Part shown: positions 1 through 64,000 of the stretch, piece after piece | Position numbering within the stretch: position 1 is the stretch's first letter | Layout of the letters: every line of letters starts with the position of its first letter | Source of the DNA: an uncultured Pseudomonadota bacterium | GTDB taxonomy: Bacteria; Pseudomonadota; Gammaproteobacteria; Steroidobacterales; Steroidobacteraceae | Reading direction: 5' to 3' | Length of the DNA: 64,000 nt | Assembly (NCBI GenBank): GCA_903927005.1 | Contig: CAIYLH010000036.1 | Span: 1 to 64,000, forward strand | Notes under the pieces: model-generated | Told to the model about the DNA's origin: nothing | Databases searched by the model: none | What the model saw: the letters and a program-made list of their open reading frames with translations, nothing else | Program-made: the position numbers and the translations under genes

Positions 1-243
1 CCGGACACCTCGTCCGCGCAAGGCTAAGGATAGCGCGTGTCGGGGCGGCGGCATGAGCACCAGTTCTCGGAGCTTCAGCGTTCCTTGGTGGTTCCGCGTC
101 TGTCACTTGAGCCGAGGCGGAACTAGGCCGTCCCGAGGACGGTTTCGGGGTCCAAACTGACCCCGGCGCACTTACTGCGCACTTAAGCTGAGTCGGTCTG
201 GGTTGTGGGATGGGCCGATTGGCTCCTATCCCCCTGTTTATAT
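1..243. other. Non-coding stretch with tandem hairpins
   Basis: No credible protein-coding frame was found in the first 243 bases. The stretch holds three short perfect stem-loops packed end to end (described separately at 128-180). A possible fourth, imperfect stem forms between about 192 and 220. It lies downstream of tRNA-Pro as transcribed on the minus strand, so it could be the 3' trailer of that transcript or part of a gene that continues to the left of the window. Confidence 0.5.
128..180. other. Three consecutive perfect stem-loops, unknown structured element
   Basis: Three perfect inverted repeats follow each other almost without gaps. The first is CCGTCC-loop-GGACGG at 128-142. The second has CGGGGTC and GACCCCG arms at 146-165. 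The third has GCGCA and TGCGC arms at 166-180. The symmetry reads equally well on both strands, so the strand is unknown. No T-run follows, so a simple intrinsic terminator is not supported. It may be a small RNA, a processing region after tRNA-Pro or a protein-binding array. No known RNA family was recognised. Confidence 0.4.
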
Positions 244-320
244 TGGTCGGGGTGACAGGATTCGAACCTGCGACCTATACGTCCCGAACGTAGCGCTCTA
301 CCAGGCTGAGCTACACCCCG
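244..320 (-). tRNA. tRNA-Pro (anticodon CGG)
   Basis: The minus strand folds as a complete 77-nt cloverleaf with a 7-bp acceptor stem (CGGGGTG with CACCCCG), a D arm with the Pro-typical AGCCTGGTA loop, anticodon loop TTCGGGA (CGG at 284-286) and a TTCGAAT T loop. The 3' CCA is encoded at 244-246. Position 27/43 of the anticodon stem is an unpaired C/U. It lies 26 bases downstream of ispB on the same strand, so it may be co-transcribed with that gene. Confidence 0.96.
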
Positions 321-346
321 TCCTTATCTGCACCGGAACTATCAGA

Positions 347-1336
347 TCAGTACGAACGACTGACTGAAAACCCCGCCAGCTGCCTCAGCGCCTCTTTGTG
401 AACCGATTCGGGTATCGGCTCGAGAGCGGCGAGCGCTTGGTCTGCCTCGCGTTGAGCGAGCTGCGCAGTGTACGCAAGCCCCCCGGATGATTCAATCGCT
501 GCGATGACGGCGGGCAGATCTTCCAGCCCGCCCTGCTCGATGGCGCGGCGCAGGAGCGCCTGCTGGGCAGGGGTGCCGTTGCGCATGGCATGGATGATCG
601 GCAGCGTCGGCTTGCCTTCGGCAAGGTCGTCGCCGACGTTTTTGCCACGTTCTGCCGGATCGCCGCAGTAATCGAGCGAATCGTCGACCAGCTGAAAGGC
701 GTTGCCGAGATGCCGGCCGTAGTCGGTCAGGGCCTGCTCGATCGTGGGGCTTGCGCCGCACAGCACGGCCGCCACGGTGCCGCCGGCCTCAAATAGGCGC
801 GCGGTCTTGCGATAGATGACCTCCAGATAGCGGCTTTCGCTCGTATCCGGGTCGCCTGCATTCATCAGCTGCAGGACTTCGCCTTCTGCGATCACGTTGG
901 TCGCGTCGGACATAATTTCCATGACGCGCACGCTTTGCAGCCGCACCATCATCTGGAAGGAGCGGGAATACAGGAAGTCGCCGACCAGCACGCTGGCTGA
1001 GTTGCCCCAGACGGAATTTGCCGTGTGGCGGCCGCGCCGCTGGGCGGAGCCGTCGACGACGTCGTCGTGTAGCAGGGTCGCGGTATGGATCAGTTCGATG
1101 ACCACCGAGCCTAGGACCTGCGGCCCGAGTGCTGGCGCGCCTGCGGCCCGGGCCGCCAGCAGCACCATCAGGGGCCTGAGCCGCTTGCCGCCGGCGCCGA
1201 TGATGTATTCCGACACCTGATTCACCAGCAGGACGTCGCTGGCGAGTTCCCGACGAATCGTGGCGTCTGCTGCAGCCAGGTCGTCCTGGACGGTCAGCCG
1301 GAGGTCTTGGATCAGGGAGGGTTGTTGCGCCGCCAT
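347..1336 (-). CDS. ispB: Octaprenyl diphosphate synthase
   Basis: This is a trans-polyprenyl diphosphate synthase of 329 residues. It extends farnesyl diphosphate with isopentenyl diphosphate to make the side chain of ubiquinone or menaquinone. The first Asp-rich motif DDVVD lies at about residues 91-95, and the second, DDSLD, follows an FQLV segment near residue 215. GGKRLRP and the GKNVGDDLAEGKPTLP region are also present. It matches E. coli IspB closely along its length. The ATG at 1336 (MAAQQPS) is preferred because the 13 codons before it look unconserved, although no strong ribosome site is seen. It is transcribed away from rplU, as is usual for this locus. Confidence 0.95.
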   Translation of the reverse strand: MAAQQPSLIQDLRLTVQDDLAAADATIRRELASDVLLVNQVSEYIIGAGGKRLRPLMVLLAARAAGAPALGPQVLGSVVIELIHTATLLHDDVVDGSAQRRGRHTANSVWGNSASVLVGDFLYSRSFQMMVRLQSVRVMEIMSDATNVIAEGEVLQLMNAGDPDTSESRYLEVIYRKTARLFEAGGTVAAVLCGASPTIEQALTDYGRHLGNAFQLVDDSLDYCGDPAERGKNVGDDLAEGKPTLPIIHAMRNGTPAQQALLRRAIEQGGLEDLPAVIAAIESSGGLAYTAQLAQREADQALAALEPIPESVHKEALRQLAGFSVSRSY

Positions 1337-1393
1337 ATAGAGGGCGCATCGTACCGGCATTCCAGGTCGCAGCAAACGATCTTAAATGGGGGT

Positions 1394-1422
1394 TTGACGC
1401 AACCCTCTGGTGTCACTAGAAT
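1394..1422 (+). promoter_or_regulatory. Predicted sigma-70 promoter of rplU-rpmA
   Basis: A -35 box TTGACG (1394-1399) and a -10 box TAGAAT (1417-1422) are separated by exactly 17 bases. Transcription would start near 1430, giving a leader of about 70 nt before the rplU ATG. The spacing and box quality fit a strong housekeeping promoter for ribosomal protein genes. Confidence 0.75.
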
Positions 1423-1439
1423 TCGCGGTTCCTTTACGA

Positions 1440-1479
1440 CCGGCCCATTCGGCCGGCCCCCGGGGCCCCTGAGGCCCCC
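1440..1479 (+). promoter_or_regulatory. GC-rich double hairpin in the rplU leader
   Basis: The 5' leader between the predicted promoter and the rplU ribosome site can form two very stable stems. These are CCGGCC/GGCCGG at 1440-1456 and GGGGCC/GGCCCC at 1462-1478. They end just before the GAGG ribosome site at 1485. They may be a translational control element for L21, but a known L21 leader class cannot be assigned by eye. Confidence 0.4.
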
Positions 1480-1499
1480 GTTTCGAGGTGTTTTCGCAC

Positions 1500-1811
1500 A
1501 TGTTCGCGGTCATTCAAACCGGCGGTAAGCAGTACCGCGTCAGTGAAGGCTCGGTCCTTCGCATTGAGAAGCTCCCCGCCGATGCTGGCGCCACGGTCGA
1601 GTTCGGCGAGGTTCTGCTCGTCGGCGAGGGTGACAGCGTCAAGCTGGGCAAGCCCTTTATCGCTGGTGCCAAGGTTACGGCGACCATCCAGTCGCACGGT
1701 AAGTCTGCCAAGGTACGGATCGTTAAGTTCCGTCGCCGCAAGCACTACCTGCGCCAGAAGAATCATCGCCAGCAGTTCACCGAGGTCAAGGTGACCGGTA
1801 TCGTTGGCTGA
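1500..1811 (+). CDS. rplU: 50S ribosomal protein L21
   Basis: L21 is a 103-residue protein of the large ribosomal subunit that binds 23S rRNA; this is the same length as in E. coli. It opens with [14 protein letters not shown], the family signature, and ends with the basic [14 protein letters not shown] segment that contacts rRNA. The ATG at 1500 is supported by GAGG at 1485-1488. A GTG at 1488 in the same frame overlaps that ribosome site and is not the likely start. It is co-transcribed with rpmA, 28 bases downstream. Confidence 0.98.
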
Positions 1812-1839
1812 ACTGAATTCAGATCCGGAGTTACTTTAG

Positions 1840-2097
1840 ATGGCACATAAAAAGGCAGGCGGCAGTACTAAGAACGGCCGCGATTCCCATTCCAAGCGCC
1901 TCGGCGTGAAGCTGTTCGGCGGCCAGGTGTGCCTGGCCGGCAACATCATCGTTCGCCAGCGCGGCACGTTGTACAAGGCGGGCCACAACGTGGGCGTCGG
2001 CACGGACCACACGTTGTTCGCGCTGACCCACGGCAAGGTGGCCTTCGCCAAGAAGGGCGCCATGCAGCGCACCTTCGTGAGCGTCGTCACCGAGTGA
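1840..2097 (+). CDS. rpmA: 50S ribosomal protein L27
   Basis: L27 sits near the peptidyl-transferase centre of the large ribosomal subunit. The 85-residue product has the classic [20 protein letters not shown] start, whose flexible N-terminus reaches the tRNA acceptor ends. The start is supported by a GGAG-type ribosome site about ten bases upstream. The gene ends shortly before a strong intrinsic terminator that closes the rplU-rpmA unit. Confidence 0.98.
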
Positions 2098-2118
2098 CCG
2101 ACCGCCTTGCGGCGATTG

Positions 2119-2147
2119 AAAAACCCCGGCCCTGGCCGGGGTTTTTT
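2119..2147 (+). terminator. Rho-independent terminator after rpmA
   Basis: AAAACCCCGGCC pairs with GGCCGGGGTTTT around a tiny loop, followed by a run of T. This is a textbook intrinsic terminator 20 bases after rpmA. The A-run on the other arm means it could also work on the opposite strand. Confidence 0.92.
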
Positions 2148-2189
2148 GTTTCTGGCCTGCATTTCGGCCACTAGCGGTAGACTGCCCCC

Positions 2190-3236
2190 ATGAGATTCGT
2201 TGACGAAGCCCTGATGCGTGTCCAGGCCGGTAACGGCGGGCGCGGTTGCGCCAGTTTCCGGCGCGAGAAGTTCGTCGCTTTCGGCGGTCCCGATGGCGGC
2301 GACGGCGGCCTCGGTGGCACGGTCTACCTGCGCGCCAAGGAGGGTATCAATACCCTCGCGGATTTCCGCATCCAGCGCACCTTCAAGGCGCAGGTCGGTA
2401 CCGCAGGCAGTGGTAACGACTGCACGGGCAAGGGCGGCGACGACCTGTTTGTAGATGTTCCGGTCGGCACGACCGTGATGGATGACGAGACGCAGGAGCA
2501 GCTGGGCGACTTGCGGCTCGCCGGCGACATCGTGCTCGTCGCTCGCGGTGGCAAGGGCGGCTGGGGCAATACGCGCTTCAAGTCGAGCACCAACCGTACC
2601 CCGCGCAAGTCGATGCCCGGTCTGCCGGGCGAAAAGCGCCTGTTGCGGCTCGAAATGCGCGTGATCGCCGATGTCGGCCTGCTGGGCCTGCCGAATGCTG
2701 GCAAGTCGACCCTGATCCGTGCGGTCTCCGCCGCCCGTCCCAAGGTCGCCGACTACCCGTTTACCACCATGCACCCGAACCTCGGGGTGGTCAGTATCGG
2801 CATCAGTCGCAGTTTCGTGATGGCGGACATCCCCGGTTTGATCGAGGGCGCCGCAGAAGGGGCGGGTCTGGGTATCCGCTTCCTCAAGCATCTGCAGCGC
2901 ACCCGCGTGCTGCTGCACCTGGTCGACGTGCTGCCGCCGGATCCGGCGGCGGACCCGGTCAAGGATGCCCGCTCGATCATTGCCGAGCTCAAGAAGTTCA
3001 GTAAGGAACTGGCCACGCGCGAGCGTTGGCTGGTGCTGAACAAGCTCGACCTGCTGCCGCCGGCCGAGGGCGATGCGCTGTGCAAGGACATCGTCCGGCG
3101 ACTGCGCTGGAAGGGGCCGCTGTTCAGGATTTCGGCAGCGACGGGTGCTGGCACCCGCGAGCTGTGCGAGGCGCTGATGAGCCGGATCGAGGAAAAGGCA
3201 GCGCAAGAGGCGGCCGAGGCCGCTGACGCCCCCTGA
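2190..3236 (+). CDS. obgE: Obg-family GTPase ObgE/CgtA
   Basis: ObgE is a ribosome-associated GTPase involved in late 50S assembly and stress control. The 348-residue protein has the glycine-rich Obg fold at residues 1-158 (with the GGPDGGDGG motif). The G domain then follows, with P-loop GLPNAGKS near residue 167, switch region YPFTTMHPN, the DIPGL G3 motif and NKLD as G4. The C-terminal tail is short compared with E. coli ObgE. No clear ribosome site precedes the ATG. Instead a -10-like TAGACT (2178-2183) lies six bases before it, so the mRNA may be leaderless. It follows rpmA, the usual order. Confidence 0.97.
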
Positions 3237-3243
3237 AAAAGCA

Positions 3244-3300
3244 ACGGGCCGGTCAATGACCGGCCCGTACGCTCAGCGCAGCCTCCCCGCGAGCGGGGAG
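3244..3300. terminator. Two hairpins between convergent obgE and rpsT
   Basis: A 25-base near-perfect palindrome (ACGGGCCGGTCA with its complement, 3244-3268) is followed by CTCCCCGC-GA-GCGGGGAG at 3283-3300. The first stem is preceded by A residues on the plus strand, which read as T after the stem on the minus strand. They sit in the 83-base gap between the ends of two convergent genes and probably stop transcription from both sides. Confidence 0.7.
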
Positions 3301-3319
3301 GGTGCCACCCAAGTCTTTG

Positions 3320-3583
3320 TTACTTGAGCGCCTTCACGAGCGCCGACAGGCGGCTCTTGTGGCGGGCAGCCGTGCTGCGGTGGATGATGCCCTTGTTGAC
3401 CATCGAGTCGATGACCGGGGTGGCGGCCGTGACCGCTGCCTGGGCGCCGGTCTTTTCACCGGTCTCGATGGCGCTACGCGCCTTTTTGATGGCGGTACGC
3501 ATCTTCGAACGCAGCGTCATATTGTGCGCGCGGCGCACGACAGCCTGACGGGCGCGCTTCTCTGCGGACTTGATGTTGGCCAA
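3320..3583 (-). CDS. rpsT: 30S ribosomal protein S20
   Basis: S20 is an 87-residue, lysine- and arginine-rich primary 16S rRNA binding protein, recognisable from MANIKSAEKRARQA and the C-terminal STAARHKSRLSA helix. The start codon is TTG (3581-3583), and GGAG lies 7 bases upstream of it. The E. coli rpsT gene also starts with UUG, and there the weak start is part of S20 autoregulation. Finding the same start here suggests the control is conserved. It is a single-gene unit with its own promoter and a terminator shared with obgE. Confidence 0.97.
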   Translation of the reverse strand: MANIKSAEKRARQAVVRRAHNMTLRSKMRTAIKKARSAIETGEKTGAQAAVTAATPVIDSMVNKGIIHRSTAARHKSRLSALVKALK

Positions 3584-3624
3584 GGCGGAACTCCGAGAAT
3601 AGGGATGTCGAAACTAAGCCCGCT

Positions 3625-3653
3625 ATTCTGATGATTATTGGATTTTCTGTCAA
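3625..3653 (-). promoter_or_regulatory. Predicted sigma-70 promoter of rpsT
   Basis: Read on the minus strand, a perfect -35 TTGACA (3648-3653) and a -10 CAGAAT (3625-3630) are spaced by 17 bases. The start would fall near 3618, leaving a leader of about 35 nt before the TTG start of rpsT. Confidence 0.8.
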
Positions 3654-3733
3654 TTTTGACTGCAGCGGCCCCCGTCGACGGTCCGGCCAGCCGGTATAGT
3701 GCCCGACCGAACCCCTCTGGAATCGCCTAAAAG

Positions 3734-5290
3734 ATGAAGGGCAGCTTCCTCCGCAGTACCTCGATCGTAGGGGCCATGACCCTGCTGTCGCGCGTTTCGG
3801 GCCTGGTCCGCGACATGATGTATTCGCGCATGTTCGGCACCAGTCCGGCGATGGAGGCGTTCCTGGTCGCCTTCAAGATCCCCAATTTCCTGCGCCGGAT
3901 CACCGGTGAGGGGGCGTTCTCGCAGGCCTTCGTGCCGGTGGTGTCCGAGTACAAGCTCAAACGCGAGCATGCCGAGGTCGATGCGCTCGTGGCCGGGGTC
4001 AGCGGCACCCTGGGCCTGTTGCTGTTCGTGGCGACCGCGATCGGCGTGCTCGCGGCTCCGGTGGTGATCTTCCTGTACGCGCCGGGCTTCGAATCCAGCG
4101 GTGACCGCCACGACCTCGCGGTCGAAATGTTCCGCTGGATGTTCCCGTACATCTTCTTCATCTCGCTGACGGCGCTAGGCGCGGGCGTGCTGAACACCTA
4201 CGGGCGCTTCGGCACCGCAGCTTTCAATTCGGTGATCCTGAACGTCGTGATGATCGTGTTCGCCACCTGGATTGCGCCGCATTTCGCGCGGCCCGGCATC
4301 GGGCTTGCGGTCGGCGTCTTCGTGGCTGGCGTCATCCAGCTGATCGCGCAGTTCCGCGGTCTGTCGCGGCTCGGGCTGCTCAGCTGGCCGCGCTGGGCCT
4401 GGCGTGATCCGGGCGTGCGCCGGATCGGCAAGCTGATGCTGCCGGGGATCTTCGGCTCCTCGGTGGCGCAGGTCTCGCTGCTGCTCGACACCTGGGTGGC
4501 GTCGTTCCTGCTGGCCGGCAGTTTTTCGTGGATGTACTACGCCGACCGGCTGGTCGAGTTCCCGATGGGCGTCTTCTCGATTGCGCTGGCGACGGTGATT
4601 CTGCCGGGCCTGTCGGCTCATCATGCCGCGGCCTCGCCGGAGCGCTTCAACGCGACGCTGGACTGGGCGCTGCGACTGACGTGCCTCGTCTCGCTGCCGG
4701 CCGCCGTGGGCCTGCTGATGCTGGCAGGTCCGCTGATCGCCGCTATCTATGGCTATGGCAAGTTCGGCGCCCGCGACGTGGACATGGCCAGCTACGCGCT
4801 GATGGCTTATTCGCTGGGCCTGATGGGCTTTAGCCTGGTCAAGGTGCTGGCGCCGGGCTACTTCGCCCGCCAGGACACCCGCGGGCCGGTGCGGATCGGG
4901 ATCATTGCCCTGTCGGTCAACATTGCCTTCAACCTGGTTGTGGTCGTGCCGGCCAGCCGGCTCGGCTTCCCGGCCCCGCATGCGCTGCTGGCGCTGGCAA
5001 CGGGCCTTGGCGCCTACGTGAACACCTGGCTGCTCTACCGCGGGCTGGTTAAGTCGGGGGTCTACGTCCCTACAGCGCGTTGGCGGCAGTTCGCCTGGCA
5101 GATGCTGGCCGCCAACCTCGCGATGGCGGCCTTTCTGTGGTGGGCGTCTGGCGGCTGGTCCGAGTGGGTTGCCTGGCGGGCCACTGCGCGGATCTTCCGG
5201 CTGGCCCTGTGTGTTGCTGGCGGCGGCGGCGTCTATGCCGCCGTCCTCTGGCTCACAGGGCTGCGGCTTCGGGATCTCCGGGCCGTATAA
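3734..5290 (+). CDS. murJ: Lipid II flippase MurJ
   Basis: MurJ moves lipid II across the inner membrane for peptidoglycan synthesis. The 518-residue protein is almost entirely hydrophobic, with about 14 predicted membrane spans in the MOP exporter fold. It carries the family signature near the N-terminus (SRVSGLVRDMMYSRMFGTS) and the GEGAFSQAFVPV motif. The length matches E. coli MurJ (511). The ATG follows a short A-rich stretch without a strong ribosome site. It is divergent from rpsT and upstream of ribF, a conserved order. Confidence 0.96.
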   Translation: MKGSFLRSTSIVGAMTLLSRVSGLVRDMMYSRMFGTSPAMEAFLVAFKIPNFLRRITGEGAFSQAFVPVVSEYKLKREHAEVDALVAGVSGTLGLLLFVATAIGVLAAPVVIFLYAPGFESSGDRHDLAVEMFRWMFPYIFFISLTALGAGVLNTYGRFGTAAFNSVILNVVMIVFATWIAPHFARPGIGLAVGVFVAGVIQLIAQFRGLSRLGLLSWPRWAWRDPGVRRIGKLMLPGIFGSSVAQVSLLLDTWVASFLLAGSFSWMYYADRLVEFPMGVFSIALATVILPGLSAHHAAASPERFNATLDWALRLTCLVSLPAAVGLLMLAGPLIAAIYGYGKFGARDVDMASYALMAYSLGLMGFSLVKVLAPGYFARQDTRGPVRIGIIALSVNIAFNLVVVVPASRLGFPAPHALLALATGLGAYVNTWLLYRGLVKSGVYVPTARWRQFAWQMLAANLAMAAFLWWASGGWSEWVAWRATARIFRLALCVAGGGGVYAAVLWLTGLRLRDLRAV

Positions 5291-5325
5291 TCTCAAGGTT
5301 TTGGGCACGCCGGATCCGGCTACTG

Positions 5326-6264
5326 ATGCAACTTTTTCGCGGACTTTCCCACTGCCGAGCTGACGATCGCGGCGTCGCGGTCGCGATCGGCAATTTTGAC
5401 GGCGTTCACCGCGGCCACCAGGCGCTGGTGGCGGCCGCGTGCGCGCAGGCCGCCGTGAGCGGTGCCCGCGTCGGCGTGCTGACATTCGAGCCCCATCCGC
5501 GCGAGTTCCTCGACCCCGCCGGTGCCCCGGCGCGGCTGATGCGCCTGTCCGAGAAGGTCGCCGCCCTCGAGGCGCTCGGCGTCGAGCAGCTGGTGGTGAT
5601 GCGGTTTGATGCCCGGCTGCAAGGCCAGAGTCCTGATCAGTTCGTGCGCGAGGTGCTGGCCGAGGGTCTGGGCGCCCGTCACGTGGTGGTCGGCGAGGGC
5701 TTCCGCTATGGCTGCCGCCGGGCGGGCACGGTTGAGTCGTTGTGCAACGCCGGCGCGGCGCTGGGTTTTGGCGTTGTCGCCTTACCCAGCGTGCAGGTCG
5801 ACGAGGGCCGGGTCTCCAGCACGCGCGTTCGCGCCGCGCTCGCGGCCGGCGACCTGCAAGCGGCGCGCAGGCTGCTCGGTCGCGACTATTCGATTACCGG
5901 CCGGGTCGTGCCAGGGAAGCGTCTGGGTCGGGAGCTGGGCTACCCGACGGCGAACTTTCGCCTGCACCCCTCGGCGATCGCGCTGCGCGGTATCTACGCG
6001 GTGCGGGTGCAGGGCATCGCCGGGCGCCCCGCGGCGGCAGCGGTCGCCTCGCTCGGCACGCGGCCGACCGTCGGCGGCATCGAGCCGCTGCTCGAGGTAC
6101 ACCTTTTCGATTTCCAGGGCGACCTCTATGGGCAGCGCTTGTCCGTTGAGTTCGTCGAGCGCCTGCGCGACGAGGAACACTTTCCGTCGCTGGAGGCCCT
6201 GGTGATACAGATGCACGCGGACGCAACCCGCGCCCGTGAGATCCTTGCGGCCCGCGCCGCCTGA
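5326..6264 (+). CDS. ribF: Bifunctional riboflavin kinase/FAD synthetase
   Basis: RibF phosphorylates riboflavin to FMN and adenylates FMN to FAD. The 312-residue protein has an N-terminal nucleotidyltransferase domain ([11 protein letters not shown] near residue 23, and the SSTRVRAAL motif near 165). The C-terminal riboflavin kinase domain holds GYPTANF near residue 208. The ATG at 5326 is chosen because homology begins there (MQLFRGLSH). The open frame extends upstream into murJ, but that part has no family resemblance. A TATAAT at 5285-5290 overlapping the murJ stop could serve as a -10 box, with a poor -35. Confidence 0.96.
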
Positions 6265-6275
6265 CGAGAGCCCTA

Positions 6276-9099
6276 GTGGACTACAAGCAAACGATCAATC
6301 TGCCGCAGACCGACTTCCCGATGAAGGCGGATCTGGCTAACCGTGAGCCGCGCTGGCTAGAGTTCTGGCGCAGTCGCGACATCTACCGGCAGCTGCGCGA
6401 GGTTGGCCGCGGCCGGCCGAAGTTCATCCTCGCCGACGGTCCGCCGTACGCCAACGGCTCGATCCATATCGGCCACGCGGTCAACAAGATCCTCAAGGAT
6501 ATTATCGTCAAGTCGCGCACGCTCGACGGCTTCGACGCGCCGTACGTGCCCGGCTGGGATTGCCATGGGCTGCCGATCGAGCATCAGGTCGAGAAGACCT
6601 ACGGTCGCGTCGGCGGCAAGCTCGACGCGAAGGCGTTCCGTGCCGCGTGCCGCGAGTTCGCGGCCAAGCAGGTCGCCGGCCAGAAGGCCGACTTCATCCG
6701 GCTGGGCGTGATCGGCGATTGGGATGACCCGTACCTGACGATGGCGCCAGGCTATGAGGCCGCGCAGCTGCGGGCGTTTGCGCGCATCTACGAGCGCGGC
6801 CACGTGATCAAGGGCTACAAGCCGGTGCACTGGTGTCTCGACTGCCGCTCCTCGCTCGCCGAGGCTGAGGTCGAGTACGAGGAGCGCACCAGCCCCAGCA
6901 TCGATGTGCGTTACGCAGTGGTTGACCTGGCTGACCTTGCGCGGCGTACCGGGCTTGCTGCTACCGCCCTGGGTGGCGCGAGCGTCGCGATCTGGACGAC
7001 AACGCCGTGGACGCTGCCTGCCAGCCAGGCGGTCACCGTGCATCCGGAGTTCGAGTACGTGGTGCTGTCGGCCGCAGGTCCCTCCGGCACCGAGGTGCTG
7101 ATTGTCGCGGCGGACCTGACTGCTGCGGTTGTCAGCCGCGCGGGGCTTGAGTCGACGACCGAGCTTGTGCGCGTCAAGGGTGCGGCGCTGGAGGGGCTGC
7201 AGCTTCACCACCCGTTCTACGAGCGGGTGGTGCCGGTTATCCTCGGTGAGCACGTCACGCTCGACGCCGGCACCGGCGTTGTACACACCGCGCCGGGTCA
7301 CGGCCTCGACGACTACATCGTCGGCCAGCGCTACGGCTTGCCGGTGGACAACCCGGTGGGGGGTGACGGCCGCTTCGTGGCGGGGACGGCACTGTTCGAG
7401 GGCGTGGCGGTATTCGACGCCAATCCCAAGGTCGTCGAGGTATTGGCGACTGCCGGCCGGCTGCTGTCACATGCGCCATACCGGCACAGCTACCCGCACT
7501 GCTGGCGTCACAAGAGCCCGGTGATCTTTCGCGCGACGCCGCAGTGGTTCATCAGCATGGAGAAGGCGGGTCTGCGCGCGCACGCGCTCGCTGAGATCAG
7601 GCGCGTCAATTGGCTGCCGGGTTGGGGCGAGCAGCGCATCCTGGGCATGATCGAGACGCGCCCCGACTGGTGCATCTCGCGTCAGCGCACCTGGGGCGTG
7701 CCGATCCCCGCTGTTCTTGAATCGCCACAGCGGCGAGCCGCACCCACGCACGCTCGAGCTGATCGAGGCGGTGGCGATGCGTGTGCAGACGGGCGGCATC
7801 GACGCCTGGTTCGACCTGGATCCTGCCGAGTTGCTCGGCGCCGAGGCGGCCGACTACGACAAGTCCACCGATGTCATGGACGTCTGGGTGGACTCCGGCG
7901 TCAGCCACTGGTGCGTCACCGACCAGCGTCCCGAGCTGCGCTCGCCGGCAGACTTGTACCTCGAGGGCTCCGACCAGCATCGCGGCTGGTTCCATTCGTC
8001 GCTGCTGACCTCGGTCGCGATGCATGAGCATGCGCCGTATCGTGGCGTGGTGACCCACGGCTTCGCGGTCGACGACAAGGGACGCAAGATGTCCAAGTCG
8101 CTCGGCAACACCGTCGTGCCGCAGAAGGTGATCAGCTCGCTCGGCGCGGACGTGCTGCGCCTGTGGGTTGCAGCGACCGATTACGCCAACGAGATGAGCG
8201 TCTCGGACGAGATCCTCAAGCGCATGGCGGATTCGTATCGCCGCATGCGTAACACGGTGCGCTTCCTGCTCGGCAACCTCGCCGGCTTCGATCCGGCGGC
8301 GCATGCGCTGCCCGTCGACGAGCTGGTCGAGCTCGATCGCTGGGCGATCGGTCGTGCCGCGGCGCTGCAGGAGGAGCTGCTGACGGCCTACCGCAACTAC
8401 GAGTTCCACCTGATCTACCAGAAGGTCCACAACTTCTGCGTGGTCGATCTCGGCTCGTTCTATCTGGATGTGCTCAAGGACCGCCTGTACACGATGGGTA
8501 GTGACAGCCGCGGCCGGCGCTCCGCGCAGACGGCGCTATGGCACCTTGCCGAGGCGATGGTCCGTTGGCTCGCGCCGATCCTGAGCTTCACGGCCGAGGA
8601 GATCTGGCACTCGCTACCGGCGCTCGCCGACCGGCCTGCCTCGGTGCTGTTCGCGCAGTGGCATGTGCTGCCGGTGCCGGCCGCGGCCACAGACGTGAAC
8701 TGGGAGGCGGTGGTCGCGCTCAAGGGTGAGGTCAGCCGTGCGCTGGAAGTGCTGCGCACCCAAGGTCAGATCGGCGGTCCGCTCGACGCCATTGTCGAGG
8801 TCTGGGCGGATCCGATCCAGCACGCGCAGCTCGCCCCGCTCGGTGACGAGCTGCGCTTCGCGCTGATCACGTCCGAGGCGCACCTGCATCCGGCCGATGG
8901 TCGGCCGGCCGACGCGCTGCCGGCCGCCAGCGTCGCGAAGGAGGGCGTCTGGATCGCAGTGCGCCCCAGCACTGAACGCAAGTGCGTGCGCTGCTGGAGC
9001 CTGCGTGCAGACGTTGGTGGCAATCCACAGCACCCGGAAATCTGTACTCGCTGCGCTGGCAACGTCGAGGGCCCGGGCGAGACGCGGAGGTACGCATGA
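6276..9099 (+). pseudogene. ileS: Isoleucyl-tRNA synthetase, interrupted by one frameshift
   Basis: The gene encodes class I IleRS, which charges tRNA-Ile. The first part (6276 to about 7706) carries HIGH at residues 64-67 and the editing domain. The second part (from about 7710, in the next frame) carries GRKMSKS and a C-terminal zinc site (CVRC...CTRC). After WGVPIP the reading frame must shift by one base to continue with [12 protein letters not shown]. Removing one C from CCCC at 7706-7709 restores a single protein of about 940 residues, the normal length. ileS is essential and otherwise intact, so a base-calling error is most likely. The start is GTG, 12 bases after ribF. Confidence 0.9.
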
Positions 9100-9623
9100 G
9101 CGCCGTCACCCCGGCGGAGGTTGTGGGCTCCCGCTTCGGCAGGCTCCACTGGCTGTGGCTTAGCGTGGTCGTCATCGCGGCCGACCAGGTGAGCAAGGCG
9201 CTGATCGTCGCGACGCTGCAGCTGTTCGAGCGGCGCGAGTGGCTGCCGGTGCTGGAGATAACGCGCCTGCATAATCGTGGCGCCGCGTTTAGTTTCCTCA
9301 ACGACGCCTCCGGCTGGCAGCACTACCTCTTCCTCGGTCTCGCCCTTGTGGTTACGACCGGCATCACGGTGTGGCTCGCGCGGCTCAAGGGGGCGGTGTC
9401 GGTGCTGCTGCCAGCGGGGCTGTCGCTGATCGCAGGGGGTGCCCTGGGTAACGCGATTGATCGCGTGGCGCGTGGCTACGTGGTCGACTTCATTCACGTG
9501 CACTGGTGGCAGGCGTGGTATTTCCCGGCCTTCAACGTTGCCGATGCGGCGATCACGATCGGCGCGGCGCTGCTTGTGCTGGACTCGCTGCTTGAGTCCG
9601 GGCGCGTGCCTCAGCGGGGCTAG
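9096..9623 (+). CDS. lspA: Lipoprotein signal peptidase (signal peptidase II)
   Basis: LspA cleaves signal peptides of prolipoproteins in the inner membrane. The 175-residue protein has four predicted membrane spans. The ADQVSK motif, [18 protein letters not shown] and FNVADAAI contain the two catalytic aspartates (in NAID and VAD). The ATG overlaps the ileS stop as ATGA, giving translational coupling. The ileS-lspA-ispH order is conserved in gammaproteobacteria. Confidence 0.97.
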
Positions 9624-10576
9624 TGGTGAAGATCCACCTCGCCAATCCGCGTGGGTTCTGTGCCGGGGTCGACCGCGCGATCGACATTGTCGAGCGCGCG
9701 ATCTCCCTGTTTGGTGCGCCCATCCACGTTCGCCACGAGGTGGTGCATAACCGCTACGTCGTGGAGCGGTTGCGGGCGCTAGGAGCGGTGTTCGTCGAGG
9801 AGCTCGACGAGGTGCCGGACGGCGCGACGGTGATTTTCAGTGCCCACGGCGTCTCGCTCGCGGTGCAAGCGGAAGCTGCCCGGCGCGGCCTGAACGTGTT
9901 CGACGCCACCTGCCCGTTGGTCACCAAGGTGCACATGGAAGTCACCCGCTACGCCCGTGAGGGCTACGAGGTGATCCTGATCGGCCACGAGGGCCATCCG
10001 GAGGTTGAGGGCACGTTGGGGCAGTTCGATGCTTCCGGCGGCGGGCGTATCCACCTGATCGAGCACGAGCGCGACGTGGCCGGACTCGAGGTGCGTGACC
10101 CGTCCCGCCTGGGCTTTGTGACGCAGACGACGCTGTCGGTCGATGACACGACCCGGATCGTAGAGTGCCTGCAGGCACGTTTCCCGGCGCTGGCCTCGCC
10201 GCGCAAGGAAGACATCTGTTACGCGACCCAGAACCGCCAGGACGCGGTCAAGACGCTGGTGGCCTCGTGCGAGGTGCTGATCGTGGTCGGCTCGAGCACG
10301 AGTTCCAACTCCAATCGGCTGCGCGAGATTGCCGAGAAGCAGGGCGGTCGTGGCTATCTGGTAGATGGTGCCGCTGATCTGCGCCGCGAATGGCTGGAAG
10401 GGGTCGCCAACGTCGGCGTCACGGCCGGTGCCTCAGCCCCCGAGGTGCTGGTGCGCGAGGTCGTGGAGCGACTGCAGTCGTGGGGCGGTGAGGCGGCTGT
10501 TGAGGTGCCCGGCCGCGCAGAACACGTCGTCTTCGCGTTGCCGCGACCGCTGAGGGGAGTTGCTCGTCAGGGCTGA
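9623..10576 (+). CDS. ispH: 4-hydroxy-3-methylbut-2-enyl diphosphate reductase
   Basis: IspH is the last enzyme of the MEP isoprenoid pathway and makes IPP and DMAPP using a [4Fe-4S] cluster. The protein, about 317 residues, holds the three cluster cysteines in [12 protein letters not shown] (near residue 13), [12 protein letters not shown] (near 95) and [11 protein letters not shown] (near 195). The active-site regions HEVVHN and SAHGVS are also present. Two adjacent GTG codons (9623 and 9626) are possible starts; the first overlaps the lspA stop by one base. It supplies precursors to IspB encoded earlier in the window. Confidence 0.96.
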
Positions 10577-10599
10577 GACGCAGTTCTCTGAGGGATTCA

Positions 10600-10629
10600 T
10601 TGCCGCTCGAGGGCAAGTTTCCGTATACT
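10600..10629 (+). promoter_or_regulatory. Predicted promoter of tRNA-Thr
   Basis: TTGCCG (10600-10605) and TATACT (10624-10629) are 18 bases apart. The tRNA begins 15 bases after the -10 box. This fits a dedicated tRNA promoter just after ispH. Confidence 0.65.
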
Positions 10630-10644
10630 TCGCAGCCCTTTGAT

Positions 10645-10720
10645 GCCGGTGTAGCTCAGCTGGTAGAGCAGTCGCTTCGTAAGCGAGAGGTCGGGGGTTC
10701 GATTCCCTCCACCGGCACCA
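10645..10720 (+). tRNA. tRNA-Thr (anticodon CGT)
   Basis: A complete 76-nt cloverleaf: the acceptor stem is GCCGGTG/CACCGGC, the D arm is GCTCAGCTGGTAGAGC, the anticodon loop TTCGTAA reads CGT, and the T arm contains GGTTCGATTCC. CCA is encoded at the 3' end. It resembles E. coli thrW, including the unpaired base at the top of the anticodon stem. It borders an accessory gene block, a common integration position, but no integrase or repeated tRNA end was found. Confidence 0.96.
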
Positions 10721-10953
10721 TCAAAGTCAGGCAGTTGTGCGCGTCTCTGGCGCGCCAGCAGCTGACGCTTCCAGCGGCTCGCTAACGCCCCGCCAGGAGC
10801 CCGTCCACCGACCTTATGCCTGCTGTTGCCAGGGCTTGGGTGCGCCTCTGGCGCTCTGCATCAGCCAGCTGTCTGGCGCCTGCTCCGCACGGGTCTGGGT
10901 TCGGGCAGACGGCGGGATGGCGCTGCGGCGTTAGCTGCCGCGCCGGTCGGCTG
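10721..10953. other. Intergenic stretch with imperfect long inverted repeat
   Basis: No gene was found in these 233 bases. They contain many short repeats of CTGGCGC type, including the perfect palindrome CTGGCGCGCCAG near 10748-10759. The outer ends form an inverted repeat: GCTAACGCC (10781-10789) and GGCGTTAGC (10927-10935) enclose about 137 bases. The arrangement, directly after the stop of the minus-strand VanZ-like gene, faintly recalls an integron attC site, but the core consensus is not well met. Confidence 0.4.
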
Positions 10954-11994
10954 TCAGCGCAACGCGATCCGGTGTAGCCAGAAGCTGCCCGGACCTTCAG
11001 GGCCGGCTCGATACAGCGAGACGCCAGCGACGTGACCGAGGTCCAGTAAGCGCCCACGCGGTCCGCGCTCGACGTCGGCAAGCGCGATTTCGAATGTCCT
11101 GCGTTGGCCCGCCGCCAGACGCAGTTCACCGTTGTAGCGATCTGTCGCCGTCCAGTCGTGCTGCCGGTCGTGTATGCGCAGACGCAGCGTAAGGTCTGTG
11201 CGGCCGTTGTTGCCGACCTCGACCGCAAGTATCCGATAGCCGCGCCAGTCAGCGCTTGGCTCGTCCAGCGTCACGCCGGCGTAGGGGCGGGACTGCAGAG
11301 GGACGCGCAGACCTGTCTCCTGCGCGGCGCGCGCGATAGCGCCTGGCACTCGGCTGAGCTCCGGCGCCGACGAGGTGAGTCCGACGAACAGCAGGTCGAG
11401 GCGTGAGGCCGGGGCAAACAGGATCGGGAAGCGCCACTCCCGTTGGGCGTAACCGGCCGCCGTCCAGGCCAGTGGCGTCAGGATCAGCGCCGTCATCCCG
11501 AGGGCGATGACCCAGCTTGCGCTACGGCGCAGCACTGGCCGCACACCTGCACGGCAGCGGTTGTCGAACACTGCTGCGTAGGCGAGCGCGCAGGTGGTGC
11601 CGCGCGCGTCGAGCAGCATGTCCCTGAGCGACGGGTCGCGATGCGTGAATAACTGGCCCAGTTCGGTGAGCGCGCCGATGCCGGTGGCGACCAGTAACGC
11701 CAGCAGATACTGCAGCCACAGCGGCCGTGCCGCCGTCATGCGTTGCTGCTCCAGCGCCAGCACGCCGATCGCGATTAGTCCGAATACGGTCGGGTGGGCG
11801 AGCTTTTGCAGGGCGTGCAGGATCAACGGTCGACCGGGCAGCTCGCCGAGCAGCACCAGGCCTGCCAGCGCTACCATCACCGCGATCAGCAGCTGCGGTT
11901 GCACCGCGCGCAGGTGCATCACGTCCAGCGCCGAGGTCGGCGCCCGCTCTGGCGCCGTGTCGCTCGGTAAGTCGCTGCGAGACGGATCAGGCAT
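10954..11994 (-). CDS. VanZ-like membrane protein with C-terminal beta domain
   Basis: The 346-residue protein begins with a short hydrophilic segment. About four hydrophobic spans follow (roughly residues 32-175), containing VanZ-type features: KLAHPTVFGL, then TELGQLF and a DMLLDARG motif. From about residue 215 there is a soluble beta-rich domain reminiscent of jelly-roll carbohydrate-binding folds, ending in SFWLHRIAL. VanZ proteins are linked to glycopeptide resistance in some bacteria, but most have unknown roles. The ATG overlaps the end of the acyl-AMP ligase gene by 8 bases, so they are coupled. The role in the cluster is unknown; it could anchor or export the product. Confidence 0.8.
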   Translation of the reverse strand: MPDPSRSDLPSDTAPERAPTSALDVMHLRAVQPQLLIAVMVALAGLVLLGELPGRPLILHALQKLAHPTVFGLIAIGVLALEQQRMTAARPLWLQYLLALLVATGIGALTELGQLFTHRDPSLRDMLLDARGTTCALAYAAVFDNRCRAGVRPVLRRSASWVIALGMTALILTPLAWTAAGYAQREWRFPILFAPASRLDLLFVGLTSSAPELSRVPGAIARAAQETGLRVPLQSRPYAGVTLDEPSADWRGYRILAVEVGNNGRTDLTLRLRIHDRQHDWTATDRYNGELRLAAGQRRTFEIALADVERGPRGRLLDLGHVAGVSLYRAGPEGPGSFWLHRIALR

Positions 11995-13948
11995 GCGCGG
12001 TACCGAGTTTGGCGTCGATGTGACGCGCGAGTTCCGCTACCGTCGGAAAGTCGAACAGCTCCGTCAGGTCGATCACGCCTGGGTACTCCTTGTCGATCTC
12101 CTCGTGGATCTGGATCAGCGTCAGCGAGCTGGCGCCGATCTCAAAGAGGTTGTCATCGACGGCGACCTGCTTGCCCGGCAGGGCCGCATCGCATATTGCC
12201 TGGATGCGGGTCTCGACGCCCACATCTGCGTTACGGTGAGCGTGCGGCGCGGCGCGCAACTGCGCCAGTTCCGCCATCTCCGCGGCGAACTCGCCGGCAA
12301 CGAACGCGTTTTCCAGCGCAACGCGCTGGATCTTGCCGCTGGTCGTCTTGGGAATACGCCTGACCGGCACGACGTGCGCGACCTCCAGTCCCGCGTGCTC
12401 GTTGACCAGGCGGGTTACCTCGGCCGCGATCGGCAGAAACTCTGCGGCCGAGCCGCGGTGCAGGATGAACAAGGTCAGCTCGTCGGACTCGGCGCCAGTC
12501 GGGCGGCAGCCGGCCGCGGCGACCTTGCCCAGTTCCAGACCCGCGGCGTGCTGCGCGATGGCCTCGAGATCGTGTGGGAAGTAGTTCTGACCGTTGACGA
12601 AGATGATCTCCTTCGCCCGTCCGGTGACGTACAGCTCGCCCTCGACGACGACACCGAGATCGCCCGTGTCGAGCCAGCCGTCGGCGGTTATCGTGCGCGC
12701 ATTGATCTCCGGCGCTTGGTAGTAGCCGTGAGTGACGTTGCCGCCGCGGATCAGCAGGTGTCCGACCGACCCGTCCGGGAGCGCTGCATGCGCCTCATCG
12801 GCGATGCGCACTTCGGTGCCGGGAATCGGCCGGCCGACACTCATCAGCGACAGTGCATCCTGCGCGCCGGCCGCGACGATCCCGGCCGGCGCACCGATCG
12901 AAAGTCGGTGGCGATCGAAGTGGCGCGCAGCGTAGGCGCTACCCGGTGGCGGGAACGTGACCGCGAGGGTGGCTTCGGCCAGGCCGTACACCGGGAACAT
13001 GGCGCTGCGCTTGAGTCCGTACGGCGCCATGCGGTCCATGAACTCGTCGCACAGTTCGACCGAGATGGGTTCGGCACCGTTGAAGATCAGTCGCGTCGCG
13101 CTGAGGTCGATGCCCTCGAGACTGCGATCGCCGAGCACCTTGAGGAAGTGCCGGTAGCCGAAGTTCGGTGAGCTGAGGATCGTCGCGCGCTTGTCGCTGG
13201 CGAACTTTGGCCACAGCAGGGGTCGGCGGATGAACAGTTCCGTCGGCATCAGGTAGTTCTCGATCTGATTCGAGAACATGAAGATGTGTTTGCCGATCAG
13301 GCCCATGTCGTGGGTCAGCGGCATCCAGCTCAGGCCCACATCCTGGTTGTTGAAGCCCGCGGCCTTGGTCGCGCCGCGCAGGTTGGCGACGACGTTGCCG
13401 TGCGTGAGCACGACGCCCTTCGGGTCGCTGGTGGAACCGGAGGAGAACTGGATGAAGGCCAGATCGCCCGGCGCCGGGCGCACGGTGTCGCCGGGCCGGC
13501 TCAGGTCGGTCAGCTCGTCCGCCAGGATCGCGCGGCGCTTGAGGCGTTCGTAGACGGCGGTCTCGCCGACGCTGGCGGCAAACGCGCCGATGCGCTCAAG
13601 GTTCTTGCGGTCGGTGTACAGCAGCGGGTCACCGAGCAGCGTTGCGATGCGCAGCAGCTTGTGGCGGTGTTCGTCGGAGATGCCGACCGCGAGCGGGACG
13701 GGGGCGATGCCGCCGCTGAGCGCTGCCCAGAAGCCTTCGATGAACTGCTGGTTGTGGCTCAGGAAGACGATCATCTTGTCGCCTGAGCGGGCGCCGACCT
13801 GCTGCAGGTGCCAGAGGATACCGCGGGCACGGTCGTACAAAGACCCGAACGGCACGACCCGTTCGTCATGTTCACCCTCGAGGTAGTGGATCGACCGGTC
13901 CGCGTCCCGGTTCGCCTCGAGGATGTCGATCAGAGTGTCATGTGGCAT
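11987..13948 (-). CDS. Acyl-AMP ligase fused to an acyl carrier domain
   Basis: The 653-residue protein activates a carboxylic acid as acyl-AMP and probably loads it on its own carrier domain. Residues 1 to about 545 form an ANL adenylation domain: FSSGSTSDPKGV (P-loop), MPLTHDMGLIG (a hallmark of fatty acyl-AMP ligases), GLAEA, DTGDLG, GRAKEIIFVNGQN and the C-terminal KTTSGKIQR lysine. Residues about 570-650 are an ACP/PCP domain in which Ser608 of the GASSL motif is the phosphopantetheine site. It lies 48 bases downstream of the P450 gene on the same strand, with a PPTase gene divergent nearby, so all parts needed for a carrier-bound substrate are present. The acid used is unknown. Confidence 0.88.
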   Translation of the reverse strand: MPHDTLIDILEANRDADRSIHYLEGEHDERVVPFGSLYDRARGILWHLQQVGARSGDKMIVFLSHNQQFIEGFWAALSGGIAPVPLAVGISDEHRHKLLRIATLLGDPLLYTDRKNLERIGAFAASVGETAVYERLKRRAILADELTDLSRPGDTVRPAPGDLAFIQFSSGSTSDPKGVVLTHGNVVANLRGATKAAGFNNQDVGLSWMPLTHDMGLIGKHIFMFSNQIENYLMPTELFIRRPLLWPKFASDKRATILSSPNFGYRHFLKVLGDRSLEGIDLSATRLIFNGAEPISVELCDEFMDRMAPYGLKRSAMFPVYGLAEATLAVTFPPPGSAYAARHFDRHRLSIGAPAGIVAAGAQDALSLMSVGRPIPGTEVRIADEAHAALPDGSVGHLLIRGGNVTHGYYQAPEINARTITADGWLDTGDLGVVVEGELYVTGRAKEIIFVNGQNYFPHDLEAIAQHAAGLELGKVAAAGCRPTGAESDELTLFILHRGSAAEFLPIAAEVTRLVNEHAGLEVAHVVPVRRIPKTTSGKIQRVALENAFVAGEFAAEMAELAQLRAAPHAHRNADVGVETRIQAICDAALPGKQVAVDDNLFEIGASSLTLIQIHEEIDKEYPGVIDLTELFDFPTVAELARHIDAKLGTAHA

Positions 13949-13996
13949 GTCGTCTGGGTCCTTGGTGCCTGCCAGTGAGGGCGGGCTACGCGTGGG

Positions 13997-15322
13997 TCAG
14001 TGGCGCGGAATCAGCCGCATGTGCAGGCTGCCGCGCGTGCGCAGGTTGATCGCCGCTTCGATCTCGAGCGGTCCCTCGAAGAGGTACTCCATGCGCCAGC
14101 GGCGGGCCATGCGAGCCAGATGCACGGTCATTTCGTACATCGAGAAGTTTTCGCCGACGCAGTGACGGGGGCCGGCGGCGAACGGGATGTACGTCCATGG
14201 GTCGCGCTCTGCCGCGGCTGCACCCAGGAAGCGGTCGGGGTCGAAGCGTTCCGGATCCTGCCAGTAGCGCGGATGCCGCTGGATCAGGTACGGACTGAAC
14301 ATCACGTCGGTGCCTGCCGGGACCTCGAACCCCGACAGTACGTCCGCTTCGAGCGTGCGCCGTGTCAGTACCCAGCCCGGCGGGTAGAGGCGCAGCGCCT
14401 CCTTGATGACCGCCTGGGTATAGGTGAGTGCCTCGGCGTCGGCGAAGCTCAGCACGCCGTCGGCGGGAATCGACGCGACCTCCGCGGCAAGGCGCGCATC
14501 GGCCGAGGCGTTGTGCGCGAGCAGGTACCAGGTCCAGTTGAGCGCGCTTGCCGTCGTCTCGTGCCCGGCGACGATCAGGGTCATCACCTCGTCGATCAGC
14601 ACGCGCTCCGGCATCGGCTCGCCGCTGCCCTTGTCGCGCGCGCCGATCAGCATATCGAGGAAGTCGAACTGCTCCGTGCCGCGCTGGCGTCGGATCTCAA
14701 TCAGTTCGGCGACCTGGCGGGTCAGTTGCCGGAAGCGGTAGGCGAATTGCAGGTCACGTGCCGACTCCTCAGCCACCATTGCGAACGGGCTGGCGCCTAG
14801 GCGCTCGTTGAACCACTCAAGGTCGGTACCGAAGATCGCTCGCAGGATGACGCTTAGCGTCAGTTCGCTCATCTGTGCGGTCACGTCGAGGGAGGTCCCG
14901 CTCGCTGCATGGGTTTCCCACACAGGTATCTGGGCGGCGATGCAGCCCTCGATCATCGCGCCGAACTGCTCGGTGGCGCGGCGGTGGAAGCAGGGCTGGA
15001 TCATGCGCCGTTGCCGCCGCCACAGATCGCCCTCGCTGGTCATGATGCCGTTACCGAGCAGGATCTTGATGCGGTCGAGGCCGATGCCCTTGGTGTAGTT
15101 GCGGTGATTGGTCACCAGCACGCGTTTGATGTCGGCCGGATTGTTCGTGATCCAGGTGTCGGCGCCGCGGCCTGGTGCATGGATGCGGAACAGGTCGTCG
15201 CCGGCGGCCGCTGCGGCCACGAGCCGGTCCAGCGAGTCCGCCGTGTCACCGACGTCGAACCGGTCCTGCGCCAGCGGCGGGAGCGCACGGCTCGCGCTAT
15301 GCTGATCGTTGATTCGGGACAT
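13997..15322 (-). CDS. Cytochrome P450
   Basis: The 441-residue heme monooxygenase contains the I-helix oxygen-activation motif AGHETTA at 252-258, the ExxR pair at 308-311, and the heme-ligand loop FAAGPRHCVGENF with Cys388. There is no N-terminal membrane anchor, so it is a soluble bacterial type. Neither a ferredoxin nor a reductase is encoded nearby. It is the first gene of the P450/acyl-AMP ligase/VanZ operon. The likely substrate is the acyl group held on the carrier domain of the next gene, by analogy with P450s that act on carrier-bound acyl chains; this is inference. Its start codon region overlaps that of the divergent PPTase gene, so any promoter lies inside coding DNA. Confidence 0.92.
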   Translation of the reverse strand: MSRINDQHSASRALPPLAQDRFDVGDTADSLDRLVAAAAAGDDLFRIHAPGRGADTWITNNPADIKRVLVTNHRNYTKGIGLDRIKILLGNGIMTSEGDLWRRQRRMIQPCFHRRATEQFGAMIEGCIAAQIPVWETHAASGTSLDVTAQMSELTLSVILRAIFGTDLEWFNERLGASPFAMVAEESARDLQFAYRFRQLTRQVAELIEIRRQRGTEQFDFLDMLIGARDKGSGEPMPERVLIDEVMTLIVAGHETTASALNWTWYLLAHNASADARLAAEVASIPADGVLSFADAEALTYTQAVIKEALRLYPPGWVLTRRTLEADVLSGFEVPAGTDVMFSPYLIQRHPRYWQDPERFDPDRFLGAAAAERDPWTYIPFAAGPRHCVGENFSMYEMTVHLARMARRWRMEYLFEGPLEIEAAINLRTRGSLHMRLIPRH

Positions 15323-16004
15323 GCGGGCGCGTCAGTTGCTGAAGACTTCGGAACAATTCCTGAGTTTACATTACGTTGCGGTACCGGCGCAGCCCTGGAA
15401 AGCGCTTGAGCAAGCGTGGGGCTCCCGCCTGCCGCCGGGGCGGCTGGATGTTCTGCTGCGGCGGCGCGAGCCGGCTGACCGGAACGCCTCGCTATTGGGC
15501 ATTGCCTTGCTCGAGGCGGCCTGTCGCGAGCGGGGGCTGGCGTTCGATCCGGCGACCCTGCTCTACCCCCCGCGGGGCAAGCCGACCCTGCCGCTGGGCC
15601 CGGATTTCAGCATCGCCCATGCCGGCGGGCTGGCGGCGTGCCTGTGCTGGCCCCTCGGCGCCGTAGGCGTCGACCTGGAGCCAGCCGGTGCGGTGGGCGC
15701 CGGGTCGCTGCGCTTGGCGCTGGGCGCGGCGGAGCGGGCGAGGGTCGCCGCTGGCGAATTCGACCCGACCGCCGCCTGGGTGATGACGGAGGCGGTGCTC
15801 AAGGCCGTGGGTCTGGGGATCGACGCGGCGAGCCGGGTTCGCCTTGGCCGGAGCCTGGCCGCCGCCACGATTGACGGGCGGACGCTCCACCTGCGGCCGG
15901 CAGCGCTGGGTCCTGCGTATGTGGCCTGGGTTGCGCACGAGCAGGCCGCCGCAGGCCTCAGGCCGGTCGCGCACGAGCCGGCAGAGTTCGCGCCGTTGCC
16001 GTGA
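15321..16004 (+). CDS. 4'-phosphopantetheinyl transferase, Sfp type
   Basis: This enzyme transfers phosphopantetheine from CoA to a carrier-protein serine. The product, about 227 residues, has FSIAHAGG near residue 95, the magnesium-binding GVDLEP near 117, and WVMTEAVLKAVGLGI near 154, where the family normally has WxxKEA. The lysine before the glutamate is threonine here. The ATG at 15321 overlaps the divergent P450 start; an in-frame TTG at 15309 is the alternative. The natural partner is the carrier domain of the acyl-AMP ligase two genes away. A more general role as the cell's accessory PPTase is possible. Confidence 0.85.
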   Translation: MRARQLLKTSEQFLSLHYVAVPAQPWKALEQAWGSRLPPGRLDVLLRRREPADRNASLLGIALLEAACRERGLAFDPATLLYPPRGKPTLPLGPDFSIAHAGGLAACLCWPLGAVGVDLEPAGAVGAGSLRLALGAAERARVAAGEFDPTAAWVMTEAVLKAVGLGIDAASRVRLGRSLAAATIDGRTLHLRPAALGPAYVAWVAHEQAAAGLRPVAHEPAEFAPLP

Positions 16005-16045
16005 CCGGCACTAATCGTCAGAATCCGGCGCTGCCGAGGACCCCC

Positions 16046-16789
16046 ATGCCCGAGACGCCCGACAGTACCGGCGCAAGCGCCCCCGCCGATGAGGCCCAGA
16101 CCTATCGCGGTCGCGAGCTGACCCGCTCGCGGCGGCTGCTGTATTGGCTCGGCACCCCGATTGCGATGCTGCTGGTGCGGTTCTGGTGGCTGACCTGCCG
16201 CGTGGTGCGCATAGAGGGCGAAGAGCACATCGTCGCCGGCCTGCAGGGTGGGCCGTTCATCCCGGTCTATTGGCATCAGCACCAGCTGTTCTGTACCCGT
16301 TTCCTGCTGCACCAGCGCAGGCACGGTCTGTCGCCGGGATTTCTGATCAGTCCGTCGGTGGACGGCGAGATCCCGGCGATGATCGCCAAGCGCGAGAAAA
16401 CCTACGTGATCCGTGGTTCTTCGAGCCATACCGGCGCTCGGGCGCTGCGCGATTACTATCAGGCCCTGCGGGCTGGCGTGTCGCCGGCAATCACGGTTGA
16501 TGGCCCTTACGGCCCCGCTTTCGAGTGCAAGCAGGGCGCCGTGCTGTTGGCGCAGCTGTCGGGCCGACCGATAGTGGCGATGACCTTCCACGCCAACCGT
16601 GCCTGGCTTTTCCGGGCGTGGGATCGGTTCGTGCTGCCGTGGCCGTTCGCGCGGATCACGATCGTGGTTGGCGAGCCGCGCTACGTGCCCAAGCGGGTGG
16701 ATGCGGCCGAGGTACTGCGGCTGCAGCAGGAAGTCACCGACGAACTGCGCACGCTCTACCGCCGCGCGCGAGCACTCGACGGGGCGTGA
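16046..16789 (+). CDS. DUF374 lysophospholipid acyltransferase-like protein
   Basis: The protein, about 247 residues, belongs to the DUF374/LPLAT-like group distantly related to lipid A acyltransferases. It has one hydrophobic segment near residues 30-50, the VYWHQHQLF block, SVDGEIPAMI, GSSSHTGARALRDYY and VDGPYGPAFECKQGAV, all typical of the group. The ATG at 16046 has GAGGA at 16036-16040 as ribosome site. A GTG at 16001 overlapping the PPTase stop as GTGA is an alternative start that would add 15 residues. It is directly downstream of the PPTase gene and may finish the acyl pathway by transferring an acyl group to a lipid; this is speculative. Its 3' end overlaps the convergent zinc exporter by 34 bases. 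Confidence 0.82.
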   Translation: MPETPDSTGASAPADEAQTYRGRELTRSRRLLYWLGTPIAMLLVRFWWLTCRVVRIEGEEHIVAGLQGGPFIPVYWHQHQLFCTRFLLHQRRHGLSPGFLISPSVDGEIPAMIAKREKTYVIRGSSSHTGARALRDYYQALRAGVSPAITVDGPYGPAFECKQGAVLLAQLSGRPIVAMTFHANRAWLFRAWDRFVLPWPFARITIVVGEPRYVPKRVDAAEVLRLQQEVTDELRTLYRRARALDGA

Positions 16790-17781
16790 GGCAGCATCGC
16801 GGCGTCGCCGCAGTGCTGGTCGCCGTCCGCACAGTCGTCCGGCTCCACCTGAATCGTCGAATGGGTAATTCGGAACTCCGCGACGAGCACGTGCTTGAGC
16901 GCAGCAAGTGCGGCGGCAGGATCTGCCCCGGGGGCGAGCTTGGCGTGCATCGTCAGCAGCGTCTCGCGCGGTGTCAGCGACCAGGCATGCACGTGGTGCA
17001 CGTCGAGCACCGCAGGCACCGCGGTGACCAGTCGTTGCACCAGGCCTGCGGCGTCGAAGCCCTCCGGCGAGCCTTCCTGCAGCACGTGCGCCGAGTGCGC
17101 CAGTAGTTGCCACGCGCCGCGCGCGATCAGTGCAGTTACCACCAGCGACAACCAGGCGTCGGCGCCGTACCACGGCGCTGCCGCATACCAGCCAGTGACA
17201 ATCACGATCCCTGCGGCCAGTGCCGCGGCGCCCGAGCCGACCAGGTCGCTCAGTACGTGCAGGTACGCGGCGCGAACGTTAAGGTCGTGCTCGTCGCCGT
17301 GCAGTAGCCACGCGACCAGCACGTTTACGCCGAGGCCCGCCAATGCGACGCCCAGCGCGAGTGGGCCATTCACCGGGTGCGGATGCATGAGCCGGTCGCC
17401 CGCCTCGACGAGGATCGCCACTACGATGGCCAGCAGCAGCAGGGAATTCACGAAGGCGGCGAGCACCTGCAGGCGCGTATGGCCGAATGAGCGGGCGCGT
17501 GAGGCGGGCCTGCGCGCCAGGCGATGGGCGAAGAAGGCGAGTGCGAGCGCCAGCGTGTCGACGAACATGTGGCCGGCGTCGGCCATCAGCGCGAGCGAGC
17601 CCGACCAGTAGCCGCCGACCGCCTCGACGATCGTGAACAGCCCGATCAGCCAGAACGCCGTGCCGAGGCTGGCGCCAGCCGCCGAATGGTCGTGCCCGTG
17701 GCCGTGCCCATGGTCATGGTGATGGTCATGGTGGCCCGGACGGCCGGCGGGAGGGTTCAGGGGCGGGGATTCGGTGTGCAT
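16756..17781 (-). CDS. Cation diffusion facilitator, zinc/cobalt/cadmium exporter
   Basis: This 341-residue CDF transporter exports divalent metals from the cytoplasm by proton antiport. The N-terminus (residues 17-33) is a histidine-rich metal-binding tail of HDHHHDHGHGH type, visible in the DNA as a CAT/CAC repeat at 17690-17740. Six membrane spans follow, with the metal site in ADAGHMFVDT (TM2) and HVLSDLVGS (TM5). A cytoplasmic ferredoxin-like domain with HVHAWSL closes the protein. The pattern fits ZitB/CzcD-type zinc exporters. No regulator gene is adjacent. Confidence 0.93.
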   Translation of the reverse strand: MHTESPPLNPPAGRPGHHDHHHDHGHGHGHDHSAAGASLGTAFWLIGLFTIVEAVGGYWSGSLALMADAGHMFVDTLALALAFFAHRLARRPASRARSFGHTRLQVLAAFVNSLLLLAIVVAILVEAGDRLMHPHPVNGPLALGVALAGLGVNVLVAWLLHGDEHDLNVRAAYLHVLSDLVGSGAAALAAGIVIVTGWYAAAPWYGADAWLSLVVTALIARGAWQLLAHSAHVLQEGSPEGFDAAGLVQRLVTAVPAVLDVHHVHAWSLTPRETLLTMHAKLAPGADPAAALAALKHVLVAEFRITHSTIQVEPDDCADGDQHCGDAAMLPHAPSSARARR

Positions 17782-17874
17782 CGGCGCACTCTAGAGGCCT
17801 GGCCGGCAACGGGCAATCCTGGCCAAAAAATCAATGGGGGCAGTAGGTTATATTGCAATCCTCGAAAATCGTGA

Positions 17875-17911
17875 CAGAATGACTCGCAACTGCCTATGCC
17901 GCGTCATTCTG
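17875..17911. promoter_or_regulatory. Inverted repeat upstream of the GGDEF-EAL gene
   Basis: CAGAATGAC (17875-17883) and its exact complement GTCATTCTG (17903-17911) are separated by 19 bases. The element sits about 80 bases upstream of the GGDEF-EAL start and 94 bases upstream of the CDF start, in the divergent control region. It may be an operator or a leader stem-loop; the binding factor is unknown. Confidence 0.45.
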
Positions 17912-17990
17912 CGAACTGTGCGACAGGTCCGGAACCGGCCAATGGCGGGCTGCGAAACTAGCTCAACGTGCCGGGGTGGGGCTTGCGTAA

Positions 17991-20687
17991 ATGCCGATCG
18001 TGACGGGAGACGATGATCGGGGCTTCACGGCCTCCGACATACTCTCGCCGCAGCGCTGGGCGCCTGCGGCGAGCCGGCTCGCGTTTGGTCTGGATGTCAC
18101 CTGCACCAAGATCGCGGTCGACTTCCAAAATCTGGAGCCCCTGACCGCTGATGTGACGGTCCGTCAGAACCTCGACCTGCTGCGCGAGGCGACCGCTACC
18201 GACGCTGTATTCCTCGCGACCTTCGATGCGTCGATGAACTCGATCCAGACGATCGAGGTTTCCAAGGGCCTGTTCGTGGCGTGTTCGCCCGAGGTGCTGC
18301 GCGGCGAGCCGCTGGCGCAGTTCCCGTGGATCCGCGAGCGCCTCACCCATACCCGAATCCTCGAGATCCGCGACACGCTGACTGCGCGCAAGGAACTGGC
18401 CGGCGAAGCACAGCGTTTCGGCGAGCTGGGCATGCGCGCACTGCTGCTGGTTGGCTTGGCTGTGCGCGGCCGTCCCTATGGGTTCCTCGGCCTGGCCACT
18501 GGCGCGCCGTGCGTCGGCTGGGACGTGAATTTCCACCTGCTGCTCAAGCTGGTCGGCAACAGCCTCGCCGGCGGCCTCGACCGTGTTTCCCTGCAGCGCG
18601 AGGTTGAAGACCTGAAGGAGCGCAACGCGCTGTCCCTGCCCTGCACCAACGAGGGACTGTGGGATTACGACGCAGGCAGCAACCGCACCTGGTTCTCGCC
18701 CCGCTGGAAGGCGATGCTCGGTTATGCGGAAGACGAGCTCACTCGCGCGCCGGACTGGAACAAGCTCGTCCACCCCGACGATCTGCCGCGTGTCTCGCAG
18801 ATGATCCGCGAGCATGTTGCCGGTCGCTCCCCGCTGTTTGAGAGCATGCACCGCATGCGCCACCGCGACGGCGAGTGGCGCTGGGTCGTGTCGCGCGCCA
18901 AGGCGCACGTCGACCAGGGCAGTCTCAAGCGACTGATCGGCGTCGAGCTCGACGTTACCGAACGCAAGCTTTACGAGGAGGCGCTGTTTCGCGAGAAGGA
19001 ACGTGCGCAGATCACGCTGCAGTCGATCGGCGATGGCGTCATCACCACCGATGAGCAGTCGCGTGTTGAATACCTGAACCCGGTGGCCGAGGAGCTGACC
19101 GGCTGGCGCGTCGAGGATGCGATGGGTCGCAATGTCGACGAGATTTTCCGCGCCTTCCACGAGGAGACCTGCGAGCCGCTGGAGAGCCCGCTGGCCTCGG
19201 CGATTCGTCGCTTGCGGCCGGTGAAGTCCATCCGCCCGATGCTGTTCATCCGCCGTGACGGCAATGAAATCTATATCGAGAGCACGGCCTCGCCCATCCG
19301 TGACGGCGCCGGCACTGTGACCGGCGGCGTGCTCGTGTTCCATGACGTGAGCGAGTCGCGTGAACTCAACCGTCGCCTGAGCTACCACGCAAGCCACGAC
19401 GTGCTCACCGGCCTGGTCAATCGCCGCGAGTTCGAGAACCGCCTCGAGCGCGCACTGCGCAGCGCCAAGGCGCGTGAGACCTCCTACGCGCTGTGCTACC
19501 TCGACCTCGATCAGTTCAAGATGGTCAACGATACCTGCGGCCATAGCGCGGGAGATGCGCTACTCGGCCAGGTAGGCCAGTTGCTTAAATCCAAGGTTCG
19601 CTGGCGTGACACGCTTTCGCGCCTCGGCGGTGACGAGTTCGGCGTGCTGCTCGAGGCGTGCTCGCTCGACGACGCGCTGCGGACCGCGGAATCGCTGCGT
19701 GAAGCGGTGCGTAACTGCCGCTTCCAGTGGGAAGATCGGACGTTTCGCCTCGGCGTCAGCATCGGCGTCGTGCCGATCACGCCGGAGAACGAGGATGTCG
19801 CTTCGGTGCTGTCGGCCGCCGACAGCGCCTCGCAGGCGGCCAAGGAACAGGGACGAAATCGGGTGCATTGCTTCGAGGAGAACGACCTCGACCTGATGCG
19901 GCGTCGCCGCGAAATGCAGTGGGCGGCCCGGATCAACACGGCGCTGGAGGAAGGTCGCTTCGACCTGTACCGGCAGACAATCCTGCCGTTGCAGGTTGAC
20001 GAGCCGGGACTGCACTACGAGATCCTGCTGCGCATGCGCGACGAGCAGGGCAAGATCATTACGCCCGACAATTTCATTGCCGCGGCCGAGCGCTACGGCC
20101 TGACGCCGTCGATCGATCGCTGGGTCGTGGAGAACACGCTGCGCTGGCTCGTCTCCGAGGCCGACGAGCGAGACAAGTTGGCGATGTGCTCGATCAACTT
20201 GTCCGGTCAGAGCCTCGGCGACGACAAGTTCCTGCCGTTCGTGATCGAGCAGTTCCATCGCACCGGGCTGGACGCGCGACGTATCTGTTTCGAGATCACC
20301 GAAACTGCCGCCATCGCGAGTTTCTCGCAGGCCAATCGCTTCATTCAGGCGCTCAAAGAGCTCGGCTGCAAGTTCGCGCTCGACGACTTCGGCACGGGCC
20401 TGTCGTCGTTCGGTTACCTGAAGCATTTCCCGGTGGATTTCCTCAAGATCGACGGCAGCTTCGTTAAGGAAATCCTGCACGACCCGATCGATCGCGAGAT
20501 GGTGCGGTCAATCAACGAGATCGGCCACCTGACGGGCAAGCGTACGATCGCCGAGTTCGCCGAGAACGAGGACATCATCTCGATGCTGCGCAACCTCGGT
20601 GTCGACTACGCGCAGGGCTACGGGGTGGCGCGGCCGCAGCGCATCCAGCGCGGCAGCCAGGACCGCAGTCTGGTCCTCGACACCTAA
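17991..20687 (+). CDS. GAF-PAS-PAS-GGDEF-EAL cyclic di-GMP signalling protein
   Basis: The 898-residue protein has a GAF-like domain at about 55-205, a PAS domain with PAC segment at 215-325, a second PAS at 335-455, GGDEF at 465-625 and EAL at 645-885. The cyclase site GGDEF (546-550) is intact, and the inhibitory RxxD site (R537-D540) is present. In the phosphodiesterase domain EAL reads EIL (677-679) and DDFGTG is present, so this half may also be active. It has no membrane span, so it should sense a cytosolic signal. The ATG at 17991 follows a GGGG-rich ribosome-site region. It may make or degrade c-di-GMP; the net direction cannot be told from sequence. Confidence 0.93.
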   Translation: MPIVTGDDDRGFTASDILSPQRWAPAASRLAFGLDVTCTKIAVDFQNLEPLTADVTVRQNLDLLREATATDAVFLATFDASMNSIQTIEVSKGLFVACSPEVLRGEPLAQFPWIRERLTHTRILEIRDTLTARKELAGEAQRFGELGMRALLLVGLAVRGRPYGFLGLATGAPCVGWDVNFHLLLKLVGNSLAGGLDRVSLQREVEDLKERNALSLPCTNEGLWDYDAGSNRTWFSPRWKAMLGYAEDELTRAPDWNKLVHPDDLPRVSQMIREHVAGRSPLFESMHRMRHRDGEWRWVVSRAKAHVDQGSLKRLIGVELDVTERKLYEEALFREKERAQITLQSIGDGVITTDEQSRVEYLNPVAEELTGWRVEDAMGRNVDEIFRAFHEETCEPLESPLASAIRRLRPVKSIRPMLFIRRDGNEIYIESTASPIRDGAGTVTGGVLVFHDVSESRELNRRLSYHASHDVLTGLVNRREFENRLERALRSAKARETSYALCYLDLDQFKMVNDTCGHSAGDALLGQVGQLLKSKVRWRDTLSRLGGDEFGVLLEACSLDDALRTAESLREAVRNCRFQWEDRTFRLGVSIGVVPITPENEDVASVLSAADSASQAAKEQGRNRVHCFEENDLDLMRRRREMQWAARINTALEEGRFDLYRQTILPLQVDEPGLHYEILLRMRDEQGKIITPDNFIAAAERYGLTPSIDRWVVENTLRWLVSEADERDKLAMCSINLSGQSLGDDKFLPFVIEQFHRTGLDARRICFEITETAAIASFSQANRFIQALKELGCKFALDDFGTGLSSFGYLKHFPVDFLKIDGSFVKEILHDPIDREMVRSINEIGHLTGKRTIAEFAENEDIISMLRNLGVDYAQGYGVARPQRIQRGSQDRSLVLDT

Positions 20688-20702
20688 GCGTTCGCGTCGG
20701 GC

Positions 20703-21554
20703 TCAGGGTCCGACGGTGAGCCGCATCGACAGGTCTACCGCCTGCACGTGCTTGGTGATCGCGCCCACTGAAATGAAGTCGACGCCAGTCGCCGCAATGC
20801 TGCGGATCGTAGCGAGGTTGATACCCCCGGAGGCTTCTAGCCCGAGCGGTCGTGCGCGGCGCCGGTTGCGGCCGACCGCCTCGCTGAGCTGCGCCAGACT
20901 GAACTCGTCCAGCAGCGCCAGATCCGCATCTGCGGCGAACGCCTGCTCCAGTTCGTCCAGCGTCTCGACCTCGACTTCTACCGGCACGTGGTCAGCGAGC
21001 TTGCGCGCTGCCGCGACGGCGGCCGCAATCGAGCCTGCCGCCGCTATGTGGTTTTCCTTGATCAGGATGCCGTCGTACAGGCCCAGCCGGTGGTTCGTGG
21101 CACCGCCGCAGCGGACCGCGTATTTCTGCGCCAGACGCAGGCCAGGCAATGTCTTCCTGGTATCCAGGATCCGGCAGCCCGTGCCTTCGATCGCGCGCAC
21201 GTAGCGCTGCGCGGTCGTTGCTGTGCCCGACAGCAACTGCAGGAAGTTCAGCGCCGAGCGTTCTGCGGTCAATAAGGCCCGCGCCGGTCCCACCGCCTCG
21301 AACAGCAGCTGCTCGGGTGTGATCGCGTCGCCGTCGTGCGCATGCCAGACCACCCGCACTTCAGGATCGAGGGCTGCGAACACGGCGTCGACCCAGGCGG
21401 TGCCGCACAAGATGGCGGCCTCGCGGCTGATCACTCGCGCCTGACCGCGGGCGCTGGCAGGTACGAGCATGGCGGTCAGGTCGCCTGAGCCGATGTCTTC
21501 GGCAAGGGCGGCGGCGACGGATTGACCCAAGTCGGCGGGTAACGGGTTGTTCAT
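20703..21554 (-). CDS. nadC: Nicotinate-nucleotide pyrophosphorylase (QPRTase)
   Basis: NadC converts quinolinate and PRPP to nicotinate mononucleotide in NAD synthesis. The 283-residue protein has the expected family length. [15 protein letters not shown] near residue 100, the [17 protein letters not shown] block with catalytic residues, RCGGATNHR and LIKENHI are present, and EASGGIN occurs near the C-terminus. The ATG at 21554 has no strong ribosome site. It is a single gene between two signalling genes; nadA and nadB are not in the window. Confidence 0.97.
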
Positions 21555-21715
21555 GGCAAAAGCGTTACACGCACCGACAAAAAAGGGAACTGATCGTTTC
21601 CCGGTCAGGCATATCCCGGATGGTGACTGCGGTAGGCCGGACTAACGTGAGGCATGGTCAGGATGGCCGCCGGTCGCTTCCCGTCGAGTGGCGCGCTTCC
21701 TTAACAGGGTGGGTT

Positions 21716-23155
21716 ATGCAAAATCGAGCTGCCGACGGTCTACGCCGGGCGCTGGGGCCATTGCCACAGTGGCCGCCATGCGAATTCAGCGAGTGTCCGC
21801 AGCGTGAGAGCCTCGTGCTCGCGGCGCTCGATGGCTTCGCCGCGCATGTTGCCCTGCTCGACGAGCGTGGCGTCATTCGCGCGGTGAACCAGCACTGGAG
21901 CCAGTTCGCAATCGCCGCCGCGGGAACCGAGGCGGCCAGCTGCGTCGGCGTCAATTACCTTGAGGCTTGTCGTGCGTCCGCTGCCGCCGGCGCGCCCGGC
22001 GCCGCCGCTGCCTTCGACGCTGTTGCGCAGGTACTCACCGACGGCAGCGAGGCCCTGGAGTTTCCTTACCGCTGCGATAGCAGTGTCGGCGCCCGCTGGT
22101 TCAGGGCGCGTCTGGTGCCTTTCGACGCCGGCGACCGTCGCGGGGTGCTGATCACACACGAAGACATCACTGTCCCCAAGGCGGATCGCGAGACGCTGTC
22201 GCTTTTGGCGCGACACGCGATCGAAGGGATCATGATTATCGACGCCGCGGGCAGGATCGAGTGGGTTGACGATGCGCTGCTGCGAATGACCGGTCTGCGT
22301 CGCGAGGCGTCGATCGGCCGGTTGCTTACCGACGTGCTGGCCCATCAGGCTATCGCAGCTACGCTGTTGGAGTCTATTCACGCGGGTATTGTCGTGCCGC
22401 GCGAGCGCGCCGCGACGGTGCCGGTGCTGCGGGATGATGGTCAGGTGCTGATGGTCGAGGTGCACGTCGACCCGGTGGTGGGCGGCGAGCAGCCGGCCCG
22501 CTTCGTCGCTACGCTGACCGACGTCACCGAGCGCCGGCATCTGGAGCATGCGGTAGCGACGGTTGCCGACGAGGAGCGCCAGTCGCTGGCGCATGAGGTT
22601 GCCGACGGCTTAGGTCTGGAGTTGACGGCCGCGCGCCTGCTGGTGTCCATGGCGGTGGGCCGCTGCGACGCGGATGGTATGGATACCGAGCTGCTGCTGC
22701 GAGTGGAAAGTGCGATTGAGCGCGCGGCCGCTTTGGCCCGTTCGATCACGCACGCGATTGTGCCGCTGCAGGCGGATACGCCGCTGCTGCCCGCTCTGGA
22801 AGCGTTTGCCGAGGCGATGGGCATCCCGGGGGTGGTCAGTGTCGGAGTCGTCTGCGGGGTTCAGCGCGTTCCGGTTGGCAATCGGGCCGACCAGCTTTAT
22901 CGGATCTGTCAGGAGGCGGTGGCCAACGCGACTCGCCATGCGCACGCGAAGCGCGTGGCGATTTCCCTTGAAGCCTGCAGTCAGGGGTTAGAGCTGCGCA
23001 TCGTCGACGACGGTCGAGGTTTCGAGGTCGGCGAGGGCTTGGTAGGCAGGGGGTTGCGCATGATGCGCCTGCGGGCCGCGAGCCTGGGGGGGCAACTGAG
23101 CATTCATTCGACGCTCGGTGGCGGCACCGCTGTCAGTTGCATCGTCGGCGGCTAG
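21716..23155 (+). CDS. PAS-domain NarX-type sensor kinase homologue lacking the H-box histidine
   Basis: The product, about 479 residues, has two PAS-like regions (roughly 35-155 and 165-275), a HisKA_3-like dimerisation helix near 285-310 and a HATPase_c domain at about 370-478. The ATPase has its N box (EAVANATRHAH), DDGRGF and a GGGTAV end. In the helix the usual ERxxIAxELHD is ERQSLAHEVAD, so the phosphoacceptor histidine is alanine (A296), with a histidine three residues earlier. No response regulator is adjacent. It may be a non-canonical kinase or an ATP-binding sensor. ATG 21716 is preferred for its AGGG ribosome site; an ATG at 21620 in the same frame is possible. Confidence 0.8.
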   Translation: MQNRAADGLRRALGPLPQWPPCEFSECPQRESLVLAALDGFAAHVALLDERGVIRAVNQHWSQFAIAAAGTEAASCVGVNYLEACRASAAAGAPGAAAAFDAVAQVLTDGSEALEFPYRCDSSVGARWFRARLVPFDAGDRRGVLITHEDITVPKADRETLSLLARHAIEGIMIIDAAGRIEWVDDALLRMTGLRREASIGRLLTDVLAHQAIAATLLESIHAGIVVPRERAATVPVLRDDGQVLMVEVHVDPVVGGEQPARFVATLTDVTERRHLEHAVATVADEERQSLAHEVADGLGLELTAARLLVSMAVGRCDADGMDTELLLRVESAIERAAALARSITHAIVPLQADTPLLPALEAFAEAMGIPGVVSVGVVCGVQRVPVGNRADQLYRICQEAVANATRHAHAKRVAISLEACSQGLELRIVDDGRGFEVGEGLVGRGLRMMRLRAASLGGQLSIHSTLGGGTAVSCIVGG

Positions 23156-23178
23156 CCGTCGCGAGCGTTGCGGCTAAA

Positions 23179-23208
23179 GCCGGCGGCGACCTGATGGTCG
23201 CCGCCGGC
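23179..23208. terminator. Bidirectional hairpin between convergent genes
   Basis: A perfect 13-bp stem (GCCGGCGGCGACC with its complement) closes on a four-base TGAT loop. It lies between the stop of the sensor-kinase homologue and the stop of the convergent PuuD-like gene. There is no T-run, so termination could rely on the stem plus Rho. Confidence 0.6.
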
Positions 23209-23222
23209 CGTCCGCGCCGGGA

Positions 23223-23822
23223 TCAGAACGGCAGCGTGTGCGTGTGGCCGCTCATGCACAGCAGCATTGGAATCGACAGGATGAAGTTCGTGCGGGAGGC
23301 GTACAGGGCTACCTTGCGCGCCTTGGCCTTCTCCTCGTCCGTTGCCGCGACCAGGCCCAGAATCTTCTTCTGGTTCGGCCAGATCAGTACCCAGACGTTG
23401 AACAGCATGATCGTGCCAAGCCAGGCGCCGACGCCGATCGTGCGCATGTCCGGCGCCAGCATGAAGGCCTTGTGGATCGAGCCGTAGAACATCATCAGGT
23501 AGTAGGCGCCGGTGAGCCAGGTGGCCACGGCCGCCCAGCGGAACCACAGCAGCGCGACCGGGGCGACGTACTTGGTGATGCCGGCGCCGCCCGGGCCGCC
23601 CTTGTCAGCGGCCGCGGCCACGAGGCCCGGAACCTGCACGACGTTGAAGTAATACAGCAGGCCGATCCACATCACGCCCGCCACGATGTGCAGCCAGCGC
23701 GCGACCTGTGCGTGATGGATCCCGACGTCGCCGCCGGCGACGGTGGTGAGCGCAATGCTGATCAGGATCGCCAGCACGAAGCCGGCCGTGATGGACCCCT
23801 TGACGGAGGTGAGTGGATTCAT
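23223..23822 (-). CDS. PuuD-like (urate hydroxylase N-terminal family) membrane protein
   Basis: The 199-residue integral membrane protein has about five hydrophobic spans. It carries the ARWLHIVAGVMWIGLLYYFN block and NPLTS start typical of proteins annotated as PuuD/Urate_ox_N. In characterised PuuD, such a membrane part is followed by a cytochrome c domain needed for urate oxidation. Here no CxxCH is present, so the urate function should not be assumed. Conserved histidines (HIVAGVMW, CMSGHTHTLPF) could bind heme. The ATG at 23822 is preferred over 23837 because AGGA lies 8 bases upstream of it. No purine degradation genes are nearby. Confidence 0.7.
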   Translation of the reverse strand: MNPLTSVKGSITAGFVLAILISIALTTVAGGDVGIHHAQVARWLHIVAGVMWIGLLYYFNVVQVPGLVAAAADKGGPGGAGITKYVAPVALLWFRWAAVATWLTGAYYLMMFYGSIHKAFMLAPDMRTIGVGAWLGTIMLFNVWVLIWPNQKKILGLVAATDEEKAKARKVALYASRTNFILSIPMLLCMSGHTHTLPF

Positions 23823-23969
23823 TCGAGTTGTCCTCATAGGATGCCGGTCGAGTCTGCGGCGGTCGCATTAGTGTGCGCCGGCGGCAGTTGAGTCGGGTAG
23901 GATAGGGGTAAGCCACAGTTGTTTTCAACCCGCTTCGGTCGGTTCGCCGAGCCAGGCGCCCGCTTGCAG

Positions 23970-24164
23970 ATGTCAGCTACCGTCCCCAACTCCCCTTGTA
24001 TCAGCATCTGTAGTATCGGCCCTCGTGGCTGGTGTGCCGGTTGCTACAGGACGCTGGAGGAAATAGCCGGCTGGATGCGTCTGGAGCCTGCGGCCCGTCT
24101 GGCGGTGCTGCGGGCCTGCGATGCACGCCGCAAGGTCGAGGCGCCGGGTGCCGTCGGTCCCTGA
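23970..24164 (+). CDS. DUF1289 family small cysteine-rich protein
   Basis: The 64-residue protein has the DUF1289 pattern: PCISICSIGPRGWCAGCYRT followed by EIAGWMRL and a run ending in RR. Four cysteines (CxxxC and CxGC) suggest iron-sulphur or zinc binding, but the function is not established. The start is set at the ATG that begins MSATVPNSP; upstream codons in the same frame look unrelated. It is followed after 31 bases by the glutaredoxin gene, possibly in one transcript. Confidence 0.82.
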   Translation: MSATVPNSPCISICSIGPRGWCAGCYRTLEEIAGWMRLEPAARLAVLRACDARRKVEAPGAVGP

Positions 24165-24195
24165 GAGTCGAATTTTCATTGCGAGGTTCGTACAG

Positions 24196-24528
24196 ATGAG
24201 TGAGTCAGACGTCAGCGCGCGCATCAACGCGCATCTCACCGCGGCACCGGTCGTGCTGTTCATGAAGGGCACGCCGGATTTCCCGCAGTGCGGCTTCTCG
24301 GCACAGACGGCCGCGGCGCTGCAGGCCTGCAAGGCCGGCTTTCACGCCGTGAATATTTTCGAAGATCCGGAGCTGCGCGAGGCGCTTAAGGTGCATTCAA
24401 ACTGGCCGACCTTCCCGCAGCTCTACGTGAAGGGCGAGCTGATGGGGGGCTGCGACATCGTGCTGCAGATGTACCACAGCGGCGAACTCGCGCAGGTCCT
24501 CAAGGAATCAGGCGCCGTCGGCGCCTGA
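24196..24528 (+). CDS. grxD: Monothiol glutaredoxin, Grx4 family
   Basis: This 110-residue monothiol glutaredoxin carries the CGFS active site (PQCGFSAQT, near residue 35), which coordinates a glutathione-bound [2Fe-2S] cluster and passes it to target proteins. The WPTFPQLYVKGELMGGCDI segment binds glutathione. The ATG at 24196 has GAGG nine bases upstream. A DUF1289 gene just upstream also suggests an iron-sulphur theme. Confidence 0.96.
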   Translation: MSESDVSARINAHLTAAPVVLFMKGTPDFPQCGFSAQTAAALQACKAGFHAVNIFEDPELREALKVHSNWPTFPQLYVKGELMGGCDIVLQMYHSGELAQVLKESGAVGA

Positions 24529-24553
24529 ATTCAGTCGGTACTGGACGCGCCGC

Positions 24554-25264
24554 TTAGCCTTCTTCGGGCTCGAGCGGCGTCGGCTCCAGTTCGCTGGCGG
24601 CTTCGTCCGGACCTTCGCCGGCCTCTACCAGCGTTGCGATCCGCCGGCGTGCCGACTCGAAGATCGGCTTGAACTGGTTGCAGATATCGCAGAACAGGTC
24701 GGCCGTCTGCTCAGCGTCATAGCGCGCCGAGTGGGCCGAGCCCTTGTCCCACGTCATTCCCGACGCCAGCACGGCTTTCGACAGCACCGTCTGTCCGAGT
24801 GCGACACCGCCGAGCGTGGCTGTGTCGAAGCAACTGAACGGGTGAAACGGGTTGCGCTTGATGCCGGTACGCGCGACTGCGGCATTGAGGAAGCCAAGGT
24901 CGAAGGCCGCGTTGTGCCCGACCAGGATGGCGCGGGTGCAGTTGCTCTCCTTGAGGGCGTTACGCACTTCCTTGAAGAGGCGGCCCAGCGCGTCGCGTTC
25001 CGGTAGCGCCGGGCGCAGCGGATGGTGTGGATCGATGCCGTTGACCGCCAGCGAGGCCGGGTCGAGGCGCGCACCGGGGAACGGCTGGACGTGAAAGCGC
25101 CAGGTCTCGATGCGGCGCATATTGCCGTCTGGATCGAGCGAGAGAATCACCCCTGCGATCTCCAGCAGGCCATCCGTCGCGCAATTGAAGCCGCCCGTCT
25201 CGCAGTCGACGACGACCGGCAGGAAGCCCCGGAACCGGTCCCGGATCTGATACGGCGTACTCAT
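24554..25264 (-). CDS. rnt: Ribonuclease T
   Basis: RNase T is a DEDDh 3'-5' exoribonuclease that trims tRNA and other stable RNA ends. The 236-residue protein has DCETGGFN near residue 20 (the first D and E), GHNAAFDLGF near 120 and the SARYDAEQTADLF block with H and D near 185. The glutamate-rich C-terminal tail after about residue 212 is extra compared with E. coli. It follows pyrC with a 3-base gap and is the last gene of the aminopeptidase-pyrC-rnt operon. Confidence 0.95.
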   Translation of the reverse strand: MSTPYQIRDRFRGFLPVVVDCETGGFNCATDGLLEIAGVILSLDPDGNMRRIETWRFHVQPFPGARLDPASLAVNGIDPHHPLRPALPERDALGRLFKEVRNALKESNCTRAILVGHNAAFDLGFLNAAVARTGIKRNPFHPFSCFDTATLGGVALGQTVLSKAVLASGMTWDKGSAHSARYDAEQTADLFCDICNQFKPIFESARRRIATLVEAGEGPDEAASELEPTPLEPEEG

Positions 25265-25267
25265 CTG

Positions 25268-26314
25268 TCATTCACCCGTGTGCGACGCGTCTAGGCGCCA
25301 TGCAATCTGTTCGCCTGCCCGGAACGGGACTAGGGCATCGTCTCCGAACGCGTAGGACGCAGGTGCCATCCAAGGCTCCCGGACCAGCGTGATGGTGTCG
25401 CGGTTGCGCGGCAGCCCGTAGAAGTCTGCGCCATGGAAGCTCGCGAACGCTTCCAGCTGATCGAGGCGGCCGGCCTGCTCGAAGGCCTCAGCATACAGTT
25501 CGATGCCCGCGTGCGCCGAGTAAACGCCGGCGCAGCCGCAGGCGGCTTCTTTGGCATGGCGCGCATGTGGAGCGCTGTCGGTGCCCAGGAAGAACTTGGG
25601 GCTGCCGCTGGTGGCCGCCTCAACGAGCGCTTCGCGATGCTGTTCGCGTTTGAGCACCGGCAGGCAGTAGTGGTGCGGCCGCATGCCGCCGGCAAACATC
25701 GCGTTGCGGTTCAGCAGCAGATGCTGCGGCGTGATCGTCGCCCCGATGCGTGGGCCGGCCGCGTTGACGAATGCAACCGCATCGCGTGTCGTGACGTGCT
25801 CGAACACGACGCGCAGTCGTGGGAACCGTTGCACGACGTCCGTCAGTACGCGGTCGATGAACACGGCCTCGCGATCGAAGATGTCGACGCTGCTATCGGT
25901 GACCTCGCCGTGCATCAGTAGCGGCAGGTCGTGCTCCTCGAGGGCGGCGAGCGCGGACTGAATGTTAGCGATCGAAGTCACGCCCGCGTCAGAGTTCGTT
26001 GTGGCGCCGGACGGGTAGTACTTCGCGCCCTGCACGAAGCCGCTGGCGCGTGCGCGGGCGATCTCGGCGGCGCTGGTCCGGTCGGTCAGGTAAAGCGTCA
26101 TCAGCGGCTCGAAGGCAGAGCCCGGCGGCAGCGCCCCGACAATGCGCCGCCTATAGGCCTCGGCCGCGTCGGTCGTGGTGACCGGTGGCTTGAGGTTCGG
26201 CATCACGATTGCGCGACCGAAGCGCTCGGCCGTGTGCCGGACGACTGCGGCAAGTGCTGCGCCGTCGCGCAGATGCAGGTGCCAGTCGTCGGGGCGGGTG
26301 ATCGTCAGCTTCAT
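25268..26314 (-). CDS. pyrC: Dihydroorotase, class II
   Basis: Dihydroorotase closes carbamoyl-aspartate to dihydroorotate in pyrimidine synthesis. The 348-residue protein matches the E. coli PyrC class. DWHLHLRDG near residue 9 gives the first zinc histidines, [13 protein letters not shown] holds the carboxylated lysine, and LMHGEV, FEHVTT and GTDSAPH complete the metal and substrate site. The ATG overlaps the stop of the upstream aminopeptidase gene by four bases. Confidence 0.97.
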
Positions 26315-27828
26315 CGGTGGACCCTGTGCGGCGGCAGCGCGGCGAGGAACGCGGGGCTGGAAAGCAGGCGGGTGGCGAAGCGTACGCCGAATCCGGTGAC
26401 CGGTGTCTGTACGTGAGCCAGGCCGCCGGTGCGCTCCGCGGCCGACAGGTCAACGTGCACCCACGGGATGCCGGCACCGACGAAGCGCGACAGGAAGCGG
26501 GCGGCGTAGATGTGGTCGCCCTTGCCATCCAGCAGGCACTGGGCGATATCCGCGCTCGGACTGTCCAGCTCCTCGTCGAAGTCGTCGGGCATGGGCATCG
26601 TCCAGACCCGCTCGCCGCTGTCGCGGCCAGCTTTTTCCAGCACATCGCGCAGCGTCGATAGGTTTGTGAATACGCCGGACATGCGCTCGGTAAGCGCGGT
26701 CACGCAGGCACCCGTCAGCGTCGCGAAGTCGATGATGCAGGCGGGTTTGGTGCGCGAGGCAAGCGCCAGGGTGTCGGCCAGCACCATGCGACCCTCGGCA
26801 TCGGTGTGCGTGACCTGGATCGTCGTGCCATCGGCGGCGGTGACGACGTCCTGCTGGGTGTAACTGTCCGGCCCAATGCGGTTCTCGGCAATCGCGAGCC
26901 AGACATCGACCGGATGCGGGTACTCCAGCGCCGTCAGCGCGCGCAGCGCGCCTAGCGCGACCGCACTGCCGGCCATGTCGCCGTGCATGCCCAGCATGGA
27001 GCGGGGTGTCTTGAGGTTCAGGCCGCCGGTGTCGAAGCACAGGCCTTTGCCGACCAGCGCGATCGGCGCACGGCGCGCGCTGCCGGGTGGGCGGTATTCA
27101 AGGTGTACGAGGGCCGCGTCGCGTCGCGCACTGCCGCGCGCGACGGCGAGGAACGCGCCGGCGCCCAGTCGCCGCAGTGCCGCTTCGTCATGCACGCGGA
27201 TTCGCCAGCCGTGGCGCCGGGCGAGGGTAGTGAGCGTGCGTCGGTAGCTCATCGGGTAGAGCGTGCTGGCGGGCAGCTGTGTCAGCCAGCGGGCAAGATG
27301 GGCTGCGGATTCGACCACGACCGTCGAAGCCAGGTCGCCCGGGCCGCTGACCTGCACCCGTCGCAGCTGCCAGGCCGGCGCTGGCGACTGCTTGGCGGTC
27401 GGCTGCGACTCGGTCGCTGCGAGCAGAGCGGCGAGCAGCGCCTCGGCCGCCGAGGTGCCGCTGGCCTCTGTGGTTCCCTCGAACGCCGCCAGGCCTACGC
27501 AGGCGGGTCGTGTGGGGGCGAGCTGCTGCACCATCTTGGCGGCGAGGCTCAGGACCCGGAACGCGGCGGCATCGGGCGGCAATACGCCAACCACCGCCCG
27601 TAGTGGCCGCTTGGCACCTATTTCGACGCTAAAATGGCTGCCGATCTTGCACTGCAATCGCGCATGCTCGCGGCGGATCGCGGCGCCGCCCGGGAACTTG
27701 TCCAGCTCCGCGAACTGGTCCTCGCGCAAAAGTAGCAGCAGGCCGTCGAGCCGCCCGAGCCAGGCGGCGGTCGGCCGCCCCCGGCCGTGCGACAGCTCAA
27801 AAGCAGCGTTTGTCGGCAGTAGTTTCAC
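26311..27828 (-). CDS. M17 family leucyl aminopeptidase
   Basis: This cytosolic metalloaminopeptidase removes N-terminal residues from peptides. Of its 505 residues, the N-terminal third is divergent; the catalytic domain starts near 240. [15 protein letters not shown] holds the metal lysine and aspartate, and GDMAGSA and [12 protein letters not shown] follow, the last replacing the family's NTDAEGRL. The DFATLTGA motif is present. The length fits PepA/PepB-like enzymes. The start is GTG at 27828, with a -10-like TAAGGT six bases upstream, compatible with a leaderless mRNA. It heads the operon with pyrC and rnt and is divergent from aceE. Confidence 0.9.
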
Positions 27829-27921
27829 GGTCGGACCTTACCTTGACCCACCCATATCCAACCCCGATGATATCGGACTCGCACGGGGGGCGAGTTGCTC
27901 CCTCACGGACAGAAGACGCGA
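27829..27921. promoter_or_regulatory. Divergent control region of aceE and the aminopeptidase operon
   Basis: This 93-base gap must hold both promoters. On the plus strand TTGACC (27843-27848) and a TGATAT-like -10 (27868-27873) are possible boxes with a wide 19-base spacer. No clear PdhR-type operator was recognised. Confidence 0.35.
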
Positions 27922-30588
27922 ATGGCCGAAAATTCCCCAGTAGTCGATGACGCCGATCCGCTTGAAACGCAGGAGTGGCTCGAATCCATCGATTCGGTCC
28001 TGACTGCGCATGGCCCAGAACGCGCCCACTTCCTGCTGGAGCGGCTGATCGACCATACCCGTCGGGCCGGTGGGTACCTGCCGTTCAAGCCCAACACGGC
28101 CTACGTCAACTCGATCAGCGCTGCCCAGGAAAAGCCATACCCCGGCAATCGGGCGTTGGAGCGTCGGCTCGAGGCCTACATCCGCTGGAACGCGATGGCC
28201 ATGGTGGTGGCGGCCAACCGGGAGAGTTCCGAGTACGGCGGCCACCTGGCAACGTACGCGTCCTCCGCCACGCTCTATGAAGTCGGTTTCAACCACTTCT
28301 GGCGTGCCACGAGCGAGCAGCACCCGGGCGACATGGTGTTCATGCAGGGCCACTCGAGCCCTGGTATCTACGCGCGCGCCTACATGGAGGGCCGCCTGTC
28401 CGACGATTCACTGCGCGGCTTCCGCCGCGAGGTAGGCGGTGGCGGCCTGTCGTCATATCCGCATCCGTGGCTGATGCCCGACTTCTGGCAGTTCCCGACC
28501 GTGTCGATGGGCTTAGGTCCGATGATGGGTATCTTCCAGGCGCGCTTCCAGCGCTACCTGGAGCACCGCGGCATCGTGAAGCCCTCCGATCGCAAAGTGT
28601 GGTGCTTCCTTGGCGACGGCGAGATGGATGAGCCGGAGTCGATGGGTTCGCTGACCATGCCCGTGCGCGAGCAGCTCGATAATCTCGTCTTCGTCATCAA
28701 CTGCAACCTGCAGCGCCTCGATGGCCCGGTTCGTGGCAACGGCAAGATCATCCAGGAGCTGGAGGCGGCCTTCCTCGGTGCGGGCTGGAACGTCATCAAG
28801 GTGGTCTGGGGCTCGCGTTGGGATCCGCTTTTGGCACGCGATCAGAAGGGTCTGCTGCGGCGCCTGATGGAAGAGTGCGTCGACGGCGAGTACCAGAACT
28901 TCAAGGCCAAGGGTGGCGCGTATACGCGTGAGCATTTCTTCGGCAAGTACGCGGAGTTGCGCGAGATGGTCGCGAACATGTCCGACGAGGAGATCTGGCG
29001 TCTCAACCGCGGTGGTCACGACTTCGTCAAGGTCTGGAATGCCTACGCTGCGGCGACCGCAACGACGGGCAAGCCGACGGTGATCCTCGCCAAGACCGTC
29101 AAGGGCTTTGGCCTGGGTAAGGCGGGCGAGGCACTGAACCCGACCCACCAGCAGAAGAAGCTCGACGACGAGGCGCTGCGCGCATTCCGCGATCGCTTCA
29201 ATATCCCTGTTTCGGACGAGGAGATCGCCAACCTGCCGTTCAAGCGGCCGGCAGAAGACAGTGAGGAAATGCGCTACCTGCGCGAGCGACGTGCCAGTCT
29301 TGGTGGTTCGCTGCCGGCACGGCGCATGAGCGCTCCGCCGCTGCAGGTGCCGCCGCTGGAGGCGTTTCAGCCACTGCTCGAGTCGACCGGCGATCGTGAG
29401 ATTTCCACGACCATGGCGTTCGTGCGCCTGCTGGGCATTCTGCTCAAGGACAAGAACCTTGCCAAGCACATCGTGCCGATCGTGCCGGACGAGGCGCGCA
29501 CCTTCGGCATGGAAGGGCTGTTCCGCCAGATCGGCATCTATTCGTCGGTTGGCCAGCTGTACACGCCGCAGGACGCCGATCAGCTGCTGTCGTACCGCGA
29601 GGACAAGAAGGGCCAGATTCTCGAAGAAGGCATCAACGAAGGCGGCGCGATGTGTTCGTGGATCGCGGCGGCGACGGCCTACTCGAACCACGGCACTTAC
29701 ATGGTGCCGTTCTACATCTATTACTCCATGTTTGGCTTCCAGCGTGTGGGCGACTTCATGTGGGCCGCCGGCGACATGCGCGCGCGCGGCTTCCTGCTGG
29801 GCGCCACGGCCGGACGCACGACGCTCGCGGGTGAGGGCCTGCAGCACCAGGACGGGCACTCGCCGTTGCTGATGAGCACGATTCCAAACTGCATCTCCTA
29901 CGATCCGACCTACGCCTACGAGCTCGCCGTGATCATCCACGCCGGCCTGCGGCGCATGTACGTCGAGGAGCAGAGCGTTTATTACTACCTCACCGTGATG
30001 AACGAGAACTATGTCCAGCCGGCGATGCCGGCCGGCGTGGAGGCGGGCATCCTCAAGGGCATGTACCTGCTGGACATTGGCGGTCGGGGCATGGTGCGTG
30101 CGACGCTGCTGGGTTCAGGCGCGATCCTGCGCGAGTGCCGCGCCGCGGCGCAGATTCTCGAGCAGGATTTCGGTGTGCCGGCTGACGTCTACAGCGTGAC
30201 CAGCTTCTCCGAGTTGCGGCGCGAGGCGCTTGATGTCGAGCGTAGCAATCGACTGCATCCCTCTGACAAGGCGGCCGTGCCGTACGTGCGCCAGTGCCTA
30301 GGCGATCGGGCGGGCCCGTTTGTCGCGGCGACCGACTATATGAAGATCGTGCCGGACCAGATTCGCGAGTGGGTGCCGGGCCGCTACGTTGTGCTGGGTA
30401 CCGATGGCTACGGCCGGTCTGACGCGCGCGCCGCGTTGCGACGCCATTTTGAGGTTGATCGCTATCACATCGCGGTCGCTGCGCTGAAGGCGCTGGCCGA
30501 TGACGGCAAGCTCGATGTGAAGACCGTGCACGCGGCGATGCAGAAGTTCGGCATCGACCCCGCTTCGCCCAATCCCGCGACGGCCTGA
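27922..30588 (+). CDS. aceE: Pyruvate dehydrogenase E1 component, homodimeric
   Basis: E1p decarboxylates pyruvate with thiamine diphosphate and reductively acetylates the lipoyl group of E2. The 888-residue protein is the single-chain type found in gammaproteobacteria (E. coli 887). The ThDP motif is GDGEMDEPES with the later NCNLQRLDGPVRGN segment. The pyrimidine-binding half includes EGINEGGAMCSWIAA and LQHQDGHS. The ATG at 27922 (MAENSPV) is chosen; an upstream in-frame start at 27895 looks unrelated to the family. aceF follows after 3 bases. Confidence 0.98.
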   Translation: MAENSPVVDDADPLETQEWLESIDSVLTAHGPERAHFLLERLIDHTRRAGGYLPFKPNTAYVNSISAAQEKPYPGNRALERRLEAYIRWNAMAMVVAANRESSEYGGHLATYASSATLYEVGFNHFWRATSEQHPGDMVFMQGHSSPGIYARAYMEGRLSDDSLRGFRREVGGGGLSSYPHPWLMPDFWQFPTVSMGLGPMMGIFQARFQRYLEHRGIVKPSDRKVWCFLGDGEMDEPESMGSLTMPVREQLDNLVFVINCNLQRLDGPVRGNGKIIQELEAAFLGAGWNVIKVVWGSRWDPLLARDQKGLLRRLMEECVDGEYQNFKAKGGAYTREHFFGKYAELREMVANMSDEEIWRLNRGGHDFVKVWNAYAAATATTGKPTVILAKTVKGFGLGKAGEALNPTHQQKKLDDEALRAFRDRFNIPVSDEEIANLPFKRPAEDSEEMRYLRERRASLGGSLPARRMSAPPLQVPPLEAFQPLLESTGDREISTTMAFVRLLGILLKDKNLAKHIVPIVPDEARTFGMEGLFRQIGIYSSVGQLYTPQDADQLLSYREDKKGQILEEGINEGGAMCSWIAAATAYSNHGTYMVPFYIYYSMFGFQRVGDFMWAAGDMRARGFLLGATAGRTTLAGEGLQHQDGHSPLLMSTIPNCISYDPTYAYELAVIIHAGLRRMYVEEQSVYYYLTVMNENYVQPAMPAGVEAGILKGMYLLDIGGRGMVRATLLGSGAILRECRAAAQILEQDFGVPADVYSVTSFSELRREALDVERSNRLHPSDKAAVPYVRQCLGDRAGPFVAATDYMKIVPDQIREWVPGRYVVLGTDGYGRSDARAALRRHFEVDRYHIAVAALKALADDGKLDVKTVHAAMQKFGIDPASPNPATA

Positions 30589-30591
30589 GTC

Positions 30592-31935
30592 ATGGCACAG
30601 AGCATTCCAATGCTGGTGCCGGATCTCGGCGACTCCAAGTCCGTGGAGGTCGTCGACGTGCTCGTTCGCGAGGGCGATGTCGTAGAAATTGACACGCCGC
30701 TTGCGACGCTCGAGACCGAGAAGGCGACGATGGACGTGCCCTCCACCGTTGCCGGCAAGGTCACGCGTGTACTGATCAAGAAGGGCGATAAGGTCGCAAG
30801 CGGCACCGCTTTGATCGAGCTGGAGCCCGTCGCCGCGGCTGCAGCGCCCGTGGTTGCTCGGCAAACGCTGCCGCCGCCCGCAGCGGCAGCGCCGCCGCCG
30901 GTGGCGCCGAAAGTGGTGAAGGTGCCCGTGGCGGCGCCGGTGCCTGCTTTCATCGTCCCGACCACAACGTCGGCCGCTCGATCGCAGCTAGTGGCTGGCC
31001 GCATCCCGGTCGAGGACATCGGCTTTTCCCGTGCGTACGCCAGCCCCTCGGTGCGGTTGCTGGCGCGCGAACTCGGCGTTGATCTGGGTCGTGTGCGTGG
31101 CTCTGGCGTCAAGAACCGGATCACTCATGACGACGTCAAGGGCTGGGTCAAGCAGGCGCTTGCCGGTGGTCCTGGCGCAACCGGCGGCACTGGGCTGCCA
31201 CGTGTTCCCGAGGTCGATTTCGCGAAGTTCGGTCCGGTGGAAGTGCGGCCGCTGACGCGCATCCAACGCATCTCCGGACCGCGCTTGCACGCCAGTTGGG
31301 TCAACCTGCCGCACGTCACGCAGTTTGACGAAGCGGACATCACGCTCCTCGAGGAGACCCGCGGTCGTCTGAAGCAAAAGGCGCTCGACGATGGCATCAA
31401 GCTCACGCCGCTCGCGTTCATCCTGCGTGCCTGCGCGCAGGTGCTGGGGCAGTTCCCACGGTTCAACAGTTCGCTCGATGCTGCCGGCGAGAACCTCGTC
31501 TTCAAGCAGTACCTGCATCTGGGCTTTGCCGCCGACACGCCCAATGGACTGATGGTGCCGGTGGTGCGTGACGCTGGCCGCAAGGACGTCTACGAAATTG
31601 CACGCGATCTGATGGTGCTTTCCGATAAGGCACGCGCCGGCAAGCTCACTGCCGCTGACATGCAGGGTGGTTGCTTTACGGTGTCGAGCCTTGGCGGTAT
31701 CGGTGGTACGGCGTTCACGCCCATCATCAATGCGCCGGAGGTGGCGATTCTCGGCGTGTCGCGCTCGGCCATGAAGCCGGTCTATGTGGATGGGCAGTTC
31801 GTGCCGCGGTTGATGTTGCCGCTGTCGCTGTCGTACGACCATCGCGTCATTGATGGGGCGGAGGCGGCGCGTTTCACCACTGCGCTTGGCGCGGCACTTG
31901 CCGATGTGCACAGGTTGCTCGAGGCGGTGCCGTGA
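30592..31935 (+). CDS. aceF: Dihydrolipoamide acetyltransferase (E2p), single lipoyl domain
   Basis: E2p forms the core of the pyruvate dehydrogenase complex and makes acetyl-CoA. The 447-residue protein has one lipoyl domain at 1-78 (lipoyl lysine in ETEKATMDVPS near residue 44) and an Ala/Pro-rich linker. An E1/E3-binding domain at about 145-185 (ASPSVRLLARELGVDL) is followed by a catalytic domain ending in SYDHRVIDGAEAARF with the catalytic His and Asp. E. coli E2p has three lipoyl domains; here a second one is fused to E3 in the next gene. The stop overlaps the lpd start. Confidence 0.97.
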   Translation: MAQSIPMLVPDLGDSKSVEVVDVLVREGDVVEIDTPLATLETEKATMDVPSTVAGKVTRVLIKKGDKVASGTALIELEPVAAAAAPVVARQTLPPPAAAAPPPVAPKVVKVPVAAPVPAFIVPTTTSAARSQLVAGRIPVEDIGFSRAYASPSVRLLARELGVDLGRVRGSGVKNRITHDDVKGWVKQALAGGPGATGGTGLPRVPEVDFAKFGPVEVRPLTRIQRISGPRLHASWVNLPHVTQFDEADITLLEETRGRLKQKALDDGIKLTPLAFILRACAQVLGQFPRFNSSLDAAGENLVFKQYLHLGFAADTPNGLMVPVVRDAGRKDVYEIARDLMVLSDKARAGKLTAADMQGGCFTVSSLGGIGGTAFTPIINAPEVAILGVSRSAMKPVYVDGQFVPRLMLPLSLSYDHRVIDGAEAARFTTALGAALADVHRLLEAVP

Positions 31936-33689
31936 CCGGGCCCAACGACGGCTTGGTCGAGATTCGGGTTCCGCCACTCGGTGACTTCAAGGACGTTCCG
32001 GTCATCGCGGTGCTTGCCTCGGCGGGGCAGTGGGTCGAGGAAAACGATGCGTTGGTGACCGTCGAGAGCGACAAGGCGACGACGGACGTACCAACGCCCA
32101 TCGCCGGCCGCATCCGCGAGATGAAGGTCAAGCTCGGCGATAGGGTTGCCGAGGGTACGTTGCTGGCGTTGCTGGAGCCTGCTGCTGTGAGTGCTGCTGC
32201 AGCGGCGGTGGTCGCGGTCACTGCGCCGATGTCCACGGTGGTTGAAGTCCTGCGGGTGGCTGCAAGCGACGAGCCGCCGGCCGACATCAGCTTCCCGCTG
32301 GTGGTGCTCGGTGCCGGCCCCGGTGGCTACACGGCGGCGTTCCGCGCTGCCGACCTCGGCTTGCGCGTTGGAATGATCGAGCGCTGGCCGACCCTGGGCG
32401 GCGTCTGCCTCAACGTCGGTTGCATCCCTTCCAAGGCGCTGCTGCATGCGGCGGCCGTGATTGAGGAGGCCGCGTCGATGGCGGCTTGCGGGGTGTCCTT
32501 CGGTGCACCGCAATTGGACCTTGTCCGTCTGTCGGCCTGGAAGAATCGGGTCGTCAGTCGGCTGACCTCTGGCCTGAATTCGCTGGCCAAGCAGCGCAAG
32601 GTCGAGGTGCTGCGTGGCGAGGCTCGCTTCGTGTCCCCGCACCGGCTAGCCGTGACCAGCCCCGAGGGTACGAAGATCGTTGGCTTTGAGCAGTGCATCG
32701 TTGCTGCAGGTTCCGAGCCGATCGCGATGGCCGGCGTGCCAGCTGACCCGAGAATCATGGACTCCACCGGAGCGCTCGCGCTCGATGGGCTGCCGGCGCG
32801 CCTGCTGGTGATCGGCGGCGGCATCATCGGACTGGAGATGGCGACCGTCTACAGTGCGCTTGGCAGCCGCGTCACGGTCGTTGAGCTCGCGCCGGGCCTG
32901 ATTCCCGGTTGCGATCGCGACTTGGTGCGCCCGCTGGAGAAGCGCTTGCGCGGACACTACGAGGCGATCCATACCTCGACGCGCGTGACCGCTATCAAGG
33001 CGGAGGCCGCGGCGCTGATCGTGAGTTTCGAAGGTCCTGATGCGCCGTCGCCGCAGGCCTATGACCGCGTGCTGGTCGCGATCGGCCGTCGCCCGAATGG
33101 GCGATTGATCGGTGCGGACGCTGCCGGGCTGATGCTTGATGAGCGCGGCTATCTGCCCGTGGATCGCCAGCAGCGAACCAATGTGCCGCATATCTTCGCA
33201 GTCGGTGACATCGTCGGTCAGCCAATGCTGGCTCACAAGGCAACCCACGAGGCGAAGGTGGCTGCGGAGGTCGCAGCAGGGCTCAAGCGCGCGTTTGACG
33301 CGCGGGTCATTCCGTCGGTGGCCTACACCGATCCCGAGGTCGCCTGGGTTGGCCTGACGGAGACCGAGGCGCAGGCCAACGGCATCCGCTTCGGCAAGGG
33401 CGCCTTCCCGTGGATTGCCTCGGGACGCTCGCTCGCCCTCAATCGCGAGGATGGCTTCACCAAGCTGCTATTTGACCCCGAGACGCATCGCGTACTTGGC
33501 GGCGGCATTGTCGGCACTAATGCTGGCGAGCTGATTGCAGAGGTGGCGCTTGCCATCGAGATGGGCGCCGATGCGCACGATATTGGGCTGACCGTGCATG
33601 CGCACCCGACGCTGTCGGAGACCGTCGCGTTCGCGGCCGAGGCTTTCGAGGGCACGCTGACGGACCTGTACCTGCCCAAGAAGGGCTAG
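31932..33689 (+). CDS. lpd: Dihydrolipoamide dehydrogenase with N-terminal lipoyl domain
   Basis: E3 reoxidises dihydrolipoamide with NAD+ using FAD. The 585-residue protein starts with an 80-residue lipoyl domain (ESDKATTDVPTP), followed by an Ala/Val-rich linker and then the flavoprotein. The flavoprotein has the FAD site VVLGAGPGGYTAA, redox cysteines in GGVCLNVGCIPSKALL, the NAD site VIGGGIIGLE and the C-terminal HAHPTLSE with the catalytic His-Glu pair. The GTG start overlaps the aceF stop as GTGA. The lipoyl-E3 fusion occurs in several proteobacterial Pdh complexes. A weak GGCGCC-based stem follows the gene. Confidence 0.97.
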   Translation: MTGPNDGLVEIRVPPLGDFKDVPVIAVLASAGQWVEENDALVTVESDKATTDVPTPIAGRIREMKVKLGDRVAEGTLLALLEPAAVSAAAAAVVAVTAPMSTVVEVLRVAASDEPPADISFPLVVLGAGPGGYTAAFRAADLGLRVGMIERWPTLGGVCLNVGCIPSKALLHAAAVIEEAASMAACGVSFGAPQLDLVRLSAWKNRVVSRLTSGLNSLAKQRKVEVLRGEARFVSPHRLAVTSPEGTKIVGFEQCIVAAGSEPIAMAGVPADPRIMDSTGALALDGLPARLLVIGGGIIGLEMATVYSALGSRVTVVELAPGLIPGCDRDLVRPLEKRLRGHYEAIHTSTRVTAIKAEAAALIVSFEGPDAPSPQAYDRVLVAIGRRPNGRLIGADAAGLMLDERGYLPVDRQQRTNVPHIFAVGDIVGQPMLAHKATHEAKVAAEVAAGLKRAFDARVIPSVAYTDPEVAWVGLTETEAQANGIRFGKGAFPWIASGRSLALNREDGFTKLLFDPETHRVLGGGIVGTNAGELIAEVALAIEMGADAHDIGLTVHAHPTLSETVAFAAEAFEGTLTDLYLPKKG

Positions 33690-33714
33690 GGCGCCAGCGC
33701 TGCGCTGCGGCCGC

Positions 33715-35085
33715 TCAGGGCGCCACAGTGCGTTCCAGCGGAATCTCCAGCACCACGCTCAGCCCGGGACCTGCGTCGCCGAGCTCAAGCTGTGCCTGGT
33801 GTAGTCGTGCGACGGCTGCGACCAGCGACAACCCTAGCCCTGATCCTGGCAGCCCGGAGCTGCCGGGCAGGCGCCCGAATCGTACTGCTGCGAGCTCCCG
33901 GTGTTCTGCCGGTATGCCAGGTCCCGCGTCACTGACCGCCAGTCGGGCGCAGCCCGCGTGGCGGCGCAGGGTCACAGTTATCGGCGTGCCGTGGCCGTAC
34001 TTGAGCGCGTTGTCGAGCAGATTCGACAACGCCTGCGCGAGTAGCTGGCGGTGACCGCGGACGCGCAGGTCCGGCTCTATTTCCACCCGCAGTTGGCCGG
34101 GCTCCGCGACCGGCAGATAGAACTCCGCCAGGTCCGCGGTTACCGCGCTCAGGTCGACGTTCTCCAGTGGCGCCGTACCCGATTCTGCCAGCGCGATGCG
34201 CAGCAGCCCCTGCAGGGTCCCGCTCAGTCGGTCGATCTCCGCCAGCACGGCATCTGCGGCGCTGGCCTGCGCTTCGCTGGTGGCGCCGTGGCGTGCGTCT
34301 TGTGCGGCACCGCGGATGCGGTTGAGGTGTCCACGCAGATCGTGTGCGGTGCTGTCGAGCACCGCTCGCATCGTGGTCGTCAGCACTTCGACCCGACCGA
34401 GCAGGTCGTTGAAGCGCATCACCAGCGCGTCGATCTCATCGCCGCTGCCACTGACCGGCAGGCGCTCACCAAGGCTGCCGCCAGCGATCCGGCCGGCGCT
34501 CGCGCTGATCGCCTGGGCGGTACGCGAAATGCGCCGTCCCAACCATAGCCCGCCGAGCGCGCCGAATAGCAGCGTGACGAGGACTGCCCACGCCAGGCTG
34601 CGCAGCATCACCTCGCGGAACGTGTGTCGGTCCTGCACGTCGTGGCCGATCATGAGCTGGAATCCGCTCGGTAACGCCGTGACATGCGCGCGAATGCGAC
34701 GGCTTGCATTCGCGTCGCCATGGGTCACCGCGACGTCGAACTCGGCCCAGCCACCGCGCTCAATGACCAGTTCGGGGAGTACAACGACGTTGCCGGCGAG
34801 GAAGTCGCCGCTTGGGCCGCGCAGTTCGTAGACGCCGCCGCGCACCCACGGGTCCTCGGCTCGGTCAACGATCTCGGTGACGAAGGCGTCGAGGTCTTTT
34901 TCGCGGAAGTCCTCGACCAGGCTCTGTGCCTCGAGCGTGATCAGCTGATCGCTCTCGTTGGCGATGATGCGGGAGGTGCCCAGATAGACGCCGCCGAGTA
35001 CGGCCACCATCGACGCCGCCAGCATCAGGCCGTGCAGCAGCGCCAGGCGGGCGATCGACGAACGCGCGAAAGCGACCAGCGCCAC
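33715..35085 (-). CDS. Two-component sensor histidine kinase, HAMP type
   Basis: The 456-residue inner-membrane kinase has one span near residues 12-35, a periplasmic sensor region at about 36-155, a second span at about 165-188, a HAMP domain to about 240, a HisKA domain with the H-box STAHDLRGHLNRIRG near 250, and a HATPase domain at 340-452. The ATPase has its N box (LLDNALKYG), DAGPGIP and GSGLGLSLV. The H-box proline usually found in HDLRTPL is replaced (HDLRGHL). It follows the response regulator gene by 14 bases. The signal is unknown; the layout is like PhoQ/QseC/CopS-type sensors. Confidence 0.92.
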   Translation of the reverse strand: MALVAFARSSIARLALLHGLMLAASMVAVLGGVYLGTSRIIANESDQLITLEAQSLVEDFREKDLDAFVTEIVDRAEDPWVRGGVYELRGPSGDFLAGNVVVLPELVIERGGWAEFDVAVTHGDANASRRIRAHVTALPSGFQLMIGHDVQDRHTFREVMLRSLAWAVLVTLLFGALGGLWLGRRISRTAQAISASAGRIAGGSLGERLPVSGSGDEIDALVMRFNDLLGRVEVLTTTMRAVLDSTAHDLRGHLNRIRGAAQDARHGATSEAQASAADAVLAEIDRLSGTLQGLLRIALAESGTAPLENVDLSAVTADLAEFYLPVAEPGQLRVEIEPDLRVRGHRQLLAQALSNLLDNALKYGHGTPITVTLRRHAGCARLAVSDAGPGIPAEHRELAAVRFGRLPGSSGLPGSGLGLSLVAAVARLHQAQLELGDAGPGLSVVLEIPLERTVAP

Positions 35086-35099
35086 GGCTCAGGCGCCTG

Positions 35100-35777
35100 T
35101 CACGGGTCTTCGGACAGCGTGTAGCCGGCGCCACGTACCGTATGTAGCAGCTGGCTTTCGAAGCCCTTGTCGATCGCCTGACGCAGGCGGCTGATGTGTA
35201 CGTCGATCACGTTGGTCTTCGGATCGAAGTGATAGTCCCAGACCCCCTCCAGGATCATCGTGCGCGTCACCACCTGGCCGGTGTGGCGCATCAGGAACTC
35301 CAGCAGCTGGAACTCGCGCGTAGTCAGGTCAATCTTGCGGCCGGCACGGACCACCTTGCGGGCACGCGAGTCGAGTTCGAGGTCGGCGATTCGCAGCTTG
35401 CCGGCGGGTCCGGATTCGGCCTGTCGGCGTGCCAGCGCATCGAGGCGGGCGGCCAGTTCCTCGAGGTGGTAAGGCTTGGCGAGGTAGTCGTCACCGCCGG
35501 CGCGCAGGCCCTGCACGCGCTCGTCGACCTCGTCGAGCGCGCTGAGGATCAGGATCGGGACAGTGCTGCCGGCGGCCCGCAGCTGGCGGACTATCTCCAG
35601 GCCATCGAGCTTGGGCAGCATCCGGTCGAGCACGAGTACGTCGTTGACGCCGGTTTGTGCCGCCTTGAGCCCGCTCTCACCGTCGAACGCCTGTTCCACG
35701 GTGTGCCCGAGCTCGCGCAGCCCTTTCGCCAGATACTCGCTGGCGCGGCGATCATCTTCGACCACAAGAATTTTCAT
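35100..35777 (-). CDS. OmpR/PhoB family response regulator
   Basis: The 225-residue regulator has a receiver domain with the acidic pair VEDD near residue 8, phosphorylation Asp in VLVLDRMLP near 51, Ser in ILSA near 79 and Lys in AKPYHLEEL near 101. The winged-helix DNA-binding domain at about 130-222 contains LTTREFQLLEFL and RGAGYTL. It resembles the copper/heavy-metal and PmrA/QseB subgroups. It is probably autoregulated through the direct repeat at 35834-35849. Confidence 0.95.
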   Translation of the reverse strand: MKILVVEDDRRASEYLAKGLRELGHTVEQAFDGESGLKAAQTGVNDVLVLDRMLPKLDGLEIVRQLRAAGSTVPILILSALDEVDERVQGLRAGGDDYLAKPYHLEELAARLDALARRQAESGPAGKLRIADLELDSRARKVVRAGRKIDLTTREFQLLEFLMRHTGQVVTRTMILEGVWDYHFDPKTNVIDVHISRLRQAIDKGFESQLLHTVRGAGYTLSEDP

Positions 35778-35833
35778 ATCGGTCCCCGGAGGCCAAGGAT
35801 ACGGGAAGTCGGGTGGCTGCTGTGAGAGCCAAC

Positions 35834-35849
35834 CTTAAGGACTCTTAAC
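35834..35849. promoter_or_regulatory. CTTAA direct repeat, likely OmpR-family operator
   Basis: CTTAAG-GACT-CTTAAC forms two half-sites in direct repeat with a 10-base period (CTTAA-N5-CTTAA). This is close to PmrA/QseB-type boxes. It lies between the response regulator gene and the divergent small exported protein, so the regulator could control both. Confidence 0.6.
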
Positions 35850-35910
35850 GCGGCGATGAGGCGCGGCGGGCGGCCCTCGGCTAGGCTTGGGGAGTGACCT
35901 GCCCAGCCCA

Positions 35911-36256
35911 GATGCCTGCTGTGACCCGATCGCTGACCGGCGCTTGCGCCGTTGTCGCCGTTGGCGCCGCGTTGCTGCTGTGGGCGTCGCCCGCTGCCTG
36001 GGCGGCGGCTGCGCTTGCGCCGCGGGCGCCGGCCGCGACTCTGAGTGACTGCCAGCATCTGCTGCGGCAGTTCGACGTGGCCTGGGCGTCGCATCGGGAT
36101 TCTGCGCGTGCCGCCGCTGCCCGGCTCAGTCGCGATCAGGGGGAGACGGAGTGTCAGCAGAGGCGCTACGCCGATGGCGTGCATCACTTGCGCCGGGCTC
36201 TGCACGACCTGGGTCTCAAGCCGGTCAAGGTCGTTGCGCGCGCCCCACAGCGCTGA
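35911..36256 (+). CDS. Small predicted periplasmic protein, unknown function
   Basis: The product, about 114 residues, begins with a clear signal peptide (MPAVTRSLTG, then a hydrophobic core, cut after an Ala-rich AWA). The mature part, about 85 residues, is helical and rich in Arg, Ala and His, with two cysteines (SDCQHLL and ETECQQRRY) that may form a disulphide. No known family was recognised. A GTG at 35894 in the same frame is an alternative start. It is divergent from the two-component genes and next to the CTTAA repeat, so it may be a target or accessory of that system. Its 3' end overlaps nth by 32 bases. Confidence 0.6.
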
Positions 36257-36902
36257 CTCGTTCCGCGGGTGCCTCGGTCTTCGACCGGTAGGCGCACTGT
36301 TCTCGCACCAGGCAGTGCCAGCACTCCGGCCTACGTGCCTTGCAGGTGTAGCGCCCCAGCAAGATCAGCCAGTGATGTGCGTGCAGCATGAACTGGGGTG
36401 GGATGGCTTTGAGCAGTGCGCGCTCAACCTGCAAGACGTTCTTCCCTGGCGCAAGTCCCGTCCGGTTCGCGACCCGGAAGATGTGAGTATCAACCGCCAT
36501 GGTCGGTTCGCCGAACACGCAGTTGAGTATCACATTTGCGGTTTTTCGCCCGACGCCGGGCAGTGCCTCCAAGGCGGCACGATCGTGCGGCACATGACCG
36601 TCGTGGTGGTCCAGCAGGAGCCTGCACATCGCGATGATGTTCGCCGCCTTGGAGTTGTAAAGGCCAATCGTGCGGACATACCCCTTCAGCCCATCCAGTC
36701 CCAGCGTGAGGATCCCTTGCGGCGTGTTGGCGACCGGAAACAGCTTCGCGGTGGCGAGGTTCACGCCTTTGTCCGTCGCCTGCGCCGACAGGATGACCGC
36801 GACCAGCAGTTCGAATGGCGACGAGTACACCAGCTCCGTGCGCGGCTCCGGATCGACGGCGGCCAGTTGCGCGAACATCGCGTGACGCTGCGCCGGCTTC
36901 AT
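36225..36902 (-). CDS. nth: Endonuclease III
   Basis: This DNA glycosylase/AP lyase removes oxidised pyrimidines in base excision repair. The 225-residue protein has the helix-hairpin-helix LPGVGRKTAN near residue 114 with the catalytic lysine, the catalytic Asp in VDTHIFRV, and a [4Fe-4S] loop of pattern C-x6-C-x2-C-x5-C near 187-203. The tail after that is slightly longer than in E. coli. The start overlaps the rsxB stop by four bases. Confidence 0.96.
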   Translation of the reverse strand: MKPAQRHAMFAQLAAVDPEPRTELVYSSPFELLVAVILSAQATDKGVNLATAKLFPVANTPQGILTLGLDGLKGYVRTIGLYNSKAANIIAMCRLLLDHHDGHVPHDRAALEALPGVGRKTANVILNCVFGEPTMAVDTHIFRVANRTGLAPGKNVLQVERALLKAIPPQFMLHAHHWLILLGRYTCKARRPECWHCLVREQCAYRSKTEAPAERVSAVGRAQRP

Positions 36903-37453
36903 GAGGCGTCGGGCCCCAGGCCGCGTGTGGCGAGCTGCGCGTCGCGGCGCGTCTGCCGGGCGGTCTCGCGCGCCTGATGTGCCTGGTAGCGCCGCCGGTA
37001 ACCGACCGCGCGTGCGCGCACCTGCGACAGCGGCAGCGGCAAGCTTGCCACTTCAACCATCGTGATGCAGTCCACCGGGCAAGGTGGCAGGCACAGGTCG
37101 CAGCCGCTGCAGTCCGCCGCGATTACCGTATGCAGTTGCCGCCTTGCGCCAACGATGGCGTCGACCGGGCAAGCGGGCAGGCATTTTGCGCAGCCGATGC
37201 ATACCGACTCGTCGATGACTGCGACGCGCGCTGGCGCCTCGGTTCCGTGGACGGGATTAACCGGCAGTACCGGCTTGCCCAGCAGGCCTGCGAGCGCGGC
37301 GGCGGTGGCGTCGCCTCCCGGCGGGCACTGATCCGGTCCTGCCGCGCCGGCAGCGACAGCGTCAGCGTACGGGCGACAGCCCGGGTAGCCACAGCGCGTG
37401 CATTGCGTCTGCGGCAGGAGCGCGTCGACCCGCTCGGCGAGCTCCGCGGCCAC
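36899..37453 (-). CDS. rsxB: RsxB/RnfB-like ferredoxin, soluble form
   Basis: This 184-residue iron-sulphur protein has an N-terminal four-cysteine cluster motif (CTRCGYPGCRPY then a fourth Cys near residue 43). Two ferredoxin motifs follow, CIGCAKCLPACPVDAI near 85 and CSGCDLCLPPCPVDCI near 114. The basic tail is hydrophilic. The N-terminal membrane helix of true RnfB is missing and no other rnf genes are present, so it probably acts as a stand-alone electron carrier, perhaps for the iron-sulphur enzyme Nth encoded next. The start is GTG, 3 bases after metG. Confidence 0.9.
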   Translation of the reverse strand: MAAELAERVDALLPQTQCTRCGYPGCRPYADAVAAGAAGPDQCPPGGDATAAALAGLLGKPVLPVNPVHGTEAPARVAVIDESVCIGCAKCLPACPVDAIVGARRQLHTVIAADCSGCDLCLPPCPVDCITMVEVASLPLPLSQVRARAVGYRRRYQAHQARETARQTRRDAQLATRGLGPDAS

Positions 37454-37456
37454 GGC

Positions 37457-39502
37457 CTACTGCACGCGCATCCCGGCAACCGCACCACTGTCGGGGGCGA
37501 CCAGGAAGACGCCGGTGCCGTCGCCGCTGGCAGCCAGAACCATGCCCTGCGACAGGCCGAAGCGCATCTTGCGCGGCTTGAGATTGGCGACCACCAGCAC
37601 GTGGCGGTCTACCAGTTGCTCGGGCGTGTAGGCGCTGCGGATGCCAGCGAACACGGTGCGCTGCTCCGTACCGACGTCGACCGTGAGCTTCAGCAGCTTG
37701 TCGGCACCTTCGACGTATTCAGCGGCCACGACGCGCGCCACGCGCAGCTCGATGCGCGCAAACTCGTCGACCGTGATTTCGGCGGCCGCTGCTGAAGGTG
37801 TTGCTGCTGCGGCCGGGATCGCCGCCTTGGTTGCGGCCGCCTTTGCAGGTGCCGGGGCAGGCGCAGCTGCCGCGTCTGCGTCAGGCTCTATCAGCGTAGC
37901 GACGACCTTGGGATCCAGTCGGGTCGCCAACGGCTCGTAGGTCGCCAGCGTCGTGCCCAGTAGCGGCGCGGCGACATCGTCCCAGTGGCGAATCGGCTGG
38001 CCGAGGAACCGACCGGCATTTTCCGCCATGGCGGGCAACACCGGCGCGAGGTAGGTGATCAGCACACGGAACAGGTTGATGCCCTGCGTGCAGACCGCTG
38101 AGACGTCGGCGGCCCGTGCAGGATCCTTGGCCAGGTTCCAGGGCTTCTGCGCGTCGATGTACTGGTTGGCGCGATCGGCGAGCGCCGCAATCTCGCGGAT
38201 TGCGGTGGCGAAATCGCGCGCTTCGTACAGCGCGGCGATTCGGGCTCGCTGCGTGGAAAATTCCTCGTACAGCGCCGGTTCCGGTAGTTGCGCTGCGAGC
38301 GTGCCGCCGCCTCGGGCAATAAATCCTGCACAGCGGCTGGCGATATTGACCAGCTTGCCGACCACGTCGGAATTGAAGCGGTTGACGAAGTCGTCAAGCG
38401 ACAGGTCCATGTCGTCGATGCCCGCGTCGAGCTTGGCGGCGAAGTAGTAGCGCAGCGCCTCCGGCGGCAGGCGGTCCAGATAGCGCCGACCGGTGATGAA
38501 AGTGCCGCGCGACTTCGACATCTTCTGGCCGTTGACCGTCAGGAATCCGTGGGCGTGCACCTGCGTGGGTCTGCGGTAGCCGGCGCCCGTCAGCACTGCC
38601 GGCCAGAACAGCGTATGGAAGTAGAGGATGTCCTTGCCGATGAAGTGGTGCAGTTCGGCCGTGCTGGCGGCGCCCCACCACGCATCGAAGTCGAGGCCTT
38701 CACGGCGTGCCAGCGCAAGGCTTGCGCCCATGTAGCCGATCGGCGCGTCCAGCCAGACGTAGAAGTACTTGCCGGGATGGCCTGGGATCTCGAAGCCAAA
38801 GTACGGCGCGTCTCTGGAGATGTCCCAGTCGCGCAGGCCGGCGTTGAACCATTCGTCGAGTTTGTTCGCGACGCTCGGGTGCAGTGCGCCGGAGCGCGTC
38901 CACTCGCGTAGCATCGCCTCGAAGGCGTCGAGGCGAAAGAAAAGGTGTTCCGAGTCGCGCTCGACCGGCGGCGTGCCGCTGACCACCGAGACGGCGTCGA
39001 TCAGCTCCGACGGCGTATAGGTCGCGCCGCAGGACTCGCAGCTGTCGCCGTACTGGTCCTTGGCGGCGCAACGCGGGCAGGTGCCCTTCACATAGCGATC
39101 CGGCAGGAACATCTGCGCCTGCGCGTCGTACGCCTGGCGGATGGTGCGCTTGGCAATGTACCCGGCCTTTTCGAGGGTCAGGTAGATCTTCTCGGTCATC
39201 TCCCGGTTCTCGGCGCTGTGCGTCGAGTGGAACTGCGCGTGCTCGACCATGAAGTCGCGATAGGTCGAGCGGTGCTCGGCCTCGACGCCGGCAATCAGTT
39301 CCTCGGGAGTAACGCCTTCGGCCTGCGCCTTGAGCATCATCGGGGTGCCGTGCGTGTCGTCCGCGCAGACGTAGATGCACTCGTGACCGGCCAGCCGCAG
39401 CGAGCGGGCCCAGATATCGGTCTGCACCGCTTCGAGGATGTGCCCAAAGTGCAGCGGGCCGTTGGCGTAGGGCAGGGCGCTGGTGACTAGAATACGGCGC
39501 AT
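37457..39502 (-). CDS. metG: Methionyl-tRNA synthetase
   Basis: This class I enzyme charges both initiator and elongator tRNA-Met. The 681-residue protein has ANGPLHFGH near residue 13 (the HIGH motif), a zinc knuckle with CPRC and CESCG near 142-160, and [11 protein letters not shown] near 335. After an Ala/Pro-rich linker (about 545-580) comes the C-terminal tRNA-binding dimerisation domain of Trbp111 type. The length is as in E. coli (677). It leads the metG-rsxB-nth operon. Confidence 0.98.
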
Positions 39503-39579
39503 GGGGGGCTACAGTGGAGCGTGAGGGCCGTCCATTATGCCAGCGCGGCGGCCCGCCCGCTCAGCCGCTGACGGCAGGG

Positions 39580-40641
39580 TCAGCGCGCGTCCTTGTATTG
39601 CTCGAAGCGCTGCTTGTTGATGGCCTTGCGGTAGGCCTCGCGGCCGCTGATCGCGCGCGCCTCCAGCAGCTGCTGGATGGCCATGTCCATGGTCCGCATG
39701 CCGAACGCGGAGCCGCTCTGCATCGTGTTTTCGAGCTGGTCCATCTTGCCCTGACGGATCAGGTTGGCGACCGCAGGGGTATTGACCATGATCTCCAGTG
39801 CCGCGACCCGGCCTGGCTGGCCGGCGCGCGGGATCAGTTGCTGGGAGACCACGCCGCGCAGGCTGGTAGACAGCATCGTGCGCACGTGTGGCTGCTTGTC
39901 TGAAGGGAAGGCGTTGACGATGCGATCGACGGTGGCGGCGGCGCCGTTGGTGTGCAGCGTACCCATCACTAGGATGCCCATCTCTGCCGCCGAGACGGCG
40001 ACGCTGATGGTCTCCAGGTCGCGCATTTCGCCGACCAGCACGACGTCCGGGTCTTCGCGCAGCGCGGAGTGCACGGCGGCCGAGAAGGACGGGGCGTGCG
40101 AGCCTACCTCGCGCTGGCTGATCAGGCAGTTCTTGCGCTGGTGTACGAACTCGATCGGATCCTCGACAGTGAGGATGTGTCCCTGAACCCGCGTGTTGAT
40201 GTCGTCGATCATCGCGGCCAGCGTCGTCGACTTGCCAGAGCCGGTCTTGCCGGTCACCAGAATCAGGCCGCTGTTGACCCGGCACAGGTTGCGAACCGCG
40301 TCGGGCATGCTCAGTTGGTCGAGCGTCAACGCCGCCGAGGGGATGACTCGGCAGATCGCGCCCATGCCGCGCAGGTGGCGCATCACGTTGACGCGAAAGC
40401 GCGCCAGCCCCGGCACCTGATAGGCGAAGTCGGCGCCGTCCTTCTCTTCGAATCGTGCGATGGCCTTCGGCGGCATGATCTCCAGCAGCGTTTCGCGGAC
40501 GAAGTCGGCTTTCAGCGGCTCCGGGCGAAGCGGCTGCAGTTCGCCGTAGACTCGCAGGCGCGCCGGGTCGCCCGCGAGGAAGTGCAGATCGGAACCTTTG
40601 CGGTTGAGTACGTCGGCGAGGTATTCGTCAATGGCGGCCAT
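39580..40641 (-). CDS. PilT/PilU-family type IV pilus ATPase
   Basis: The 353-residue hexameric secretion ATPase of the retraction branch has an N-terminal PAS-like domain, the Walker A GKTGSGKS near residue 130, Asp box TVEDPIEFVH, Walker B DVVLVGEMRD and His box GTLHT. The C-terminal region reads AVANLIRQGKMDQL where PilT has its AIRNLIRE motif. It likely powers pilus retraction or modulates it, as PilU does. AGGG lies seven bases before the ATG. It is the last gene of the kinase-PilT-PilU-like operon. Confidence 0.9.
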   Translation of the reverse strand: MAAIDEYLADVLNRKGSDLHFLAGDPARLRVYGELQPLRPEPLKADFVRETLLEIMPPKAIARFEEKDGADFAYQVPGLARFRVNVMRHLRGMGAICRVIPSAALTLDQLSMPDAVRNLCRVNSGLILVTGKTGSGKSTTLAAMIDDINTRVQGHILTVEDPIEFVHQRKNCLISQREVGSHAPSFSAAVHSALREDPDVVLVGEMRDLETISVAVSAAEMGILVMGTLHTNGAAATVDRIVNAFPSDKQPHVRTMLSTSLRGVVSQQLIPRAGQPGRVAALEIMVNTPAVANLIRQGKMDQLENTMQSGSAFGMRTMDMAIQQLLEARAISGREAYRKAINKQRFEQYKDAR

Positions 40642-40650
40642 GGAGCATCC

Positions 40651-41742
40651 CTACTCGGCGAGGTCGTTCTTCGGCAGCATGCTCGTGTCGGTCACGAAGC
40701 GCTGGAACTGCCGTCGGTCCGCGGCGTAGATGTAGGCGTCGTCGGGATCTAGTTCCTTCGCCTGGATGCCGAGCATCAGTGCCTGATCCAGCGTCTGCAT
40801 GCCGGAATCCTTGCCGGTCTGCAGCTGTGCGGTGATCTGGTGCGACTGGTCGGTCTGGATCAGCTTGCCGATCGCGCGGTTCATGACCATGATTTCGCAG
40901 ACTGCGCGGCGCGAGCGGCTATCCGCGCGTTTGACGAGAACCTGCGTGATCACCGCCAGCAGGCTCTGCGACAGGAAGCTCTTGGTCTGCTCGCGCTCTT
41001 CGATCGGCAGCGCGTCAATGATGCGGTCGATGGTCTTGGTTGCGCTGGTGGTATGCAGCGTGCCGAGCACGAGGTGGCCCGTCTCCGCGGCAGTCATCGC
41101 CATGCGGATCGTCTCTGCGTCGCGCATCTCGCCGACGAGGATGACGTCCGGGTCCTCACGCATCGCGGCGCGCACGCCTTCGGCGAACGATGGCACGTGC
41201 GTGCCGTACTCGCGCTGAATGATCTGTGCTTCCTGGCTGCTGTGCACGAACTCGATCGGATCCTCCAGGCTGATGATGTTGAGTCGGCGCTTGCGGTTGA
41301 TCTCGTCGATCATCGCGGCGAGCGTCGTCGACTTGCCGGTGCCGGTGGAGCCGGTCACCAGGATCATGCCCTGATGAAAATCGAGCAGCTTCTTGACGAT
41401 CGGTGGCAGGTTGAGGCTGTCCAGCGTAGGCACATGGGCGGGGATCGCGCGAAACACGGCGCCAACGCCGGTCTCCTTGCGGAAGATGTTGACGCGGAAG
41501 CGGCCGCCGTCCTCGGCGACGTAGGAGAAATCGAGGTCGTGACCGGTCCTGAAAGTCTCGCTCTGCTTCTTCGTCATGATCTCGTTGACGTAGCCTTCCA
41601 GCTCGGCGTCACCAAGGTTGCGGAAGCGGATCGGCATCAGGTCGCCGTTCATCCGCAGCATGGGCGGAACGCCCACTGCCAGATGAATGTCAGAGCACCC
41701 CTGTGCGGTGCCTAGCTTCAAGAACGCGTCTATGCGCGGCAT
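40651..41742 (-). CDS. PilT-family type IV pilus retraction ATPase
   Basis: This 363-residue protein is paralogous to the neighbour. It has Walker A GSTGTGKS near residue 136, Asp box SLEDPIEFVH, Walker B DVILVGEMRD and His box GTLHT. The retraction motif reads AIGKLIQTDQ, and there is a longer C-terminal tail than in standard PilT, ending in an acidic segment. The N-terminal GCSDIHLAVGVPP is typical of PilT. A strong GGAGGAG ribosome site precedes the ATG. It lies 13 bases after the kinase gene, so the kinase may control this ATPase. Confidence 0.9.
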   Translation of the reverse strand: MPRIDAFLKLGTAQGCSDIHLAVGVPPMLRMNGDLMPIRFRNLGDAELEGYVNEIMTKKQSETFRTGHDLDFSYVAEDGGRFRVNIFRKETGVGAVFRAIPAHVPTLDSLNLPPIVKKLLDFHQGMILVTGSTGTGKSTTLAAMIDEINRKRRLNIISLEDPIEFVHSSQEAQIIQREYGTHVPSFAEGVRAAMREDPDVILVGEMRDAETIRMAMTAAETGHLVLGTLHTTSATKTIDRIIDALPIEEREQTKSFLSQSLLAVITQVLVKRADSRSRRAVCEIMVMNRAIGKLIQTDQSHQITAQLQTGKDSGMQTLDQALMLGIQAKELDPDDAYIYAADRRQFQRFVTDTSMLPKNDLAE

Positions 41743-41755
41743 CGAGGGCTCCTCC

Positions 41756-44146
<2,391 letters not shown>

Positions 44147-44240
44147 CCGGGAATTATGCCATACGCTCGCCCGCGGGCCGCCCTTCCGCGTCGCGCTCCG
44201 TTAGAATGCCCGCCTCCCCCAGACAGCCTTTATTTCAGCT

Positions 44241-45311
44241 ATGAACCCCAACGAACTCAAAGCCCTTGCTGCTGCCGCCCTCGATCCGGCTCTGGGTCGG
44301 CCACTGGGCGAGGCGGTGACCTCGGTCCGGGCTGACGGCGCGGTGGCCGTGGTGGCCGTGACTTTGGGATATCCGGTGGGCGGCTATGCGCCGGAACTGG
44401 AGGCTGTGATCGGTGCGGCATTCGCCGCCGCCGGCTGGACCGGTAGCGTACGCGTCGAGCCCACCGCCCGGATTGCCGCGCACGCGGTACAGGGCAGCCT
44501 CAAGCCGTTGCCGAACATCCGCAACATCCTGGCCATCGCCTCCGGCAAGGGCGGTGTTGGCAAGTCGACCACGGCCGCCAATCTCGCGCTGGCGCTTGCT
44601 GCGCAGGGTGCCCGGGTCGGCCTTTTGGATGCCGACGTCTATGGTCCGAGCCAGCCGCTGATGATGGGGCTGGCCGGCGAGCGACCCAATTCCGTCGACG
44701 GCAAGCGGATCGAGCCGCTGCGGGCCTACGGCGTCGAGGTCATGTCGATCGGTTTTCTGATCGATCCGGACCAACCGATGGTCTGGCGCGGCCCGATGGT
44801 GACCCAGGCGCTGATGCAGCTACTCGGCGATACGAGCTGGGGTGACCTCGACTACCTCGTTGTCGATCTGCCGCCCGGCACGGGCGATATACAGCTGACG
44901 CTGGCACAGCGGGTTCCGGTCAGCGGTGCGATCATCGTCACCACGCCGCAGGACATCGCCTTGGCCGACGCGAGCAAGGGCCTGCAGATGTTCCGCAAGG
45001 TCGCCGTGCCGATCCTTGGCATCGTCGAGAACATGGCGATGCACGTTTGTACCGCCTGCGGCCACGAGGAGCATATCTTCGGGGCGGGTGGCGGCGAGAA
45101 GATGTCGCGCGACTATGGCGTGCCGGTGCTGGGCAGCCTGCCGCTGGACGTGCGCATTCGCGAACAGGCCGATAGCGGTCGACCGACGGTCGTCGCTGAT
45201 CCGGAGGGGCGTCTGGCCGGTGCCTATGGGCGTATCGCACGGCGGGCCGCAGCTATCCTTGCCGCGGGCGCAGGGGCTGCGTTCCCGACGTTGAGTGTCA
45301 GCGACGACTGA
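44241..45311 (+). CDS. apbC: Mrp/ApbC family iron-sulphur cluster carrier ATPase
   Basis: ApbC binds and transfers [4Fe-4S] clusters. The 356-residue protein has an N-terminal MIP18-like domain (1-85), the deviant Walker A SGKGGVGKST near residue 100, PPGTGDIQLT (switch II) and the cluster-binding CTAC pair near residue 270. A TAGAAT at 44202-44207 could be its -10 box, without a good -35. dcd follows after 54 bases. In E. coli the homologue mrp lies beside metG; here the pilus ATPase operon lies between them. Confidence 0.96.
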   Translation: MNPNELKALAAAALDPALGRPLGEAVTSVRADGAVAVVAVTLGYPVGGYAPELEAVIGAAFAAAGWTGSVRVEPTARIAAHAVQGSLKPLPNIRNILAIASGKGGVGKSTTAANLALALAAQGARVGLLDADVYGPSQPLMMGLAGERPNSVDGKRIEPLRAYGVEVMSIGFLIDPDQPMVWRGPMVTQALMQLLGDTSWGDLDYLVVDLPPGTGDIQLTLAQRVPVSGAIIVTTPQDIALADASKGLQMFRKVAVPILGIVENMAMHVCTACGHEEHIFGAGGGEKMSRDYGVPVLGSLPLDVRIREQADSGRPTVVADPEGRLAGAYGRIARRAAAILAAGAGAAFPTLSVSDD

Positions 45312-45365
45312 GCCGCTGCGGCGGCTTGCAATCAGTATTCAGACAGACTTTCCATCGGGGCGAGC

Positions 45366-47156
45366 ATGAGCATCAAGTCAGACCATTGGATCCGTCGTCA
45401 GGCCGCTACCGGCATGATCGAGCCGTTCGAGCCGGGCCAGGTGCGCGAAATCGATGGCCGCAAGATCGTCTCGTACGGCACCTCGAGCTACGGCTACGAC
45501 GTGCGCTGCGCGGCCGAGTTCAAGATCTTCACGAACATCAATTCGACGATCGTCGATCCGAAAGCATTCGATCCGGCCAGCTTCGTCGACGTGAATGCGG
45601 ACGTCTGCATCATCCCGCCGAATTCGTTTGCACTCGCGCGCACTGTCGAGTACTTCCGGATTCCACGCAGCACGCTAGTGGTTTGCCTCGGAAAGTGTGT
45701 CACCGGCGATACGCGAGTCGTAGATGCGGAGACTGGCGCCTACCTGCCTATCACCGAGATGCGCTTTGGACGCAAGACTCTGGCCCTCGACAACTGGCGC
45801 TTGCAGCCCGCCTCCGTCACGGAGTTCATGGAGCAGGGACGCAAGCCCGTATTCGAGCTCCGGACGCGTTCCGGGCTGCGAATTCGTGCCACGGCCAATC
45901 ATCCGTTCCGTCAGCTCGACGGCTGGACGGCGCTCGAGGACCTGAAAGTCGGCGACCGTATCGCTGCGGCACGCGAGGTGCCCGTCTTCGGGCGTACGCA
46001 GCTGCCTGACTGGGAGGCGTCACTGCTGGGAATGATGATAGCCGAGGGGCAGTGCAGCACGCCGGGCTACAGCCCCGTGTTCACGACCGAGGATCCGGCC
46101 CAGCTGGCATTGCTCGAGACGTGCGTGGCGGCCGGCGGGCTCGGCGAGGTGACGCACAAGGGCGGCTTCGGCTATCGCCTGGTCAACCATCGTGGCCGCG
46201 GCGGTGTTCCGCAAGCCAATCGCGCGGCGCTCTGGCTGGAGAAGCACGCGCTCAACGTCGGCTCCGGCGACAAGTTCGTGCCGCAGGCGGTATTTACAGC
46301 ACCGCGCGAGTCCGTGCGGCTGTTCCTGCAGGCCCTGTTCGCCGGCGACGGCGGTCTCTATCGTCAGGGCGAAGGGATCTTCCTAGAGTACTACTCGAAG
46401 TCGCGCCGCCTGGTCGAGGACGTGCAGCATCTGCTGCTGCGTTTCGGCGTGCTCGGCGTGCTGCGCGAGAAGACGACGTCGATCGGCACGCCGGCATGCG
46501 CGGTGCAGATCACCGATTTCGACCAGATCGCGCGCTTCGCCGACCGCATCGGCTTCGTGCCGGGCTCGATCAAACAGCGTCGCCTGGAGACCGACATCCT
46601 GCCGCTGCTGGCGCGTGGGCGCCTGAAGAGAAATTTCGATACGTTGCCGCGCGAGGCGTGGCAGCTCATGCAGCGCGCTGCCGCCGGCGCCGAAATGAGC
46701 CTCAACTCGCTTGGAATTTTTGCGAACGCGCGGCAGTCGGTGCCGATGCGGCAGGCGCAGACCCTGTCGGTGGCTACTGGCGATGAGACGATGTCCGCGC
46801 TCGCCGAAGGGCCGCTGTGGGATGTGGTCGAATCCATCACGCCGGCGGGCGAGGAGGAGGTCTTCGACATCTCCGTTTCGCGCGTTCACAACTTTCTTGC
46901 GAACGGACTTATCGTTCACAATTCAACGTATGCACGTTGTGGAATCATCGTAAATGTAACGCCCTTGGAGCCCGAGTGGGAAGGACACGTTACCCTCGAA
47001 TTCTCCAACACGACGACGCTGCCGGCGAAGATCTACGCGAACGAGGGCGTTGCGCAGATGCTGTTCTTCGAGTCGGATGAGGTGTGCAGCACGTCGTACG
47101 CGGATCGCGCGGGCAAGTACCAGGGCCAGCGCGGCGTGACGTTGCCGAAGACCTGA
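45366..47156 (+). CDS. dcd: dCTP deaminase precursor interrupted by an intein
   Basis: The 596-residue open frame encodes dCTP deaminase (dCTP to dUTP, for dTMP synthesis) split by an in-frame 409-residue intein. The N-extein is residues 1-110 (to CLGK) and the C-extein is residues 520-596, beginning STYARCG. Joined, they give a 187-residue enzyme of the usual length, with the catalytic Glu in [11 protein letters not shown]. The junction lies directly before the conserved Ser-Thr-Tyr-Ala-Arg active-site segment, so unspliced protein should be inactive. A GGGG-rich ribosome site precedes the ATG. The gene probably shares a transcript with apbC. Confidence 0.96.
45696..46922 (+). mobile_element. 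Intein with LAGLIDADG homing endonuclease, inserted in dcd
   Basis: Residues 111-519 of the dcd precursor form a class 1 intein. Block A is CVTGDTRV with Cys111 as first nucleophile. Block B is RATANHPF with T176 and H179. Block F is [15 protein letters not shown], and the end is VHN. Ser520 is the +1 residue. Between them lies a DOD endonuclease with motifs LLGMMIAEG (Glu227) and LFAGDGG (Asp328), both acidic residues present, so splicing and homing both look intact. The bases right after the intein are unusually AT-rich for this genome. Confidence 0.95.
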
Positions 47157-47162
47157 GGCGGC

Positions 47163-47927
47163 TCAGTGGCTGGCGGCGTTCGCCGGCAGCCACTTCAGCG
47201 AGCGCAGCACGAACGTCATGCGCGTGTTGCCGTCCTCGCGCTGCTCGATGCGCACCGGCAACCAGTCGAGCGACGGCGCATACCAGTACTGCCAGACACG
47301 ACCGTGGCCGTCGGAGCCCTTGCGGGCGCTACTGAAGATCACCGTATCCATTTCGCCCAGCGCCGTCGGAATGCGGGCAGTGCCGATGCGCGTGTAGACG
47401 TAGTACTTGATCTCCCGTCCGTCGATCATTGCGTATTCGCTCGGCTCGCGGCCGGCGCCAAGGTCCACCATCAGCGCGGCGCGGATCGAGGTGACGTCCT
47501 GCGTGCCGGCGCCGATCGCCATGTCCAGCGGCTTGCCGTCGGCCGTGCCGGTGACCCGATTGGCTGCGGTGTCGTAGCTGAAGTCGGTAGCCTTGTCGCC
47601 GTTGCTGCTGCCGTCATTGAGTTGGTAGCGGTGGGGTTCGACGCCGCTTGGCGAGACCCGAAACCAGCTGCGTTCGATCGACTTCGGGCTGATTACGAAG
47701 CTGGCAAGGAAGCTTGGGAACGCGCGTGTCTCGTACATCCAGCTGTCCGGCTGGGTGTCGGGTGTCAGTGTCAGCTGCAGGTCGCCCGCGTTCAGGCCCT
47801 TGAAGGTCGTGTGGAACGTCGCCTGATGGGCGCGTAGCCCCTGAGCCTGCGCGGCAACGATAGGCAACAGCGCGAACAACGTCGTGGCGAGCACTCTGGC
47901 GGCCAGTTTCGTGTCAGTGCTGGGCAT
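47163..47927 (-). CDS. DUF3108 family exported protein
   Basis: The 254-residue protein starts with a signal peptide (MPSTDTKLAARV, a hydrophobic core, cleavage near AQAQG). The mature part is a DUF3108 beta-rich domain with KGLNAGDLQL, RAFPSF and a RVWQYWYAPSLDWLPVRIEQ end, typical of proteins found downstream of purMN in this group. The function is unknown; a periplasmic lipid- or envelope-related role is possible. The ATG at 47927 overlaps the purN end by 14 bases. An upstream open frame inside purN is not part of the gene. Confidence 0.85.
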   Translation of the reverse strand: MPSTDTKLAARVLATTLFALLPIVAAQAQGLRAHQATFHTTFKGLNAGDLQLTLTPDTQPDSWMYETRAFPSFLASFVISPKSIERSWFRVSPSGVEPHRYQLNDGSSNGDKATDFSYDTAANRVTGTADGKPLDMAIGAGTQDVTSIRAALMVDLGAGREPSEYAMIDGREIKYYVYTRIGTARIPTALGEMDTVIFSSARKGSDGHGRVWQYWYAPSLDWLPVRIEQREDGNTRMTFVLRSLKWLPANAASH

Positions 47928-48564
47928 CGGCGTACTCCAGTCGGAGGGGCTCAGGCAACGGCCGACCATCGAGGCTGACGGCGCCATCTGACGAACGCAG
48001 GCGACCGGTCGCATACCATTCTATGACCGTCGGATAGAGCAGGTGTTCCGCGCGGTGCACTCTTTGCGCCAGCGTCTCCTCGTTGTCGCCCGGCAGGACC
48101 GGTACCGGCGCCTGCGCCACGAGGGGCCCCCCGTCCAGTTCTTCGGTGACGAAGTGCACGCTGCAGCCGTGCCAGGACGCACCGTCGGCGAGCGCCCGAC
48201 TGTGGGTGTGCAGGCCCGTGTAGGCAGGCAGCAGCGAGGGGTGGATGTTCAGCATGCGGTCGGCGTAGTGCGCGACGAATTCTGCCGTGAAGATCCGCAT
48301 GTAGCCGGCGAGGATCACCAGCGCCGGATGATGGGCATCGATCGCTTCGATCAACGCGCGATCGTGCGCTGACCGATCGGCGTAGTCGCGGGGCGCGACG
48401 GCGATCGCCGGGATGCCGAGTGCACGCGCGCGCTCCAGGCCATAGGCGGCGGGCCGGTCGGAGACCACGGCGCGCACCTCCACGGGCAGCTGCCCGCTGG
48501 CGGCGGCGGCTGCTATTGCAGCGAAGTTGGTGCCGCTGCCTGACAGCAGGACGACGACCGGCAT
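47914..48564 (-). CDS. purN: Phosphoribosylglycinamide formyltransferase
   Basis: PurN formylates GAR with 10-formyl-THF in purine synthesis. The protein, about 216 residues, has LLSGSGTNF near residue 6, the folate-site block ILAGYMRIF, and NIHPSLLPAYTGLHTHSRAL with the catalytic Asn-His, followed by a later catalytic Asp in ELDGGP. The ATG at 48564 (MPVVVLL) matches the family start. A GTG at 48597, overlapping purM, would add 11 residues and is less likely. It is in the purM-purN-DUF3108 operon. Confidence 0.95.
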   Translation of the reverse strand: MPVVVLLSGSGTNFAAIAAAAASGQLPVEVRAVVSDRPAAYGLERARALGIPAIAVAPRDYADRSAHDRALIEAIDAHHPALVILAGYMRIFTAEFVAHYADRMLNIHPSLLPAYTGLHTHSRALADGASWHGCSVHFVTEELDGGPLVAQAPVPVLPGDNEETLAQRVHRAEHLLYPTVIEWYATGRLRSSDGAVSLDGRPLPEPLRLEYADAQH

Positions 48565-48577
48565 GCGGCCGGCGCGC

Positions 48578-49615
48578 TCAGCCGTCGAGGACGACACCGT
48601 TCGTGCCTGGGCGGACCTCGCCGATGATGCTGACGGTCTGGCCCTGGGCGCGCAGCAGCGTCATTGCCGCGTCGACCGAGTCCGGCGGCACGCAGACGGT
48701 CATGCCGATGCCGCAGTTGAACGTGCGGTGCATCTCCGTCTCGTTGATGTTCGCGGTCGATTTCAGCCACTCGAATACCGCCGGCCGCTGCCAGCCGGCG
48801 CGGTCCAGACGCACTTCGAGGCCGTCAGGCACCACCCGCGGGATGTTGTCCAGCAGGCCGCCACCCGTGATGTGGGCCAGCCCGTGTACCGGTACCGCCG
48901 CCAGCAGCGCCAGCAGCGGCTTGACGTAGATGCGGGTGGGCGCGAGCAGTTGGTCGTAGAGGGGCCGGCCGTCGACCTGCGTCGAGGCATCGGCGTGGCT
49001 GATCGCCAGTAGCTTGCGGATCAGCGAGTAGCCGTTCGAGTGAGGCCCCGAGGCGGCCAGTCCAAGCATGATGTCGCCGGCGCGCGTCGCGGTGCCATCG
49101 AGCATGCGGTCCTCGTCGACGATGCCGACGCAGAACCCGGCGAGGTCGTAGTCCTCGCCGTGGTACATGCCCGGCATCTCTGCGGTCTCACCGCCGACCA
49201 GCGCACAGCCTGCCTGTACGCAGCCTTCGGCGATGCCGGCGATGACTCGCTCGCCGACCGCGACGTCGAGCTTGCCGGTGGCGTAGTAGTCCAGGAAAAA
49301 GAGCGGCTCGGCGCCCTGCACCACGACGTCGTTGACGCACATCGCGACCAGATCGATGCCGATCGTGTCGTGGCGGCCGGTATCGATCGCAAGCCGCAGC
49401 TTGGTGCCGACGCCGTCCGTGCCTGAGACCAGAACCGGTTTGCGGTAACGGTCCAGCGGCACCCTGACCAGCGCGCCAAAGCCGCCCAGTCCGCCGAGTA
49501 CCTCGCGGCGCATGGTGCGCTTGACGTGGGGTTTGATGCGTTCGACCAGCTCGTCGCCGGCGTCGATGTCGACACCTGCGTCACGGTAGGTCACGGAAGG
49601 GCGCTGGTCGGTCAT
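48578..49615 (-). CDS. purM: Phosphoribosylformylglycinamidine cyclo-ligase
   Basis: AIR synthetase closes FGAM to AIR with ATP, the step after PurL in purine synthesis. The 345-residue protein has [49 protein letters not shown] and [13 protein letters not shown], all hallmark motifs. The ATG at 49615 matches the family start. It heads the purMN operon and is divergent from the DUF2066 gene, with a 16-base palindrome in the gap. Confidence 0.97.
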
Positions 49616-49657
49616 GGGGGGTCGCCGGGCATGAGGGAAGGCTGTGGTATTTTACAT

Positions 49658-49673
49658 GGCGATCCGGATCGCC
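49658..49673. promoter_or_regulatory. Perfect 16-base palindrome in the purM/DUF2066 gap
   Basis: GGCGATCC and its mirror complement GGATCGCC form an uninterrupted palindrome between two divergent operons. On the minus strand a TAAAAT (rc of 49649-49655 region) lies beside it and could be the purM -10 box, which would put the palindrome in the promoter spacer. It does not resemble the PurR consensus. Confidence 0.4.
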
Positions 49674-49713
49674 GCCGGCTGAGCGGTGACCGGGACGTTT
49701 CGTCGGGATATTC

Positions 49714-50709
49714 ATGCGCCCTGTCAACCACGTCACTGCCGCATTTTTCCTCACCCTGGCCCTCCTAGGAGGGTCCCCGGGGGGGCTCGCCGCCGCCGTG
49801 GACGCGCTCTACGAGGGCGTCGTCGGGGGGGAATTGACCGAGGCAGGCCGCCCCGCCGCGGCAGCCGATGCCCTCCGGCAGGTGGTCGTGCGAGTCACGG
49901 GGCGCCGCGCCGCGGCCGCAGATCCCGTCCTTGCCTCGCTCTACGCCGACGCTTCCCGGCTCGCGCAGACCTACCGCTCCGGAGCGGCCGGGCAGGTCGT
50001 GGTCGCGTTCGATCCGGCCACGCTCGATGCCCGCTTGGCGAAGGCCGGTCAGCGCCTCTGGTCGCGCGAGCGACCGGTCACGCTGGTGGTGCTGGTGGCG
50101 CCCGGCGCGGCCGTGGGTGCGCGCTTCACCGCGACCGCGACCGCTGCGGCACGGCGCGAGATCCAGGCCGCCGCCCAGCTGCGCGGATTGCCGCTGATCT
50201 GGCCTGTGGGTCTTTCCCTGCCAGAGGAGGGTGCCCGCTACCAGGATGCTTTGGCTGGCCGGCTCGAGCCCCTGCTCGAGGTCGCCCGTCAGGCCCAAGC
50301 CGACGGCGTGCTGCTGGGGCGGGTCGCTGCGGGTGGCATCGCCTGGTCGTATGCCGGGTCGGCGGGTGCAGTCGTCGCCAATGGCGCTGCCGCCGACGCC
50401 ATCCAGGAGCTTGCCGATCGTTATGGCGCGCAGCTGGCGGCGGCGCCGGCTGACGCTGGCCGGCTGCTGGCGGTTGTGCAGGGCGTCCATGATCTCGCTG
50501 GCTATGCGGCCGCTTACGCCGCGGTTGCCGCAATTCCGAACGTGCGCAGCGTCGCGCTCGAGGAAGTGACTGGCTCCCGGTTGCGCTTTAGGCTCGCCTT
50601 TGATGGCGACACCGACGCCCTGCGCCGCGCGGTGCGCGAGTCCGCGCGCCTGCAGCTCGGCGAGTCGGCTGCGGCGAGCGGCGAACTGCAGCTGGTGCTG
50701 CGGCCATGA
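49714..50709 (+). CDS. DUF2066 family exported protein
   Basis: The 331-residue protein has an N-terminal hydrophobic signal segment (residues 8-27). The following DUF2066 region includes LYEGVV near 32, ADALRQVVVRVTG near 50, and the later GRLLAVVQGVHDLAGYAAAYAAVAAIPNVRSV block. It is very alanine-rich. The function is unknown. The family is commonly found upstream of hda in gammaproteobacteria, as here. Its stop overlaps the pgsA-like start by four bases. Confidence 0.85.
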   Translation: MRPVNHVTAAFFLTLALLGGSPGGLAAAVDALYEGVVGGELTEAGRPAAAADALRQVVVRVTGRRAAAADPVLASLYADASRLAQTYRSGAAGQVVVAFDPATLDARLAKAGQRLWSRERPVTLVVLVAPGAAVGARFTATATAAARREIQAAAQLRGLPLIWPVGLSLPEEGARYQDALAGRLEPLLEVARQAQADGVLLGRVAAGGIAWSYAGSAGAVVANGAAADAIQELADRYGAQLAAAPADAGRLLAVVQGVHDLAGYAAAYAAVAAIPNVRSVALEEVTGSRLRFRLAFDGDTDALRRAVRESARLQLGESAAASGELQLVLRP

Positions 50710-51275
50710 AGCTGGCCTGGCTGCCCAACGCGATCTGCATTGCACGGATCCTGCTGGTGTTGCCCAGCATGCTGGCGCTGCTGGCGGGTCGCTATGAGCT
50801 GACGTTGCTGCTGTTCGGCGTCGCGGCGATATCCGATGCGTTGGATGGCTGGCTTGCCAAGACCTTTGGCTGGACCAGCCGGCTGGGCAAGATCCTCGAC
50901 CCGATTGCCGACAAGCTGCTGCTGGTGTGCGTGTTCCTGACGCTCGCGTGGCTGGGTCGCGTACCGGTCTGGCTCGTGGCAACGGTCGTGCTGCGGGATC
51001 TGCTGATCGTGAGTGGTGCTGCGGCTTACCACTTCCTGATCGGCTATCTCGAGGGCCATCCGACGCCGGTCAGCAAATTGAACACGCTGTTGCAGCTGCT
51101 GCTCGTGCTGGCGGTGACGGCCGCCGCGGCTTGGCCTGCGGTGCCGTCCGCGCTGTTGGTTGCGTTGGGTGCGGCGACGTTCGTGACCACGGTCGTCAGT
51201 GGTATCGACTATGTAATGACCTACGCACGTGCGGCCGTACGCGCCAGGCGTGGTCACGCGCCGGCGGTATCGTAG
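50706..51275 (+). CDS. CDP-alcohol phosphatidyltransferase, PgsA-like
   Basis: The 189-residue integral membrane enzyme carries the CDP-alcohol transferase signature D-x2-D-G-x2-A-x8-G-x3-D-x3-D, seen as SDALDGWLAKTFGWTSRLGK and LDPIADK. About five hydrophobic spans are predicted. It starts NAICIARILL, typical of phosphatidylglycerophosphate synthase. It may make PGP from CDP-diacylglycerol and glycerol-3-phosphate; the precise alcohol cannot be proven. It is coupled to the genes on both sides. Confidence 0.88.
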   Translation: MKLAWLPNAICIARILLVLPSMLALLAGRYELTLLLFGVAAISDALDGWLAKTFGWTSRLGKILDPIADKLLLVCVFLTLAWLGRVPVWLVATVVLRDLLIVSGAAAYHFLIGYLEGHPTPVSKLNTLLQLLLVLAVTAAAAWPAVPSALLVALGAATFVTTVVSGIDYVMTYARAAVRARRGHAPAVS

Positions 51276-51938
51276 TGGAACAGTTGCCGTTGGGCGTGCA
51301 GCTGCGGCCCGCCTCGACAATGGCGGGCTTCTACGTGGGCCCCAATGGCGCGCTGGTGGCAGCGCTGGAGGCGCGCGCGACGACCGCGGCGTTGCCGCCG
51401 CTACTGCTGTGGTCGACGCCGGGCCTGGGCCGCTCGCACTTGCTGCAAGGCAGCTGTGCGCGAGCGACGCAGGAGGGTCGTCGGGCTGGCTACCTGCCGC
51501 TCGCCGAGCCGTGGCCGGACCCGGCGATGCTCGCGGGTCTGGAGCAGTTGGACCTGCTGTGCCTGGATGACTTCGATCGCGTCATCGGCCAGAGCGCATG
51601 GGAGTCGGCGCTGTTCCGGCTATATAACGATATCGCCGAGCGCGGTGGCAACCTGGTGCTCAGCGCAAGCGCCGCGCCCGCCGGGCTCGATGTCCACCTC
51701 GCAGATCTCGCCTCGCGGCTGTCTGCCTGCGTCGTATTTCAATTGCGATCGCTCGAGGATCTGGAGCAGGGCGTGGCGCTCAAGGGGCGCGCGCGCAGCC
51801 TGGGCGTGGAGCTGCCCGACGAGACGTTGCAGTATCTGCAGCGGCGGTTGCCGCGCGAGCTGTCGGCCTTGTGCGATGCGCTGGACCGGCTGGACGCCGC
51901 CTCGCTGTCCCACCAGCGACGCTTGACGGTGCCGTTCG

Positions 51939-52960
<1,022 letters not shown>

Positions 52961-52975
52961 CTAGCGTCCGTGAAC

Positions 52976-53287
52976 ATGGGGATGTTCAATAATGGCATGT
53001 TTGTCGCGCGGGGTTGCTGCGTGCTGGTAGGCGTGGCGTCGCTCGCGGCTGGCTGTGCGAGCGCCCCGATACAGACGATGAGCGATACCCGCCAGACAAT
53101 ACGGGCGGCCGAGGCGGCTGGCGCGTCCCAGGCGGCGCCCGAGGCGCTGGCCGCTGCGCGCGATGAGTTGCACCGTGCCGAGCAGATGATCCGCGTGGGC
53201 GAGTACCGCGCGGCTCGGCGCGAGGCTGAGGCGGCCCGTCAGCGGGCCGCCGATGCACTCAGTGCCGCGCAGCAGCAGCCACGCTGA
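52976..53287 (+). CDS. DUF4398 domain lipoprotein
   Basis: The 103-residue protein has a lipoprotein signal ending in the lipobox LAAGC, so the mature protein is lipid-anchored through that cysteine. The rest is an alanine-rich helical DUF4398-like domain with AAPEALAAARDELHRAEQMI and AARREAEAARQRAADAL, probably a coiled coil. Several in-frame ATGs (52976, 52982, 52997) are possible; the first is given with low certainty. It is convergent with the transglycosylase gene. Confidence 0.72.
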   Translation: MGMFNNGMFVARGCCVLVGVASLAAGCASAPIQTMSDTRQTIRAAEAAGASQAAPEALAAARDELHRAEQMIRVGEYRAARREAEAARQRAADALSAAQQQPR

Positions 53288-53293
53288 TTCGGT

Positions 53294-53902
53294 TCAGCCG
53301 CGCCAGCGGTCGGCCAGACGCGTCAACACCAGATCCGGATACTCGCGACGGCCGCGGCTGCCGTTGTAGCGCGCCAGCGCCTTGCGGTAATCGTTGTGCT
53401 CGGCGTTCATGTAGTAGCCGAGGATTTCGCAGCCGACCCGGATGTTGAATTCGACGCTGCCGAACAGGCGGTTGTCGATGCCCAGTTGCCGCGGCCAGAA
53501 CGGCATCACCTGCATCAGGCCCACTGCGCCCGCACGCGAGACCGCATAGCGGTTGAAGTGGCTCTCGACGTCGATGACCGCCAGCACCAGCTCCGGCGTC
53601 AGCAGCAGTTCGACGCCATGCTCGGCGCGGTAGCGAGCGACGATGGCGTTCGACTCGCAGTACACCGAATGCAGGATGTCGAGCCGCTCGGTGGGCGCCT
53701 GCACGATGCGCCGCATCTGTGGCTCGTGCAGCTTGAAGAACACCTCGCCGCCAAAGCGGTCGCCGTGGCCGTCGCAGCGCGTCGTCGCTAGCGCGTGCTC
53801 AAGCACGGCCCGCAGCTCCGGGTCCTGCTGCTGGTCCGCCCAGGCCGGGGCGGCCAGCGCGAGCAACGCCGCCAGGCCCAGTCCGATGGCTGAGCTGCGC
53901 AT
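53294..53902 (-). CDS. Lytic transglycosylase, SLT domain
   Basis: The 202-residue exported protein has a signal peptide (MRSSAIGLGLAALLALAAPAWA). Its goose-lysozyme-like SLT domain has the catalytic Glu in VIDVESHFNRYAVSRAGAVG, LMQVMPFWP and the NGSRGRREYP end. It cleaves peptidoglycan glycan strands in the periplasm with formation of anhydro-MurNAc. It is 15 bases downstream of proS and may share its transcript. Confidence 0.92.
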   Translation of the reverse strand: MRSSAIGLGLAALLALAAPAWADQQQDPELRAVLEHALATTRCDGHGDRFGGEVFFKLHEPQMRRIVQAPTERLDILHSVYCESNAIVARYRAEHGVELLLTPELVLAVIDVESHFNRYAVSRAGAVGLMQVMPFWPRQLGIDNRLFGSVEFNIRVGCEILGYYMNAEHNDYRKALARYNGSRGRREYPDLVLTRLADRWRG

Positions 53903-53917
53903 TCGCCTCGCCTCGTG

Positions 53918-55627
53918 TCAGCCCGTTCGGCGGCTGCGGAGGAACGCGATCGCTTCGCCAGCTACGAACTCCTCGTTCTCGCTCGCGCGACGGTGGCGAT
54001 ACTCGAGCTTGCCTGCATCCAGCCCGCGTTCTCCCACCACGATCCGGTGCGGAATGCCGTACAGCTCTGCATCGACAAACTTGACGCCCGGTCGGGCATC
54101 CCGGTCGTCGAGCAGCACGTCGAAGCCGGCGGCCTCAAGTTCACTGTACAGTTGGTCGCTGGCGTCGCGTACGCGCTGCGACTTCTGGTAGTTCATGGGT
54201 ACGATCACCACATCGAACGGCGCGATCGGGTCCGGCCAGATGATGCCGCGCTCGTCATTGTTCTGCTCGATCGCAGCGGCCACCACACGGGTCACTCCGA
54301 TTCCGTAGCAGCCCATCAGCATGGCGGTCTTGGTGCCCTGCGCGTCGAGCACGCTCGCGTCCAGCGATTCGCTGTACTTGCGGCCGAGCTTGAATACGTG
54401 GCCAACCTCGATGCCGCGCGCGATCGACAGGTGTCCCTTGCCCGAGGGGCTCGGATCGCCTTCGACGACGTTGCGCAGGTCCGCGGCGGCTGACTCTGGC
54501 AGGTCGCGGCCCCAGTTCACGCCCGTCAGGTGCGCGTCGGGCGCGTTTGCGCCGCAGACGAAGTCGGCCATCGCCAGGGCGGAGTGGTCGGCGATGATCT
54601 GGCAGCGCAGCTTGACCGGGCCAAGGAAGCCGATCTCGGCGCCGAGCAGTTCGATGATGCGCGCGGGCGCTGCCATGCGCAGCGGGCTTGCGACCGCCGC
54701 CAGGTTCTGTGCCTTGACGGCGTTCAGTTCATGGTCGCCGCGGATCACCAGCGCCACCAGGCCGCCGTCGGCGCCGTCGACGATCAGGGTCTTGATGCAC
54801 TTGGCCGCAGGCACTTTGAGCATCGCGGCGAGTTCGGCGATGGTCTTTACGTGCGGGGTCGGGACCTGCGTCATTACCTCGGTGGCGGTCGGTCGCGGGC
54901 CTGCCGGAGCCACGGCCTCGGCCTTCTCGATGTTGGCGGCGTAGTCGTCACCATCGGAGAACGCGATGGCGTCCTCGCCGGAGGCGGCGAGCACGTGGAA
55001 TTCCTGCGAGCCGGTGCCGCCGATTGCGCCGGGGTCGGCGAGCACGGCGCGGAACTTCAGCCCCAGACGGGTGAAGATGCGCGTGTAGGCGTCGTACATC
55101 AGGCGGTAGCCCTCGTCGAGCGAGGCTTCGTCCGCGTGGAAGCTGTACGCGTCCTTCATGATGAATTCGCGTGCGCGCATCACGCCGAAGCGCGGCCGGA
55201 TCTCGTCGCGGAACTTCAGCTGGATCTGGTAGAAATTCACCGGCAGCTGGCGGTAGCTCTTGAGCTCGCGGCGCGCGATGTCGGTGATGACCTCCTCGTG
55301 GGTCGGGCCATACACGTAGCCGCGGTCGTGGCGATCGCGCAGGCGCAGCAGCTCAGGCCCAAACTGGTCCCAGCGGCCGGATTCCTGCCACAGCTCCGCC
55401 GGCTGGATGGTGGGCATCAGCATTTCCAGCGCGCCGGCCCGGTTCATTTCTTCGCGAACGATGTTCTCGACCTTGCGCAGCACCCGCAGACCCATGGGCA
55501 GCCAGCTGTACAGACCCGCCGCCAGGCGGCGGACCAGTCCGGCCCGCAGCATCAACTGGTGGCTGATGATCTCGGCGTCGGCCGGGAGTTCCTTCAGATT
55601 TACGATCGGGTAGGCGGACAGGCGCAT
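53918..55627 (-). CDS. proS: Prolyl-tRNA synthetase, bacterial type with editing insert
   Basis: This class II enzyme charges tRNA-Pro and deacylates Ala-tRNA-Pro. The protein is about 569 residues (E. coli 572). It has the class II motif 2 region [11 protein letters not shown] near 105, then the INS editing domain at about 225-400 with AKCIKTLIV and [11 protein letters not shown]. The motif 3 region GCYGIGVTR is near 435, and a C-terminal anticodon-binding domain follows. ATG 55627 (MRLSAYP) matches the family start. A TTG at 55648 extends it by 7 residues and is less likely. Confidence 0.95.
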
Positions 55628-55750
55628 GCGGGAGGGGGCCTTGGTCAAAAAAGGGGCGCGGGGCGCGGCTAGGGCCGAATATTAACAGGCAAGGGGCCCA
55701 GGCCCCGCCTGAGGTTGTTGCTGACACCTCCCGGCACTATGATCCGCTGC

Positions 55751-56560
55751 ATGCCAGACATAGACGACCTGACCGCCCGACCGCCGTCCCCGCCCACCCG
55801 CCGCGGGGTCTTCCTGCTGCCCAACCTGCTGACGACCGGCACGCTGTTCTCCGGCTTCTACGCCATCGTTGCCGCGATCGACGGCAATTTTGACCGTGCC
55901 GCGATGGCCATTTTCGGGGCCATGCTCTGCGACGGCCTGGACGGCCGGGTGGCCCGCTGGACGCATACCGAGACGCTTTTCGGGAAGGAATACGACAGCC
56001 TGTCGGACCTGGTGGCCTTCGGCCTGGCCCCGGCGCTAGTGGTCTACCAGTGGGGCGTTGCCCGGCTGACCGAGCACAACGCAGTCTGGGGCCGCCTCGG
56101 CTGGCTGGTGACGTTCTTCTACGCGGTGGCCACGGCGCTGCGCCTGGCCCGCTTCAACACCCGCACCGCGTCAGTGGACAAGCGCTTCTTCGAGGGCCTG
56201 CCTTCGCCCGCTGCTGCGGCGGTGGTGGCCTCGTTCATCTGGTGTGCCCACACCTACGACGCCTACATCCCGGTCAGCGGACTGGTGGCCCTGATCGCCG
56301 CCTTCGTCGTCACCGCCGTGATCGGCGTGCTGATGGTTAGCCGCTTCTACTATTCGAGCTTCAAGGGCTTCAAGCTGACTGGTCGGGTGCGCTACACCTC
56401 GGTGCTGCTGATCCCGCTGACCTTCGCGGTGATCTTCAGTGAGCCGCCGCTGGTGCTGTTCCTGCTATTTGGCGTCTTCGCGTTGTCGGCGCCTGTCGCC
56501 TGGCTGTGGCGACGATTGCGTCGCCGGCCGAACGAAGGATCGGCCCCGGGCCCACGTTGA
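55751..56560 (+). CDS. pssA: CDP-diacylglycerol--serine O-phosphatidyltransferase
   Basis: This membrane enzyme makes phosphatidylserine, the precursor of phosphatidylethanolamine. The 269-residue protein is of the class II (Bacillus/Sinorhizobium-like) PssA type. It has LLPNLLTTGTLFSGFYAI and the CDP-alcohol signature CDGLDGRVARWTHTETLFGK followed by YDSLSDLVAFGLAP, with about seven spans. Two ATGs are close, 55739 and 55751. A TATGAT at 55738-55743 with TTGTTG 17 bases upstream would place the transcript start at the second ATG, so it may be leaderless. Confidence 0.93.
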   Translation: MPDIDDLTARPPSPPTRRGVFLLPNLLTTGTLFSGFYAIVAAIDGNFDRAAMAIFGAMLCDGLDGRVARWTHTETLFGKEYDSLSDLVAFGLAPALVVYQWGVARLTEHNAVWGRLGWLVTFFYAVATALRLARFNTRTASVDKRFFEGLPSPAAAAVVASFIWCAHTYDAYIPVSGLVALIAAFVVTAVIGVLMVSRFYYSSFKGFKLTGRVRYTSVLLIPLTFAVIFSEPPLVLFLLFGVFALSAPVAWLWRRLRRRPNEGSAPGPR

Positions 56561-57288
56561 TGGATGCCCGTCGCGCGGCGATCCTCGAGGCGATGGGCAT
56601 CGATCGCTTCGTTGCCCGGGCGCCGCTCGTGGAGCCATTGTCGTCGCCGTCAGCGTCTGTTCAAAGTACAGGTCCGGTGGTCGCGCCGGCCACCCCGAGC
56701 GGGGTGGATGACCTCGACGTAGCGAGCCTCGATTGGGATGCCCTGGCAGGCCAGGTGGCGACTTGCACGCGCTGCGCTCTGGCCGCTGGCCGCAGCCAGA
56801 GCGTTTTTGGCGGCGGCGATCGCGCCGCGCGCTGGATGATCGTCGGGGAGGGTCCCGGCGCTGAGGAGGACAGGGCGGGGGAGCCGTTCCTCGGTAGCGC
56901 CGGTCAGTTGCTTGACTCGATGCTGCAGGCGATCGGGCTGCGGCGCCCGCAGGTGTACATGGCGAACATCCTCAAGTGCCGTGCGCCCGGTAACCGCGAC
57001 CCGCATCCGGCAGAGGCGCGCTGCTGCATGCCGTTCCTGCAGCGGCAGATTGAGCTGGTCGATCCTGGGCTGATCCTGTGCCTCGGGCGCATCGCCGCTC
57101 ACAGCCTGCTCGGCGTCGAGACCCCGCTCGGGCAGCTGCGCGGGCGGGTGCACGAGCTTAAGCCGCTGGGCAGGAAGGTCGTGGTCACCTACCACCCCGG
57201 CTACCTGCTGCGCACCCCTGGCGAGAAGCGCAAGGTGTGGGCCGACCTGCAGCTGGCGATGGAGACGGCACGTGGCCAGCGCGCCTAA
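56560..57288 (+). CDS. Uracil-DNA glycosylase, family 4
   Basis: This iron-sulphur uracil-DNA glycosylase excises uracil from DNA. The 242-residue protein has a variable N-terminus of about 60 residues. The catalytic domain has the cluster cysteines in CTRCAL, the GEGPGAEED motif with GEPFLGSAGQLLD, NILKCRAPGNRDP and the C-terminal TYHPGYLLR motif. The ATG overlaps the pssA stop (TGATG). It is co-translated with rimI, whose start overlaps its end by 17 bases. Confidence 0.93.
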   Translation: MDARRAAILEAMGIDRFVARAPLVEPLSSPSASVQSTGPVVAPATPSGVDDLDVASLDWDALAGQVATCTRCALAAGRSQSVFGGGDRAARWMIVGEGPGAEEDRAGEPFLGSAGQLLDSMLQAIGLRRPQVYMANILKCRAPGNRDPHPAEARCCMPFLQRQIELVDPGLILCLGRIAAHSLLGVETPLGQLRGRVHELKPLGRKVVVTYHPGYLLRTPGEKRKVWADLQLAMETARGQRA

Positions 57289-57799
57289 CCGTTTGCCGCC
57301 CGCCCGGGTCACTCATCGGGCGATGACGGAAACCGATGTCGGCGCCGTCAGCGACCTCGAAAACCTCTCGTACATGTTTCCGTGGAGTATCGGCATCTTC
57401 CGCGACTGTCTGCGGGTGGGTTACACCTGCCGGCTGGTGCAGGCCCTGGATGGAATCGGTGGCTACGGCATCATGTCGATGGGGGCGGGCGAGGCCCACA
57501 TCCTGAACATCTGCATCCGCGCCGACCTGCGCGGTCAGAGCGTCGGCCGGCGCCTGATGACCTGGCTGTTGGACGAGGCGCACCGCGCCGGCCAGGGCTG
57601 GACCTTCCTCGAGGTCCGCCCCTCCAACCGCCCGGCGATCCTGCTGTACGAGCAGCTGGGTTTTGCGCAGGTGGGCCTGCGGCGCGGCTATTACCAGGCT
57701 GTCGGCGGCCGCGAGGATGCGATCGTCTACAGGCTCGATCTGGACCAGTGGGGCGCGGCGCGGGAGCGGGCCGCGAACAAAGTGCGACCCGAGCGCTGA
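57272..57799 (+). CDS. rimI: Ribosomal protein S18-alanine N-acetyltransferase
   Basis: This GNAT acetyltransferase modifies the N-terminal alanine of S18. The 175-residue protein has the [15 protein letters not shown] opening, the acetyl-CoA loop [14 protein letters not shown] near residue 90, [18 protein letters not shown] near 115 and a Tyr pair in GYYQ. It starts with GTG inside the preceding gene. Pairing of the glycosylase and rimI genes is common in gammaproteobacteria. Confidence 0.93.
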
Positions 57800-57834
57800 C
57801 CGGCTACCATTGCGGCCCCTCGAGGCCGTATCCG

Positions 57835-59436
<1,602 letters not shown>

Positions 59437-59454
59437 GACGGCGGCGCTACCAAG

Positions 59455-60217
59455 CTACCAAGCGGTGGGATCGACGCCGTAGTAGTGCGCGAGTTCCTCG
59501 TACAGGGGCGAGTCGAACGATGCGAGCCGTTGCGGCGCTTCGAAGAACGCCTCACTCGCATAGGCGATGAACTCCGTTTCGTTCTGCAGCGCGTCCGGGT
59601 CGAGCGGTGTCTGGTCGCCGCGTTCGATCGTAGCGGCCAGTGCCTCGAATGAGGCCCGCACCTGCGGACGGTTACGCAATACGCCATCGGCATGGTCGAG
59701 GTGGTGCGCGAACTCATGCACCACGGGGCTGCAACGCTCGTCTGCCGACGCCACATCGCTCCAGGCGAGGATCACGCTCGAGGTATCCCATGCCTCGCCC
59801 GAGACCTCCTGCTCGTATTCGGTGACCACGCCATGTTCCTCCTCCCGCTGCGGGACGATGAAGGGCTCTGGATAGACGAGGATTGAGCGCAGCTCTGCGA
59901 AGCAGACGCGCGGCCCTAGCAGCAGCAGGCAGGCTTGGCTGGCGATCTCCACCCGCATGTTTGCATCGACCACGGCCCCCGCGCAGCCGACGAACGACTG
60001 CTCGTGCAGGAACACGTGCACGCGCGCCGCGAGTACCGGTCGCAGGCTGGCCGGCAGGCGACGCCAACTGCGCGTCTGCTCCAGCAGCGCCTGCAGCGGC
60101 GCGGGCAGCGGCGTGGCGAGTCGCTGGCGGCGTCGGCGATGGCGCCACCAGGGGGGGTGCCGCGATCGCGGCGATGATGACCAGCGCCGCGGCCAGGATC
60201 CCCCCGAGGGCGTTCAT
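59455..60217 (-). pseudogene. MtfA-like zinc-dependent peptidase, N-terminal frameshift
   Basis: MtfA-type metallopeptidases have a gluzincin HExxH site, seen here as VVHEFAHHLDHADG, and a downstream Glu in NETEFIAYASEAFFE. In E. coli MtfA binds Mlc. The reading frame from the ATG at 60217 (MNALGG, then one membrane helix) runs to a G7 run at 60151-60157. The MtfA domain continues in another frame (WWRHRRRRQR...). Removing one G joins both parts into a protein of about 253 residues. Without the join, translation would start only in the MtfA domain near 60021. The ATG overlaps the transglutaminase stop. Confidence 0.8.
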
Positions 60218-62208
60218 CGGCTGGCCTTGCGCGCCTGCAGGCGTAGCCGCCGCGCCAGCCGCTGCACCTCGCGAAGGTCGCCTGCGACGGCGTACGGCAG
60301 GTAGCGGGCCCGGACGTAGGCCGTAGCGAAAGCCTGCATCGCATCGCCCAGGGCGGGCGCTGCCTGCGCGACGCGGCGCGCGTAGTCCAGCGGACCTTCG
60401 GCGGGCGCACGCGGTAGTCCTGCGGCCGCAAGGCTGGTGCAGACCGCCGCCCAGGCGCGCTGCAGCGGATCGGTGTGCGCTGGGCGCAGTTCCCAGGCGA
60501 GCCAGCCGCCCAATAGCAACGCGGTCAGCATAAAGCCTGCGGTGAGCGCGAGCGCGAGGCCGCGCAGGCCCCACGCGCCGAGTCCGAGGGCGTCCAGCAG
60601 TCGCTGCTGGGACTTGGCGCTGAAGTTGATGACGCCCTCATACCAGGCGGTGCGCGCCGCATCCCACAGTTGGCGCGCTCGACCCAGCCACGCCCAGTCG
60701 GCGAGCACACCGACGCCGTCGTGCGCATCAGCAGGCCCGCCATCACCCTGGCGGACGCGCTCGGGGGCGACCGCGGCGGTTGGGTCGACCCGTCGCCAGC
60801 CTTCGCCCGACAGCCAGACCTCGTTCCAGGCGTGCGCGCTTGACTGGCGAACCAGCAGGTAGCCGCCGTAACGGTTCCAATCGCCGCCCTGGTAGCCGAT
60901 GACGACGCGGGCGGGAATGCCGACGGCGCGCATCATGACGGCGAACGCCGCGGCATAGTGCTCGCAGAACCCTTGGCGCGTGCCGAACATGAACTCATCG
61001 GTAGGTTCGGTGCCTAGTCGTGGCGGCTCGAGCGTGTACTCGTACGCCTCGTCGTGGAATCGGCGCAGCACGGCGTCGATGTAGGCGTGCTCGCTGCTGC
61101 TGGCGCCGCGCAGGCGCGCCGCCAGCGCGCGGGTCGCTGGTGCGCGACCTGGCGGCAGTTCGACGTTGCGTTGCGCAAGGTCCTCCGGCAGCCCGTCTGG
61201 CATCACGCGGGCAGAGGGCGCGGAGCTCAGTGCGTACTCGAAGCGGCTGTCGAGGTCCTGCAGTTCGCGCGGGCCGCGGCCGAGCCGCATCAGTACGCCG
61301 GCCCGGTTGCGGCGGGCGAGTGTCTGCGGCCAGTCGAGGACGGTATCCAGCCCCACCAGCCACGGGCGATGGGTAGCTTCGAGCGCGACGCGGTAGTCGT
61401 AGCGCGCACCGTCCGCGGCGACTGGCGGCGCGCTGGCGTCGGCGCGCGTTGCGCCGCGGTGCCAGCCGCGGCCATCGAACGACTCCAGCACCTGGACGCG
61501 CCAGTAGCGCTGCGGCGGTGAGGGCACGGCGGCTTCGAACCAGGCCCGGAATGCCGGTTCGTCGGAGCGAGCGAGGCTGGCGATATCGCCGGGGGTCATG
61601 TCGTCGCCGATGCCGGTGAGCGCGGTATCGCGCAGCGTGGGTAGCGCCCAGAAGTGCCCCTCCAGTCGCGGTACGAACACGAACAGCAGCGCCGCCAGCG
61701 GCAGGCCCAGCCCCAGCAGGCGGGCGGCGAGGCGCAGCGGATGAGTGCTACTGCTGGCTTCGAGTGGCCGGTGCGCGCGCGCGAGGGCGGCGGTCAGTAG
61801 CCACACGGCCAGCAGCACGAAGCACAGGCGAGGTAGCGACTCTTGGTGCAGCAGCGTCGCCAGGCACAGCAGATAGCCGACGAACACCAGTACCGCATGG
61901 TCGCGCGCTGCACGCGTCTCGCCTAGCTTGAGCGCAGCCATCAGGCACAGCAGTGCCGTGCCTGCCTCCAGTCCGTTGAGCGTGCGGTAGTTGGCGAGCA
62001 CCGCGAGCACAGCCGCCAGCGCTGCCACGACGCGCAGCGCGCGCGACGGCAGCGCATAGGCGCGCTGTTCGGCGAGCAGGCGCCAAAGCACCGCGAGCGC
62101 GAACGTCGCGCTGATCCAGGGTGGCAGCCGGGCGACGTGGGGCAGCAGCGCGACGGTGAGTGCGCCGCAGGTCGTCATCAGCCGCCGCAGGCCCGGCGAT
62201 GGCGTCAT
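60214..62208 (-). CDS. TgpA-like transglutaminase membrane protein
   Basis: The 664-residue protein has about six N-terminal membrane spans (to about residue 185), a periplasmic region with a transglutaminase core, and one C-terminal span near 550. The catalytic triad is visible: Cys in GTRQGFCEHYAAAFAVMMRA, His in SSAHAWNEVWL and Asp in GWRRVDPT. It resembles P. aeruginosa TgpA, a periplasmic transglutaminase important for growth. The ATG overlaps the DUF58 gene stop as ATGA. It is in the MoxR-DUF58-TgpA-MtfA operon. Confidence 0.93.
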   Translation of the reverse strand: MTPSPGLRRLMTTCGALTVALLPHVARLPPWISATFALAVLWRLLAEQRAYALPSRALRVVAALAAVLAVLANYRTLNGLEAGTALLCLMAALKLGETRAARDHAVLVFVGYLLCLATLLHQESLPRLCFVLLAVWLLTAALARAHRPLEASSSTHPLRLAARLLGLGLPLAALLFVFVPRLEGHFWALPTLRDTALTGIGDDMTPGDIASLARSDEPAFRAWFEAAVPSPPQRYWRVQVLESFDGRGWHRGATRADASAPPVAADGARYDYRVALEATHRPWLVGLDTVLDWPQTLARRNRAGVLMRLGRGPRELQDLDSRFEYALSSAPSARVMPDGLPEDLAQRNVELPPGRAPATRALAARLRGASSSEHAYIDAVLRRFHDEAYEYTLEPPRLGTEPTDEFMFGTRQGFCEHYAAAFAVMMRAVGIPARVVIGYQGGDWNRYGGYLLVRQSSAHAWNEVWLSGEGWRRVDPTAAVAPERVRQGDGGPADAHDGVGVLADWAWLGRARQLWDAARTAWYEGVINFSAKSQQRLLDALGLGAWGLRGLALALTAGFMLTALLLGGWLAWELRPAHTDPLQRAWAAVCTSLAAAGLPRAPAEGPLDYARRVAQAAPALGDAMQAFATAYVRARYLPYAVAGDLREVQRLARRLRLQARKASR

Positions 62209-63197
62209 GCGGCATCTCCAGGCAGCTCCCAGACGGCCAGTGGCGCAAGACAGCGGTTGCGATGCGGTAGCCCTGCGCCTGGCGGTATCTCCAGCGCGCC
62301 GAGCCGGACCCCATAACGGTCGCCGCGCTCCTCCGCATCGATGATCCAGCGCGCAAGGCGGGCGAGCCGCGCCTCGAGGTCGCGACCGGGCACTGCGGCC
62401 AGCTCCAGCATCACCGGCGCGCGAGCCGCGCCGATGTACTGCTTCACGACCAATTCGCCGCCGCGTGCCCACGCCTTCCAGGCGATGCGGCGCGGCGGGT
62501 CGCCGTCCTGGAAGGCCCGCAGTGAGGCGAAGTCCTCCTCGCCGCGCGCCCGGCCATCGTGCGCGGCACCGGCCTCGGCGGCGGGTGGCGGTCCATCGCC
62601 GTCACGTGGTGCGGGCCGTGGGTACACGAGGCAGTCGAGGTCGGGATGGACCCAGCTCCAGGCGGTGAACAGGCCGAGCGGGTAGCTCGACGCTATCCGG
62701 AGTCGCGTGAGCCGGATGCGCCCGCGGCGTGCCGTTGGCAGCGCCACGGTCACCAGTGCCGAGCTCTGGGCGGCGAGCCCCACCGTGGTGTGCGACAGCG
62801 CGCCGCTGCTGACGGCGAGCTCCTCGCGCGCGGCGCTCGTCGATAGCCGGAACGAAAACTCGGCTGGGCTGCCGGCGAACGCCGGGCGGGTGCCCGCGGG
62901 CGCCAGTTGCAGTCCGGCCAGGTTGTGGTGGCACTGGTGCATGGCGACCCAGCCGGCGGACGCGAGCAGGAACGTCAGCAACAGGGCGAGGTTGTTGCCG
63001 TAGTTGAGACCCGCCAGCAGCATCGCGAACAGCATCGCGCCGAAGGTGATGCCGAGTCCTGTGGGCAGGATGTAGACGCGCCTGCGGGTAATCGTGACCT
63101 CGCCCGGTTCGCTGCCGTGGCGGCGTCGCGACCACGCGGCCACCCGTTCCGCGCCGCGTCGTCGCAGCCGTGCCCACCAGGATGGCGCCGCGTCCAT
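62205..63197 (-). CDS. DUF58 domain protein
   Basis: The 330-residue protein has two membrane spans near residues 38-78 and a DUF58 region with the family motif FASLRAFQDGDPPRRIAWKAWARGG (here given in part), which recalls von Willebrand factor A-like proteins. DUF58 proteins typically work with MoxR ATPases as putative chaperone or envelope-assembly partners. The ATG at 63197 starts MDAAPSWWARL; upstream in-frame arginine-rich sequence is a shadow of moxR. It lies 11 bases after moxR. Confidence 0.9.
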   Translation of the reverse strand: MDAAPSWWARLRRRGAERVAAWSRRRHGSEPGEVTITRRRVYILPTGLGITFGAMLFAMLLAGLNYGNNLALLLTFLLASAGWVAMHQCHHNLAGLQLAPAGTRPAFAGSPAEFSFRLSTSAAREELAVSSGALSHTTVGLAAQSSALVTVALPTARRGRIRLTRLRIASSYPLGLFTAWSWVHPDLDCLVYPRPAPRDGDGPPPAAEAGAAHDGRARGEEDFASLRAFQDGDPPRRIAWKAWARGGELVVKQYIGAARAPVMLELAAVPGRDLEARLARLARWIIDAEERGDRYGVRLGALEIPPGAGLPHRNRCLAPLAVWELPGDAA

Positions 63198-63208
63198 CGC
63201 GGCCGGCC

Positions 63209-64000
63209 TCAGGGAACGGCGACCGCCTGCAGCAGCAGGCCGTCCAGGTCGGCGGCGCGGTCGCCGTCGACGGCGGTCCGCAACTGCAGGCGATGGCCAA
63301 TGACAGCGCGGGCGACCGCCTGCACGTCTTCCGGCAGCACGCCGGTGCGGCCGTGGCAAAGCGCCCAGGCCTGGCTTGCGCGTAGCAGTGAGATCGCCGC
63401 GCGCGGCGACAGGCCGGCCTCGAACAGGCCTGAGTCGCGCGTACGGCGCACCAGCGCCTGCACGTAGTCCAGTAGCGGCTCGGCGACGTGCAGCTGCGGC
63501 ACCAGGGCCTGCAGCGCGCGTAGCGTCTCTGCGGTCAGCGCTGGCTGCAGTTCGCTGAGCAGCTCGCGGCGGTCGCGCCCGCGCAGCAGCTCGCGCTCAT
63601 GTGTGGGGTCCGGATAGCCGAGGTCGATGCGCATCAAGAACCGGTCCAGCTGCGACTCCGGCAGCGGATAGGTGCCGAGTTGGTAGCTCGGGTTCTGGGT
63701 CGCGACCACGAAGAACGGCTCAGGCAGTGGATGGGTATGACCGTCGACGGTCACCTGCCGCTCTTCCATTGCTTCAAGCAGCGCGCTCTGCGCCTTCGGG
63801 GTCGCGCGGTTGACCTCGTCAGCCAGCAGCAGCTGCGTGAATACCGGTCCGCGGCGGAACTCAAATCGACCGCTGTCGCGATCGAATACCGATACGCCAA
63901 TGATGTCGGCGGGCAGCAGGTCGCTGGTGAACTGCACGCGCTGGTAGCTCAGGCCCAGCGTACGCGCCAGCGCTTGCGCGAGGGTGGTCTTGCCGACCCC
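63209..64000 (-). CDS. MoxR family AAA+ ATPase, partial (5' end outside window)
   Basis: This ATPase of the MoxR group is thought to assist folding or metal insertion of partner proteins. The visible 263 residues begin inside Walker A (GVGKTTLA at the very end of the window) and include QFTSDLLPADIIG, GPVFTQLLLADEVNRATPKAQ (Walker B), ATQNPSYQLGTYPLPESQLDRF (sensor 1) and SPRAAISLLRASQAWA (sensor 2). The N-terminus, about 40-60 residues, lies beyond 64000. It is the first visible gene of the DUF58-TgpA-MtfA operon. Confidence 0.95.
   Translation of the reverse strand, partial: GVGKTTLAQALARTLGLSYQRVQFTSDLLPADIIGVSVFDRDSGRFEFRRGPVFTQLLLADEVNRATPKAQSALLEAMEERQVTVDGHTHPLPEPFFVVATQNPSYQLGTYPLPESQLDRFLMRIDLGYPDPTHERELLRGRDRRELLSELQPALTAETLRALQALVPQLHVAEPLLDYVQALVRRTRDSGLFEAGLSPRAAISLLRASQAWALCHGRTGVLPEDVQAVARAVIGHRLQLRTAVDGDRAADLDGLLLQAVAVP

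Follow-up and report, generated by a model that had tools for sequence, protein, structure and literature searches.

Inteins of dCTP deaminase (Dcd) have been described before. In cyanophage vB_AphaS-CL131 the intein of the dCTP deaminase gp069 (MG209611) was excised on expression in E. coli, and the available portion of that report assigns it an HNH_3 domain and cites intein-bearing dCTP deaminases in two bacteria, from the Proteobacteria and Chloroflexi (PMC6293099). A haloarchaeal dCTP deaminase intein, allele 'dtd', is represented by six sequences, all from Halobacteria, in the accessible part of its report (PMC4071816). In the MCM protein of Haloferacales, double MCM-a / MCM-d inteins home better into alleles already holding one, as stated in the accessible part of the source (PMC10643990).

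Here we analyzed a dcd gene in a window of 64,000 nucleotides (assembly GCA_903927005.1, contig CAIYLH010000036.1, positions 1 to 64,000) from an uncultured member of the Steroidobacteraceae. The initial annotation had proposed a full-length intein in this gene and had pointed to dCTP deaminase as a target of inteins; the enzyme was already on record as an intein host (PMC4071816, PMC6293099). As dcd inteins are already in print, the window intein is a further case; more unusual are the pair of insertion sites and the tandem alleles in which both are filled. Like the window intein, the CL131 intein lies in the active-site segment of dCTP deaminase, but it is placed five residues downstream (STYAR|CG), has a Cys at +1 and a penultimate Lys, comprises 352 aa and belongs to a phage gene. 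We refer to the position of the window intein as site a and to that of the CL131 intein as site b.

A predicted class 1 intein in the dcd frame

The dcd gene is a single open frame of 596 aa on the forward strand (45366-47156), directly downstream of an Mrp/ApbC-like gene (44241-45311, named from its sequence). The frame scores 129.4 bits against the dCTP deaminase equivalog TIGR02274 (cut-off 92.8). Alignment to the family and to 4dhk, the closest solved relative, delimits an N-extein of residues 1-110 ending VCLGK (45366..45695, forward strand, as are all features below). It is followed by the intein of 409 aa (C...HN, residues 111-519, 45696..46922) and by a C-extein of residues 520-596, which consists of the STYAR codons (46923..46937) and a remainder starting CGIIV and running through the stop (46938..47156). 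The joined exteins comprise 187 aa. Residues 1-111 align to residues 3-115 of 4dhk and residues 520-596 to residues 115-191, with a continuous junction, and intein-free homologues in 6 of 15 genomes of the genus are likewise continuous at this point. The proposal that a 187-residue dCTP deaminase remains once the insert is removed is borne out by both the TIGR02274 score and the 4dhk alignment.

The class 1 blocks assigned to residues 111-519 were all recovered by motifs and family cut-offs. Block A (45696..45734) provides the nucleophile Cys1, starts CVTGDTRV and is matched by TIGR01445 (intein_Nterm, 28.9 bits against a cut-off of 24.5). Block B (45873..45905) carries the TxxH motif as TANH, and its T66 and H69 are invariant in 14 aligned site-a inteins. 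Blocks F/G (46854..46922) end VHN and are matched by TIGR01443 (intein_Cterm, 30.3 bits against 15.6); the C-terminal HN with Ser at +1 (HN|S) is intact. Pfam Intein_splicing (75.3 against 35.8) and LAGLIDADG_3 (56.2 against 22.5) both match the insert. The two LAGLIDADG motifs, P1 (46023..46052) and P2 (46323..46352), are intact as annotated, with E117 and D218 (intein numbering), presumably the catalytic acids, both present. The GC content of the intein (~0.61-0.68) is the same as that of its surroundings. Both extein halves were matched at one place only in a search of the window's genome. Since intein-free dcd alleles occur in the same genus, the insert is not a chance feature.

An AlphaFold2 model of the 596-aa precursor, built on an alignment of 15 rows including the query, is confident over most of residues 110-520 (pLDDT 77-97, interrupted by short dips) and gives the exteins values below 50. 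The confident stretch stops at the motif-defined limits of the intein; the low extein values may merely be due to the likeness of the few alignment rows. A Foldseek search with the model ranked the TliVMA intein (7qss, E 4e-21) first and PI-PfuI (1dq3, E 7e-18) third, and DnaB mini-inteins matched the Hint part at lower ranks. A Hint fold is predicted for the window intein.

We consider it highly probable that the insert as a whole is a class 1 protein-splicing intein of a DnaB-like LAGLIDADG lineage, for which homing is possible. This full-length reading draws on the anatomy and motifs of the insert, its predicted fold, the empty alleles, purifying selection and a patchy distribution. Self-excision of the insert from the Dcd protein is very probable, in keeping with the excision of the neighbouring-site CL131 intein in E. 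coli (PMC6293099), and the endonuclease of the insert is possibly competent. We infer a course of splicing, DNA cleavage and homing in which the 596-aa precursor would be translated whole. Cys1 with His69 of block B would undergo an N-S acyl shift, Ser520 (the +1 residue and later the S111-equivalent of the enzyme) would accept the N-extein, and Asn519 with His518 would free the intein, giving the 187-aa Dcd and the 409-aa intein. The precursor is presumably inactive until splicing because the insert keeps the S111-R115 segment away from the N-terminal half. With its two LAGLIDADG motifs, the free intein may cut intein-free dcd around the GK|STYAR codons, and those alleles would be converted.

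Elsewhere in the same genome, a putative DnaB-like helicase (L002, contig C112, 27764-29092) contains a second LAGLIDADG-type intein with 32% identity to the Dcd intein, and a putative ribonucleotide-reductase-like protein (L003:223-3633, contig C4) has an apparent intein CVPTDT...HN|C. The window's genome may hold three inteins. Near dcd, positions 41756-44146 encode a 796-aa protein that appears to be a fusion of a HEAT-repeat domain and a serine/threonine protein kinase.

Position of the insert in the active site

The +1 Ser of the window intein aligns to S111 of E. coli Dcd, and STYAR to S111-R115 (52 of 174 aligned residues identical). The residues aligned to S111, R115 and E138, which we take to be the catalytic residues of the E. 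coli enzyme, are all present in the window Dcd, as in a dCTP deaminase. Because STYAR aligns to S111-R115, an insert at site a or at site b splits the active site as mapped by this alignment. If S111 is catalytic, the +1 serine would be both splicing nucleophile and active-site residue. The +1 serine of the DnaBi1 intein is a P-loop serine and is likewise doubly used, according to the available part of the report (PMC6195587).

The insertion point had been annotated as one of the most conserved parts of the enzyme, of the kind preferred by homing inteins. This stands at the protein level, where 34 of 180 eight-residue segments have a higher conservation score than site a, but not at the DNA level. 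Across 119 dcd genes, 343 of 538 segments are more conserved than the 24 bp around site a, which is average, and extreme DNA conservation was not found there. For the DNA of site b, the corresponding count is 43 of 538. The explanation of site preference by conservation is sound for the protein; conservation of the site-a DNA is only average.

A second, unrelated intein at site b

Comparison with other dcd inteins places the CL131 intein 15 bp downstream of site a. Site b lies between STYAR and CG, at the 46937/46938 junction; it is empty in the window and intein-filled in relatives and in phage CL131, where the junctions are GKSTYAR|CFTGDT ... FVKN|CGII. The window insert is not of the CL131 type, as it sits before STYAR and matches LAGLIDADG_3, and the site-b intein is unrelated to the site-a intein. 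Bacterial site-b inteins are related to that of CL131, and CL131 matches a query of site-b intein plus C-extein with 34.8% over 98% of the query. Six viral contigs (L311-L314, L327, L331) also have site-b inteins in their dcds.

For the bacterial site-b copies, a putative HNH origin is based on their homology to CL131 and on an H-N-H-like stretch that is visible in the sequence. The full-length site-b intein of G004 reaches 21.2 bits with Pfam HNH_3, under the cut-off of 24.8, and that of Halochromatium roseum has no Pfam HNH_3 match. Across 11 pairs of site-b inteins, dN/dS is 0.05-0.26 in the splicing part (computable in 8 of the 11) and up to 1.38 in the middle part, a contrast also seen in site-a inteins. 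Many site-b inteins lack the penultimate His and end in RN, KN, SN or GN (L110, L113, L132, L151, L216 and others); the CL131 intein ends KN and is excised in E. coli. Relatives of the site-b intein also occur within non-dcd viral proteins (L316, L318, L319, L322, L328), several of them before SKD or CAGW.

Distribution of the two inteins

Fifteen genomes of the genus, including that of the window (G000), were searched. Site a alone is filled in three (G000, G001, G003), site b alone in five (G004, G005, G010, G011, G014) and both in one (G007). The remaining six are empty (G006, G008, G009, G012, G013 and, from a contig fragment, G002). Among 217 genomes of the family, 12 have a only, 29 b only and 3 both, and 173 gave no match to either intein. 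The queries used for family, order and phylum start in the endonuclease part, and mini-inteins at site a could escape them; a mini-intein dcd as query over the family recovered the 15 site-a genomes again, together with three site-b ones.

In a sample of 396 genomes from the order, dcd matches were confined to the window's family, and in a phylum sample of 398 genomes only the window's genome matched. A class sample of 369 genomes gave 17 with a match, including three further site-b dcds; three other loci of this sample were inspected and had no dcd junction. A scan of named genomes (80 loci kept of 580 confirmed) recovered five site-a and six site-b dcd inteins, 7 of these 11 loci being sequence-identical to family members already counted. 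The four others are a Methylococcaceae MAG with a 317-aa intein at site a, two MAGs whose site-a inteins have 244 and 246 aa, and Halochromatium roseum, whose intein of 386 aa is at site b.

Searches of viral, phage and plasmid sequences found no dcd with a site-a intein. None of the 80 relatives kept from 127 viral ones has a dcd junction. No phage or plasmid source of this intein was found either, with 0 of 107 phage and 0 of 25 plasmid records with a match covering 80% of the precursor.

Tandem alleles with both sites filled

The tandem carriers G007, G105 and G080 represent three genera of one family, and only STYAR lies between their inteins. The frames are unbroken (843 aa in G007, 795 aa in G105 and 790 aa in G080), with two Pfam Intein_splicing stretches in each. 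An assembly artefact is unlikely given an unbroken frame in each of three genera, as judged from the assemblies. A structure model of the tandem precursor had a mean pLDDT of 40, too poor for use. The a elements of G105 and G080 retain both acids, next to b elements of 196 and 191 aa; the a element of G007 has lost its P1 acid and stands next to a b element of 263 aa. Full-length site-b inteins have ~375 aa, and each of the three tandem alleles has a shortened b copy.

In the intein-b tree the copy of G007 groups with three congeners (100/98) and that of G105 with its congener G095 (98/87). The a copy of G007 is joined to that of the window in the intein-a tree (95/98). Constraining the tandem carriers to one clade is rejected for intein a (p-AU 7e-36, 15 rows), intein b (p-AU 3.6e-5, 31 rows) and the exteins (p-AU 6.4e-6, 50 rows). 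The tandem therefore has either several origins or a single ancient one that was followed by many losses. The extein tree needs a minimum of 9 changes, undirected, for each of a and b. Two site-b sequences with a STFAR variant (L165, L167) were left out of all trees, and CL131, L119, L110 and L034-L036 were left out of some. The number of double carriers (3 of 217) is as chance gives (Fisher p 0.47), in a count that takes in all 173 no-match genomes, whether or not their dcd is complete. Neither exclusion of b by a nor attraction between them is supported by this test.

The b-occupied allele of G007 has the same first 18 bp after site a as the b-free allele. These are the STYAR codons and the Cys codon that opens both the b intein and the C-extein. 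A typical LAGLIDADG target spans ~22 bp. The 18 bp after site a would suffice for half of such a target, and because they are unchanged the a element could still recognise a b-occupied allele. The spacing of the sites may in this way explain the formation of double alleles, as the sequences suggest.

We lean towards a reading in which the short stretch coding the dcd active site, a few dozen bp, is contested by two homing inteins of unrelated descent, a LAGLIDADG element and an element of HNH origin. With their sites 15 bp apart, each would still be able to enter an allele occupied by the other, and the two would splice as neighbours across a STYAR mini-extein. The tandems of the three genera would have arisen repeatedly, or a single time long ago followed by many losses, and none would have more than one intact-looking endonuclease. 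If true, dcd offers a natural system for splicing order, cross-splicing and homing interference between different endonucleases.

Selection, decay and inheritance of the site-a intein

We computed dN/dS for 12 pairs of site-a inteins, with many dS values near saturation and ratios that are rough. With values of 0.06-0.17, every one of the 12 pairs shows purifying selection on the splicing domain. The endonuclease domain has values of 0.05-0.11 in six pairs within genera g7 and g15, in which both acids are kept (one member, G182, keeps them in an intein shortened to 370 aa). It has values of 0.25-0.63 in five pairs with an acid lost in at least one member, and of 0.30 in the distant pair G000/G080, with both acids kept. 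Pairs that include G000 range over 0.30-0.63, the partner being decayed or distant. Both LAGLIDADG acids are kept in 10 of 18 distinct site-a inteins. As the P1 acid is lost in all three other site-a inteins of the window's genus (G001, G003, G007), the endonuclease appears to be decaying there.

In genus g15, dS between G028 and its congeners G089 and G109 is 1.08-1.44 for the intein and 0.36-0.41 for the extein, which suggests that the intein moved apart from its host gene between G028 and these two. An excess of intein dS is absent between G089 and G109 and between G000 and G007. For the latter pair, extein dS (0.76) and intein dS (0.75-0.88) are about equal, which fits vertical inheritance in the G000/G007 lineage rather than recent homing.

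These patterns bear on a special case of the splicing intein, in which the element splices, its endonuclease no longer homes and it persists as a fixed, vertically inherited passenger. This would predict the equal dS that intein and extein show between G000 and its sister G007, as well as the loss of the P1 acid in three congeners, but the G000 intein retains both acids and its 409 aa. We regard it as a serious possibility, a little short of probable. An improbable alternative is that the insert acts as a conditional splicing switch, for example by redox trapping of Cys1 with Cys -4 (CLGK|C), tying deaminase activity to the state of the cell. All 18 distinct site-a sequences have Cys -4, but so do 95% of 119 dcds, regardless of intein state. 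The +1 nucleophile aligns to an active-site serine of the enzyme, as in a DnaB intein described as under oxidative control in the accessible part of the source (PMC6195587); yet 173 of 217 family genomes have no match to either intein, and so no visible need for such a switch.

We find it hardly credible that the insert stays unspliced and that the 596-aa protein is an active enzyme with an additional stable domain. The insert interrupts the conserved core immediately ahead of the S111-equivalent, dcds with and without the intein occur side by side, and no splicing residue varies among the aligned site-a inteins; we found no evidence in support of this alternative. A class 1 splicing intein with possible homing remains our preferred explanation.

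Comparison with known systems

Neither site a nor the five-residue tandem was found in the open-licence literature on dcd, neighbouring or tandem inteins. The window intein adds an insertion point at the dCTP deaminase serine aligned to E. coli S111, and all four states (empty, a, b, a+b) are available for comparison among close relatives. This makes it testable how neighbouring inteins with sites 15 bp apart and different endonuclease families invade, coexist and splice. Two inteins with a five-residue spacer make the tandem alleles both a splicing problem and a tool.

By sequence, the closest family to the window intein is that of the DnaB-type LAGLIDADG inteins (NCBIfam NF005852, 223.8 bits over residues 111-521), from which it differs in host protein and insertion site. 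With the haloarchaeal 'dtd' intein, as covered in the accessible text (PMC4071816), it shares the host protein. The two dcd sites resemble MCM-a and MCM-d of Haloferacales, for which the available part of the report describes two close sites, four occupancy states and doubles in several lineages (PMC10643990). Among the relatives of each tandem carrier are single-a or single-b alleles, which is in line with the MCM finding. MCM-a and MCM-d are, in the same source, both LAGLIDADG elements, whereas the dcd pair combines a LAGLIDADG intein with a relative of the HNH-type intein of CL131. The dcd tandems further differ from the MCM doubles in their five-residue spacer and in a b intein that is shortened in every case.
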